Of a DNA stretch of 44,661 bases, positions 1-44,661 are shown one piece after another. The first letter of the stretch is position 1, and every line of letters begins with the position of its first letter. The stretch is from the NCBI GenBank assembly GCA_017608305.1, contig JAFCGC010000009.1, forward strand, positions 1 through 44,661. The letters run 5' to 3'. The translations under genes and the position numbers were made by a program. The notes under the pieces are model-generated. The model saw nothing but the letters and a program-made list of their open reading frames with translations, ran no database searches and was not told the DNA's origin. This DNA comes from Candidatus Pacearchaeota archaeon. Lineage in GTDB: Archaea > Nanobdellota > Nanobdellia > Pacearchaeales > GW2011-AR1.

Positions 1-709
1 TGTTTAGTGTGCAGTGTTTACTGCTAGGACTACACGGGTATCTAATCCGTTTTGCGCCCCTAGCCTTCATCCCTTACTGTCAGAACTGTCCTCGTAAGAT
101 GCCTTCGCTATTGTTAGTCTGTTCAAGATTAAAGAATTTTACCACTACTTTGAACATACTTCTTACGTCTTCCAGTCTCTAGTTTTGCAGTACCCCTTGC
201 ACGCTACATATTTGAGATATGAAATTTCACAAGAGACTTACAAAACAAGCTACGGATGTTTTAGACCCAATAAAAATGGCTGCGACTTGGACCGCTAGTA
301 TTACCGCGGCGGCTGGCACTAGTCTTACCCAGTCCTTATTCGTAAAACTTTTTACATTTTACATTTCACAAAAGCTCGCCAATTTGACAAGCACTCTGGC
401 TCAAACTATCACGCTTGCGCGCATTGTAGATTATTCCTAACTGCTGCACCCCGTAAGGCTGGGAATAGTGTCTCAGATTCCCTCTCAGGGCCTCTCCGCT
501 AAGAGCCCTTACAGATCATCGGCTTGGTGGGCTATTACCCCGCCAACAACCTAATCTGCCGCAGCCCCATCCTTAGGCACGAGTTTGAGAGATTCATCAT
601 TCCAGGGTAAATCTCCTATCAGGTATTAACCTCGAAGAATCAACAAAAAAACTTGCATGTCTAAACGCAAACCAGAGAGCCGCAGCCGCCAGCAGGATCA
701 ACTGGATTT
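1..709 (-). rRNA. 16S ribosomal RNA, 5' part (runs off the left edge)
   Basis: The minus strand reads from a typical archaeal 5' end (CAGTTGATCCTGCTGG) through the 515F region (GTGCCAGCCGCCGCGGTAA, about 300-318) to the 806R region (near 28-48), then leaves the window. The block ACGGGGTGCAGCAG and the NTP-free order of conserved helices fit archaeal 16S. The 5' end at about 709 is placed by homology. The distance from the 5' end to the 515 region is only about 405 nt, shorter than in usual archaeal 16S. The block with the h7 'GTGAGTAACACGTG'-like motif is not visible between CATGCAAG and TTAATACC. The 3' half, 23S and spacer lie outside the window. Confidence 0.97.
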
Positions 710-1040
710 AAACATCATTGATCATATTTAATTAAAAAGATAATGATCTCAGCGCATTCTCGAATGTAAATTATCAAGAACACTTCACACAAAACTCATC
801 CTAACTATTGGCTACATTAATATTAAAGACTTATACAACTATGATAGTTTCTTCTAATTAAAGTAAATTAATTTTTCAAGAAATCTATCGATGACTGCTT
901 CTACATACTTCATACCTTAACGTATGGAATATAATCCTTTTTACGCAATTTTAAGGCACTCATCTTAGTTTTAAACAAACTAGGATGACTTGAAATTTTA
1001 CATTTCATTATCATCTTAGATAATACCTTGACAAAAAATT
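710..1040 (-). other. 16S rRNA leader, no gene seen
   Basis: This 330-nt stretch between the rRNA promoter and the mature 16S 5' end holds no convincing ORF or tRNA. It contains three short inverted repeats: 911-926 (CATAC/GTATG), 961-987 (CATCTTAGTTT with AAACTAGGATG, using G-T wobble) and 1007-1024 (ATTATC/GATAAT). It is most simply the transcribed pre-rRNA leader. The processing stem cannot be checked because the 3' flank of 16S is outside the window. Confidence 0.6.
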
Positions 1041-1057
1041 AGTTTATAAATGTTTCG
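1041..1057 (-). promoter_or_regulatory. rRNA operon promoter (BRE/TATA)
   Basis: The minus strand has CGAAACATTTATAAACT, a purine-rich BRE followed by a TATA box. It lies about 335 nt upstream of the 16S 5' end and is the best archaeal promoter in the leader region. Confidence 0.65.
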
Positions 1058-1093
1058 CAGAAATATTTGATAATTTAGCGACGGAAATTAGAA

Positions 1094-1639
1094 TTAGTTT
1101 TTAATATAATGAGATTTAATCATTTTTTCCAATTGTTCCTTATCTTTTAAATTCTTAAACTCTTTTCCAATTCCATGAAAATCAGTTAAAAAATAATCTA
1201 GATTGTTTGGTTTTAAATTTACAACCTCGCTAAGATCTTTTTCTAATTTTTTATAAATTTTTGTTCTTTTGTCAAAACCAATAAGAGTTATATCTGCAAC
1301 AAAAGCTCCTATAGTGTGTGTCTTAATGTAACGGATCTTTCCTTCTTTTTTTATTTCATATTCTCTTTCTTCATTACCTAAAACCCCGTTATTTATAAAT
1401 GTTGAAATTCTGGCTCTTTCTTGAACTTGGTTTGTAAGGCTAGCAGAAGTATTTAAGTATTTTTCAATTTGGTCTTCTATGAGATGACTATGATCTCCTT
1501 TATCTCTTATTTCTATTACTGTTGAACCTTTTAATTTATTTAAGTCTTCCCACATTTTTTTCATGACTTTTATCATTTTTCTGTTTTTAGCAGTTTCTCT
1601 AGGCCATACTTCTCCAGTCCTAATAACTCTTCCAATCAT
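1094..1639 (-). CDS. hypothetical protein, 181 aa
   Basis: I do not recognise the family. The protein is soluble, highly charged and has no signal peptide or membrane segment. Its N-terminal third is basic and lysine-rich, followed by a middle part with FINNGVLGNEERE and GAFVADITLIGFD. The start is supported by a TATA box centred at 1665, about 26 nt upstream, which implies a leaderless mRNA. It diverges from the 3'-phosphoesterase gene and shares that TATA box, so the two could be co-expressed. A link to DNA repair is only suggested by this pairing. Confidence 0.8.
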   Translation of the reverse strand: MIGRVIRTGEVWPRETAKNRKMIKVMKKMWEDLNKLKGSTVIEIRDKGDHSHLIEDQIEKYLNTSASLTNQVQERARISTFINNGVLGNEEREYEIKKEGKIRYIKTHTIGAFVADITLIGFDKRTKIYKKLEKDLSEVVNLKPNNLDYFLTDFHGIGKEFKNLKDKEQLEKMIKSHYIKN

Positions 1640-1657
1640 AATTTCTTATACTTCAAC

Positions 1658-1672
1658 AATATTTATAAAAAT
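1658..1672. promoter_or_regulatory. shared bidirectional TATA box
   Basis: AATATTTATAAAAAT contains the palindrome TTTATAAA at 1662-1669. Its centre is 26 nt from both divergent start codons (1639 on minus, 1691 on plus), the spacing expected for leaderless archaeal transcripts in each direction. No second TATA box is visible in the 51-bp gap. Confidence 0.65.
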
Positions 1673-1673
1673 A

Positions 1674-1688
1674 ATTATCTTAGATAAT
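1674..1688. repeat. palindrome ATTATCTTAGATAAT
   Basis: Two 7-bp arms around one central base, placed between the shared TATA box and the start codon of the plus-strand gene. This position would overlap the transcription start and suits an operator. A near copy with 3 extra bases lies in the rRNA leader at 1007-1024. Confidence 0.4.
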
Positions 1689-1690
1689 AT

Positions 1691-2059
1691 ATGCCAATCT
1701 TTGTAGTTCACGAACATCATGCAAGCCACCATCATTGGGACTTAAGACTTGAGATAGGTGGAGTGTTAAAGTCTTGGGCTATTCCAAAACAACCTCCAAG
1801 AACAAAAGGAATTAAACGTCTTGCAATACAAGTTCCAGATCACCTAAGAAGTTATGCTAAATTTGAAGGTGAAATTCCAGAAGGACAATATGGTGCAGGA
1901 AAAGTAAAGATTTGGGACAAAGGCAAATTTCATTTAATTGAAAAAAAAAGAGATAAAATTGAGTTTGAATTAAAGGGAATTAAACTCAAAGGAAAATATG
2001 TTTTGATTAAAGCAAAACTTAGAGATGAAAAAAAGAATTGGCTTTTTATGAAGATTTAA
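1691..2059 (+). CDS. stand-alone DNA 3'-phosphoesterase (LigD PE domain)
   Basis: The whole 122-aa protein is a LigD-type 3'-phosphoesterase domain, which in bacteria is fused to DNA ligase D and trims 3'-phosphates and 3'-ribonucleotides at breaks. Visible family motifs are FVVHEHHASHHHWDLRLE near residues 4-21, with the metal and catalytic His/Asp residues, GEIPEGQYGAG near 60-70 and the C-terminal WLFMK. Stand-alone archaeal versions of about this length are known. No ligase, primase or Ku gene is adjacent. The start codon lies about 25 nt after the shared TATA box. It probably acts in DNA end repair. Confidence 0.9.
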   Translation: MPIFVVHEHHASHHHWDLRLEIGGVLKSWAIPKQPPRTKGIKRLAIQVPDHLRSYAKFEGEIPEGQYGAGKVKIWDKGKFHLIEKKRDKIEFELKGIKLKGKYVLIKAKLRDEKKNWLFMKI

Positions 2060-2078
2060 TCTATTAAATAATCTATTA

Positions 2079-2321
2079 TTAATCCAGACTCATTCTAGTT
2101 AAACTATATCCTACTCCAACCAGTGCTCCTGTAAATGTTCCTATAGGAAATCCTCCAATAAGAGTACCAATCCCTGCTCCTGTAGTTAAATTTATGGCAC
2201 CAGCTGCTTCCATCCCTAGAGACTCATACCCACTTCCATTTGCAGGATCATAAACATATTCTTTTTCAGGACAAAATAGATTATATTTTACCCCTCTTCC
2301 TAAATTTTTAATTAATCCCAT
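2079..2321 (-). CDS. small glycine-rich protein, 80 aa, possibly membrane-associated
   Basis: Family not recognised. After a short basic N-terminus, the C-terminal half is rich in Gly, Ala and Thr (AAGAINLTTGAGIGTLIGG), resembling glycine-zipper segments that insert into membranes. A TATA-like box (ATTTATAAATATA on minus, near 2337-2350) lies about 22 nt before the start, which supports expression. It converges with the phosphoesterase gene with a 19-bp gap. Confidence 0.65.
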   Translation of the reverse strand: MGLIKNLGRGVKYNLFCPEKEYVYDPANGSGYESLGMEAAGAINLTTGAGIGTLIGGFPIGTFTGALVGVGYSLTRMSLD

Positions 2322-2375
2322 AATTTTCTTTTATGTAGTATATTTATAAATTTTTATATAAAAAAAGACATATAT

Positions 2376-3230
2376 TCACTTCTCACCTGTCCAGTATTCT
2401 AAGTTAGGTATATTAACTTCAATTTTTTTTGCTTTGCAATATCCTCGTGTGAGTAGATAAAAAATAACTCCTAAACTTTTTGGGCTTTTGTTATTTCCAA
2501 TTATAATTTGATCTGCTCCTTTTGCAAAATTATTTGTGTCACAAACCATCAATACTTTTTTGTGGACTATTAGAGTATCCTTTAAGGCATTTTTATCAAG
2601 CCAATGATCTGTAATTATTGTAAGTTCATTTTCAAAAAAATCTGGGAGAGTAAGATTAGTTAAAACTCCTGCAGGATATTTTTTAGTAAATACTCTTATT
2701 CCAGTAAGTTCACTAAACATTTCAGCAGGTTTCCATCCTGCTTGTCTTTTGCACACAAGAATAATGTCTTTTACATCAAATTTACTCAAATATTCAATAG
2801 CTTCTTTTAATTTTTCATCAATTATATCTGTGTTAAAAATAGCCAATCCATCTGCTCTTCTCCTATAGACAAATTTCTTCATACTAGGGGTCACAACCCT
2901 TGTTCCAAGATAAATTCCTGCTTTGACATATTCTTCAAGAGGAACAAGCATATCTGTTTTTTTCTTGATCTTGACTTGCTCTTTAAGCTCTTTTGTTGTG
3001 GTAACATCAACTTTTTTAGATAATTTTTTAGCTTTTTCTAAAAGAATTTTTTTCAAATCTTCTTTAGAAGGTGTTTCTTTAGTTTGACTTTTAGGCGAAC
3101 TAGTAAGAATATCTATGTCTTCCTTTTTAGATTTCTCTCTTTTTGGTTTAGTCTCTGTTTCTAAAGATTCTTTTTCTGCTTTTTTCTCAAGCTCCTTATC
3201 TGGAATTTTTTCGATTTTATCTTCAACCAT
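2376..3230 (-). CDS. rps2: 30S ribosomal protein uS2 with long charged N-terminal extension
   Basis: The core from about residue 94 to 284 is archaeal/eukaryotic-type uS2, a small-subunit protein at the head-body junction. It begins LVPLEEYVKAGIYLGTR and continues with RRADGLAIFNTDIIDEKL, ITDHWLDKNALK and VLMVCDTNNFA. The first 90 or so residues are a Lys/Glu-rich low-complexity extension not typical of archaeal uS2. The start has a TATA box at about 26 nt, so a leaderless mRNA is likely in addition to read-through from enolase. Position after rpo6-eno matches the classical archaeal order rpoN-rpoK-eno-rps2. Confidence 0.95.
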   Translation of the reverse strand: MVEDKIEKIPDKELEKKAEKESLETETKPKREKSKKEDIDILTSSPKSQTKETPSKEDLKKILLEKAKKLSKKVDVTTTKELKEQVKIKKKTDMLVPLEEYVKAGIYLGTRVVTPSMKKFVYRRRADGLAIFNTDIIDEKLKEAIEYLSKFDVKDIILVCKRQAGWKPAEMFSELTGIRVFTKKYPAGVLTNLTLPDFFENELTIITDHWLDKNALKDTLIVHKKVLMVCDTNNFAKGADQIIIGNNKSPKSLGVIFYLLTRGYCKAKKIEVNIPNLEYWTGEK

Positions 3231-3247
3231 AAGAATTCAGATGAAAA

Positions 3248-3266
3248 TTAATTTATAAAGTTTGCG
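3248..3266 (-). promoter_or_regulatory. rps2 promoter
   Basis: The minus strand reads CGCAAACTTTATAAATTAA, a BRE plus TATA box centred about 26 nt before the rps2 start codon. Confidence 0.6.
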
Positions 3267-3283
3267 ATAAGAATTAATAGGGG

Positions 3284-3550
3284 TTAAAATATTTCTTCTT
3301 CTTCAATTACTCTTTTTAAAGTTCTAACCCTCAAAAATTTTCCCCTATTTGCTACTTCAATAAATTCTTTTGGAGTAAGTGTTATCTTTCTATCTCCTCC
3401 TATTTCTTTATAGGCTACATGAGATACTTGCCCTTTTTTCCCTTCTGGAGTAACATAAGCCCCATTAACATTCATTGTTTTTAACATATGATCTACACCA
3501 CATTCCACATCACTTCCAATTTGGTTAAATTCATATGTTCTTAATCCCAT
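3284..3550 (-). CDS. hypothetical protein, 88 aa, between eno and rps2
   Basis: Not recognised. It is a compact soluble protein with a GKKGQVSHVAYKEIGGDRKITLTPKEF segment suggesting beta strands and a basic loop, and an acidic C-terminus (VIEEEEIF). It has two cysteines at most and no zinc motif. It sits in the enolase-uS2 interval of a conserved ribosomal/transcription gene string, so a role tied to translation is possible but unproven. AAAGG lies just before the start codon, which could act as a ribosome binding site. Confidence 0.7.
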   Translation of the reverse strand: MGLRTYEFNQIGSDVECGVDHMLKTMNVNGAYVTPEGKKGQVSHVAYKEIGGDRKITLTPKEFIEVANRGKFLRVRTLKRVIEEEEIF

Positions 3551-3584
3551 CCTTTTTTCTTAACCTTACTATACTTAAATCTTT

Positions 3585-4793
3585 CTATTTAAAATTTTTC
3601 TCAATCTCAATAAGTCTTTTTATCTTAACCTCTCTTTCTTTCCCACTTATGCCACACTTAAAAAAATCAGCTTGAAAGCCAAATGCCAAATCAGCTAAAA
3701 TTGTTTCCCCTGTTTCCCCACTTCTATGGGAAAAAACAATTTTAATATTGTTCTTTTTTGCTAATTCACAAACTCTTTTAACCTCTATCAAAGAACCACA
3801 CTGATTAGGTTTAACTATGATAGCATTAATACTTTTTTGTTTAATTGCTTTTTCAAGTCTTTTAGAATTTGTTACAGTTAGATCATCTCCCACAATAAAT
3901 TTTTTAGGAAATTCTTTTAAAATCACAGCAAAATTTTCAAAGTCTTCTTCACCAAAAGGGTCCTCTATATAAGTCAAATTAAAATTCTTAATTAAATTTT
4001 TTAAATACCCTATTTGCTCTTTGTCTGTTCTTTTTAGTAAAGGGTTTTCATAATGAAATTTTTTTCTCTTATAGAAAGTCGATGCAGCAACATCTAACCC
4101 TAAAGGCAATTTTGATTTTTTTAAAATTTCTAAAACTTCTTTTTCATTTAAGGCAGTTTCCCAGGCATTTTCATCATTTTTTTTAGATTTAAATTTTTTA
4201 TCTGTTTCCTTTAAATCTTGTTCAAGAATTTTTTGAGTTTTTTTGTTTATTTCAAATGCTTCTCTAACCGATTTTGTACTTGGAATTAATAAGAATTCTT
4301 GGAAGTCAGGTTTTTTTCCATCAGTTAAATCAGAATGTTTGCCTCCCCCAATACAATTTCCAACCAATCTAGGAAATTTTCTGGCATTAGGATTTATTAA
4401 TCTCCAAATGTCTTCTTTTTTGTTCTTTCGTTCTACATTCTTGGAGGATGAGTGAGAAGAATTAAACTTCTCGCTTGCCATGGCCTTTAAAATAGCAGAT
4501 TCTAAAGCAATAAAAGTATTGGCCCCAACATGTCTATCTAAAATATCTTCAACTCTTCGTAAATCATCAAATTTATCAAGAGACTCTTCAGAAAAATAAT
4601 CCTTGAATTTTTTTAGGGTTTTAATATCATTCTCAAGATTTTTTTTATAAGATTTTTGTTCATGTTTTCCTGTTGATTTCCCTGTGGGAGAACTAGCACT
4701 GAATTTGCCCACATTAGTATTAATAGTGACTTCAATTGTTTTTTCCTTACGAGAATCAAAAATAGCTTTTGCATCTACACTCTTTATCTTCAT
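3585..4793 (-). CDS. eno: enolase (phosphopyruvate hydratase)
   Basis: Converts 2-phosphoglycerate to phosphoenolpyruvate in glycolysis or gluconeogenesis. The 402-aa length fits the family. Visible motifs include the N-terminal FDSR, the substrate loop SPTGKSTGKHE, the metal ligands in YIEDPFGEED and VGDDLTVTN, the catalytic Lys in VKPNQCG, SHRSGETGET and the C-terminal FKCGISGKERE. It is divergent: DSRKEKTIEV replaces DSRGNPTVEV, and the GDEGGF-type acid loop reads NDENAW, keeping the Glu but losing the flanking glycines. It has its own TATA box. It lies between rpo6 and rps2, the standard archaeal neighbourhood. Confidence 0.95.
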   Translation of the reverse strand: MKIKSVDAKAIFDSRKEKTIEVTINTNVGKFSASSPTGKSTGKHEQKSYKKNLENDIKTLKKFKDYFSEESLDKFDDLRRVEDILDRHVGANTFIALESAILKAMASEKFNSSHSSSKNVERKNKKEDIWRLINPNARKFPRLVGNCIGGGKHSDLTDGKKPDFQEFLLIPSTKSVREAFEINKKTQKILEQDLKETDKKFKSKKNDENAWETALNEKEVLEILKKSKLPLGLDVAASTFYKRKKFHYENPLLKRTDKEQIGYLKNLIKNFNLTYIEDPFGEEDFENFAVILKEFPKKFIVGDDLTVTNSKRLEKAIKQKSINAIIVKPNQCGSLIEVKRVCELAKKNNIKIVFSHRSGETGETILADLAFGFQADFFKCGISGKEREVKIKRLIEIEKNFK

Positions 4794-4810
4794 TAAAAGA
4801 GATATGAATT

Positions 4811-4824
4811 ATGATATAAAAACT
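4811..4824 (-). promoter_or_regulatory. eno promoter
   Basis: The minus strand has AGTTTTTATATCAT, a TATA-like box about 24 nt before the enolase ATG. It is needed because the inverted RHH gene separates eno from the upstream rpo6 operon. Confidence 0.5.
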
Positions 4825-4889
4825 TAATTGATTTTGATTATAATAGAAAGTTTTAAACGCCAAGTTACCATTATTTATGTGTATGAAAA

Positions 4890-5096
4890 ATGCGATCAGA
4901 TGAAATTAAAAAAATATTGAAAGAGAATAAAGAGTTTTTTGAAGTTCTAGAAAATTATGATAAAACTAGAGAACTCCCTTTTCAAAGAAAAAGAATTGAC
5001 ATAACTTTATCAGTAGAAACTATTAATAAATTAAAGAAAATTAGAGATAAAACAGGAAAACCAATTTCAAGAATTATTGAAGAATGTGTTAATTAA
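4890..5096 (+). CDS. small ribbon-helix-helix (CopG-like) DNA-binding protein
   Basis: The C-terminal half (about residues 33-68) has the pattern of a ribbon-helix-helix domain: a basic beta strand KRIDITLSVETINKLKKIRD followed by TGKPISRIIEECV. RHH proteins bind operators as dimers and often repress their own or neighbouring promoters. The N-terminal 30 residues are helical and charged. The gene is on the opposite strand to rpo6 and eno and starts 97 bp from eno, so the eno and RHH promoters share one intergenic region. Autoregulation or control of eno is a reasonable inference. No toxin partner is adjacent. Confidence 0.75.
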   Translation: MRSDEIKKILKENKEFFEVLENYDKTRELPFQRKRIDITLSVETINKLKKIRDKTGKPISRIIEECVN

Positions 5097-5099
5097 ATC

Positions 5100-5477
5100 T
5101 TACTCGGTCTCTTCTTCTCCAGGCCCCACACTTTCTTCATTTTCATCATCTGGATTAGCAAGTGCCATGATCTCTCCTTCTTTTGCGATTTCCTCCTCCT
5201 CTGCAACTTCTTTTTCTTCTATTTCTTTTTCACTAATTTTTTTCTCTTTAGCTCTTTTTAAGGGTTCTTTCTTTTTTTCAGGATAAGGTTTCTTAATAGA
5301 AATAGGGAGAGTATCTGAATTAAATTCAACTTCTGCTATCTTTAGGGCATCAAATTTGATCTTTTCTAGATCTTCTTGACTAAATTTAATCAATAATGGA
5401 GCATTCATAGCAATTTGTAAAGCCCTGGCCCCAAGAATTCTTGCACGCTCATATTTTGAAAAATCTTGTGAGTTCAT
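5100..5477 (-). CDS. rpo6: DNA-directed RNA polymerase subunit Rpo6 (RpoK) with charged C-terminal tail
   Basis: The N-terminal part matches the archaeal/eukaryotic RPB6/omega fold: KYERARILGARALQIAMNAP near residues 8-27, then a strand TLPISIKKPYP near 57-67. Rpo6 stabilises RNA polymerase assembly at the clamp. Archaeal Rpo6 is usually about 55-90 aa. Here about 55 further residues form a Lys/Glu-rich then very acidic tail (EEEEIAKEGE...GEEETE). The start overlaps the rrp42 stop as ATGA, so it is translationally coupled to the exosome operon. In many archaea rpoK instead follows rpoN and precedes eno. Confidence 0.9.
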   Translation of the reverse strand: MNSQDFSKYERARILGARALQIAMNAPLLIKFSQEDLEKIKFDALKIAEVEFNSDTLPISIKKPYPEKKKEPLKRAKEKKISEKEIEEKEVAEEEEIAKEGEIMALANPDDENEESVGPGEEETE

Positions 5478-6283
5478 TTTAAATGTTTTTCAATTTTTTT
5501 AAATACTTCAGTATATGTTTTGTCTATTAGATCAAGTATCTTACTCATTTCTTCTGTTTTTAGAGCACAAAGATTTCCTTTTTGCATAGAACTAATAATT
5601 CCATTTGAACTTCCTATTGTGACTCTTGTTTCACTAATATCTTCTTCTTCAAGTGTTGGATCTACAATAAAATTATTTCCAATCTTATGGGCAGTAATTG
5701 AAATTGGAGTATTCTTTGATAGGGGAATCTTTTTGTCTGTTAGTTCTCCAAATAATACTTTATCTTCTTTTTCATCATACTTTGGAATTTTTGTATTTTT
5801 TAATGCAACTAGTGCTCCGATTTCTGCAGCATCAAATAAATTACCGTCGTCATTTATGGAATAAATATCAATAAAAACAGTCCATACTTTTTCTCCTTTT
5901 TTTATGCATAATTTTTCAACATCAATAAGCTTACTTTCTCTTATTGCCCTGTCAATCACTCTTCCCATCTCAATTGCAGGAAATTTAGGAGGGCCATTTT
6001 CAAATCTAGGAGAACTTAAAGGAAGTAATTCTGCAGTAACCATAAGATTGCCTTTATCGGGTGAATCAGGATAAGGTTCAGAAGTGTTCATTTTAACCCC
6101 AACTAAAACTTCTGTGTTTCCTATTTTTACTCTCGCAGAACCCTCAGCATTTTTTGAAACACCTGTTTCAATACTAATCTCTCTGAATTCATCTAATTTT
6201 CTTCCATCAAATCTTTTTCCTTGTTCTAAATATTTTTTTATTCTTTCTCCTGTTATGTTTGAAGTTTTCATTGTTGTATTCAT
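5474..6283 (-). CDS. rrp42: exosome subunit Rrp42
   Basis: RNase PH-family subunit that pairs with Rrp41 to form the hexameric ring of the archaeal exosome. Rrp42 itself is catalytically inactive but supports RNA binding. The 269-aa length is normal. Visible features are the N-terminal helix GERIKKYLEQGKRFDGRKLDEFR, GSARVKIGNTEVLVGVK, LPLSSPRFENGPP and DGNLFDAAEIGALVAL. The ATG at 6283 lies inside a 21-bp direct repeat shared with the rrp41 stop region. An alternative ATG is at 6271. The sequence AAAGGA lies about 10 nt upstream. Confidence 0.95.
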   Translation of the reverse strand: MNTTMKTSNITGERIKKYLEQGKRFDGRKLDEFREISIETGVSKNAEGSARVKIGNTEVLVGVKMNTSEPYPDSPDKGNLMVTAELLPLSSPRFENGPPKFPAIEMGRVIDRAIRESKLIDVEKLCIKKGEKVWTVFIDIYSINDDGNLFDAAEIGALVALKNTKIPKYDEKEDKVLFGELTDKKIPLSKNTPISITAHKIGNNFIVDPTLEEEDISETRVTIGSSNGIISSMQKGNLCALKTEEMSKILDLIDKTYTEVFKKIEKHLK

Positions 6284-6327
6284 TTTTCTATTTCCTTTAA
6301 GACGATCACGCTTGGGCGTTTTTTCAT
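6280..6327 (-). CDS. 15-codon ORF bridging rrp41 and rrp42
   Basis: On the minus strand an ATG at 6327 overlaps the rrp41 stop as ATGA. It opens a 15-codon frame (MKKRPSVIVLKEIEK) whose stop TGA overlaps the rrp42 ATG, again as ATGA. Its last residues LKEIEK repeat the last residues of Rrp41. It arises from a 44-bp partial duplication (21-bp direct repeats at 6280-6300 and 6324-6344 around a 23-nt spacer). It may act only as a translational relay; a functional peptide is not shown. Confidence 0.35.
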   Translation of the reverse strand: MKKRPSVIVLKEIEK

Positions 6328-6344
6328 TTTTCTATTTCCTTTAA
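6280..6344. repeat. 21-bp perfect direct repeat at the rrp41/rrp42 junction
   Basis: Identical 21-bp copies lie at 6280-6300 and 6324-6344, separated by a 23-nt spacer that is more GC-rich than its surroundings. One copy carries the rrp41 stop and the other carries the rrp42 start. Confidence 0.9.
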
Positions 6345-7025
6345 AGCTTTTTCCTGAACTTCATAGATTTTTCCAGAAGCTTTTTTAGCCATTTCAATTG
6401 CTTGTTTTAATTGTTCTTTTGAAATATATCCATCAACTTGAATATGAGTTAATTTTCCATCATCTGTAAAGCTCATGGGAATATCTGTTGATCCTTCTCC
6501 CTCTTCAAAATCAGAATCTTCATATTTATCTAAATCCAATACAACTGTTTTATCTAATTTTCCTGCAGCAATACTTGAAACCATGTTTTTCATTGGGATT
6601 CCTGCATGTGCCAAAGCCATTGCAGCAGCATTTATTCCAGCACACCTAGTCCCAGCATCAGCTTGGGTCATATGAATATGAACATCAACAACCATGTTTG
6701 GGTAATTGTCTAACATCACAACAGGGTCTAAAGCCCATTCTATTATTTTACTGATCTCAGTGCTTCTCCTATTTGGTCCAGGCCGTATTCTATCTGTTAC
6801 AGAAAAACTAAGCATGCTATAAGTACATCTTAGAGTTCCTTTTGCAGGATTTTGAGAATGTTGTGGATGCATTTTTTTAGGCCCATAAACAGCAGCAATT
6901 GCTATTGTTTCTCCTGATTTATACATTGCACTCCCATCGGCATTTGGGATGATTCCAACTTTAGCACTAATAGGTCTCATTTCATCTGCCTTTCTTCCAC
7001 TTTTTCTTTTAATTTCTTTTACCAT
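6324..7025 (-). CDS. rrp41: exosome catalytic subunit Rrp41
   Basis: Phosphorolytic 3'-5' exoribonuclease subunit of the archaeal exosome ring. It has the RNase PH fold with the phosphate/RNA-binding segment RIRPGPNRRSTEISK near residues 79-93, the QADAGTRCAGINAAAMALA stretch near 120-138, and the catalytic-site segment ending GSTDIPMSF near 180-188, where the conserved Asp is present. Length of 233 aa is near the family norm of about 245. The start codon directly follows the rrp4 stop (TAAATG). It lies between rrp4 and rrp42 as in most archaea. Confidence 0.96.
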   Translation of the reverse strand: MVKEIKRKSGRKADEMRPISAKVGIIPNADGSAMYKSGETIAIAAVYGPKKMHPQHSQNPAKGTLRCTYSMLSFSVTDRIRPGPNRRSTEISKIIEWALDPVVMLDNYPNMVVDVHIHMTQADAGTRCAGINAAAMALAHAGIPMKNMVSSIAAGKLDKTVVLDLDKYEDSDFEEGEGSTDIPMSFTDDGKLTHIQVDGYISKEQLKQAIEMAKKASGKIYEVQEKALKEIEK

Positions 7026-7697
7026 TTATTTTTTCCTTCCATTTTTCCCAAACCATTTTTCAACTTCGTCTGTTAAACCAGATACAAAAGATTTTTTTGC
7101 TACAAACAAAATTGCTTTTTTTGCATAAAGTTCGTCCTCAACTTTGTCTCCTTTAATCCAGATTAATCCGTTTTGACCGACTGTGATATTACAATTTGTA
7201 TTGTCTTTTATCATTTTTATCATGCTCCCTTCTTTTCCAATTATTCTTGGAACTTTATTTGGATTTACTTTTAAAATTAATCCTTCTTCTATTTTTCCTA
7301 ATCCTCTTGATTTAACACTTAAATCTGTGCCTCTTTTATTTATTGCCCAAATTTTTGCAACAAGCATGTCTCCGATGTCCATTACTTCATCTAATCCATC
7401 TTTATTAACATATCTTGGGACTTCCATTAGAGATAAAAAAGCATTTTCAGGTGCGCCTATACTTATTACCCACCCATTAAGAGTTATGTTTTCGACTTTT
7501 CCTATAACAATATTTCCTCTTCTAGGTTGATAGGTTCCTGACAAAGGAATAACCTTTACAAGCTTATTTGATTCTTCTGCTAGTCCAAATCTAAGTGCGA
7601 CTATGTCTTTTCCTCTTTTTTCTGTTCCTTCTCCTAAAAGAAGATCGTCTCCACTAGCAATTACTTCTCCAGGTATTACTATTTTTCGTTCACTCAT
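7026..7697 (-). CDS. rrp4: exosome cap subunit Rrp4 (S1 and KH domains)
   Basis: RNA-binding cap protein that guides substrates into the Rrp41/42 ring. Domain order is an N-terminal strand domain (IVIPGEVIASGDD), an S1 domain around residues 60-130 (RRGNIVIGKVENITLNGWVISIG) and a KH domain from about 140 with the GxxG-type loop RIIGKEGSMI. Length of 223 aa is normal. It overlaps the end of sbds by 8 nt, consistent with co-translation in the exosome operon. Confidence 0.95.
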   Translation of the reverse strand: MSERKIVIPGEVIASGDDLLLGEGTEKRGKDIVALRFGLAEESNKLVKVIPLSGTYQPRRGNIVIGKVENITLNGWVISIGAPENAFLSLMEVPRYVNKDGLDEVMDIGDMLVAKIWAINKRGTDLSVKSRGLGKIEEGLILKVNPNKVPRIIGKEGSMIKMIKDNTNCNITVGQNGLIWIKGDKVEDELYAKKAILFVAKKSFVSGLTDEVEKWFGKNGRKK

Positions 7698-8364
7698 TTT
7701 TAATCTCTTCAGTTATAGCACTTCCATGCGTGATGTCATTTAATTTATCGTAAAAATCCATTATCATTCCAGACGGAATCTTTGCAATAACTTCTAAACT
7801 CCCATCATTTAACCAATTTTCGGATTCTTTGTGTTGATTAACTACTCCATAAGCTTTTCCTGTGTGTGTAGCGGGAATTGTAATTTTTACTTTTTTAGTG
7901 TCTAATTTTATAGGAAGAACAGTACTTAAGGATTCAATAATTTCACTAATTTGATTTTCTATTGAAGTGTTTTTAATATTTACTCCTGCTTGTTCTAAGG
8001 CTGTTTGGATTCTTTCAGGAGTGTGAGGGTTTTCTGTTTGAGGGTCAATAGCATTTGTAGATAAAAAATCAACTACTTGTTTGAATTTTTTTTCTTGTTC
8101 AGCACCCCGATGTTCTTGAGTTGTTTGTATTTCTCCTTCTCTGACAATCTTTGCAACAACTTCATTAGTATCTGCTGTTCCAAATGCTTCTTGCAAATCA
8201 GAACTAGAAGCAACTTGTCCTTTTTTTGAATCAGTAAATATTTTATCTCCTTCTGATTCTATTGAACTTATTTCTCCTTTTTTGAATTTAAGAGCATTAT
8301 CTAGATCAACAATAATCTCAAAATTCTTTCCTGCCTTTTTTATTCTTGCTAATGTATTTGTCAT
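7690..8364 (-). CDS. sbds: ribosome maturation protein SBDS/Sdo1
   Basis: Archaeal homologue of the Shwachman-Bodian-Diamond protein, which acts on the large ribosomal subunit with EF-2. Features of the family are the N-terminal FYSH domain (RIKKAGKNFEIIVDLDNALKFKKG), the helical middle domain with NPHTPERIQTALEQAGV and the C-terminal ferredoxin-like domain with IPATHTGKAYGVV. Length of 224 aa is typical. It overlaps psmA by 4 nt and sits between psmA and rrp4, the classical position. Confidence 0.95.
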   Translation of the reverse strand: MTNTLARIKKAGKNFEIIVDLDNALKFKKGEISSIESEGDKIFTDSKKGQVASSSDLQEAFGTADTNEVVAKIVREGEIQTTQEHRGAEQEKKFKQVVDFLSTNAIDPQTENPHTPERIQTALEQAGVNIKNTSIENQISEIIESLSTVLPIKLDTKKVKITIPATHTGKAYGVVNQHKESENWLNDGSLEVIAKIPSGMIMDFYDKLNDITHGSAITEEIKNE

Positions 8365-9086
8365 TTTACAAACTCCTGAATTTCTTCACACTCTAATTTT
8401 TCTAATTTCACTGTATCAGTTTTAATATATGTCATTTCAAAATTATTTGGTGAAAATTTTTTCCCTTGAATTTCGTGCAAAATATCTAAGGCAAGTTTCA
8501 CACCTTTTTTCAAATTTAATGTAGGAGTATATTTTTCTCTTAGTTTTTCTTTTATTTTTTCGTCATTTTCTCCAATAGCATTTGCATAATAAGGAAAATA
8601 ATTTCCTGTTACATCGCTTGTATAAAGTTCTGGCTTTTTTCCATTAATTCCAGCCAACATCATTGAAACCCCAAAAGGTCTTGCTCCGCCATACTGGGTA
8701 AAATATTGTTTTATGTTTGAAATATCTTTAATTATCAATTCAGGTTCTATTGATGATCCATAAGTCACTCTATGTTGTTGAGCTAAAACCTGCGCTTTTT
8801 CAACAAGGACTCTTGCATCTGAAGTTATTCCAGCAACACTCGCAATAAGATGGGAGTCAATTTCATGAATTCTGTTTGCAAATTTTTGAACTATTAATTT
8901 CTCTTGAATTCTTTTATCTGCAATTATAAAGATTCCATCAGAACAAACTATTCCAATGCTTGAGACTCCAAGTCTAACTGTCTTTTCAGCATATTCTACT
9001 TGCAATAGATGACCTTCAGGCGAAAACATAGTCGCTGTCCGATCATAGCCCATTGCTTGATGTTGCATGTCTATTGACATATCCAT
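8361..9086 (-). CDS. psmA: proteasome subunit alpha
   Basis: Forms the outer gate rings of the 20S proteasome. The archaeal alpha signature MGYDRTATMFSPEGHLLQVEYA is at residues 12-33, with the YDR gate motif. The rest fits the family, including ARPFGVSMMLAGINGKKPELY. No Thr nucleophile is present, as expected for alpha. It is the first gene of the psmA-sbds-rrp4-rrp41-rrp42-rpo6 polycistron, in which neighbouring genes overlap or abut. The beta subunit gene is about 12 kb away at 20855. Confidence 0.97.
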   Translation of the reverse strand: MDMSIDMQHQAMGYDRTATMFSPEGHLLQVEYAEKTVRLGVSSIGIVCSDGIFIIADKRIQEKLIVQKFANRIHEIDSHLIASVAGITSDARVLVEKAQVLAQQHRVTYGSSIEPELIIKDISNIKQYFTQYGGARPFGVSMMLAGINGKKPELYTSDVTGNYFPYYANAIGENDEKIKEKLREKYTPTLNLKKGVKLALDILHEIQGKKFSPNNFEMTYIKTDTVKLEKLECEEIQEFVK

Positions 9087-9160
9087 TTTCTATTTTGAGA
9101 GAATTTTATAATAAATTTAACCTTTTTCTATTCTCCTTACGCTATTTAGAAAAAGCACCT

Positions 9161-9177
9161 ATTTATAAGTTTTTCGG
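9161..9177 (-). promoter_or_regulatory. promoter of the proteasome/exosome operon
   Basis: The minus strand reads CCGAAAAACTTATAAAT, a purine-rich BRE followed by TATA. It lies about 80 nt upstream of psmA, so this operon appears to have a 5' leader of roughly 50 nt, unlike most genes here. Confidence 0.65.
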
Positions 9178-9366
9178 ATGAAAGGGTTTTTTGAATTATT
9201 CTTGGTAAACAATCTACCCCTTTACAACCATCTTTGAGATGACAAAGGAGATAATTAGATGAATAATTACCTGGTTTTTTTAGGAAGAGGGAGATTTAAA
9301 AATAGAGATTTAGTACGTATTTTAGTATAATAATGTTTAAATAATTAAGGCAACTTAATTTTTTTT
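9178..9366. other. intergenic region between divergent psmA and small gene
   Basis: No ORF longer than 19 codons is visible. An imperfect hairpin lies at 9219-9248 (CCTTT/AAAGG outside, CATCT/AGATG inside). A TATA-like AGTATAATAAT near 9325-9336 may serve the plus-strand gene at 9367. Nothing else was recognised. Confidence 0.4.
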
Positions 9367-9627
9367 ATGAAAAATAAAATGGGTCTTGGAAAATTTTTGA
9401 AGATTTATGCTCTTTGTTTTGGGCTTGTGAATATTCCTCAATTTGCCATTACTTATACTACTCCAAGAGAAGAGCTAAAGCCAACCCTCTCAGAACATCT
9501 TAGTGAAGAAATGAGTGAACTTAGAGATTTTTCTGGTGGTAATTTCTATGCTCATTTTCAATTGCTTGGTTCTACTACAGGGTATTTAGCAAAAAGATTA
9601 GCTGTAAATATAGAAAATAGATTATAA
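9367..9627 (+). CDS. hypothetical small protein, 86 aa, possible membrane anchor
   Basis: Not recognised. The N-terminus (GKFLKIYALCFGLVNIPQFAITY) could be a weak signal or membrane segment; the rest is polar. It has a plausible upstream TATA and an AT-rich leader. It lies on the opposite strand between pop5 and psmA and breaks that conserved gene string. Coding status rests on ORF length and composition only. Confidence 0.5.
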   Translation: MKNKMGLGKFLKIYALCFGLVNIPQFAITYTTPREELKPTLSEHLSEEMSELRDFSGGNFYAHFQLLGSTTGYLAKRLAVNIENRL

Positions 9628-9663
9628 TTCTTTATTTAAACCCAAAAACAAAAAACCAGATGA

Positions 9664-9984
9664 TTATTTTCCCAACCCTTTAGTTTGGCCACGCTTGGAC
9701 GAACTAGGGGAATCTTTAATTCCTCTTAGTGTCCCACTAACCTTTTCAACACTCATTTTATCAGGCCAAATAGTCAAAGCCCCACGAACATCATTAATAG
9801 ATTCTCTATTAATAGCCAGTATTAACCAGTTTTTTCCTGTCTTAATTATATTTGGACTAGCTTTAGAATATCCAAGAGTTCCTATATAATCTAATATTGC
9901 TTTCTCCACATTTGATTTTAGGTTTTTTCCAGTTACTAACAAATATCTTTTATTTTCTTTATGTGATGGAATTAATGGTTTCAT
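9664..9984 (-). CDS. rnp2: RNase P protein component 2 (Pop5/Rnp2)
   Basis: Protein subunit of archaeal RNase P, which matures tRNA 5' ends. The call rests on a Pop5-like start (PSHKENKRYLLV), the C-terminal core ILAINRESINDVRGALT near residues 54-71 and EKVSGTLRGIK near 79-90, both characteristic of Pop5. Context supports it strongly: in many archaea rnp2 lies directly upstream of psmA, as here apart from one small inverted gene. A basic, Ser-rich tail (SSSKRGQTKGLGK) follows the core. A TATA box about 28 nt before the start suggests a leaderless mRNA. Confidence 0.82.
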   Translation of the reverse strand: MKPLIPSHKENKRYLLVTGKNLKSNVEKAILDYIGTLGYSKASPNIIKTGKNWLILAINRESINDVRGALTIWPDKMSVEKVSGTLRGIKDSPSSSKRGQTKGLGK

Positions 9985-10029
9985 TTTAAATTATAAATGA
10001 ACAAGAGTTTATATTTCTAACGGAGAATT

Positions 10030-10590
10030 TTAAGAAAAAGAGATTGCTGGACCTTTAAAAGAATTTCTATACCAAGATCCTCTTTTATGTGTTCTAGAGT
10101 ATAATTCTTTTTCATCTAATCCAAGGTTCATTTCCAAAATAGTGATATTTTTATCTATTGCTAAACTTTCATTTGCTTCTGCTATTTTTCTTGTTAATCC
10201 TTTCCCTCCTAACTCTAATCCCTGCGCATCTGGATCCCAGACACCTATTAATCCATCTACAAAACCCCTATATTCTGGAGTATACATTATTTCTGGTGGA
10301 ATTCTTTCCCAATAAAGATTAATTTTCATTTGGTCTGTCTGGGAAATATTATCTTTAATAGAAAGTCTTTTAATTAAATCACCATATACTTCACGCCCTT
10401 TGTAATTAAAATCAATACAAAATAATTTATCTTCTTCAGGAGTTTTTTCTGGAAAATTATGTTGATTCTCTATTAATGCTAAAAGAACTTGAGTAATAAA
10501 TTCTCCAGGATATTTTTTTCTATTTTTTAATCCTATCAAAAGTTCTTTGTAGAGAATGTTAGCTTCATTGACCAAATTACTAATTCCCAT
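10030..10590 (-). CDS. hypothetical protein, 186 aa (start corrected)
   Basis: Not recognised. It is soluble, with a helical N-terminal half (LVNEANILYKELLIGLKNRKKYPGEFITQVLLALIE) and a conserved-looking region GRKV-like EVYGDLIKRLSI, then WERIPPEIMYTPEYRGFVDGL. No metal or nucleotide motif is apparent. The ORF track starts at 10641, but a TATA box at 10609-10622 lies inside that extension and about 25 nt before the internal ATG at 10590, so MGISNL is the likely start. Confidence 0.7.
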   Translation of the reverse strand: MGISNLVNEANILYKELLIGLKNRKKYPGEFITQVLLALIENQHNFPEKTPEEDKLFCIDFNYKGREVYGDLIKRLSIKDNISQTDQMKINLYWERIPPEIMYTPEYRGFVDGLIGVWDPDAQGLELGGKGLTRKIAEANESLAIDKNITILEMNLGLDEKELYSRTHKRGSWYRNSFKGPAISFS

Positions 10591-10608
10591 GATTTTTTTA
10601 CAAGTTAT

Positions 10609-10622
10609 TAAATTTATAAATG
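10609..10622 (-). promoter_or_regulatory. TATA box deciding the 10590 start
   Basis: The minus strand reads CATTTATAAATTTA about 25 nt before the ATG at 10590. Its position excludes the longer ORF start at 10641. Confidence 0.55.
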
Positions 10623-10647
10623 TTTTCTTTATTCTAAACAAGCATTT

Positions 10648-10944
10648 TTAAACAGGTGCAATTAAATTTTCATTAGTAGCATATTTAACATATTTTCTTT
10701 TTGTACTATTAATTGTTCGGTTTTTATCATTTACAATTGATTTTTCAAGTAAAGAGATTTTACTGGAATCTAAAGGCCTAATTTCTGGAATTTTATTTCT
10801 CTGCACTCCTGGAATTTTTCTATATTTTTCTAAAACTTGTTTTATTGAATCTCCCCAAATATAAATTACCTGATCTGCTTTTTTATGTTTCTTTTTCTTT
10901 TTTGGGCAATGAGTTTCAGGACTTGTAATCTTATACCAATTCAT
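10648..10944 (-). CDS. hypothetical basic protein, 98 aa (start corrected)
   Basis: Not recognised. The protein starts MNWYKITSPETHCP, followed by a polylysine stretch and DQVIYIWGDSIKQVLEKYRKIPGV, which looks like a small alpha/beta domain. The high Lys content suggests nucleic-acid contact, but no family can be named. A TATA-like box (10963-10973) lies about 24 nt before the ATG at 10944, so the extra 15 residues in the ORF track are probably not translated. It diverges from the RNase J gene. Confidence 0.65.
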   Translation of the reverse strand: MNWYKITSPETHCPKKKKKHKKADQVIYIWGDSIKQVLEKYRKIPGVQRNKIPEIRPLDSSKISLLEKSIVNDKNRTINSTKRKYVKYATNENLIAPV

Positions 10945-10985
10945 AAATCTTCTTGAATTCTGTTTATTTAATAATCTTTCTACAA

Positions 10986-11000
10986 GCATTTTTAAACTAT
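10986..11000 (+). promoter_or_regulatory. RNase J operon promoter
   Basis: GCATTTTTAAACTAT contains a TATA-like box about 25 nt before the RNase J start codon. Confidence 0.45.
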
Positions 11001-11017
11001 TTTATCTTTTTTTTATC

Positions 11018-12355
11018 ATGGAGATATGTACAATAGGAGGATATGAAGAAGTAGGAAAAAACATGACTGCTGTTAAAATGGGTGAAGATGTCATAATTTT
11101 TGATGCAGGACTTTTTATACCAGGAGTTGTAGAACTTCAAGATGAGGGTTTTGAGTACACTGATAAAGATTTAAGGAAATTTGGGGCAATACCTAATGAT
11201 AAAGTATTAGATAAACTAGGTTGGACAGACAAGGTCAGAGCTATTGTTATAAGTCATGCACATTTAGATCATGTTGGGGGGGTTCCTTATGTAGCAAATA
11301 GATATCCAAGAGTCCCTATTTATGGTACTGCTTTTACAATGAAAGTCTTAGAAGCTGTTTTAAGAGATGAAAAAATTAGGATTACTAATCCTATAAATAT
11401 AGTAAAATCAGACTCTAGTATTCTTGTTAAGGGAAAAAACACAAAATACAAGATTGATTTTGTTCATACAACTCATTCAACAATACAATGTGTTTTCCCT
11501 GTTTTACATACCAAGGAAGGTGCTTTTTTTTATGCTTTAGATTTAAAATTTGATGATTATCCCACTCTTGGCCCACACCCTAATTATAAAAAACTTAGAG
11601 AACTTGGAAAAAAAGGGGTAAAAGTCCTTGTTGTTGATGCACTTTATTCAGGAACAGAAAAAAAACATGGGGGGGAAAGAATTGCAAAAAATTTATTGGA
11701 AGAGGCTTTTTCAAAGGCAAGAGATAGAAAAGCAGCATTATTTGTAACTACTTTTTCTTCTCATATAGAGAGACTTGCCAACATAGTAGAATTTGCTAAA
11801 AAAACTAGAAGACAAATTATTTTTTTAGGTAGGAGTCTTAACAAATACATAAACGCCGCAATAGAAGCAAAACAATGTCCTTTTAGTAAAAATATAGTGC
11901 TTATTAAATATAGAAATCAGATTAATTCTATGTTAAGGAAAATAGAAAAAGATAGAGGAAAATATATTGTGGTGTGCACAGGACATCAAGCAGAAGAAAA
12001 TTCTATTTTAGATAGAATTACAAAAGGAGAAACTCCTTTTAATTTTAAAATAGGAGATCATTTAATTTTTTCTTCGAGTGTTATTCCTACTCCTGTAAAT
12101 ATTTTAGCACGTGAAAGATTAGATAGCAAATTAAGAAAAAAAGGAGTAAAAATCCAGACAGATGTTCATGTTCATGGACATGGAAGTCGAGAAGATTTAA
12201 GAGAAATAATACAACTTTTAAAGCCTAAACACGTTATACCTGCACATGGGACTTTACAACAAGAAGCCCCTTTTATTGAACTCGCAAAAGATTTGGGATA
12301 CAAGTTTGGAGAAACATCACATTTGACTACAAATGGAAAAGTCTTAAAATTATAA
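11018..12355 (+). CDS. rnj: ribonuclease J (beta-CASP metallo-beta-lactamase RNase)
   Basis: Archaeal RNase J, expected to degrade RNA 5' to 3' as a zinc-dependent exonuclease. The metal motif SHAHLDHVGG is at residues 79-88, and further family motifs are the N-terminal GGYEEVGKNM, FVHTTHSTIQ near 150, LDLKFDDYP near 173, and in the beta-CASP and C-terminal parts FSSHIERL, VCTGHQAE, HVHGHGSREDL and PAHGTLQQ. Length of 445 aa is normal for the archaeal enzyme without a bacterial C-terminal domain. It heads a tight four-gene operon. Confidence 0.95.
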   Translation: MEICTIGGYEEVGKNMTAVKMGEDVIIFDAGLFIPGVVELQDEGFEYTDKDLRKFGAIPNDKVLDKLGWTDKVRAIVISHAHLDHVGGVPYVANRYPRVPIYGTAFTMKVLEAVLRDEKIRITNPINIVKSDSSILVKGKNTKYKIDFVHTTHSTIQCVFPVLHTKEGAFFYALDLKFDDYPTLGPHPNYKKLRELGKKGVKVLVVDALYSGTEKKHGGERIAKNLLEEAFSKARDRKAALFVTTFSSHIERLANIVEFAKKTRRQIIFLGRSLNKYINAAIEAKQCPFSKNIVLIKYRNQINSMLRKIEKDRGKYIVVCTGHQAEENSILDRITKGETPFNFKIGDHLIFSSSVIPTPVNILARERLDSKLRKKGVKIQTDVHVHGHGSREDLREIIQLLKPKHVIPAHGTLQQEAPFIELAKDLGYKFGETSHLTTNGKVLKL

Positions 12356-12356
12356 A

Positions 12357-12842
12357 ATGATAAATCAAGAAATTTTAGAGGGTTTGAAGTTTGCTTTATC
12401 TAAAGGGCAAACACTCTATCAAGCCATGTTGAGTTTTTATAATGCAGGATATAAAAAAGAGGAAATTGAAGAAGCTGCAAAAGTCCTACATCTTCAGCAA
12501 GAGGTACATCCTCCTCATGCTCAAACCCCTGTTAAAACAGAACAATCCAAGGCAATAGGACAACCTAAACCGACAGAACAACTCCAACCCGAAAAAAAAC
12601 AATCTCTGTCTCTTCTTAAAAGAATAAAACAAAAAACTCTTGGTTTAGATAAACCTAAAGTTACTCCTGGTTACAGACCCCACACAACTCAAGTTTCAGG
12701 TTATGATGAAAAAGAAAAGAAAACAAGTAAAAAATTAATGATTCTTTTAATAGTCTTATCTGCTTTATGTTTGTTAGGAGTTTTGGCAGCAATTATTTTC
12801 TTTAAACAAGAAGTAATAGATCTTTTTAGTAGCATATTTTAA
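12357..12842 (+). CDS. C-terminally membrane-anchored protein, 161 aa
   Basis: The N-terminal 45 residues form a helical, UBA-like motif (GQTLYQAMLSFYNAGYKKEEIEEAAKVL). A Pro/Gln/Lys-rich linker follows, then one strong transmembrane segment (LMILLIVLSALCLLGVLAAIIFF, about 128-150) near the end. This is a tail-anchored layout with a cytoplasmic head. The gene starts one base after the RNase J stop, which could mean it tethers RNase J or another partner at the membrane. The motif resembles the cytoplasmic tail of the PKD protein at 29795. Confidence 0.75.
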   Translation: MINQEILEGLKFALSKGQTLYQAMLSFYNAGYKKEEIEEAAKVLHLQQEVHPPHAQTPVKTEQSKAIGQPKPTEQLQPEKKQSLSLLKRIKQKTLGLDKPKVTPGYRPHTTQVSGYDEKEKKTSKKLMILLIVLSALCLLGVLAAIIFFKQEVIDLFSSIF

Positions 12843-12843
12843 A

Positions 12844-13374
12844 ATGTATGGGGTTTATGAGCCTGCAGAAGATTCTTATTTTTTATCAGAAATTTTAAAA
12901 AAACAAATTAAAACCAAGGATATTAAGGTAATAGATATGGGATCAGGATCAGGTATTCAAAGCCAAACCCTAATTAATATTGGGATAGACCCTAAACAGA
13001 TCACATTAACAGATATTAATGAGAAAGTTATTAATTACTTAAAACAAAAATTTTCCAAATCTAAAATAATTAAATCAAATTTATTTTCAAATATTAAAGG
13101 AAAATATGATCTAATTATATTTAATCCTCCTTACCTCCCAGATAATAAACACAATAAACAAAAAGATACAAGTGGTGGAAAAAAAGGAAGTGAGATTATT
13201 AATAAATTTTTGATTCAAGCACACAAATATTTAAGTAAGAATGGAAAGATTTTATTATTAGCATCAAATTTAACAAAAGAAGTTAATTTTTTAAGCTATA
13301 AAAAGAGGCTAGTTGCAACTAAAAAACTCTTTTTTGAAGAACTTTATGTTTATGAACTATGGAAGACCAAATAA
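12844..13374 (+). CDS. HemK2/Mtq2-like protein methyltransferase
   Basis: SAM-dependent methyltransferase of the HemK2/N6AMT1 group, which methylates the glutamine of the GGQ motif in release factor aRF1. Diagnostic features are the N-terminal YEPAEDSYFLSE, motif I VIDMGSGSGIQS near residues 28-39, and the catalytic NPPYLP at 94-99. Length of 176 aa suits the archaeal form, which lacks the N-terminal domain of bacterial PrmC. It starts one base after the preceding gene and overlaps the next one by 16 nt. Other amino-N methylation substrates are possible. Confidence 0.88.
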   Translation: MYGVYEPAEDSYFLSEILKKQIKTKDIKVIDMGSGSGIQSQTLINIGIDPKQITLTDINEKVINYLKQKFSKSKIIKSNLFSNIKGKYDLIIFNPPYLPDNKHNKQKDTSGGKKGSEIINKFLIQAHKYLSKNGKILLLASNLTKEVNFLSYKKRLVATKKLFFEELYVYELWKTK

Positions 13375-14153
13375 ATAAATCAAAAAGAAAATTTTGTGAA
13401 GGATTAATTAAAAAAGTTCCTTTAATTCTTCTTGTTCCAGCAATAGGAACTCTTTTACCTACTGAAATAAAGCCATTTGATTTTCCTTCTCTTAAAGATT
13501 TTGGTTTTGGATATAAAGAATATAAACAATCAGAGGATGCTGTTGTGAGAAGAATTCTTAAAAAAAATGATTTTCCTAATTGGTATGATTTTGTTTTTCC
13601 TATTGTTGATAATAATGTTCTTGGTTATCCTGTTGAAGGAGAACTCGCAATTTCTAAAGATTATGATTACACAAGAATACAAATTAGAGGAATTCATCCT
13701 TTAGATGGAAAAATTATTGAATTAAAAGAAGAATTTGATGGGGAAAATATTATCTATACAGAAAAAGCCACAAATCCTGTAAAAGGATTTCAAGAATTTG
13801 ATAATCCCCCTATACTTATTTCTCCTAAAAATAGAAAACATACTCCCGTTAGTTTAGCAACTAAACTTGTAGAAGCAGATATAGGTGATCTTGAAGGATT
13901 GTCCTTTATATCTCAATGTAAATCACATAGCCCCAAAACATATACTTTGAAATTAGTAAAACAAGATTCTCTTTATGTTGAAGCAGAAGTGATTGATAAA
14001 GATGGAAATTCTCCAAAAACTAGAAATATCAGTGCAAAATATAGAGAAATTGATGGGAAAAAAATTCTTGTAGAAGCTAGTTTAACTTATGTTATAAATA
14101 TGAAAATTTGTAATTCTGAATTTCCTTTTATAGGGCTTTTAAAAGAAAAATAA
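13359..14153 (+). CDS. hypothetical protein with N-terminal hydrophobic segment, 264 aa
   Basis: Not recognised. A basic N-terminus (NKSKRKFCEGLIKK) precedes a short hydrophobic stretch VPLILLVPAIGTLLP, a possible signal anchor. The remainder looks beta-rich (TRIQIRGIHPLDGKIIELKEEF, YTLKLVKQDSLYVEAEVIDKDG), reminiscent of secreted beta-sheet proteins, but I cannot name a family. It overlaps the methyltransferase by 16 nt and its stop codon abuts the stop of the convergent OFOR beta gene with no gap. Confidence 0.7.
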   Translation: MEDQINKSKRKFCEGLIKKVPLILLVPAIGTLLPTEIKPFDFPSLKDFGFGYKEYKQSEDAVVRRILKKNDFPNWYDFVFPIVDNNVLGYPVEGELAISKDYDYTRIQIRGIHPLDGKIIELKEEFDGENIIYTEKATNPVKGFQEFDNPPILISPKNRKHTPVSLATKLVEADIGDLEGLSFISQCKSHSPKTYTLKLVKQDSLYVEAEVIDKDGNSPKTRNISAKYREIDGKKILVEASLTYVINMKICNSEFPFIGLLKEK

Positions 14154-14975
14154 TCATCTCTTAATATCTTTCCAACTTTTTCCAGCTTTTTTTAATTTAG
14201 CCAATTGGGGAAGTTGGTCTTCAAAAACGGGTTTTTCAACTTGGTAAAAAATTCCTAAAGGAATTTTTTTTACTTCATTATAATCAAATTCTTGCGCTTT
14301 TTTCCATGCTTGATCAAAAGAAGATTTATCATGTTTTGTTTTTTCTAGAGAATATGTTTTTTCTTTATATCCTATGGATGGATGAAAAATTAAACATGGT
14401 TGTATAATCTCAATAAAAGAAAATCCTTTATGTTTTATTGCCTCTTTTAATACCCACTCAACTTGCTGAATATCTGCAAAAACTCTGGCAACAAAACTAG
14501 CACCACTTGCTAACATTAATTTAATTGGATTTAACGGTTGTGTTTTTACCCCCATAGGCATTGTTTTATCTGCAAATCCTTTTTCTGTTGTGGGTGTTGG
14601 TTGACCAACTGTTAATGAAAATACTTGATTATTATGAACTATATAATTCCAATTTGAATTATAACGAGCCGCATGAATCGTATGTTCCATTCCTTCTGCA
14701 TAAGCATCTCCATCACCCGAAAAACCTAAAACAGTTAGATTCGGATTTCCAACTTTTAATCCTAAACATACTGGAGCCACCCTCCCATGTAAACTATTTA
14801 ATCCAGGAAGATTAATATAATCAAATATTTTTGCATGGCACCCTATCCCAGAAACAATTGCCATTTCATTTTGTTTTTTCCCGCAAGTTTCTAAGGCTTT
14901 TTTCACACCAGCAAGTATCATGAAATTTGGGCATCCAGGACACCATGTTGGTTTAATAGGAGTATTTAAGTTCAT
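14154..14975 (-). CDS. korB: 2-oxoacid:ferredoxin oxidoreductase, beta subunit
   Basis: TPP-binding subunit of a 2-oxoacid:ferredoxin oxidoreductase, which oxidatively decarboxylates a 2-oxoacid to an acyl-CoA and reduces ferredoxin. All four cysteines expected for its [4Fe-4S] cluster are visible: WCPGC near residues 11-15, GIGC near 43-46 and IQPC near 195-198. The TPP motif reads GDGDAYAEG and continues to NNQVFSLTVGQPTPTT. Length of 273 aa is standard. Its start overlaps the GNAT stop as ATGA. Substrate (2-oxoglutarate or pyruvate type) cannot be fixed from sequence alone. Confidence 0.93.
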   Translation of the reverse strand: MNLNTPIKPTWCPGCPNFMILAGVKKALETCGKKQNEMAIVSGIGCHAKIFDYINLPGLNSLHGRVAPVCLGLKVGNPNLTVLGFSGDGDAYAEGMEHTIHAARYNSNWNYIVHNNQVFSLTVGQPTPTTEKGFADKTMPMGVKTQPLNPIKLMLASGASFVARVFADIQQVEWVLKEAIKHKGFSFIEIIQPCLIFHPSIGYKEKTYSLEKTKHDKSSFDQAWKKAQEFDYNEVKKIPLGIFYQVEKPVFEDQLPQLAKLKKAGKSWKDIKR

Positions 14976-15427
14976 TTTAGTTTCTTCTTTATAATAAAAC
15001 CTTCTTCATTAGAAGAATATTTTAATTTATTATAAAGTTTCAAGACTTTTTTATTTTTTATTAAGACAAAACTTTGTACTGATTTACATCCCTTTCTTTT
15101 AAAATAACTTTCAAATTTTTTTAATAATGCTTTACCATATCCTTGTCCTCTATGGCCTTTAGTAATAATTAACTGGTGGATCTTACAATTTTTTCCCATT
15201 AAAGGTCTACCTTCTTCCCCACTAATAAATCCAATTATATTAGAATCAATTTCCAGAACGAAGGCAACAGCAATTTTACTCTTTAATAATTTATTAAAAA
15301 AACCTCTTAATTCTTTTATTGAATCTGGTTTGTGTCTTTTATCTAGTTTATATTCATATTTATCATATTCATTTAATAGTTTTATGACTTTTTTCTCATC
15401 TTTTTTTGTAGCTTTTCTTATTTTCAT
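14972..15427 (-). CDS. GNAT-family N-acetyltransferase inside the OFOR operon
   Basis: The 151-aa protein is a single GNAT domain. It starts MKIRKATKKDEKKVIKLL, has a substrate-side segment IIGFISGEEG, then the acetyl-CoA loop ITKGHRGQGYGKALLKKFE near residues 90-108 (R/Q-x-x-G-x-G/A) and ends with a typical LYNKLKYSSNEEGF. It overlaps both OFOR genes by 4 nt (ATGA at each side) and so is translationally coupled between alpha and beta. The target is unknown. Acetylation of the complex or of a metabolite tied to acetyl-CoA production is speculation from context. Confidence 0.88.
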   Translation of the reverse strand: MKIRKATKKDEKKVIKLLNEYDKYEYKLDKRHKPDSIKELRGFFNKLLKSKIAVAFVLEIDSNIIGFISGEEGRPLMGKNCKIHQLIITKGHRGQGYGKALLKKFESYFKRKGCKSVQSFVLIKNKKVLKLYNKLKYSSNEEGFIIKKKLK

Positions 15428-16887
15428 CTCAATCTCCTTTCAATTTCTTTTTTTAATTCATCATTTAAAAAAGGACGACCATCATATTTTAAAATCTTAT
15501 TTTTATCGTCGATAAAAATGCCTGTTTTTTCTGCAATTAAATTAGCTAGTTGGCCTGTGGCATTATTTTCAATCAAAATTATGTTTTTATTTTCTAGAAT
15601 ATCTTTTATTTTTTCTGAAAAAGGTTCAATATAAAGAATTTGTAAAAATTCACAATTCAAATCTTTAATTGAGTCAATTATGGCTCCCTTAGGAGATCCC
15701 CAAGAAACAATTAGATTTTTATTTTTCTTTCCATGTAGTTTATATTGGGTGAATTTTTTTGCTTCTTTTTTAATTTCTTGAACCTTTTTTAACCTATTTT
15801 CAATATTTTTTTTAATTATTTCAGGATTATCTGTACCAGCCCCTGTAGAATCTTTTTCATAAGTATTGTATCTTGCTAAACTCGTTGTTTTTTGAGATTT
15901 AGTGATTTGAATTTTTGAATCTAAAGAATAAAAACTTTCAGCAAGATGTTTATCACTCATGACTATTGAAGGAATTTTATATTTTTGTGAAAAATAAAAA
16001 GCCTGACTTGTTAATTCTTGACATTCTATTGGATCTCCTGGGGCCAAAACAATTCTAGGAAATTCTCCATGTCCACAATGTCTAGCCATACTTAAATCTC
16101 CTTGCCCAGTATATGTGGGAACACCAGATGCAGGTCCTGGCCTTTGAGCCAAATACATGACTACTGGAGCCTCAACTATTCCTGCAGAACTTAGAGCTTC
16201 TGTCATTAAATCAAAACCTCCACCACTTGTACCTACCATTGATTTTGCACCTGTAATAGAACTTCCAATAGCAGAATTCATTACAGCAATTTCATTTTCT
16301 AATTCAAGAACCAAAAAATTATTTTTCTCTTGTTTGTCAGCTAATTCAACTAAAACAGATGTTGCAGGAGTCATAGGATAAGCATAATAAACATCTAACC
16401 CTGATTTTATGGCTCCTTCAGAAATCCCTTTTCCTCCATTTGTAAAGTAAATTTGGTTTTTTTGTAATATTACTTTACAAACATTTTTTGTCTCTTCTTC
16501 ATAACCCTTTTTAGCTTCTTTTATATTTTCATCAAATCTTTTTTTAAGTTCTTTTAATTCTTGTTCTAAAATTTTAAAATCTAAACATAAAAGTTTAAAC
16601 AATTTTCCAGCAAAATACATATTGGGATGTTTACTATCTAAAATAACTCCTCCTTTTTTCAAGTTTTTTTCATGAATAGTTTTGGTATTTTCATCTAATG
16701 CAACCAAAATATCTATATTTGATTCATTACTATTAACAGGATTTTCTGAAAAAGTTAAGACATTAAAATTATGTCCCCCTCTTATCAGGGATTGATAATC
16801 TCTAGAATAAAATACATAATACCCTTGTTTAACTAAAGCTTCTCCTAATAATTCCCCTCCAAAAAGAATATTGTACCTCTTGTTCAT
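15424..16887 (-). CDS. korA: 2-oxoacid:ferredoxin oxidoreductase, fused gamma-alpha subunit with reduced gamma domain
   Basis: The C-terminal part from about residue 140 is the alpha subunit (pyrimidine-binding TPP domain), with YPMTPATSV near 170-178, GTSGGGFDLMTEALS and RPGPASGVPTYTGQGDL. The N-terminal part is a gamma domain carrying LIRGGHN and NIDILVALDENT. Fused gamma-alpha subunits are usually near 560-630 aa; this one is 487. The gamma domain lacks the usual GxGGQG loop (it reads NILFGGELLGEAL) and appears to have a second gap after ILDSK. The alpha part looks intact. It is the first gene of the korA-GNAT-korB operon. Confidence 0.92.
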   Translation of the reverse strand: MNKRYNILFGGELLGEALVKQGYYVFYSRDYQSLIRGGHNFNVLTFSENPVNSNESNIDILVALDENTKTIHEKNLKKGGVILDSKHPNMYFAGKLFKLLCLDFKILEQELKELKKRFDENIKEAKKGYEEETKNVCKVILQKNQIYFTNGGKGISEGAIKSGLDVYYAYPMTPATSVLVELADKQEKNNFLVLELENEIAVMNSAIGSSITGAKSMVGTSGGGFDLMTEALSSAGIVEAPVVMYLAQRPGPASGVPTYTGQGDLSMARHCGHGEFPRIVLAPGDPIECQELTSQAFYFSQKYKIPSIVMSDKHLAESFYSLDSKIQITKSQKTTSLARYNTYEKDSTGAGTDNPEIIKKNIENRLKKVQEIKKEAKKFTQYKLHGKKNKNLIVSWGSPKGAIIDSIKDLNCEFLQILYIEPFSEKIKDILENKNIILIENNATGQLANLIAEKTGIFIDDKNKILKYDGRPFLNDELKKEIERRLR

Positions 16888-16908
16888 TTTATTTTTTGAA
16901 ATCGATAA

Positions 16909-16927
16909 GTAGGAACTTGATTCCTAC
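16909..16927. promoter_or_regulatory. perfect inverted repeat in the OFOR leader
   Basis: GTAGGAACTTGATTCCTAC has 7-bp perfect arms and a 5-nt loop. It lies between the predicted TATA box and the korA start codon, just downstream of the expected transcription start. It could be an operator or an mRNA hairpin. Confidence 0.5.
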
Positions 16928-16951
16928 CATTTTATAATTATATCACAATCA

Positions 16952-16963
16952 ACTTTATATATT
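16952..16963 (-). promoter_or_regulatory. OFOR operon promoter
   Basis: The minus strand reads AATATATAAAGT, a TATA box about 70 nt upstream of korA. It gives a predicted leader of about 45 nt that contains the inverted repeat at 16909-16927. Confidence 0.5.
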
Positions 16964-16974
16964 CCCCTATTATT

Positions 16975-16988
16975 CAAAGGTTATAAAC
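16975..16988 (+). promoter_or_regulatory. mre11-rad50 promoter
   Basis: CAAAGGTTATAAAC combines a BRE-like purine stretch with a TATA box. The expected transcription start is near 17008-17012. Confidence 0.55.
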
Positions 16989-17004
16989 TTTTTTAATCTA
17001 AAAA

Positions 17005-17076
17005 ATGGTAAAATCCACATACTTAAGCAACCATATTGGCGAAGTAATCGTAAGAATTTGGAGTTGGAAATGGTGA
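17005..17076 (+). CDS. possible 23-aa leader ORF upstream of mre11
   Basis: An ATG at 17005 opens a 23-codon frame ending in the aromatic run WSWKW. Its TGA overlaps the mre11 ATG (ATGGTGA). The ATG lies close to the predicted transcription start, so the ORF could be the first thing translated, or its start could fall just outside the mRNA. It may serve for coupling or be chance. Confidence 0.3.
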   Translation: MVKSTYLSNHIGEVIVRIWSWKW

Positions 17077-18098
17077 AATTTGCACATATGGCAGATATCC
17101 ACCTTGGTGGATGGAAACAACCAGAACTTCAAAAACTTAATTTTGAATCTTTTAAAAAAGCATTAGATATTTGTATAAATGAAAAAGTTGATTTTGTTTT
17201 GATATCTGGAGATTTGTTTGATTCTGCTTACCCTTCAATAGAAGTTCTAAAAGTTGCAGATTTTGAAGAAAAAGAAAATGAAATTCTTTTAAATCCAATT
17301 ATTCATGAAGGAATTGCTCTTTATGGTTATCCTGGTAAAAAATCAGGATTAGAAATTAATGATTTAAGAAAAGTTAAACTAAATCAAGCCCCTGGAATGT
17401 TTAAGATTCTTATGCTTCATACAACTCTAGACAAGGCAAAAGGAACCCTTCCAATAGATGCTTTAGAAGCAGACCTCTTACCTAAAGTAGATTATTATGC
17501 CTTAGGCCATTTACATATGGATTTCCAGTATGAAAATTTTGTTTACCCTGGACCTTTATTTCCAAATAATTTTCAGGAGTTAGAGGATTTACAACACGGT
17601 GGCTTTTACATAGTTCACAATGGACCACATAATTCTTTCAACAGAATAAAAGTTCCCATAAAAGAAGTTGTTTCATTTAATATAGAGATTAATGATGCTC
17701 TTGCTGCAACAGAGAAGATAATCTCTGAATTGGAACAAAAGGATTTAGAAGACAAAATTGTTCTTTTGAGATTAAAGGGAGAATTAGAAAAAGGAAAAAA
17801 TTCAGATATAAGATTCAACCAAATAGAAGAATTTGTTAAACAAAAAAAAGTATATTTTTTATTGAAAAATACACGTGATTTAAAAACAAGAGAATTAGAA
17901 TTAGAAATTGATGTTGAAGATACAGGAAATATGGAAGAAGAAACAATAAAGATTTATTCAGAAGAAAATCCTTCTGGTTTTAATGATCTTATTTTCCAGT
18001 TAATAAATTCTTTTGCGATTGAAAAACAAGAAGGAGAAACAACCGACAATTTTTCAAATAGGTTGTTAGAGGAAGCAAAAAAAATTTTGAAGTTTTAA
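17070..18098 (+). CDS. mre11: Mre11 double-strand-break repair nuclease homologue lacking motif III
   Basis: Mre11 normally forms a complex with Rad50 and processes DNA ends with a two-metal phosphoesterase site. Motif I (ADIHLG), motif II (SGDLFD), the MLHT segment and motif V (YYALGHLH) are present. Motif III (GNHD/GSHD), which supplies a metal-binding Asn/Ser and the catalytic His, is absent: the sequence runs from YPSIEVLKVA straight into DFEEKENEIL with no frame break, a gap of roughly 45 residues. The cap and Rad50-binding C-terminus follow. The track start at 17058 is a TTG; the ATG at 17070 is preferred. Confidence 0.9.
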   Translation: MVKFAHMADIHLGGWKQPELQKLNFESFKKALDICINEKVDFVLISGDLFDSAYPSIEVLKVADFEEKENEILLNPIIHEGIALYGYPGKKSGLEINDLRKVKLNQAPGMFKILMLHTTLDKAKGTLPIDALEADLLPKVDYYALGHLHMDFQYENFVYPGPLFPNNFQELEDLQHGGFYIVHNGPHNSFNRIKVPIKEVVSFNIEINDALAATEKIISELEQKDLEDKIVLLRLKGELEKGKNSDIRFNQIEEFVKQKKVYFLLKNTRDLKTRELELEIDVEDTGNMEEETIKIYSEENPSGFNDLIFQLINSFAIEKQEGETTDNFSNRLLEEAKKILKF

Positions 18099-18099
18099 A

Positions 18100-20148
18100 A
18101 TGCTTTTTAAAAAAATTAAGCTAAATAATATTAGGAGTTATGAAAACGAAGAAATAGATTTTTCAAGAGGATCTACTTTACTTTCAGGAGATATTGGATC
18201 GGGTAAGACTTCAATTCTGTTAGCAATTGAATTTGCTTTATTTGGATTACAACCAGGTCAGAGGGGAACTTCCTTGTTAAGAAATGGGAAAAATAAAGGG
18301 GGAGTTGAGATGGTATTTGAGATAGAAGGAAAAGATGTTCTGATCGAGAGAAGTTTGAAAAAAGCAAAAACTGTCTCACAAGATTATTGTGCAATAACTA
18401 TTGAAAATGAAAAGAAAGAAGTATCTGTAACAGAATTAAAAAATAAAATTTTAGAATTATTAAATTATCCAAAAGAATTTACTAAAAAACAGAATTTATT
18501 ATACAAGTTTACAGTTTATACTCAACAAGAAGAAATGAAACAGATTATCTTACAAGACCCTGAAACAAGAATAAACACTCTTAGGCATGTTTTTGGAATA
18601 GATAAATACAAGAAAGTTCTAGAAAATGTTTCAATCGTTGCTTCAAAAATAAGAGAAGAAAAAAGAATGAAAGAAGGAATCACTGCTAATTTAGATCAAG
18701 ATAAGGCAGATATTGTTGTTAAAGAAGATGATCTTGAAACAAAACATTCTAATTTATCTTCAATTGAAAAAGAGTTCTTTTTAAGAAAGGAGGAAAGAAA
18801 AAAAATACAAGAAGAACAAAGTGGGATTTCAGAGAAAATACAAGAGAAAAAAGAATTAGAACAAGAAGTAGAAAAGATAAAAATAAGAGCTTTAAATAAA
18901 CAAGAATCAATCTCAAATAATTTAAAATTAATAGATCGATTGAATAAAGAAGTTGAAGAGATAGATGAAAAAAAATTTGAAGAATCTCAAATTCCTAGGC
19001 TAGAAGAAGATTTAGATTTGTTAAAAAAACAAAAAGAAGAATTAAATGAAAAAAATTTAAACCTAACAACACAAATTAATTCCCTAGCTCTTAAAAATCA
19101 AGAAAATGAATCTCTGAAAATGAAAATATCAACAATTGATATTTGTCCAACATGTTTGCAGGATGTTGATTCTGTTTATAAGAGTAATGTGGTTAACAAG
19201 TTTGATTCAGACACTTCAAATAATGTGAAACAAATTGAAGAATTAGCCCTTGAAAAAAAACTTGTGAGAGAAAATATAAATAAATTAGACAATGAATTGT
19301 TTGAAAAAGAAAAACAATTAGGAGATTCAAAAATCTTAAAAATAAGAATTCAAGGGATTCAGGAAAAAAAGAAACAAATAGAGGAAATAATAGAAACAAA
19401 TCAATTGTTTGAAAAAGACATCGCAAGTTTGACCCAACAAATTGATAGTCTAAAGAATTCTATTTTTGAATTAAGTAAATTTGATAATATTTTTGAAGTA
19501 AAACAAAGAGAATTAGATGAAGCCTTAAAGCAAGAAAGAATAGTTGAAATAAAAATAGCAGAATTAAAAAAGGAGATAGAAGTTTTTTCTAAACAAATAG
19601 AAGAATTAAAAGAAAGAATAAAAAAGACAGAAGAGGTTAGAAAACAACTAAATTATTTGAATGAATTAGAAAATTGGTTATCTAAAAAATTCTCTACTCT
19701 TATTTCCTTTATAGAAAAAAATGTTATGGTTAAACTTAAATCAGAATTTTCTAAACTCTTTGCAGAATGGTTTGCAATGCTTGTTTCAGATAATTTTAAT
19801 GTCATGCTCAGAGATGATTTCACTCCAGTAGTTGAACATCAAGATTATGAAATAGATTACTCTTATCTTTCAGGAGGAGAAAGAACTGCTATTGCTCTTG
19901 CTTATAGGTTAGCATTAAATCAAGTCATTAACTCTTTATTGAGTAAAATAATGACAAAAGGAATTGTGATATTAGATGAACCTACAGATGGATTTTCTGA
20001 ACAACAACTAGACAAAATGAGAGAAGTCTTAGAACAATTAAAAGTTGAACAATTAATAATCGTGAGTCATGAACCTAAAATTGAAGGGTTTGTGGAAAAT
20101 GTAGTAAGGTTTAAAAAAGAGGACGGGATTTCTAGGAAAGTGAGTTAG
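18100..20148 (+). CDS. rad50: Rad50 ATPase
   Basis: SMC-like ATPase partner of Mre11 in double-strand-break repair. Visible features in order: Walker A GDIGSGKTS near residues 30-38, Q-loop YTQQEEMK near 145, long coiled coils, the zinc hook CPTC at about 349-352, the ABC signature LSGGERTAIALAYRLAL near 588-604, Walker B GIVILDEPTDGF near 621-632 and the switch His in VSHEP. All ATPase elements look intact. At 682 aa it is shorter than the roughly 850-900 aa typical of archaeal Rad50, mainly in the coiled coils. It starts one base after mre11. Confidence 0.95.
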   Translation: MLFKKIKLNNIRSYENEEIDFSRGSTLLSGDIGSGKTSILLAIEFALFGLQPGQRGTSLLRNGKNKGGVEMVFEIEGKDVLIERSLKKAKTVSQDYCAITIENEKKEVSVTELKNKILELLNYPKEFTKKQNLLYKFTVYTQQEEMKQIILQDPETRINTLRHVFGIDKYKKVLENVSIVASKIREEKRMKEGITANLDQDKADIVVKEDDLETKHSNLSSIEKEFFLRKEERKKIQEEQSGISEKIQEKKELEQEVEKIKIRALNKQESISNNLKLIDRLNKEVEEIDEKKFEESQIPRLEEDLDLLKKQKEELNEKNLNLTTQINSLALKNQENESLKMKISTIDICPTCLQDVDSVYKSNVVNKFDSDTSNNVKQIEELALEKKLVRENINKLDNELFEKEKQLGDSKILKIRIQGIQEKKKQIEEIIETNQLFEKDIASLTQQIDSLKNSIFELSKFDNIFEVKQRELDEALKQERIVEIKIAELKKEIEVFSKQIEELKERIKKTEEVRKQLNYLNELENWLSKKFSTLISFIEKNVMVKLKSEFSKLFAEWFAMLVSDNFNVMLRDDFTPVVEHQDYEIDYSYLSGGERTAIALAYRLALNQVINSLLSKIMTKGIVILDEPTDGFSEQQLDKMREVLEQLKVEQLIIVSHEPKIEGFVENVVRFKKEDGISRKVS

Positions 20149-20149
20149 T

Positions 20150-20791
20150 ATGGGCTTAGAAAAAAGATTAAAGAATTCTAATAAGAATAATAGGAAAAGA
20201 ATAAGTTTCAAAAAAAGAAAAATTAAGACTTTGATTTGGTGTGCAAATGCTATAAGAGATAATCATAGACAAAAGAATTTTTATGAAAAAGCTATAAGAG
20301 AAGTAGCTCTGACTTTATTTTCAACTTTTTATGCAGGAAATCTAACCCCTAAAAGACAAAAACACTGGGAAAAGAAATTAGGTGTAGAATCAGGAACATT
20401 TACTAGATATAGTGCAACAAGAGGTTATGCAATTTTTACAGGTTTAGAATATCTTGGAATTTTAGAAATAGCACCTCTTTTGCTAGACTTAATTCCTGGT
20501 GTTGCTGAATCAAAACTTGTGGATAATGTTCTTGAATATGGATTTTTAGGAAATGCTGCAGTTTCTGGACTAATAAATCTTGGTATTAGATATCCTTTAT
20601 CAAAATTCTATGGAAAACGTATTCCTGCTATTTCAGCTTATTCTGGAGCAGTTAATACTCTTGATTTAATGGGAAGAGGAATTCTATTAGGAGTTAAACA
20701 AATTCCTGTGATGGGGAGAAAAACAAAATCAAAATGCCTTGAACTCAGAGATGACATTAAAAAAGATTACAATGAATTAATGACAACATAA
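20150..20791 (+). CDS. hypothetical basic membrane-associated protein, 213 aa
   Basis: Not recognised. The first 40 residues are very basic (KNNRKRISFKKRKIK). The middle contains two or three moderately hydrophobic segments (LEYLGILEIAPLLLDLIPGV, FLGNAAVSGLINLGI, LMGRGILLGVKQIPV), suggesting membrane association. It starts one base after the rad50 stop, so it is the third gene of the mre11-rad50 operon. In many archaea this place holds herA or nurA; it shows neither a P-loop nor NurA motifs. Confidence 0.7.
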   Translation: MGLEKRLKNSNKNNRKRISFKKRKIKTLIWCANAIRDNHRQKNFYEKAIREVALTLFSTFYAGNLTPKRQKHWEKKLGVESGTFTRYSATRGYAIFTGLEYLGILEIAPLLLDLIPGVAESKLVDNVLEYGFLGNAAVSGLINLGIRYPLSKFYGKRIPAISAYSGAVNTLDLMGRGILLGVKQIPVMGRKTKSKCLELRDDIKKDYNELMTT

Positions 20792-20793
20792 CC

Positions 20794-20810
20794 AAAAACT
20801 TTAAATATAC
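20794..20810 (+). promoter_or_regulatory. psmB promoter
   Basis: AAAAACTTTAAATATAC is a TATA-like element about 50 nt before the psmB ATG. A second AT-rich candidate lies at 20815-20830, so the exact box is uncertain. Confidence 0.4.
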
Positions 20811-20854
20811 CCTATTTTAATATATTTTATATTAATCGTTCTATATGATTTAAA

Positions 20855-21517
20855 ATGGACGCTGACTTAAAAAATTCAATTTTAAAAACAGGTACAACTA
20901 TTTTAGGAATTGTTTGTAAAGACGGAGTTGTAATAGGAGCAGATACTCAGTCTACTGCAGGTACAATTGTAATGAACAAGGATTCTGAAAAAATACAAAA
21001 AGTAAATGATTATCTTTTATTTGCAGGAACAGGGATGGTTTCTGATATACAGAGATCTGTAAAGTTAGCTGCAGCAGAATTAAGACTTAAACAACTTCGG
21101 TCAAAATCTCGTCCTTCTGTTGAACAAGGAGCAAATCTTGTAGCTAATATAATTTATCAATCTATTAGACAACCACAAATGCTTCAATTCATGGTAGGAA
21201 GTTTAATCGCAGGAGTAAATGAAGACGGAACAACTGGAGTTTATTCTATAGATCCTTCTGGGGGAATTAAAGAAATAAAAGATTATGATGCTAATTTTGG
21301 GAGCGGTATGCCTTATGTTCTTGGACTTTTAGAAAGACAATATAACCCAAACATGTCTATAAAAGAAGTAATTGAATTAGCAAAAGAAGCCCTTAAATCT
21401 GCGACCCAAAGAGATGTTGGCTCAGGATATGGAATTGACATTTATACTATAACAAAAGAGGGAATAAAGAAGGTAATTGAACAAGAAATTAAACCAGAAT
21501 ATAAAGATCGAAAATAG
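20855..21517 (+). CDS. psmB: proteasome subunit beta (catalytic)
   Basis: Catalytic subunit of the 20S proteasome. A 12-residue propeptide ends in the cleavage site KTG|TT, exposing Thr13 as the N-terminal nucleophile. Counting from it, Asp17 (GAD) and Lys33 (SEK) of the catalytic triad are both present. The C-terminal GSGYGIDIYTI block is typical. Length is 220 aa. The alpha subunit is encoded in the exosome operon about 12 kb away. It is followed after 39 bp by fttA on the same strand. Confidence 0.97.
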   Translation: MDADLKNSILKTGTTILGIVCKDGVVIGADTQSTAGTIVMNKDSEKIQKVNDYLLFAGTGMVSDIQRSVKLAAAELRLKQLRSKSRPSVEQGANLVANIIYQSIRQPQMLQFMVGSLIAGVNEDGTTGVYSIDPSGGIKEIKDYDANFGSGMPYVLGLLERQYNPNMSIKEVIELAKEALKSATQRDVGSGYGIDIYTITKEGIKKVIEQEIKPEYKDRK

Positions 21518-21556
21518 ATTTTTAATTCATCTCGATTAAATCTGAAGAGTGTTAAA

Positions 21557-23440
21557 ATGGAAATTTTAGAAAATATAAAAAGTCAAATTAGAGGAGATAT
21601 AACTGACGCTAGTTTTGAAGGAGCAAATATAGTGCTCTATACTAATGATGAAAAATTTTTCAAAGAAGGTGGGTCTCAGATCAGAGAAGTCGTAGATAAG
21701 ATCAAAAAAAGAATTGAGTTAAGAGCAGATTCAAAGATTCTTCTTGAAAAAGAAAAAACAGAAGAGGAAATAAGAAAAATAGTTCCTAAAGAAGCAAAAA
21801 TAACAAATATTCTTTTTGATTTTCATAGAAGTATTGTCATGATTGAAGCGAAAAAACCAGGAATGGTTATTGGAAAACAAGGATCAATTCTAGAAGAAAT
21901 TAAAAAAACAACTTTTTGGACACCTCAAATTCAAAGATCTCCTGCAATAAAAAGTCAAATTACTGAAAACATAAGAGGAGTACTTTATGCAAATAATAAT
22001 TACAGAAGAAGATTCTTAAATTTGGTAGGAGAAAAAATATACAAGGAGTGGAATCCTGAAAAAACAGAAGAATGGATAAGACTTACTTTTTTAGGAGGAG
22101 CAAGACATGTTGGAAGAAGCTGTATTTTGCTACAAACCCCAAACTCAAAAGTTCTTTTAGATTGTGGAGTTGATGTTGCTTCAAAAGGATCAGACAAATT
22201 TCCTTATTTTAATGTTCCTGAATTTGATATTAATCAATTAGATGCAATAATAATTAGCCATAGCCACTTAGATCATGTTGGGTTACTGCCTTATCTGTAT
22301 AAGATGGGCTATAAAGGTCCAGTATACATGACTACTCCCACAAGAGACATTGCTTCTCTTCTTAATTTAGATTTTATTGGAGTTGCTTACAAACAAGCTG
22401 CTAAGCCATTATTTAGTTCAACAGATGTAAAGGAAATGGTCAAACATAGTATTTGTTTAAATTATAATGAAGTTACTGATGTTACTCCAGATGTTAGGCT
22501 GACTTTTTATAATTCAGGTCATGTTCTTGGAGGGGCATTGGTTCATTTAAACATAGGAAATGGAGCACATAATCTACTTTATACAGGGGATTATAAATAT
22601 GCTAGAACAAGACTTTTAGATCCAGCAGTAACAACTTTTCCTAGGGTTGAAACAGTAATAACAGAATCTACTTATGGTTCAAAATATGACATTTTGCCTC
22701 CAAGAGCAGAAACAGAGGCAACATTTCTAAAAATGGTCAAAGAGACAATAGAAAAAAAGGGAAAAGTTTTAATTCCAGAATTAGGATTAGGTCATGCTCA
22801 AGAAACTCTTTTAAGGGTTGAGGAATCCATGAGGCAAGGAGATTTACCCAAAGTTCCAATGTATGTAGATGGGATGATATGGGATATAGATGCTATTCAT
22901 ACTGCTTATCCTGATTTTTTAAGTAATAAAATAAGATCTCAAATTTTTCAAGATAATAATCCTTTTTTATCAGATGTTTTCACACGAGTAGGTTCTCCTC
23001 AAGAAAGAAAAAAAGTAATTGAAGGGGGCCCATGTATTATTATTGCTACTTCAGGAATGCTTCAAGGAGGAGCTTCAGTAGAATATTTTAAACATTTTGC
23101 AGATAACCCAAATAACCTCATGGTTTTAAGTTGTTATCAAGGACCTGGTTCTCTTGGAAGACAAATACAAGATGGAGAAAAAGAAGTAATGGTGGAAGAC
23201 GAAGACAGAAAAAGAAAAATAGAAGTTAAAATGAGAGTAGAAATTTTAACAGGTTTATCTCCTCATGCTGGAAGAAATGAGATCTTATCTTTTTTTAATA
23301 ATATGAGGCCTAAACCAAAAAGAATAATTGTAAATCACGGTGAGGTTTCAAAATCTTTAGATTTAGCTTCTGCACTTTATAAATTAAATAGAGTAGAAAC
23401 AAATGTTCCTAGAACCTTAGAAACAGTGAGATTGAGATAA
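21557..23440 (+). CDS. fttA: FttA/aCPSF1, archaeal transcription-termination ribonuclease
   Basis: Beta-CASP RNase that cleaves transcripts 3' of genes and terminates transcription, the archaeal relative of CPSF73. The N-terminal 140 or so residues carry two KH-like domains, the second with VIGKQGSILEEI. The metallo-beta-lactamase motif SHSHLDHVGLLP is at about 233-244, with NSGHVLGGAL and YTGDYKYA following; beta-CASP motifs include IPELGLGHAQE, ATSGMLQGGAS, LSPHAGRNEI and VNHGE. Length of 627 aa matches the family. Together with RNase J it makes two beta-CASP nucleases in one window. Confidence 0.96.
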   Translation: MEILENIKSQIRGDITDASFEGANIVLYTNDEKFFKEGGSQIREVVDKIKKRIELRADSKILLEKEKTEEEIRKIVPKEAKITNILFDFHRSIVMIEAKKPGMVIGKQGSILEEIKKTTFWTPQIQRSPAIKSQITENIRGVLYANNNYRRRFLNLVGEKIYKEWNPEKTEEWIRLTFLGGARHVGRSCILLQTPNSKVLLDCGVDVASKGSDKFPYFNVPEFDINQLDAIIISHSHLDHVGLLPYLYKMGYKGPVYMTTPTRDIASLLNLDFIGVAYKQAAKPLFSSTDVKEMVKHSICLNYNEVTDVTPDVRLTFYNSGHVLGGALVHLNIGNGAHNLLYTGDYKYARTRLLDPAVTTFPRVETVITESTYGSKYDILPPRAETEATFLKMVKETIEKKGKVLIPELGLGHAQETLLRVEESMRQGDLPKVPMYVDGMIWDIDAIHTAYPDFLSNKIRSQIFQDNNPFLSDVFTRVGSPQERKKVIEGGPCIIIATSGMLQGGASVEYFKHFADNPNNLMVLSCYQGPGSLGRQIQDGEKEVMVEDEDRKRKIEVKMRVEILTGLSPHAGRNEILSFFNNMRPKPKRIIVNHGEVSKSLDLASALYKLNRVETNVPRTLETVRLR

Positions 23441-23448
23441 TTTTTATT

Positions 23449-23461
23449 AAGGTTTAAAAAC
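23449..23461 (+). promoter_or_regulatory. promoter of the presenilin-like gene
   Basis: AAGGTTTAAAAAC is a TATA-like box about 25 nt before the ATG at 23482. Confidence 0.45.
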
Positions 23462-23481
23462 TATATTGTACATTATATATT

Positions 23482-24435
23482 ATGAAGCATAATTTAAAGA
23501 TTACATTTATTTTGCTAGGAATGTTTCTAATAACACAATTTATTGGATTAACTGTGCTTCATGCAGATCCTTTTAATATGGTTGTTGTGATTGATGGAGA
23601 AGAACAAAAAATTTTAAATCCTGCTCTTTCTTGGCTCCACCCCCCAGAAGCTGAAAAAGAAACAGATTTTTTCACAAAGTTTTTACCTTCGATAATAATA
23701 GCATTCATAATCGCAGTTTCTCTCTTATTTTTACTGAGTAAATTTAAATTAGAATTTATTTTGAAAACATGGTTTTTTCTTGTTGTGGCTTTTGCTATGT
23801 GGTTAACAATCTATGCCTTTGAAATTTTAGTTCCTTGGACAATTTCTGCAACAACAGCTTTGATTATTCCTACAATTATTGTTCTTCCTTTAGCAGTTAT
23901 TAAAATTTTTGGAAGAAATTTTTTAATACATAATATAACTGAATTTTTAATTTATCCAGGAATTGCTGTTGTTTTTGTTCCTATCTTGAATTTTTGGTCT
24001 ATAATTGTACTCTTAATTATTATTTCTCTTTATGATATGTGGGCTGTTTGGAGGTCAAAACTCATGGAAAAAATGGCAAAATATCAAATAAACAAATTAA
24101 AGATTTTTTCAGGTTTTTTTGTGCCTTATGCTTCTGATAGTGTAAGGGCTAAATTAAAAAAAATGAAAAAACTAAAAAAATATAAGTTAAAAAAAGAAAA
24201 AATTAGGCTAGATGTAGCTATTTTAGGTGGAGGAGACATTGTTTTTCCAATAATCACTGCAGGAGTGGTTTTGGCTGCCTTTGGATTTATAGCTTCTTTA
24301 TTTGTAATAGCAGGAGCAACTCTTGGATTAGCTACTCTATTCTTTATGGCTGAAAAGAAAAAATTCTATCCTGCAATGCCTTTTATCACTGGAGGAATTT
24401 TCCTAGGAATTTTACTTAATTACCTGATTTTTTAA
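23482..24435 (+). CDS. presenilin/SPP-like intramembrane aspartyl protease
   Basis: Multi-pass membrane protein with the three hallmarks of the A22/presenilin-SPP family: YD in LYDMWAV (Asp about residue 185), GxGD as LGGGDIVFP (Asp about 252) and a PAL-like PAMP near 297-300. The order and spacing fit, and a basic, lysine-rich cytoplasmic loop separates the two catalytic helices. It probably cleaves single-pass membrane proteins or leftover signal peptides. Its 3' end overlaps the convergent gene by 24 nt. Confidence 0.9.
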   Translation: MKHNLKITFILLGMFLITQFIGLTVLHADPFNMVVVIDGEEQKILNPALSWLHPPEAEKETDFFTKFLPSIIIAFIIAVSLLFLLSKFKLEFILKTWFFLVVAFAMWLTIYAFEILVPWTISATTALIIPTIIVLPLAVIKIFGRNFLIHNITEFLIYPGIAVVFVPILNFWSIIVLLIIISLYDMWAVWRSKLMEKMAKYQINKLKIFSGFFVPYASDSVRAKLKKMKKLKKYKLKKEKIRLDVAILGGGDIVFPIITAGVVLAAFGFIASLFVIAGATLGLATLFFMAEKKKFYPAMPFITGGIFLGILLNYLIF

Positions 24436-24756
24436 AATCTTTTTTTCTTCCTCTTCTTCTTTTTTATTTTGATATTCACACCAATTCTCTAATTCCTCTC
24501 TTGTTGTGTCTTCAACATCATATACTTGGTGTGTATCTAGTTTATTATCTTTTTCTTGTAGAGCCCATTTTCTGCGTCCTCCTTTTTTATAACCAACAAT
24601 ACTTAGAGGATTTATTGTTACAATTCCATCTTCTAAATTTTTAATTTTTCCTCCAAAAGATTGTCCAGATAGAGCATATAAAATTTTATATTGACCTACA
24701 TCACTTTCATCTACTAATGTTTTAGTTTTTTTAGCTCCAAATTCATTATTTTCCAT
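24412..24756 (-). CDS. hypothetical soluble protein, 114 aa
   Basis: Not recognised. The middle looks beta-rich (QYKILYALSGQSFGGKIKNLEDGIVTINPLSIVGY) and the C-terminus is a charged helix with a run of Glu and Lys. A TATA-like box (AGATTTTTAAAC on minus, 24777-24788) sits about 26 nt before the ATG, supporting a leaderless transcript. It overlaps the 3' end of the protease gene. Confidence 0.7.
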   Translation of the reverse strand: MENNEFGAKKTKTLVDESDVGQYKILYALSGQSFGGKIKNLEDGIVTINPLSIVGYKKGGRRKWALQEKDNKLDTHQVYDVEDTTREELENWCEYQNKKEEEEEKKILKNQVIK

Positions 24757-24827
24757 AATTAGTTGATTTGATATTAGTTTAAAAATCTTTCTGTAATGTT
24801 CTTACTCCAAGAAGGTAACAAAACCAT

Positions 24828-24841
24828 AAGCTTTATAAAGG
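24828..24841 (+). promoter_or_regulatory. promoter of the TrmB operon
   Basis: AAGCTTTATAAAGG contains the palindromic TATA box CTTTATAAAG, 28 nt before the ATG at 24864. This spacing favours that ATG over the upstream TTG. Confidence 0.6.
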
Positions 24842-24863
24842 GTTTTGGATATATTTGGATACT

Positions 24864-25181
24864 ATGGCAGAAAAGAAAAAACTAAATCTGAAGAGAAATG
24901 CAGAAGCTAAAAGAAAAATAACTGTAAAGATTGATAAACCAACCAGAAAATTCAAGGCTGTGGATCACGATCTTTCAACAATTAAAAATTTAGCAAGCAA
25001 AACCATTCATAATTTAAAAGATGAAGAAGGAGTGATTGTGTTTCCTAATAAAGGAAGAGGAGCATTTCAATATCTTTTACCTGTTGATGAATATAAAATA
25101 ACTCTTACTACAGAAGATTCAAGTTATGATTTAAGTGCTTTTTATACAGAATTAACTAAATCTGGATATATAATCAAGTAA
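24864..25181 (+). CDS. hypothetical basic protein, 105 aa, first gene of the TrmB operon
   Basis: Not recognised. A basic N-terminus (KKKLNLKRNAEAKRKITVKIDKPTRKFK) precedes a compact domain ending LTKSGYIIK, with EEGVIVFPNKGRGAFQYLLPVDEY in the middle. It may bind nucleic acid, but no motif proves it. The ORF track begins at a TTG (24855); the ATG at 24864 fits the TATA spacing. The next gene starts one base after its stop. Confidence 0.75.
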   Translation: MAEKKKLNLKRNAEAKRKITVKIDKPTRKFKAVDHDLSTIKNLASKTIHNLKDEEGVIVFPNKGRGAFQYLLPVDEYKITLTTEDSSYDLSAFYTELTKSGYIIK

Positions 25182-25182
25182 A

Positions 25183-25461
25183 ATGACAGAAAAATATAGT
25201 TTTTTTGCAATTATAAGTGAAGATAAAGGTGGAAAAATAAAAGTGGGGATTGGATATACGAGTGATCAAATATATAGGACCTCTTCAGTTGTAACTAAAA
25301 ATGTTTCTGAAATGGTTTTATATGATAAAAAAATAAATTCAGAGCAATTTGACCTAGTAAGTGCGGAAAGAGAAAAACTTGAAGGAAAACCATTTAATGA
25401 GGTTGAGGGTAGAGTTAATTCTCTTATAAATAAATTAGATGAGATAAATAAAAAATGTTAG
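25183..25461 (+). CDS. hypothetical protein, 92 aa, second gene of the TrmB operon
   Basis: Not recognised. It begins with a strand-rich part (YSFFAIISEDKGGKIKVGIGYTSDQIYRTSSV) and ends in a helix. It has no membrane segment and a single terminal cysteine. It overlaps the TrmB start by 7 nt, so translation is coupled. Confidence 0.75.
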   Translation: MTEKYSFFAIISEDKGGKIKVGIGYTSDQIYRTSSVVTKNVSEMVLYDKKINSEQFDLVSAEREKLEGKPFNEVEGRVNSLINKLDEINKKC

Positions 25462-26234
25462 TAAAACAAGAGCTTATCAATAAAATCAAAGATTATTTTG
25501 ATTTGAATGTTTATGAAACAAAAGTTTGGTTAGCTTTGCTTGGAAAAGGAGTTGCTTCTGCTGGTGAAGTTGCTGAAATTTCAAGAGTTCCTAGAAGTAG
25601 AACCTATGATGTTCTTGAAAGCTTAGAGAAAAAAGGATTTGCAATTATTAAATTAGGTAAACCGGTTAAATATCTTGGTGTTAAACCCCACATGATTTTA
25701 GAAAAACTAAAAAATAATGTTAAAAAAAATGCAGAAGAAAAAATAGACAGTCTTTCAAATATCAAAGAAACACAAGAATTTACACAACTTGAAAATCTTT
25801 ACAAGCAAGGAATAGATCCTGTTAAAAGAGAAGATATTTCTGCAGCATTAAAAGGAAGATCAAATATTTCAAATCATCTTAGAGAAGTCTTACAAAATGC
25901 TAACAAAGAAATTATAGTTTGTACAAATGCTGAGGAAATGAATCTTAAAATTAAACTTTTTCAACAAACTTTTGATCTTTTGAAAAAACAAAATGTAAGA
26001 ATAAAACTAGCTTTATCTGGGGAGAATGATTTAATAAAGAAAATTGCTGATAGATTAAATTTAAAAATAAAACAAGTTAATATTGATGCAAAGTTTTTTA
26101 TTGTAGATAAAAAAGAAATTATGTTTTATCTATCAAAAGATGGGGGCAATGAAGATGTTGCAATCTGGTTAAATTCAGAATTTTTTGTACAAGCTTTTGC
26201 AGCTTTGTTCGAGAAAGCAATGGGGGGCAAATAA
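25455..26234 (+). CDS. TrmB-family transcriptional regulator
   Basis: The N-terminal winged helix-turn-helix (about residues 10-80) has the TrmB pattern YETKVWLALLGKGVASAGEVAEISRVPRSRTYDVLESLEKKGF. The C-terminal half is the PLD-like sensor domain (NANKEIIVCTNAEEMNLKIKLFQQTFDLLKKQNVRIKLAL). TrmB proteins usually sense sugars or other metabolites and control transport or metabolic genes. None is adjacent; the companions are three small unknown proteins. Start at an ATG inside the previous gene's last codons. Autoregulation through the palindromic TATA region is possible. Confidence 0.9.
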   Translation: MLVKQELINKIKDYFDLNVYETKVWLALLGKGVASAGEVAEISRVPRSRTYDVLESLEKKGFAIIKLGKPVKYLGVKPHMILEKLKNNVKKNAEEKIDSLSNIKETQEFTQLENLYKQGIDPVKREDISAALKGRSNISNHLREVLQNANKEIIVCTNAEEMNLKIKLFQQTFDLLKKQNVRIKLALSGENDLIKKIADRLNLKIKQVNIDAKFFIVDKKEIMFYLSKDGGNEDVAIWLNSEFFVQAFAALFEKAMGGK

Positions 26235-26235
26235 A

Positions 26236-26439
26236 ATGCCAATAGAATATAAGCAACAAATAACTGTAGAAAAAGCCATAGAAAATGAGTTTGATGAGGG
26301 GCCTAAATGTGAATATAGAAGTCTTCAGTCTATTATTCCTTCTTTAAAATTATCACCTAGTCAGAGAATTTGTCCTCTTGAAAATACACCATGTATCTTA
26401 GGAGATGAATATATTGGGGTTTGTAAGTGCCTAAAATAA
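26236..26439 (+). CDS. small cysteine-rich protein, 67 aa
   Basis: Five cysteines are visible: one in KCEYR, then ICP...PC...VCKC in the last 24 residues, a spacing that could bind zinc or an Fe-S cluster. No family is recognised. The ATG at 26236 follows the TrmB stop by one base; the ORF track's longer version starts inside TrmB and is a frame artefact. It is the last gene of the four-gene operon. Confidence 0.75.
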   Translation: MPIEYKQQITVEKAIENEFDEGPKCEYRSLQSIIPSLKLSPSQRICPLENTPCILGDEYIGVCKCLK

Positions 26440-26587
26440 AATCTCAAGTAAATTACTAAAAATAGTAGGATTAACAACTCTCCTTCTTTTATTGCCTTTT
26501 TCAGTTAAGTTTAGGGCAGAAAATAATTATAGTGCAGATAAACAAAAATATGAAAGCAAAATTCCTACTTCAGAATATTTAGACTAG
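26435..26587 (+). pseudogene. open frame with secretory signal but no start codon
   Basis: Directly after the Cys-rich gene, one frame encodes KLLKIVGLTTLLLLPFSVKF followed by a short polar tail, which looks like a signal peptide. It has no ATG, GTG or TTG before the hydrophobic stretch and ends at TAG inside the 3' end of the CCA gene. It could be a degraded gene, a product of an ATC or AAT-proximal unusual start, or chance. Confidence 0.25.
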
Positions 26588-27851
26588 TTATGTGCATTTC
26601 TTTTAGTTTTTTCTTGTTTTTTTTTGACCACTCTTTTAGAAATTCTTCGAGTGTAAAGTCAACAATCTCTTTTGAATAAATCTTTCCTTTTTTTGTAAAA
26701 TATATTGGATGTTTTTTCTTAAATGCCTGCACATTATCACTATCTTTCATCAAGGGACCTCCAATTAATACTTCTTTTTTAGGTTTAGTTACAAAATAAT
26801 ATCTAGCGGCCTTTTTTTCATTGTAGTTAAATCCTTTATCTTTAATATTAAAATATTTTTCAATTTCCTTAGTTAAATGATTATAGAACTTGAATAACTT
26901 GCTTCCAGCAACATCTCCTTCTTGTTTATCTGTGCTAGTTTCTATTAAAATAAACTCGCATTTTTTGCTCTCAGCTTCTTTTTTTATTTTGTCTAGATCT
27001 GTTTTTTTAGGCTGAAATGCTTCTTCACTAGGATTTGCAAGAAAACCCTTACAGTCTTCTTTGAATTTTTCAAAAGTTTCTTTTGAAAGAGCAGCTAAGG
27101 CATTTCTTTGTTTATAGGTAGGATCGATTAAAATTATTGGAGAAATTAATTTAGATGAATTTAAATCCATTAACACTGTTTTTTTATTTTTATAATGTCT
27201 TTCACTATCCACTATTATTTTTTCTTCTTTTGATTTGGTAACGGCTTTGATGAATTTCAAAAAGCCTTTATAGTGATAGACTAATAATTCTAGCGCATAT
27301 CCTGAAAATCCATTAATATAAGATTCTGCCCCATAACAATGGTTAGCATAACAAAAAGCTTTTGCTAACATTATTTCATCAAGGATTTTTTTTGATTTTA
27401 CTTTTCTTTTAATATAGTTTACATGGGAGTAAGATAAATCAGTAATGTTTTCAGCTTCTTTTGGAGTCTTGATTTTAATTACAGGCACAATTTCAATAAA
27501 GACATTTTCTTTAATTTTAATTTGAAAATAATCCCTAGACCCATGAACCATTATAGTCTCCCCTATATCTTTAATTATCTTTTCAGTTATACTAGAAATT
27601 TCATTTGTATCATATTTTTTATCAAATCTAATAAAAACATCAATATCATATTTATTTTTTTTAATAACTGTTTTTTTTGCAAAACTTCCCCCGACAAAAA
27701 TTTCTGCATTTATTCCAGATTTTTTTATTCTATCCTCAATTTTTTGAATAAAATTATCTACAAAATTTTGAATATCTTGAAACTCTTGCTCAGATGGCTT
27801 AACACTCTTAAGAACTTGTTTTAAAATAGAATTAAAGGAGAGTTTTTTCAT
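26565..27851 (-). CDS. cca: CCA-adding enzyme (class I tRNA nucleotidyltransferase)
   Basis: Adds or repairs the CCA 3' end of tRNA. The class I (archaeal) nucleotidyltransferase motif is GGSFAKKT...KYDIDVFIRF at about residues 54-75, with both catalytic aspartates in DID. FSGYALELLVYHY near 180 is the central-domain motif, and the archaeal-specific C-terminal segment RYYFVTKPKKEVLIGGP is present near 357-373. Length of 428 aa is close to the family's 435-450. TATA box at 27870-27885 fits a leaderless start. Confidence 0.95.
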   Translation of the reverse strand: MKKLSFNSILKQVLKSVKPSEQEFQDIQNFVDNFIQKIEDRIKKSGINAEIFVGGSFAKKTVIKKNKYDIDVFIRFDKKYDTNEISSITEKIIKDIGETIMVHGSRDYFQIKIKENVFIEIVPVIKIKTPKEAENITDLSYSHVNYIKRKVKSKKILDEIMLAKAFCYANHCYGAESYINGFSGYALELLVYHYKGFLKFIKAVTKSKEEKIIVDSERHYKNKKTVLMDLNSSKLISPIILIDPTYKQRNALAALSKETFEKFKEDCKGFLANPSEEAFQPKKTDLDKIKKEAESKKCEFILIETSTDKQEGDVAGSKLFKFYNHLTKEIEKYFNIKDKGFNYNEKKAARYYFVTKPKKEVLIGGPLMKDSDNVQAFKKKHPIYFTKKGKIYSKEIVDFTLEEFLKEWSKKNKKKLKEMHITSLNILK

Positions 27852-27869
27852 AAAAATATAAATAGAATA

Positions 27870-27885
27870 GGATTTATATATTTTT
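27870..27885 (-). promoter_or_regulatory. cca promoter
   Basis: The minus strand reads AAAAATATATAAATCC, about 25 nt before the ATG of the CCA enzyme. Confidence 0.55.
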
Positions 27886-27893
27886 GTTAATAA

Positions 27894-28310
27894 TTATTCA
27901 ATCTTTTTACCGGGCTCTTGGATATCTTCTATTTCTTTCATACTCTTATTGAGGGTGGTGGCCAAATCAATGATGTATTTTCCCTCTTCTAATTTATAGA
28001 TTAAAGGCCTATCTTTTCTAAATAAATTAACAAGATCAATTTCGAATTTTCCTTCCCCAGTTGACCTTACAGACTCTAAATCTAAGATAACTGGTGCATC
28101 TTCTTCAGGAATTCCTGCTATTTCTCTAATATCTTTTTCAATTGTTCCTTTTTGTGCTTCAGGTATCTCAATAGGAGTTTCTTTTATTTTTTCTAATTGA
28201 TCGTCCCTTAAGTAAAAAAAAAAATGTCCATTACATTCAGCACATCCTTCTAATAATTCTTTACTCCCTGCAGGAATAATTCGTGAGCATTTTACACATT
28301 GGTGTGGCAT
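27894..28310 (-). CDS. oapC: OapC-like zinc-ribbon protein (DUF2072)
   Basis: The N-terminus MPHQCVKCSRIIPAGSKELLEGCAECNGHFFFY is a two-CxxC zinc ribbon typical of archaeal DUF2072 proteins, named OapC in haloarchaea because the oap genes lie beside a replication origin there. The C-terminal part contains GEGKFEIDLVNLFRKDRPLIYKLEEGKYIIDL, also family-like. Length is 138 aa. It lies downstream of oapB and oapA, separated from oapB by a palindrome-rich 274-bp gap with its own TATA box. Molecular function is unknown. Confidence 0.85.
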   Translation of the reverse strand: MPHQCVKCSRIIPAGSKELLEGCAECNGHFFFYLRDDQLEKIKETPIEIPEAQKGTIEKDIREIAGIPEEDAPVILDLESVRSTGEGKFEIDLVNLFRKDRPLIYKLEEGKYIIDLATTLNKSMKEIEDIQEPGKKIE

Positions 28311-28323
28311 TTTTCAATTTTGC

Positions 28324-28337
28324 AAATTTATTATACC
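28324..28337 (-). promoter_or_regulatory. oapC promoter
   Basis: The minus strand reads GGTATAATAAATTT about 20 nt before the oapC ATG. It is abutted upstream by the inverted repeat CCAATA-ACAA-TATTGG. Confidence 0.5.
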
Positions 28338-28368
28338 AATAACAATATTGGAGGATGCCATTGGCATC
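28336..28368. repeat. two adjacent inverted repeats between oapC and oapB
   Basis: CCAATA-ACAA-TATTGG (28336-28351) and GATGCCA-T-TGGCATC (28354-28368) are both perfect and only 2 bp apart. They lie between the divergent TATA boxes of oapC and the 46-aa ORF, a good position for a regulator or initiator protein. Confidence 0.6.
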
Positions 28369-28380
28369 TTTTAAATTGAC

Positions 28381-28392
28381 AAATTTTATAAT
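28381..28392 (+). promoter_or_regulatory. TATA-like box for the 46-aa ORF
   Basis: AAATTTTATAAT lies about 35 nt before the ATG at 28423. Confidence 0.35.
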
Positions 28393-28422
28393 GAAAAAAA
28401 GTAGTTTAACTTAATAAATTTA

Positions 28423-28563
28423 ATGGTGTTTATTGGTGTGTTTTATTTTTCTCTTTATCTGAATCCATCAGAGGCATTAAAAGATTCAGCTTCACAGAAT
28501 AAAAAAAGGAAGATTCATAAGACAAAAAGTAAACTTTTAGCTCATTTGCATAAATCCAAATGA
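28423..28563 (+). CDS. small basic protein, 46 aa, in the oapB-oapC gap
   Basis: Not in the ORF track. The frame starts with a hydrophobic stretch (VFIGVFYFSLYL) and ends in a strongly basic tail (NKKRKIHKTKSKLLAHLHKSK). It has an upstream TATA-like box and a perfect hairpin with a T-run that starts at its stop codon, so it looks like a complete transcription unit. An inverted repeat CTGAATC/GATTCAG lies within it. Coding status is unproven; it could instead be a structured RNA. Confidence 0.45.
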   Translation: MVFIGVFYFSLYLNPSEALKDSASQNKKRKIHKTKSKLLAHLHKSK

Positions 28564-28583
28564 AAGAAACCTTGGTTTCTTTT
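28563..28583. terminator. hairpin terminator between convergent ORFs
   Basis: AAAGAAACC-TT-GGTTTCTTT is a perfect 9-bp inverted repeat followed by a further T. It sits exactly between the stop of the 46-aa ORF and the stop of convergent oapB, so it could serve either strand. Confidence 0.6.
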
Positions 28584-28584
28584 A

Positions 28585-28992
28585 TCAATTCAACATTAAT
28601 TCAATCTTCTTAGGATTTCTTTTAATTTCCTTAACAATAGTCGCAGGACCAATAATTGTGATTGCTCCAAGATCTCCTCCTGCTAGAGCATTAGCAATTC
28701 CTTGTTTCATTTTTGTAAAATAACTTTGATTGTTTCCATTTCCAGAAATAACTGCAAGTTCTATTCCACTAAAATTTTTTACATGCCCGATCATGGCCAT
28801 TGTGTCTTCAATAAGCCTTGTTTCTTCATCTGGTTTTAATTTTCCTTGAAGAATTAAAATATTTTGTCCAAATATAATTGTTAAAATTTTTTTTATTCTT
28901 TCAGTACTATTAAGATCTCTAATTTCTGAATAAGGGAGAAATTGAATTGCGAATCCCTTTATCTTCCTTAATTTTTTCTTTTTTTTCACCAT
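28585..28992 (-). CDS. oapB: OapB-like protein (DUF2073)
   Basis: Archaeal DUF2073/OapB family, recognised from its composition and its position between an Era-like GTPase and a DUF2072 zinc ribbon. Segments include KGFAIQFLPYSEIRDLNSTERIKKIL and GGDLGAITIIGPATIVKEIKRNP. Length is 135 aa with a basic N-terminus (KKKKKLRKIK). Function unknown; in haloarchaea the oap genes flank an origin. TATA-rich sequence at about 29005-29025 provides a promoter separate from oapA. Confidence 0.85.
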   Translation of the reverse strand: MVKKKKKLRKIKGFAIQFLPYSEIRDLNSTERIKKILTIIFGQNILILQGKLKPDEETRLIEDTMAMIGHVKNFSGIELAVISGNGNNQSYFTKMKQGIANALAGGDLGAITIIGPATIVKEIKRNPKKIELMLN

Positions 28993-29070
28993 CTTTTTCC
29001 CCTGATATTATATAATATATTTAATCCTTTTTAACTTTTACTTTTGGATTTTTTGTAAAGTTTGGTTTGG

Positions 29071-29089
29071 GAACCTTTTCAAAAGGTTC
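29071..29089. repeat. 19-bp palindrome GAACCTTTTCAAAAGGTTC
   Basis: Perfect 9-bp arms around one central base, two bases downstream of the oapA stop codon and upstream of the oapB promoter. It may be a terminator for oapA or a protein binding site. Confidence 0.55.
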
Positions 29090-29091
29090 AT

Positions 29092-29736
29092 TTATTTTAC
29101 CTTTTTGGATAATTTAAATATTGACTCATAAAACTCTTCTAAATTTTTTCCATGTTTTGCACTTATACCCACAACTTCATATTCTGGAAATGCAACTTCA
29201 ATTTTTTTAACTTCTGCTTTTTTCAAATCTATTTTATTAGCCACAATTAATACTGGAATTTTTCTTGCCACTAAATTTCCTATTATTGTGATATTAACTT
29301 GATTATAAGGATTTTCAGTAGCATCTAAAACAATGACTACCACATCCATATCATCTAACCATTTAATACTCTCAACAACTCCTTGAGTTGCCTCTTTTGC
29401 TCTTTTTTTGGCTTCTTTTTTCTTCATTTTATATTTTAAAAAATCTTCATAATCTATTTTTGTAGCAATTCCTGGAGTATCAATCATTTTAAATACCATT
29501 TTTTTACCCTTGTAGTCTATTTCAACTTTTTCTTTAAATTGAATTGTTCTTGTTTCATGTGGGATTTTACTGACACTTCCTATTTCTTCTCCTGTAAAAT
29601 CTTTACAAATTCTATTTGCCAAACTTGTTTTTCCAGCATTTGGAGGTCCATAAAATCCTAATTTTATGCTCTTTTTCTCTCTGAACATATTAGAAAAAAT
29701 CTTCTTAAAGAAATTTTTTACTATTTTGATTACCAT
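29092..29736 (-). CDS. oapA: Era-like GTPase OapA
   Basis: Small Ras/Era-type GTPase. G1 is GPPNAGKTS near residues 30-38, G3 is DTPG near 86-89, and G4 is NKID near 166-169, with SAKHGKNLEEF as a G5-like end. A basic amphipathic N-terminus (KIVKNFFKKIFSNMFREKK) could touch membrane or RNA. Length 214 aa. With oapB and oapC downstream it reproduces the conserved archaeal trio. The TATA box at 29756-29770 gives a leaderless start. Confidence 0.88.
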   Translation of the reverse strand: MVIKIVKNFFKKIFSNMFREKKSIKLGFYGPPNAGKTSLANRICKDFTGEEIGSVSKIPHETRTIQFKEKVEIDYKGKKMVFKMIDTPGIATKIDYEDFLKYKMKKKEAKKRAKEATQGVVESIKWLDDMDVVVIVLDATENPYNQVNITIIGNLVARKIPVLIVANKIDLKKAEVKKIEVAFPEYEVVGISAKHGKNLEEFYESIFKLSKKVK

Positions 29737-29755
29737 AATATAATTTCACCTTCCA

Positions 29756-29770
29756 GCTTTATAAATATTT
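29756..29770 (-). promoter_or_regulatory. oapA promoter
   Basis: The minus strand reads AAATATTTATAAAGC about 25 nt before the oapA ATG. Confidence 0.6.
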
Positions 29771-29794
29771 CATCACTTTTTTATAACTATTGGA

Positions 29795-32449
29795 TTAAAA
29801 TCTTTTTTTTGAGAATTTTCTTTGGAGATCCCCTCTTCTAGGATGGGTCATATTTCTTGGAAATTGATTTTTTTTCTTCCAAAATTTAAAAGGAAGTTCA
29901 GCCATTCCTGTTCTTTTTCCAGCATGCTTTTTTAGGGCATAGGAAATTTGTTCTGAGTTCCATCCGGCTTTTTTTAATTTAGATGTAATCTCTTTGTTTG
30001 TCAAACCCTTTCTTTTTACTCCCTCAATATAGTTGATTAAATTAAAAAGATTATTTCTATTCTTGAATAAATGTTCTTCATATTTCTTTTTATACCATTC
30101 TTGTAATATTACATAAGTCACAATTCCTCCTATAACTAACAAACCCAAAACAAGAGTAAAGATCACCCATTTTGAAGTTTTTGGTTTTTCTTCTATTCCT
30201 TCTGCTATTGTGGTTAATTCTTTAATTTCTGGGGCAATAAATGCGGGCAAATCAACAAAATTAATATCTTCTGTAGTTGAAAATAAAATTGTTTTTGATC
30301 CTTCTAATTCAATATATTTATATCCTAAAACTTCTTGTTCCCCATAATTTTCTTTAAATTTTAAATTTTCAAGTTTTTCTACCACAAAATAAGGATTTGT
30401 AGATAAAGTCTCTTTTTCAGTTATTTTTATCTCAAATATTCTTAAAATAGATTCTTCTTCTCCATCATATTTACCAGATATTTTTTTAGATCTTATTTTA
30501 GCATCAAGATATTGTTGTTCCCATCCCAGAACTGCTTCAGTATATCCATATTCTTGATCAGAATCATATTCTTCTCCTGTGATTTCAATTAATGCCTCTA
30601 AATCAATGTTAGATATTTTTGGAAAAAAAGGAAGAGGCGCGACAATCTCACTTATTCTAACTGATTCTGGAACATCGAGTTTAACAAGATTTGTGATTAT
30701 GGAATTATATTCTTCTTCAGAACTTGCTTGTAGAAAATCTTTTTGAAGATCTGTTAAAGCAGTTTCAAGATATGTAAGGTTTAACACAGACTTTAAACTT
30801 TCTTGAGTAAATAATTCAAATTTATCAATTTGAGAGTCCAGATTCTTTAAATTATTTAATTTTTTTTCTAAACTTTCATTTATTTCGTTTTCTGGAGTGC
30901 TAACCTCTATGCTAAAACTTTTAGTGGCTTTTTTATTATTGGTATCTGTAACTGTTATTTCTAATTCATAGGTTCCTGTGGATTCATAAGTGTGAACTGC
31001 TTTATTTTTAGTAGTTGTTGAAGTTTTATTATCTCCAAAATCCCATTCATATTTTGTAATATTTGCAGAGGAATCAATTTTTACTTCAAATTCTGTTGGA
31101 AATGCAGAAGCAGTAGTCATTGGGATTAATCTTTCTATTAGGGGGATTTTTTCAATATCAATTTCTTCTGAAAATATCTTTGTTTCATCTAAATCTAACC
31201 TGTAATCTGTTTCACCATATTCATCTGGGAGTGTGAAATTTCCTTTATCTAGAAATATTTGAATAAAATCAGAACTAACAAGAGAAGCAGTTTCATCTAA
31301 TTCATAAAAATTTGCATTTGATTCTGTTATTTCTCCAGAACTTTCTCGATACACTAATTCTAGGTTTTGAAGAGTTATTGTTTGGCTTACTCCTGAAATT
31401 ATTTTTATAGGGACATAACAATCGTCACTACAATCAAGACTCCCATATTTTTCTAAAATATAATTTTGAATATTTGCTGTTATGGAATGAGGAACATACA
31501 AATCAACAACACTTCCAAATTGTTTTCCTTCTGCAAAAATTTGATAAGCTCCAGGTGTGTTTGAAGGGACAGGATGTCCATAAAATCCACATCCTGTGGT
31601 TGGATTTGAGTTTCCCCTTATTTTATAGTTTCCACTTCCACCATCAGATTTAATACAAATATAATAATCCTCTGAGCCCATAGTAGAATAATTTATTTCA
31701 CAAGAAATTTCCCCTTCTCCAGGAGATTTGACTAGTTCACAGCTCTCTTTTTCTTCACCATAAGATGTATAAAGAGACATTGTCAATTCTGCATTTCCTG
31801 AACTTTCTTCTTTTACCCAGGCTCCGATTTTAAATCCTGGATATTCTCCAAGCTCTATTCCCTGACAATAATAAGTTGTTCCAAGATTATACTTTTTATT
31901 AGTCTTAGCATCATCATAACACCCATAATCTTTAGAATCTGAACAATAATTTGTTCCAGAATTTTCATTTTTTAGATCTATATTGTCATCATTTAGAAAG
32001 TCTATTTTTAATTGGTTCTCACAAGACTCTCCTGCAGCACTATTAATTGAAAAGTTAACAGAAGTTATGCTTGTAATTTCTCCAGAAAATTTAATTCCAA
32101 GGATGCTTGATTCCTGGTTTAAAATAATGAGTTTGGTTGATTGTCCTGAATCACTGGCATCATAGTCTGATTCACACCCAATTATACTGCATGTATAATC
32201 TGTTCCCTTTTCTAAGTCTGTATTAAGTCCTAATAAACTAATCAAGCTAATTGAGTTTTCTTCTGAATCTTCAAAAACAGAATTTGTAGATTCATCATCT
32301 AGACTAATATTTATCCACCCTTGAATTGTTTCTTCTGGGCCATAAGCAGTTTTTGTTAGTTGATGAGATAAATTTCCAACCTCAAAATCTGCAGCAGCAA
32401 AGCTGATTAAGAACATAAATAAAAATATTCCAACCACCCCTCTCTTCAT
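29795..32449 (-). CDS. secreted, membrane-anchored PKD-domain surface protein
   Basis: The 884-aa protein starts with a Sec signal peptide (GVVGIFLFMFLISFAAA|D). A long, Cys-containing beta-rich ectodomain follows, with one PKD domain near residues 465-520 (YEWDFGDNKTS...HTYESTGTYELEITVTD). One transmembrane helix lies near 760-780 (WVIFTLVLGLLVIGGIVTYVIL). The cytoplasmic tail carries a helical motif GLTNKEITSKLKKAGWNSEQISYALKK and a basic end. Such proteins usually mediate surface contacts. It has its own TATA box inside the 3' end of the rtcB region. The specific ligand is unknown. Confidence 0.88.
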   Translation of the reverse strand: MKRGVVGIFLFMFLISFAAADFEVGNLSHQLTKTAYGPEETIQGWINISLDDESTNSVFEDSEENSISLISLLGLNTDLEKGTDYTCSIIGCESDYDASDSGQSTKLIILNQESSILGIKFSGEITSITSVNFSINSAAGESCENQLKIDFLNDDNIDLKNENSGTNYCSDSKDYGCYDDAKTNKKYNLGTTYYCQGIELGEYPGFKIGAWVKEESSGNAELTMSLYTSYGEEKESCELVKSPGEGEISCEINYSTMGSEDYYICIKSDGGSGNYKIRGNSNPTTGCGFYGHPVPSNTPGAYQIFAEGKQFGSVVDLYVPHSITANIQNYILEKYGSLDCSDDCYVPIKIISGVSQTITLQNLELVYRESSGEITESNANFYELDETASLVSSDFIQIFLDKGNFTLPDEYGETDYRLDLDETKIFSEEIDIEKIPLIERLIPMTTASAFPTEFEVKIDSSANITKYEWDFGDNKTSTTTKNKAVHTYESTGTYELEITVTDTNNKKATKSFSIEVSTPENEINESLEKKLNNLKNLDSQIDKFELFTQESLKSVLNLTYLETALTDLQKDFLQASSEEEYNSIITNLVKLDVPESVRISEIVAPLPFFPKISNIDLEALIEITGEEYDSDQEYGYTEAVLGWEQQYLDAKIRSKKISGKYDGEEESILRIFEIKITEKETLSTNPYFVVEKLENLKFKENYGEQEVLGYKYIELEGSKTILFSTTEDINFVDLPAFIAPEIKELTTIAEGIEEKPKTSKWVIFTLVLGLLVIGGIVTYVILQEWYKKKYEEHLFKNRNNLFNLINYIEGVKRKGLTNKEITSKLKKAGWNSEQISYALKKHAGKRTGMAELPFKFWKKKNQFPRNMTHPRRGDLQRKFSKKRF

Positions 32450-32479
32450 GTTTTATAAAAAGAAAACAAATTTATAAAA

Positions 32480-33895
32480 CTAACCTTTAATGACTGTTAA
32501 AGGCTTTAATCTTACTACTTTTTTGCTAATTCCTAATTCATCAACAACTTTTACCACTTCATCAATGTCTTTGTAAACTTCAGGTGATTCTTCTGCTAAA
32601 GATTTCCAACTCCCTGATTTAACTTCAATTCCTTTTTTACTTAATGTTTTTTTTACTTCTTCTCCCCTTATGCTCTGTAAGGCTTTACTCCTGCTTTTTA
32701 CTCTTCCTGCCCCATGAACAGTGCTACCAAAAGTTAATTCTTCTGCTTTTTTCATTCCAACTAAAATATATGAAGAGGTTCCCATGGTTCCAGGGATTAT
32801 CACTGGCTGACCAATTTTTCTATATGCTAAGGGGATTTCAATTCTCCCTGGACCAAAACTTCTTGTGGCTCCTTTTCGATGAACACACACTTTTTTCTTT
32901 TTACCGTCGACAAGATGCTCCTCAAATTTTGCAATATTATGACAAATATCATAAACAACATCTATTTTTATTTTGGGAAAAAGAGTTTTCATTTCTTCTC
33001 TAATCCAATGAGTAATTAATTGTTTGTTTGCAAATGCAAAATTTGCAGCAGCAGACATTGCGCCAAAATAATCTTTTCCAAGTTGGCTTTTTATTGGAGC
33101 ATTTATCAGTTCTCTATCAGGCAAATTTTTAATCCCATATTTCTCTTCCATTTTTTTAATATAATCTGAAGCGACTTGATGCCCTAACCCACGCGAACCA
33201 CAATGGACCATGATTGTTACTTGATCTTTTTTTAATCCAAGAACTTTTGCAATTTTTTCATCAAAAATTTCATCTACAACTTGGACTTCTAAAAAATGAT
33301 TTCCTGCCCCTAAAGTTCCTAATTGCCCAATCCCTCTTTTAATTGCTCTTTCAGATACTTTGCTAGCATCAGCAGATTTCATACAACCTTCTTCCTCCAT
33401 GTGAAGATAATCTTCTTTTACTCCATATCCTTGCCCAACCATGTATTGGGCTCCTTTTTCAAGAACTTGGTTTAATTTTTCTCTAGTAATGTTGAATTTA
33501 CTCCCTCTTCCAACACCAGAAGGAATTTTTCCATAAAGCCCTTCAATAACTTGTTTTTGTTTTGTCAAAATATCTCTTTTTGTTAAATTAGTCTTTAACA
33601 ATCTAACAGAGCAGTTAATGTCATAACCAACCCCCCCAGGAGAAATAATCCCTTTATCCATATCAAATGCAGCTACTCCTCCTATACTAAAACCGTAACC
33701 CTGGTGAGCATCTGCCAGCGCAATAGAGTATTTTAAAATTCCAGGAAGTTGAGCTACATTTTGAACTTGTTCTAGAGTTTTATCTTGTTTAATTGCAGAA
33801 ATTATTTTTTCAGATGCAAAAATTCTTCCTGGAACTAACATTTTTCCTATTTTTTGAACTTCATAAATATTCTTTGATATTTTTTTCATTGTCAT
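32480..33895 (-). CDS. rtcB: tRNA-splicing RNA ligase RtcB
   Basis: GTP- and Mn-dependent 3'-5' RNA ligase that joins tRNA exons and repairs RNA. Motifs: GGVGYDINCSVRL with the metal Asp and Cys, GAGNHFLEVQ, VHCGSRGLGHQ, CHNIAKFEEH, HRKGATRSFGPG, and STVHGAGR, whose His is the guanylylated residue in the family. The track start at 33937 falls within the probable TATA box (33921-33935), so the ATG at 33895 (MTMKKIS) is preferred, giving about 471 aa. The activator archease is encoded nearby at 34356. Confidence 0.96.
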   Translation of the reverse strand: MTMKKISKNIYEVQKIGKMLVPGRIFASEKIISAIKQDKTLEQVQNVAQLPGILKYSIALADAHQGYGFSIGGVAAFDMDKGIISPGGVGYDINCSVRLLKTNLTKRDILTKQKQVIEGLYGKIPSGVGRGSKFNITREKLNQVLEKGAQYMVGQGYGVKEDYLHMEEEGCMKSADASKVSERAIKRGIGQLGTLGAGNHFLEVQVVDEIFDEKIAKVLGLKKDQVTIMVHCGSRGLGHQVASDYIKKMEEKYGIKNLPDRELINAPIKSQLGKDYFGAMSAAANFAFANKQLITHWIREEMKTLFPKIKIDVVYDICHNIAKFEEHLVDGKKKKVCVHRKGATRSFGPGRIEIPLAYRKIGQPVIIPGTMGTSSYILVGMKKAEELTFGSTVHGAGRVKSRSKALQSIRGEEVKKTLSKKGIEVKSGSWKSLAEESPEVYKDIDEVVKVVDELGISKKVVRLKPLTVIKG

Positions 33896-33920
33896 TTTAT
33901 ATCCTCTTTTACATACATAA

Positions 33921-33935
33921 CTTTTTATATTTATC
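33921..33935 (-). promoter_or_regulatory. rtcB promoter
   Basis: The minus strand reads GATAAATATAAAAAG about 32 nt before the ATG at 33895, which excludes the longer rtcB start. Confidence 0.5.
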
Positions 33936-33961
33936 ATTTTAATCCATGAAGTAAACTATCT

Positions 33962-33976
33962 AAATATTTATAAATC
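33962..33976 (+). promoter_or_regulatory. promoter of the 114-aa gene
   Basis: AAATATTTATAAATC lies about 27 nt before the ATG at 33995. Confidence 0.55.
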
Positions 33977-33994
33977 ATCATTCTACCTTTTTTT

Positions 33995-34339
33995 ATGAGT
34001 TACTATGGTTTGTTAGGTAATGTTGGGGAAGGAGTAGATCTTAACACTGTTGAACAGAATGCTTTTGAAAAAATAATTTCTGATACTCAAGCTAGAAAAC
34101 TTAATTGGAGAATAACTGGTGAAGAAGAATATACTTCTATGGCAACTGTTAAAAATAATTTAGGACAAGAAATAACAATTCCTGTATTTTTTTACACAAG
34201 TATGACTGATATGTCAAAATCAGGATATCTTGCTTTAGGCAACAAAAAAGGCCCTTGTATAAACACTCATGATTCTAGAGTTAAAGATTTGGCTGATAAT
34301 TTCTTTAAAGTAAAAATAGGAAAAGATTTCTGGGATTAA
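33995..34339 (+). CDS. hypothetical protein, 114 aa, between rtcB and archease
   Basis: Not recognised. It is a soluble, mixed alpha/beta protein beginning MSYYGLLGNVGEGVDL and containing ITIPVFFYTSMTDMSKSGYLALGNKKGPC. No catalytic motif is evident. A clear TATA box and leaderless spacing support expression. It lies on the plus strand between rtcB and archease, which are both on the minus strand, so an RNA-repair link is only positional. Confidence 0.75.
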   Translation: MSYYGLLGNVGEGVDLNTVEQNAFEKIISDTQARKLNWRITGEEEYTSMATVKNNLGQEITIPVFFYTSMTDMSKSGYLALGNKKGPCINTHDSRVKDLADNFFKVKIGKDFWD

Positions 34340-34355
34340 AAAATTCTATATTCTT

Positions 34356-34772
34356 TTATACATCCAATACAACTTGAACAACCCATTTATTTCCTTGTTT
34401 CTTCACAAACATCTCATGATAAGTAATTGCTTTTATATCAATATGTATTTCATAGTTTTCAGCATTATCCCCTGTTATTTCTGCAGTTAATTTATTATTT
34501 TTAATTTTTATGTTTTTTACTTTATTCAAGAAAAAATGCTTACTGTCAAATAAAAAAAGCAATTCTTCTAAAAAATTATATAATAAAGCTTCATTATCTT
34601 TTCCTTGAACTTTTATTTTAAAGTCCTTGTTTTCCTTAATTTTACCGTCGTGCATTGAGTTAAACATAGCTAGAGCTGAGTTCTTGAAAGCTTCTTCAAT
34701 TGTTTTTCCAAATGCTTGAAATTTTATATCTGCTGTGTGTTCTAAATATTTATATTGTTGTGCATTTTTCAT
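34356..34772 (-). CDS. archease, RtcB activator
   Basis: Small protein that speeds guanylylation and turnover of RtcB. Family features are YLEHTADIKFQAFG near residues 7-20, LLYNFLEELLFLFDSKHF near 62-79 and the C-terminal DIKAITYHEMFV with conserved residues, ending VVQVVLDV. The track start at 34835 overlaps the upstream gene; the ATG at 34772 (MKNAQQ) lies about 25 nt after a TATA box (34791-34808) and gives the usual length of about 138 aa. Its partner rtcB is 460 bp further along the same strand. Confidence 0.95.
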   Translation of the reverse strand: MKNAQQYKYLEHTADIKFQAFGKTIEEAFKNSALAMFNSMHDGKIKENKDFKIKVQGKDNEALLYNFLEELLFLFDSKHFFLNKVKNIKIKNNKLTAEITGDNAENYEIHIDIKAITYHEMFVKKQGNKWVVQVVLDV

Positions 34773-34790
34773 ATTTAATAGAATTAATTT

Positions 34791-34808
34791 GAATTTAAAT
34801 ATTATATC
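34791..34808 (-). promoter_or_regulatory. archease promoter
   Basis: The minus strand reads GATATAATATTTAAATTC about 25 nt before the ATG at 34772. It overlaps the 3' end of the Cys-rich gene. Confidence 0.5.
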
Positions 34809-36639
34809 TTTTTCTTGATATAAAATAAATACCAAATATTAGTGAGACTGTTATAATTAATTGATAAATTCCAAAAAATCCAAGTTTAACTTGTGCAGGA
34901 CAAGGAACAGTATTGGATCCAGGAGCACAAGAAACTTCATCACTATTTGGATCATAATGGCAACATGATTCACCTGAATCATAAACATATCCTTCACCTA
35001 TGTCATCACAAGCTGGTTGATCATTTCCTGGAAAAGTATTATCTTCATCCCATTCCCAAGTAGCACCCCAAGAATAAGTAAGATAGCCATCATCACAATC
35101 ATCATCAAAACTACTCTCATTATAAGAACAAATTCCAATATCTATTGATTCAGTATCTCCTGGTGAAACACATCTTGAGATATTTTCTAAAACACATGAA
35201 GTTGTGTCTGTGTCCCATGCACATCTTTCTGTTAAAGTACAATCTCCTTCATCATAAGTGTTTCCTGCAACCACACATAAATCATCTGTACAATTTGTTG
35301 AATCAGAATAATGTCCACAAATTGAAATTCCACTACAAAAAGGGGGAGGTCCTGATCCTTCGTCAACATAAAGAGTATTACTATATTCCATTTCTCCACT
35401 TCCACTAATCCAGCCCACAAAAAAGAAATCAGTTGAACTTCCAGATCCCCTCATACTATTATTATATGTTGTTGTCCATGTTATAGTTAAAGGACTATTA
35501 TCAAATCCAAAAGTTCCTAATGCAGCTCTTGAAACCGGATTTCCTGTTGTGTTTTCAAAAACAAAAAACCAAATCTCATCTGAACTTGTGCAACCTGTTC
35601 CATCAAGAGTCATCTCTACAACATCTCCTTCTGTTGCTGTTGTTTGATTCCAATCAGCATTTGTTAGATCGCATTTTCCACATCCTGTTGTGTCTAACAT
35701 ACAATTAGAACATGTTAAGCTTCCAGCACTAAAACTAGAATCAAAATCTTGACAATCAACTCCTGAAGGTATTGTATTTCCATCACACTGTTCACCAGGA
35801 TGATTTATTGAATCATCTCCACAATATCCATCAATACCATTATTACACCCATTTGTATTTATTTTACAACCAGTACAACTCAGAGTTCCTCCTGTAAAAC
35901 CAAAATCACTACAACCCCACCCTACTGGTGCAGTTCCTTCTCCTTCACATTGTTCTCCTTCACTAATATTAACATAACCATCTCCACAATTAGGGGGTGG
36001 ACTGCAAGTTATTAGATCTGCAAAACAATCAGGATCTAAACAATCTCCTAAACCATCACAATCATTATCATAAGTATCATTACAACCAACAACCGATATA
36101 GGAAAAGAATTTTCTAAATTAGGGTTACTTTCTTGAATTAAATTATCTCCTTGAACCCACCACCCCCATCCAAGAGGATTTGTTGAATAATCTATGGTAT
36201 TGTCTGGACCATAATTATAAGCACAAATAACATTTTGAATTCCACAATAATCATACTCACATCTATATGGATTTGTTCCTATAGGAGGAGAGTCTATTTT
36301 TTGATAAAAACTTAAGTTATAACAATTATAATTATTTCTTATGCAAGCAAGAGAAGCATCACAAGTAATTTCATCACTTCCACAATTTCGCGATGGACAA
36401 CTCCCTCCTTCAGGATAACAAAAAGTAGTATCAAAGAAATAAGGAACATAAAGTTCTTTTAAAAAACTTGTTTGGCCTAATACAGGACAGATTTTTCCCT
36501 CATTATAGGGTATAGAAGTAGGGCAATTAACCCCTACATTTAATTCACAATTTACAATATCAGTACAATCAGCACTAACATTACTAATAAAAAAGATTAA
36601 TATTCCAAAAACAAACAACAAAATTATCCCCCTTTTCAT
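34795..36639 (-). CDS. large Cys-rich secreted surface protein with C-terminal membrane anchor
   Basis: A signal peptide (MKRGIILLFVFGILIFFISNVSA|D) is followed by a very Cys- and Asn-rich ectodomain. Two repeats of a known extracellular type are visible: CGDGYVNISEGEQCEG...GFTGGTLSCTGC and CGDDSINHPGEQCDG...FSAGSLTCSNC. A DNDCDGLGDCLDPDC segment suggests Ca binding. One transmembrane helix near the C-terminus (IYQLIITVSLIFGIYFI) ends in SRKRYNI. Many disulfides are likely. The start is the ATG at 36639, 25 nt after a TATA box. It directly follows the pilin-like genes and may be a pilus-associated adhesin (inference). Confidence 0.88.
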   Translation of the reverse strand: MKRGIILLFVFGILIFFISNVSADCTDIVNCELNVGVNCPTSIPYNEGKICPVLGQTSFLKELYVPYFFDTTFCYPEGGSCPSRNCGSDEITCDASLACIRNNYNCYNLSFYQKIDSPPIGTNPYRCEYDYCGIQNVICAYNYGPDNTIDYSTNPLGWGWWVQGDNLIQESNPNLENSFPISVVGCNDTYDNDCDGLGDCLDPDCFADLITCSPPPNCGDGYVNISEGEQCEGEGTAPVGWGCSDFGFTGGTLSCTGCKINTNGCNNGIDGYCGDDSINHPGEQCDGNTIPSGVDCQDFDSSFSAGSLTCSNCMLDTTGCGKCDLTNADWNQTTATEGDVVEMTLDGTGCTSSDEIWFFVFENTTGNPVSRAALGTFGFDNSPLTITWTTTYNNSMRGSGSSTDFFFVGWISGSGEMEYSNTLYVDEGSGPPPFCSGISICGHYSDSTNCTDDLCVVAGNTYDEGDCTLTERCAWDTDTTSCVLENISRCVSPGDTESIDIGICSYNESSFDDDCDDGYLTYSWGATWEWDEDNTFPGNDQPACDDIGEGYVYDSGESCCHYDPNSDEVSCAPGSNTVPCPAQVKLGFFGIYQLIITVSLIFGIYFISRKRYNI

Positions 36640-36655
36640 CTTAAAATTAAGCAAA

Positions 36656-36673
36656 TTATATTTATAAATATTC
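36656..36673 (-). promoter_or_regulatory. promoter of the Cys-rich surface protein gene
   Basis: The minus strand reads GAATATTTATAAATATAA, about 25 nt before the ATG at 36639. Confidence 0.55.
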
Positions 36674-36678
36674 TTATA

Positions 36679-37074
36679 TTATTTTTGCCAACAAAATAAT
36701 CTAAGTTGTTTTGGATTATAAGTATCTAGGTTTGCAGAAATTATTATTGACCTAGTGTAAATATCTTTTTCAGGTAAATTTTCTGGTTCGCAAAACTCAT
36801 CCATTTGACAAACTTCTAACTCACAATCAAGATAATTGGGAATTTTTTCATTGACTTTAGTCTCAGCACTCAGAGTATTTTCATTTAAAATATCGTTCCT
36901 TATTGTATTATTTAACTGAATTCCTCTTAAAATAGAATTTTCAACAGAATAAATTTTACCAGAAGTATCTTGGATTTTCACATATCCTTGACTTATAATT
37001 GTAATTGCCACCCCCACTATTAGTAGAATTGCTACAATTGCTTCAATAATTTTGATCCATGCTTTACGATTCAT
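36679..37074 (-). CDS. pilin-like protein, 131 aa
   Basis: A short basic N-terminus (MNRKAW) precedes one hydrophobic helix (IKIIEAIVAILLIVGVAITII) with a Glu inside it, as in type IV pilin-like proteins that keep a Glu near position 5. The rest is a small ectodomain with four cysteines near the C-terminus. The ATG at 37074 is preferred to the TTG at 37083 and starts 2 nt after the stop of the upstream gene. It probably is a minor pilin or pilus-associated protein. Confidence 0.75.
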   Translation of the reverse strand: MNRKAWIKIIEAIVAILLIVGVAITIISQGYVKIQDTSGKIYSVENSILRGIQLNNTIRNDILNENTLSAETKVNEKIPNYLDCELEVCQMDEFCEPENLPEKDIYTRSIIISANLDTYNPKQLRLFCWQK

Positions 37075-37076
37075 TG

Positions 37077-37772
37077 TCACCAAACTTTTATATTTATAAA
37101 TCCAGGTAAAATATTTGCATTTTTGTCTATATACTGAATTGGAATTTCTTGAATATAAATATTTGTAGAATGTTCTTGTTCACTTGTTTTTATAATTATT
37201 CCTTCACTATTAACAAAGCTAAAACCAAATCCTTTTCCAGGAGCAAGATTTAAAGATGCTTTAAAATTTTCATAATTAGCTGGTTCTGTTAAATTTCCAA
37301 TACTTTCTTCAAAAACATAAGTGTTTGTTTTTACTAATCCTATTACATAATTTTCTTCAAGAATTGGTTGACAATTCTCTAAATTAATTCCTAAATCAAG
37401 AAATTTATCTGAACTATAAATTTTAAAAAAATCTTTATTAGAGTCTATTTCTAATCTCCCTATTGCATAATCATAATTTTGAGAAACTTCAAGATTATCT
37501 TTTATTACTAATTTAGAATTATCAATAACATTGTTTATATTTTCTAATTCTATACAACTCTCAGTTATAGTATCTGTTATAGAGACTGTGATGCTTGTTA
37601 AATTAACAGAAACATTTTTTAGTAATTCAAATTCCAGATGATCTATTAAAAATTGTTCGTCTTCTTTTGTTTTTGTTGTAGGTGCCAGTATCGAATATAA
37701 GAAAATTAAAAAACCAATAAATATAATAAAAGAGAGCATAACTCCAAGATGTGAACCTCTTTTATTTCTCAT
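37077..37772 (-). CDS. pilin-like membrane-anchored protein, 231 aa
   Basis: The N-terminus RNKRG|SHLGVMLSFIIFIGFLIFLYSIL has the charged-Gly boundary and hydrophobic helix of class III prepilin-type signal sequences. The ectodomain (about 200 aa) is beta-rich with two or three cysteines. It lies directly downstream of the second TadC-like gene and before another pilin-like gene. Cleavage by a prepilin peptidase is inferred from the motif only; that peptidase is not in the window. Confidence 0.75.
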   Translation of the reverse strand: MRNKRGSHLGVMLSFIIFIGFLIFLYSILAPTTKTKEDEQFLIDHLEFELLKNVSVNLTSITVSITDTITESCIELENINNVIDNSKLVIKDNLEVSQNYDYAIGRLEIDSNKDFFKIYSSDKFLDLGINLENCQPILEENYVIGLVKTNTYVFEESIGNLTEPANYENFKASLNLAPGKGFGFSFVNSEGIIIKTSEQEHSTNIYIQEIPIQYIDKNANILPGFINIKVW

Positions 37773-37814
37773 AAAAATTAAAAGTAAATTATATTTATTA
37801 ACTTATGTTTTAAA

Positions 37815-38639
37815 TTACCCAAAGAATAAACTAGCTCCTGCAGAGATTAAAAAAGAAATTAACATTAAAGCAAAAGAATGTTTGATTCCAGACTTTAAAC
37901 TTCCTTCTGCTAGCTTACCTATTGTTAATCCACTAAAAAAACCTTGAATTAAAAGTAAATATAAAAATGAGCTAGAAATTGCTTCTTGATCTATTGTAGT
38001 TGTATTTGCTCCTATTTCTCCGCTTATACCTGAAATACCACTCACCATTGGAAGAATCTTAAATTGCATTACTAAAATAATAACTAGAAATACTAAAAAT
38101 ATAATATAGCCTTGAACAACGAGTGTAGAAATAGTTGCTTTTCTTTCTTTTTTTAGTTTATCTGACATATTTACTGCTCCTGCAACAGATTCTAGGATTT
38201 CCCCAATGTCTCCTCCTGCTTTTTCTGCTTGCCCTATTAGAGTCAAGGCTCTTGAAATTGTTTTATTATTCACATCTCTTGAAAATACTTGTAGAGAAAA
38301 ACTTAGAGGAATACCCAGGGAAATTTGATTACTTAGTTTTTTGATATTCTCAGTTAATACCCCATAAGACTTGTGTCTCAGATTAATAATACTCTTACTT
38401 ATTGAAACCCCTGTTTTAACACTCTCAACTAAATTTCTAGCAAATTCTAGAAACATTTCTTCTTTTTCAGCAGCTATTTTAGTCTCATTAATTACAGAGA
38501 CTACAAAAGGAGAAACTCCAACCAAAACCCCCATTCCCATTAAGAGAAAGAAAAATTTAGTTCCCATTAAAAACAGAGAACAAATTATTATTAGTGCTGC
38601 CAATCCAATTCCAATCAGATGTGTTTTTCTAATTTCCAT
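37815..38639 (-). CDS. type IV pilus membrane platform protein (TadC/GspF-like), second copy
   Basis: Polytopic inner-membrane protein of the GspF/TadC fold, which anchors the pilus and works with the secretion ATPase. There are two helices at the N-terminus, a cytoplasmic helical domain containing FARNLVESVKTGVSISKSI and LIGQAEKAGGDIGEILESVA (typical of T2SF domains), then a membrane pair around 170-195 and more helices at the end. It starts 2 nt after the upstream TadC-like gene. Pairs of TadB/TadC-like proteins are common in Tad-like systems. Confidence 0.88.
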   Translation of the reverse strand: MEIRKTHLIGIGLAALIIICSLFLMGTKFFFLLMGMGVLVGVSPFVVSVINETKIAAEKEEMFLEFARNLVESVKTGVSISKSIINLRHKSYGVLTENIKKLSNQISLGIPLSFSLQVFSRDVNNKTISRALTLIGQAEKAGGDIGEILESVAGAVNMSDKLKKERKATISTLVVQGYIIFLVFLVIILVMQFKILPMVSGISGISGEIGANTTTIDQEAISSSFLYLLLIQGFFSGLTIGKLAEGSLKSGIKHSFALMLISFLISAGASLFFG

Positions 38640-38640
38640 T

Positions 38641-39951
38641 TTATTCTGAAGATTGTTTTATGTGTAAAAAAGTTAAAAAAATGACATTTGCCAATGATAC
38701 CCCCAAAATCATTATTAGAGTGATCATTGAAGTGCTTAACCAGCTTAATCCACTTATGCTCATCATCATCAATAATAACATTAAAATCATAGGGGATGCA
38801 ATTACAACACTAATGTAAATATCCATAAAAGTTTCAGCAGATTTTGTATTTTTTTCTTTTTCAATTCTGTGTTCAAAAAGAAGGGTTTGAGATCTTTTAT
38901 CAAAAAATTCTGGAAGATCTCCACCAGAATTAATAGTAGTAGCTAGACCATTTAAGAGTTCTGCAAGTTTTGTGCTAGGAGTATTAAAAGCAACATTTCT
39001 CAATGCAGTCGATAAATCATTCCCATAAATATTAATCTCATTTATTATTTTGATAAATTCTTTTTCAAGATTAGGATATTCTCCTGTAGAGATTATTATG
39101 CTAAATATTTTATTGGGTTCTATCATTGAGCCTGAAATTGCAGCCATGTGTATTGTTGCAAAAGGTAATTCTTGATTTATTTTTATTGCAGCAGTTTTTT
39201 TTTCTAAAGAAGGATAAAAATACATTATTAAAAAAGTTGCAATAGGAACTGCAAACAAAATCCAAAAAACCTTAGCAACTCTTTCTCCTGCACTCTCAAT
39301 AGCCTTGGTTACAATAGGTAAAGTAGAACCAATATTAAAAAATAAAAAAAACAAGAAGATAAGAGCTCCTGCAATTATAGATAAAAAAGTTGTGAATAAA
39401 ATTACAGAAATATAACTAGAAGGAGTAAATTGCATTTTGGATTTTACTAAGTCTCTTTCTAGAGTCCTGAAAAAGGATTTTTTGAGTAGTTTAGTAGAAA
39501 ATTTATAACAGCATCTATTTGCTATTTTAACATAAGGATTTGGTTTTCTTACTTTTTTCTTTGCAACCTTTTTCTTTTTCTTTTTTATTCTTTTTAGAGT
39601 TTCTTTATCAAGACTCGAGATTTTGGGGTTCTTTTTTTGCATAGACTCTAGAGAAGGTAATTTTTTAGTTTTTGGTTTTAAACTAGTTATAGATTTTTTT
39701 TCTATTTTTGGTTGGCTTTTTGTAATTAAAGGTCTTGATATATTGATGCCTTCTAAGGCCCTTAACCCCTCCATATTTGTTTTTTTCAAAGAAGTCTTTA
39801 GAGAATTTATCTGGCTTTCAATTATTTTATTCTCTTCTGGATTTCTTGTATGTTGAAGAGAGTTAAATAGGTTATTCAATTCCTTAACAATTTTTTTCTC
39901 CTTTGATATACTGTGTTTCAACTTAGTTAAACCATCTATTCTGTTTATCAT
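38641..39951 (-). CDS. type IV pilus membrane platform protein (TadC/ArlJ-like), first copy
   Basis: The first 140 residues are a charged coiled-coil region with a very basic stretch (KRIKKKKKKVAKKKVRKPN). A GspF-type membrane domain follows with helices near 175-205 and 225-250, the cytoplasmic motif MAAISGSMIEPNKIFSIIISTGEYPNLEKEF and LLNGLATTINSGGDLPEFF, and C-terminal helices (SPMILMLLLMMMSISG). It overlaps the preceding 54-aa gene as ATGA. It is the larger of the two platform proteins and the most ArlJ-like. Confidence 0.88.
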   Translation of the reverse strand: MINRIDGLTKLKHSISKEKKIVKELNNLFNSLQHTRNPEENKIIESQINSLKTSLKKTNMEGLRALEGINISRPLITKSQPKIEKKSITSLKPKTKKLPSLESMQKKNPKISSLDKETLKRIKKKKKKVAKKKVRKPNPYVKIANRCCYKFSTKLLKKSFFRTLERDLVKSKMQFTPSSYISVILFTTFLSIIAGALIFLFFLFFNIGSTLPIVTKAIESAGERVAKVFWILFAVPIATFLIMYFYPSLEKKTAAIKINQELPFATIHMAAISGSMIEPNKIFSIIISTGEYPNLEKEFIKIINEINIYGNDLSTALRNVAFNTPSTKLAELLNGLATTINSGGDLPEFFDKRSQTLLFEHRIEKEKNTKSAETFMDIYISVVIASPMILMLLLMMMSISGLSWLSTSMITLIMILGVSLANVIFLTFLHIKQSSE

Positions 39952-40112
39952 CTTAATATCTCATTTATTCTTTTTTGGATCTGAAGAATGAATTTTTTTA
40001 TTTTGTTAAAATTAGTAGAATCTCTTTTTTCATAAGCATTACTTAATTTTATTTCTGCTTCTTCTAAAGAGTTTATTAATTGGTTTAAAAATTCTATTTC
40101 CCCTCTTTTCAT
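39948..40112 (-). CDS. hidden 54-aa helical protein in the pilus operon
   Basis: Too short for the ORF track. It starts MKRGEIEFLNQLINSLEEAE and continues as a charged, coiled-coil-like helix to KRINEILR. Its TGA stop overlaps the ATG of the TadC/ArlJ-like gene as ATGA, the same coupling seen elsewhere in this genome, which argues strongly that it is translated. It resembles the N-terminal coiled coil of that next protein. It lies between the ATPase and the platform genes and may link or regulate them. Confidence 0.7.
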   Translation of the reverse strand: MKRGEIEFLNQLINSLEEAEIKLSNAYEKRDSTNFNKIKKFILQIQKRINEILR

Positions 40113-40150
40113 AGCCAGGAGAAGTAATTTAGATTATTAAATATTTTGAT

Positions 40151-41710
40151 TTATTCAATTCCAAATTTTTTCAGAGTTTCTTGAGGTTTTTTATAATATT
40201 GATTTATTATGTCTTGTACCTTATTAAAATCAAAAACTTTTTTTCTGTACATGGAGTAGATTAAATGAACCCTTTTTCTAAACTCTAGTTCTAATTTTTC
40301 CATGCTAATACCATATCTTCTTGAAATTTTTTCAAATACCTTGCTATTTTTCTTAAAATAAAATTGATTGTCTTGAGGATTCCAAGTAAAAGGAGTGTTT
40401 GTTATGGCCACACCATTAGAATTTACATTGACTATCTCTACAATGTCTTTTAACTTTCTTGTGCTTTGCTTATTGACTATTGCATGGCTCATTATACAGA
40501 CACAATCAAGAATATTTAACAGAGTTGGAGGTAATTCAATTGGAGGAGTTTCTAGTCTTTTTATTACAGTATCAACAGAATCTGCATGCATGGTGCTCAA
40601 AGAAGAATGTCCAGATGCCATGCCCTGAAATAAAACATATGTTTCTTTTCCCCTTACTTCCCCAACAATCACATAATCTGGATTTTGACGAAATGAACTT
40701 TTTAATAGTGTGAATAAGTTAACTTCACCTATTTTTTCTAATCCAGTAGCTCCCCTGACAACACTCGGAAGCCAATTTTCTCTAGGAAGATTCAATTCTC
40801 GAGTATCTTCTATACTCACAACCCTAGCTTCAGGAGGAATAAAAAATATCACTGCATTTAACAGGGTTGTTTTACCTGAAGAAGTACCTCCTGTGATCAA
40901 AACATTCATTTTATGTTCAACCAACATCCATAAGTATGCAATCATTTCTGGACTCAGAGTCCCAAAAGAAATTAATTGAATTGGAGTCCAAGGATTTTTA
41001 GTGAATTTTCTTATAGTGAATGTTGGTCCTCTACTAGTAATGTCTTTTGTATATGTAGCATTTACTCTGCTTCCATCAGGAAGACTCCCATCTAAAATAG
41101 GAGAAGAATAAGAAATATATTTTCCACATCTCTGTGCAAGCTTTTCAACAAAATTCGTTAGTTTATTTAAATCTTTTAAAATAACATTTGTTTTAATATT
41201 TCTATAGATCCTGTGGACAATGTACAAAGGAGTATTACCTCCATTACATTCAATATCTTCCACATAATAATCTTTTAATAAAGGATCTATTTCATTAAAT
41301 CCGATAAAATCTCTAACTAAATAATAAAATATTTTTTTATAGGTCTCATAAGAAATATTTAATCCAAGTTCAGTTGCCAATAATTTAAATCGTTTATCAA
41401 TATAATCTAGTAAAACTTCTGTATTTTTCTGGATCACTGTATCAAAATTAATCATATCTCTCATAGCAGAAATTATTTGATTCTTGTATTTTATTTCTGT
41501 ATCATTTAAATGTGGTTCTTCAACTTCATATACTAACTCATATATTTTTGGATCCCAATAAATATGCACATATGCAAAAGGAGAAATCAAAGCATATCTT
41601 ACATTGATTTTTGTTTTATCTTTTGTTTTTTTTAATTTAGGCGTTTTTGGAGAAAAAGTTATTTTTACTCTTTCATAATCTTGTATACCTAATTCTTTTT
41701 TTCTAGACAT
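40151..41710 (-). CDS. type IV pilus/secretion ATPase (ArlI/TadA-like)
   Basis: Hexameric motor ATPase that drives pilus assembly. The C-terminal domain has Walker A GGTSSGKTT near residues 270-278, an Asp box VVSIEDTRELNLP near 294-306, a Walker B/His box region NPDYVIVGEVRG near 336-347 and SGHSSLSTMHADS near 358-370. The N-terminal 230 residues contain the DFIGFNEIDPLLKDYYVEDIECNG segment typical of archaeal GspE-2 ATPases. Length of 519 aa is normal. It starts one base after the stop of a pilin-like gene. Confidence 0.95.
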   Translation of the reverse strand: MSRKKELGIQDYERVKITFSPKTPKLKKTKDKTKINVRYALISPFAYVHIYWDPKIYELVYEVEEPHLNDTEIKYKNQIISAMRDMINFDTVIQKNTEVLLDYIDKRFKLLATELGLNISYETYKKIFYYLVRDFIGFNEIDPLLKDYYVEDIECNGGNTPLYIVHRIYRNIKTNVILKDLNKLTNFVEKLAQRCGKYISYSSPILDGSLPDGSRVNATYTKDITSRGPTFTIRKFTKNPWTPIQLISFGTLSPEMIAYLWMLVEHKMNVLITGGTSSGKTTLLNAVIFFIPPEARVVSIEDTRELNLPRENWLPSVVRGATGLEKIGEVNLFTLLKSSFRQNPDYVIVGEVRGKETYVLFQGMASGHSSLSTMHADSVDTVIKRLETPPIELPPTLLNILDCVCIMSHAIVNKQSTRKLKDIVEIVNVNSNGVAITNTPFTWNPQDNQFYFKKNSKVFEKISRRYGISMEKLELEFRKRVHLIYSMYRKKVFDFNKVQDIINQYYKKPQETLKKFGIE

Positions 41711-41711
41711 T

Positions 41712-42227
41712 TTAGCTCATTTCCACATCAATTGTTGTTGGATTTCCTCCTTTATTTGAAAAAAATAATTTATAAGGCGTTGAAGATTTTGTGAAAGATT
41801 TTAATTCATCATTTCCTTGATAAGTTATATTGTATCTTCCAGTATAGTCTCTTGTTAGAGTCACTATGTTGTATCCTGCTCTTTTTTCAGTATATACAAT
41901 CAAGTCTCCATAATAAACTTTTCTTCCTGGTTCACTATAAATCTCTTTGCTCTCCATCTCAAATATTATTTTATTGTTTTCCCCATCTAGGTTTAAAACT
42001 CCTTTTTTTATTCCAATTTCTACTAATCTTTTATTTCCCTGGCCTCCTTCTTCAAGAGACAAAATAATCAAATCCATATTTTCTATCATCCCTATAGATT
42101 GTTCAATAATTCCTCTATCTTGAATTTGTTCTATTTTTGGTTTTACAAAAGATAAAACTAGTCCAATCATAATAAAAGCAATTAAAGTATAGATGACTGT
42201 CTCTACCCAAACCTGACCTCTTTTCAT
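41712..42227 (-). CDS. pilin-like protein, 171 aa
   Basis: The N-terminus MKRG|QVWVETVIYTLIAFIMIGLVLSFV has a basic-Gly processing site followed by a hydrophobic helix with a Glu near position 5, the pattern of type IV pilins. The ectodomain lacks cysteines. It has an internal operon promoter (TATA at 42249-42262) and lies immediately upstream of the ATPase. Confidence 0.8.
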   Translation of the reverse strand: MKRGQVWVETVIYTLIAFIMIGLVLSFVKPKIEQIQDRGIIEQSIGMIENMDLIILSLEEGGQGNKRLVEIGIKKGVLNLDGENNKIIFEMESKEIYSEPGRKVYYGDLIVYTEKRAGYNIVTLTRDYTGRYNITYQGNDELKSFTKSSTPYKLFFSNKGGNPTTIDVEMS

Positions 42228-42248
42228 ATATCTCTAAATGAGAATTAG

Positions 42249-42262
42249 TTTATAATGTTTTT
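42249..42262 (-). promoter_or_regulatory. internal promoter in the pilus cluster
   Basis: The minus strand reads AAACATTATAAAC-like sequence about 28 nt before the ATG at 42227, so the ATPase part of the cluster can be transcribed separately. Confidence 0.5.
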
Positions 42263-42276
42263 CCTAGAAGTAAAAT

Positions 42277-42786
42277 TCAGCTTAATAATGCCATACAATT
42301 ATCAATATTTATTAATTCGTCAGAAATCTCACATTGTTTTTTATTTAAAATAGGGGCTATTTTTATAGAATCAGGATTTTCTAAACTCCCACTCATGTCA
42401 AGAACATATGTTTTACCTTCATTTTTTCCAGGAACATTTATATTTTCATTATAATTTCCATTGAATTCTCTAATGTTTGTATAACTTGTACCATCAACAA
42501 CTTTAATACTCTCAGACCCACCTTCATTAGACAAGCCCACTAAAAATTCTGTTATTTCTATGTTCCCAATTTCTACTGAGAACCTTAATTCTTTACTTGT
42601 ACTGTTATAACAAGTATATCTATTGTTTAGACTTAGTTTGTTAAGAGTATCTATGCACTCCATTTCTTCAATTTTTTTATTTATGAGATTCTTTACAATA
42701 CTCCAAACAAGTCCAACTGCAACCAGAGCTAAAAGAATTAAAATTACTACAGTAACAACCATTGATAAACCTCTTTTATTTTTCAT
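42277..42786 (-). CDS. archaeal pilin-like protein, 169 aa
   Basis: Class III-type signal KNKRG|LSMVVTVVILILLALVAVGLVW with a typical archaeal pilin hydrophobic helix. The ectodomain contains four cysteines, two near residues 42-57 and two at the end (KKQCEISDELINIDNC), and could form disulfides. It starts 3 nt after the upstream pilin stop, so the two are cotranslated neighbours. Confidence 0.82.
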   Translation of the reverse strand: MKNKRGLSMVVTVVILILLALVAVGLVWSIVKNLINKKIEEMECIDTLNKLSLNNRYTCYNSTSKELRFSVEIGNIEITEFLVGLSNEGGSESIKVVDGTSYTNIREFNGNYNENINVPGKNEGKTYVLDMSGSLENPDSIKIAPILNKKQCEISDELINIDNCMALLS

Positions 42787-42788
42787 AT

Positions 42789-43220
42789 TTAAAAAATTTC
42801 ATGTCCGTATATTTCTTCACAAGTATAACTCTTATAACCTTCTTTAGAATTACCTAATAAAACAGGAATAAGTATTATTTTATCTGCACTCCCAGCACCT
42901 ATACTTCCTGAAAATACTCCTCCTTGATTTATGGCTGAATTTAAATCTATTGTAGAATATCCTCCACCTTCAAATATTTTAATTTTCATTGCATAAATTG
43001 GAACATTTCCTATATTTGAAACATACAACATGTCTGCACTAAAATCATAACTTGCTTCAAATTCTACATCTTCACACGCAAGTTTTATATTTTGACCAAA
43101 TTTTATTCCTTGTTCTTCTACCATTCCCCTAAACCAGAGAAAAATTATTAACCCAATTATTATTACCATAGCAATTAATAGAACAGTTGCAATTACTGGT
43201 GACAATCCTCTTTTTTTCAT
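42789..43220 (-). CDS. archaeal type IV pilin, 143 aa
   Basis: The N-terminus KKRG|LSPVIATVLLIAMVIIIG is the classical archaeal pilin signature (RGxSPVIxTxLLIA). The ectodomain is beta-rich with two cysteines and a LYVSNIGNVPIYAMKIKI strand motif common in archaeal pilins. Of the seven pilin-like proteins this is the best candidate for the major pilin. A TATA box (43241-43253) lies about 26 nt upstream. Confidence 0.88.
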   Translation of the reverse strand: MKKRGLSPVIATVLLIAMVIIIGLIIFLWFRGMVEEQGIKFGQNIKLACEDVEFEASYDFSADMLYVSNIGNVPIYAMKIKIFEGGGYSTIDLNSAINQGGVFSGSIGAGSADKIILIPVLLGNSKEGYKSYTCEEIYGHEIF

Positions 43221-43240
43221 TTTAATATTAATGTATTCTT

Positions 43241-43253
43241 ACTTTTAAATTTT
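43241..43253 (-). promoter_or_regulatory. promoter of the major pilin candidate
   Basis: The minus strand reads AAAATTTAAAAGT about 26 nt before the ATG at 43220. Confidence 0.45.
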
Positions 43254-43254
43254 G

Positions 43255-43773
43255 TTATGTTATTATACATCCAATTAATTTTTCTTTAATTTTTGCATTC
43301 CCACAACTAAGAATTCTCTGCCTATTGTTTTCTTCTTGCCATCTCATAGGAATTATTTCAATTGACTTTATTTGACTATAAAAAGTTCCACTAAGATTAA
43401 ATTTGTGGATTACTCTCTGGCCTGATTTAAAAGAATTTAAAGGTCCTGCAAATTTTATTCCAGGATCTAATAGTTGAAGGCCATCTGCATAATTTGAAAG
43501 TTTGATTGTGGCAACATCTTGGGAAGAAGTATTTGAAGCATAAATATAATACCCTCCAATATCAAATCTTCCATTATTTTCTAATTCAAGGATTATCTCT
43601 GAATCTTGGCAACTTTTATCTTTAATAAAAAGTGAGACTCCATCAGGGCAATCCAAGCCTTCTTTAGGCACATATGTTTTTAATTGCTGATAAACCACAG
43701 CAGAAATAATAATCACAAATGTTATTAACAAAACATATCCAATCATTGGGCTTATTCCAAATTTATTTTTCAT
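43255..43773 (-). CDS. archaeal pilin-like protein, 172 aa
   Basis: The N-terminus KNKFG|ISPMIGYVLLITFVIIISAVVY resembles an archaeal pilin with the ISPMIGYVLL variant. The ectodomain has four cysteines and beta strands (SEIILELENNGRFDIGGYYIYAS). It begins 2 nt after the first gene of the cluster. Likely a minor pilin. Confidence 0.82.
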   Translation of the reverse strand: MKNKFGISPMIGYVLLITFVIIISAVVYQQLKTYVPKEGLDCPDGVSLFIKDKSCQDSEIILELENNGRFDIGGYYIYASNTSSQDVATIKLSNYADGLQLLDPGIKFAGPLNSFKSGQRVIHKFNLSGTFYSQIKSIEIIPMRWQEENNRQRILSCGNAKIKEKLIGCIIT

Positions 43774-43775
43774 TT

Positions 43776-44240
43776 TTATCCTGTTAAAATGTACTTTTCA
43801 TCACCAATATTTTTAGAAAGTATAAAATAAAAGTTTTTCCCTGGTTTTAGATCAAATCTATAAACATTATCTTCTAGATTAACTTCAATAATAGGATCAT
43901 TTTCAGTTAGTTTATCACTATGGTCTTCTTTAATCTTATTTTCATCGTATTTATACATCTCTATGCTACCTTTTTCTCCCACAATATAATAAACATCAAC
44001 ACCTTTTCCAATATAAGATGAATAATTCTGAGTAAAATCCCCTATTTTGTTTTGAGTATTATAAGTGTCATAATCTAATACTCTTTGAGCTTCTATTTTT
44101 AATTCTTCCCTAACTTCTTCTAGTTGAGTAGGAGTTTGTTTTCTTGAATAATTTGTAATTGAAGCAAAACCAATTATCATCGCAATTATTATTAAAGCAG
44201 ACACTAAATAAAATTGTCCAGACTTATCACCCAGTTTCAT
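43776..44240 (-). CDS. pilin-like protein, 154 aa, first gene of the pilus cluster
   Basis: The N-terminus KLGDKSG|QFYLVSALIIIAMIIGFASI has a polar leader, a Gly boundary and one hydrophobic helix, like the QxxLVSAL-type prepilins of archaeal clusters. The remainder is charged with no cysteine. It is the promoter-proximal gene of a tight run down to the ATPase. A TATA-like box at 44258-44272 precedes it. Confidence 0.78.
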   Translation of the reverse strand: MKLGDKSGQFYLVSALIIIAMIIGFASITNYSRKQTPTQLEEVREELKIEAQRVLDYDTYNTQNKIGDFTQNYSSYIGKGVDVYYIVGEKGSIEMYKYDENKIKEDHSDKLTENDPIIEVNLEDNVYRFDLKPGKNFYFILSKNIGDEKYILTG

Positions 44241-44257
44241 AAAAAAATAAAGAGAAA

Positions 44258-44272
44258 TATGTTTATTAAACT
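44258..44272 (-). promoter_or_regulatory. pilus operon promoter
   Basis: The minus strand reads AAGTTTAATAAACAT, a TATA-like box about 25 nt before the ATG at 44240. Confidence 0.5.
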
Positions 44273-44275
44273 TAG

Positions 44276-44304
44276 GGTTATAACCTTATGTCGGTTACTT
44301 AACC
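44276..44304. promoter_or_regulatory. tandem palindromes upstream of the pilus promoter
   Basis: GGTTATAACC (44276-44285) and the near-palindrome GGTTACTTAACC (44293-44304) lie with centres 18 bp apart just upstream of the pilus TATA box on the minus strand. This is where an archaeal activator or repressor would bind. Confidence 0.4.
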
Positions 44305-44314
44305 TTTAGGAGAT

Positions 44315-44661
44315 TTATCGTTTCTTAGAAATTCCCAAAAACCCATGGAGTCTATCTCTAGTCCTAGAGTTTGAACCTCCACTATCTCTTATTGCATACA
44401 TATACTCAGGATTCCCTCCCGAATAGCCGCTACCCCCTATATAAATATAAAAATCATCCCATGGTTTTCCATAATGTACTTGATGAAGATAAGGTCTTTT
44501 TTTCTTTTCAGCTTCGTCCCATCTAAATGCACAGTGAACAGCAATGGAATCTATAGAAGAATCATTTAAAATACATCCATAAGAATTTGCAATTTTTTCA
44601 TCTCCTGCCCCAAAAGCCCAAATTGCTAATTTATTTTTGCCAAAATCTCTTGTTCGAATAC
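44315..44661 (-). CDS. partial CDS, C-terminal 115 residues, unknown function
   Basis: Absent from the ORF track because its start lies beyond the right edge. The minus-strand frame is open from the edge to a TAA at 44315. It reads KLAIWAFGAGDEKIANSYG...AVHCAFRWDEAEKKKRPYLHQ...GGSGYSGGNPEYMYAIRD and ends FLGISKKR. The Gly/Ser/Tyr-rich, Trp-containing sequence suggests a folded, perhaps extracellular domain, but no family is recognised. It lies just upstream of the pilus operon on the same strand. Confidence 0.8.
   Translation of the reverse strand, partial: IRTRDFGKNKLAIWAFGAGDEKIANSYGCILNDSSIDSIAVHCAFRWDEAEKKKRPYLHQVHYGKPWDDFYIYIGGSGYSGGNPEYMYAIRDSGGSNSRTRDRLHGFLGISKKR

Follow-up and report, generated by a model that had tools for sequence, protein, structure and literature searches.

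The window analyzed here, a 44,661-nt stretch from an assembly of a Candidatus Pacearchaeota archaeon (GCA_017608305.1, contig JAFCGC010000009.1), carries an mre11 open reading frame directly followed by rad50 (Table 1). The D-x-H of motif I, the GD of motif II and the histidines of the MLH and GHxH segments, by which Mre11/SbcD proteins are recognized, are all present (D9/H11, GDLFD, MLHT and GHLH), as the preliminary description had read them, and so is an adjoining full-length Rad50/SbcC gene. The ORF contains no GNHD or GSHD, the sequence of motif III, which in Mre11 supplies a metal ligand and the catalytic histidine. The Pfam Metallophos match in the window Mre11 is restricted to residues 3-62; in an NCBIfam scan of an intact relative, Mre11 models matched over most of the protein. 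Archaeal Mre11 of P. furiosus (PDB 1ii7) and M. jannaschii (3av0) has motifs I, II, MLH and GHxH and the Rad50 neighbor in common with the window Mre11, but the latter lacks the stretch around N84-H85 (motif III).

Table 1 Features of the mre11-rad50 locus in the window
Feature	Position	Strand	Description
mre11 ORF	17070..18098	+	342 aa plus stop; ATG start; 44-codon internal gap compared with 386-aa family members
Motif I, D9-x-H11 metal ligands	17094..17102	+	Present; invariant in 52-row alignment
Motif II, GDLFD (residues 47-51)	17208..17222	+	Present; D51 aligned to P. furiosus His52
Deletion junction K61/V62	17252..17253	+	132 nt absent, corresponding to alpha2, beta3, GSHD motif III and alpha3 of relatives
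MLHT segment, metal-ligand His117	17412..17423	+	Present; invariant in alignment
Motif V, GHLH (H147, H149)	17505..17516	+	Present; invariant in alignment
rad50	18100..20148	+	682 aa; directly after mre11; full length, all ATPase motifs, CPTC zinc hook

Rad50 falls within the size range of its relatives (681-688 aa), and P-loop GDIGSGKT, CPTC hook, LSGGE signature, Walker B VILDEP and H-loop VSHEP are legible in its sequence, in agreement with the earlier reading of every ATPase motif. NurA (PF09376) was not found in the window genome, which is 84% complete, so that its absence carries little weight. One HerA-like DUF87 protein is encoded at C15:3068-3664.

Alignment with 29 relatives, and then of 52 rows, resolves the missing part as one clean 44-residue gap between K61 (17250-17252) and V62 (17253-17255), corresponding to 132 nt with the frame kept; Mre11 of the nearest relatives comprises 386 aa compared with 342 aa in the window. 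The preliminary description had placed a frame-keeping loss of the GNHD/GSHD segment, about 135 nt in size, at 17220-17300. Comparison with close relatives, which it had proposed, locates the loss inside that interval and reveals the estimate to be nearly exact. In relative G106, the absent stretch reads ETFAQFKKIKEAKIPCFIIAGSHDYSVSGKTFLDVLEKAGFCKN. GSHD is carried by all 55 full-length relatives read, and a profile of 51 intact relatives places it on the P. furiosus GNHD, N84-H85 in 1ii7 (E = 8e-29). Among these 51 relatives, 27 positions conserved in at least 90% fall inside the gap.

Two further residues set the family apart from the P. furiosus and M. jannaschii proteins. The motif II exonuclease histidine, H52 of P. 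furiosus Mre11, is Asp in the window and in family relatives, and the family has Ser where P. furiosus has the Asn of motif III. Intact family members thus have a variant metal site, too.

Structure of the assembled protein

An AlphaFold2 model of the Mre11 of G106 served as control (mean pLDDT 91), in which the stretch in question forms a helix (57-72), a strand (77-80), the GSHD loop and a second helix (93-99). Structure prediction had likewise been suggested in the preliminary description, and the resulting model of the window Mre11 (mean pLDDT 86.9, below 50 at residues 53-60) is devoid of alpha2, beta3, the GSHD loop and alpha3, leaving the calcineurin-like core fold incomplete. The target-normalized TM-score to P. 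furiosus Mre11 (1ii7_A) drops from 0.71 for the control to 0.56 for the window protein. As AlphaFold2 is no test of stability, these models speak only indirectly to folding, and the assembled 342-aa protein may be unable to fold. In P. furiosus Mre11, the H85S substitution alone abolishes exo- and endonuclease activity, and this variant was still made and assayed in complex with Rad50 (PMC8824468). The nuclease-dead laboratory form (PDB 3dsd) resembles the window Mre11 in that the motif III histidine is gone; however, it differs by one substitution with the fold kept, whereas the window Mre11 is short of 44 core residues. Because H85S is sufficient for inactivation and core elements are absent from the model, the protein as assembled, with its phosphoesterase core cut, could hardly be a nuclease.

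Distribution of the gap among relatives

The match list obtained with an intact relative as query comprised 150 family genomes, and in 146 of them, as counted by eye, one uninterrupted match covered the whole protein. The four exceptions are the window genome, G013 (insertion), G015 (frame-breaking deletion) and G178, in which a contig end cuts the gene; the clean 44-residue gap is therefore confined to the window genome among those 150. A scan of GTDB 220, from which near-identical records may have been withheld, returned relatives only and no second assembly of the species. Relocation of the segment was also considered: no second copy of the GSHD segment, and no moved or split arrangement acting in trans, was found in the genome (all contigs except seven shorter than 3 kb). 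The 44 open codons that precede the ATG (16938-17069) yielded no homology to the missing segment, and their matching length is a coincidence. No second Mre11/SbcD was found among the four other metallophosphoesterase loci of the genome, none of which was matched by the Mre11 query; an NCBIfam scan of two of these loci gave at best a YfcE-like assignment.

Outside the gap, 100 positions reach the 90% conservation threshold among relatives, and the window Mre11 is unchanged at all 100, a score equaled only by the best-conserved relatives; every remaining metal ligand is kept. In a three-genome relative-rate comparison of 219 genes, the share of divergence on the window branch places Mre11 at the 84th and Rad50 at the 38th percentile, neither being exceptional. 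After an old loss of the nuclease the other metal ligands should have drifted, which they have not. Unchanged conserved positions and ordinary rates give no sign of relaxed selection following such an old loss, and point to a loss that is either recent or not real.

Lesions elsewhere in the assemblies

The whole window genome was compared with relatives G106 and G002 across 310 one-to-one ortholog trios. A strict filter left the Mre11 gap as the sole large clean deletion of the window genome; a second search that also admitted frame changes revealed two more. In gyrA (L114, C38 about 9015), 55 nt are lost from a conserved part where the C-terminal domain begins, breaking the frame, with 81% identity to G106 downstream of the deletion. 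A gene for an SPFH/stomatin-like protein (L078, C32 about 18120), located near a contig end, has lost 58-61 nt, again with a broken frame. Both lesions are bordered by strongly conserved sequence on either side. Deletions of a like kind hence occur elsewhere in this assembly regardless of frame, and one in-frame plus two frame-breaking deletions is what blind deletion predicts, two-thirds of such events being frame-breaking. The relatives' assemblies display similar damage: EF-1A of G106 (L131, contig C13, 3404-4045) has lost 48 nt in frame near a contig end, and several frame-changing lesions were identified in G002. Within this background of like lesions, which may stem from assembly or from mutation, the Mre11 gap is not conspicuous as a selected change. 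A separate feature of G106 is found in its GyrA (L138, contig C20, 1241-4876), where an insertion of ~390 aa lies between GNFG and SVDGDP; it is intein-like, with Cys at its start, HN-S at its end and an HNH-like stretch, and is absent from the window genome and G002.

Within Mre11, two relatives carry deletions overlapping the region of the window gap. The one in G015 (L022) spans about residues 50-74 and removes 74 nt; the one in G062 (L090) spans about residues 64-78, removes 45 nt in frame and leaves GSHD in place. This overlap may be due to chance, to difficulties in assembly or to a hot spot. Several other family contigs stop within mre11, five of them at residues 54-144 (G101, G198, G030, G086 and G060). 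The cross-genus DNA identity of the gene peaks inside the deleted stretch, at codons 89-99, which are 80% identical and contain exact 21-nt matches in 4.9% of genome pairs; across the whole deleted stretch such matches amount to 2.2% compared with 0.7% in the rest of the gene, a roughly threefold difference. The G015 and G062 deletions are situated just upstream of this peak. The contig has no Ns at the junction, and no long direct repeat was found to flank it, shared sequence being about one base at most as judged from relatives, which argues against a simple repeat-mediated collapse.

Discussion

The gene is probably an ordinary GSHD-type mre11 encoding about 386 aa alongside rad50, from which metagenome assembly dropped 132 nt. 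This reading is favored by the two frame-breaking deletions in other conserved genes and by the lack of decay in the rest of Mre11; of the two explanations offered in the preliminary description, loss during assembly is accordingly the better supported. The true gene of the organism would then encode an intact archaeal Mre11 nuclease of the GSHD type with Rad50 as its partner. The deleted stretch contains the DNA most alike between related species, in which co-occurring relatives would share k-mers, and a plausible cause of the loss is that the path of a low-coverage genome in a short-k assembly graph was mis-joined at these k-mers. Pseudogenes produced by assembly are documented (Cooley and Wright 2024, PMC11017572), and the window gap can be likened to such gene lesions arising from assembler, sequencing platform or coverage; those cases are frameshifts and internal stops, however, whereas the Mre11 gap keeps the frame. 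Counting against an assembly error are this kept frame, although one in three blind deletions would preserve it, the contig free of Ns without a long direct repeat at the junction, and the consideration that the gyrA and SPFH lesions could be true mutations.

We regard as rather unlikely, though still worth weighing, a true and recent deletion in the sampled strain, which would make the gene a loss-of-function allele, with the nuclease gone and probably the fold as well, and not an adapted protein. The clean junction without Ns and the kept frame would suit such an event, as would a mutational hot spot possibly marked by three MAGs deleted at one place in Mre11, one of which, in G015, is nevertheless frame-breaking. 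Reduced symbiont-type genomes also lose genes readily. On the other hand, mre11 and rad50 are otherwise free of decay, and the gyrA lesion would need to be tolerated as well. Far less probable is an Mre11 that has evolved to work without nuclease activity and with its phosphoesterase core trimmed, solely as a partner of Rad50 that tethers DNA, provides a scaffold or senses breaks; the scaffold or sensor role put forward in the preliminary description gained no positive support. An intact Rad50 adjoins the gene, frame and C-terminal part are kept, the remainder is modeled fairly confidently by AlphaFold2, and the nuclease-dead H85S protein of P. furiosus could still be assayed as a Rad50 complex (PMC8824468), all of which such a protein would accommodate. 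Yet no other matched genome among those listed for the family displays the clean gap, and the other metal ligands are all invariant, although a protein whose nuclease was lost long ago could do without them. Moreover, the gap reaches beyond the metal loop to take alpha2, beta3 and alpha3, thereby removing core secondary structure, with low model confidence at residues 53-60 and a reduced similarity to P. furiosus Mre11.

A real gap kept by selection would amount to a natural separation of the structural and nuclease roles of Mre11. More likely it serves as a warning: a MAG gene that lacks some tens of bases in frame can mimic an adapted loss of catalysis, and frame-breaking lesions within the same assembly provide a useful yardstick for judging in-frame ones.
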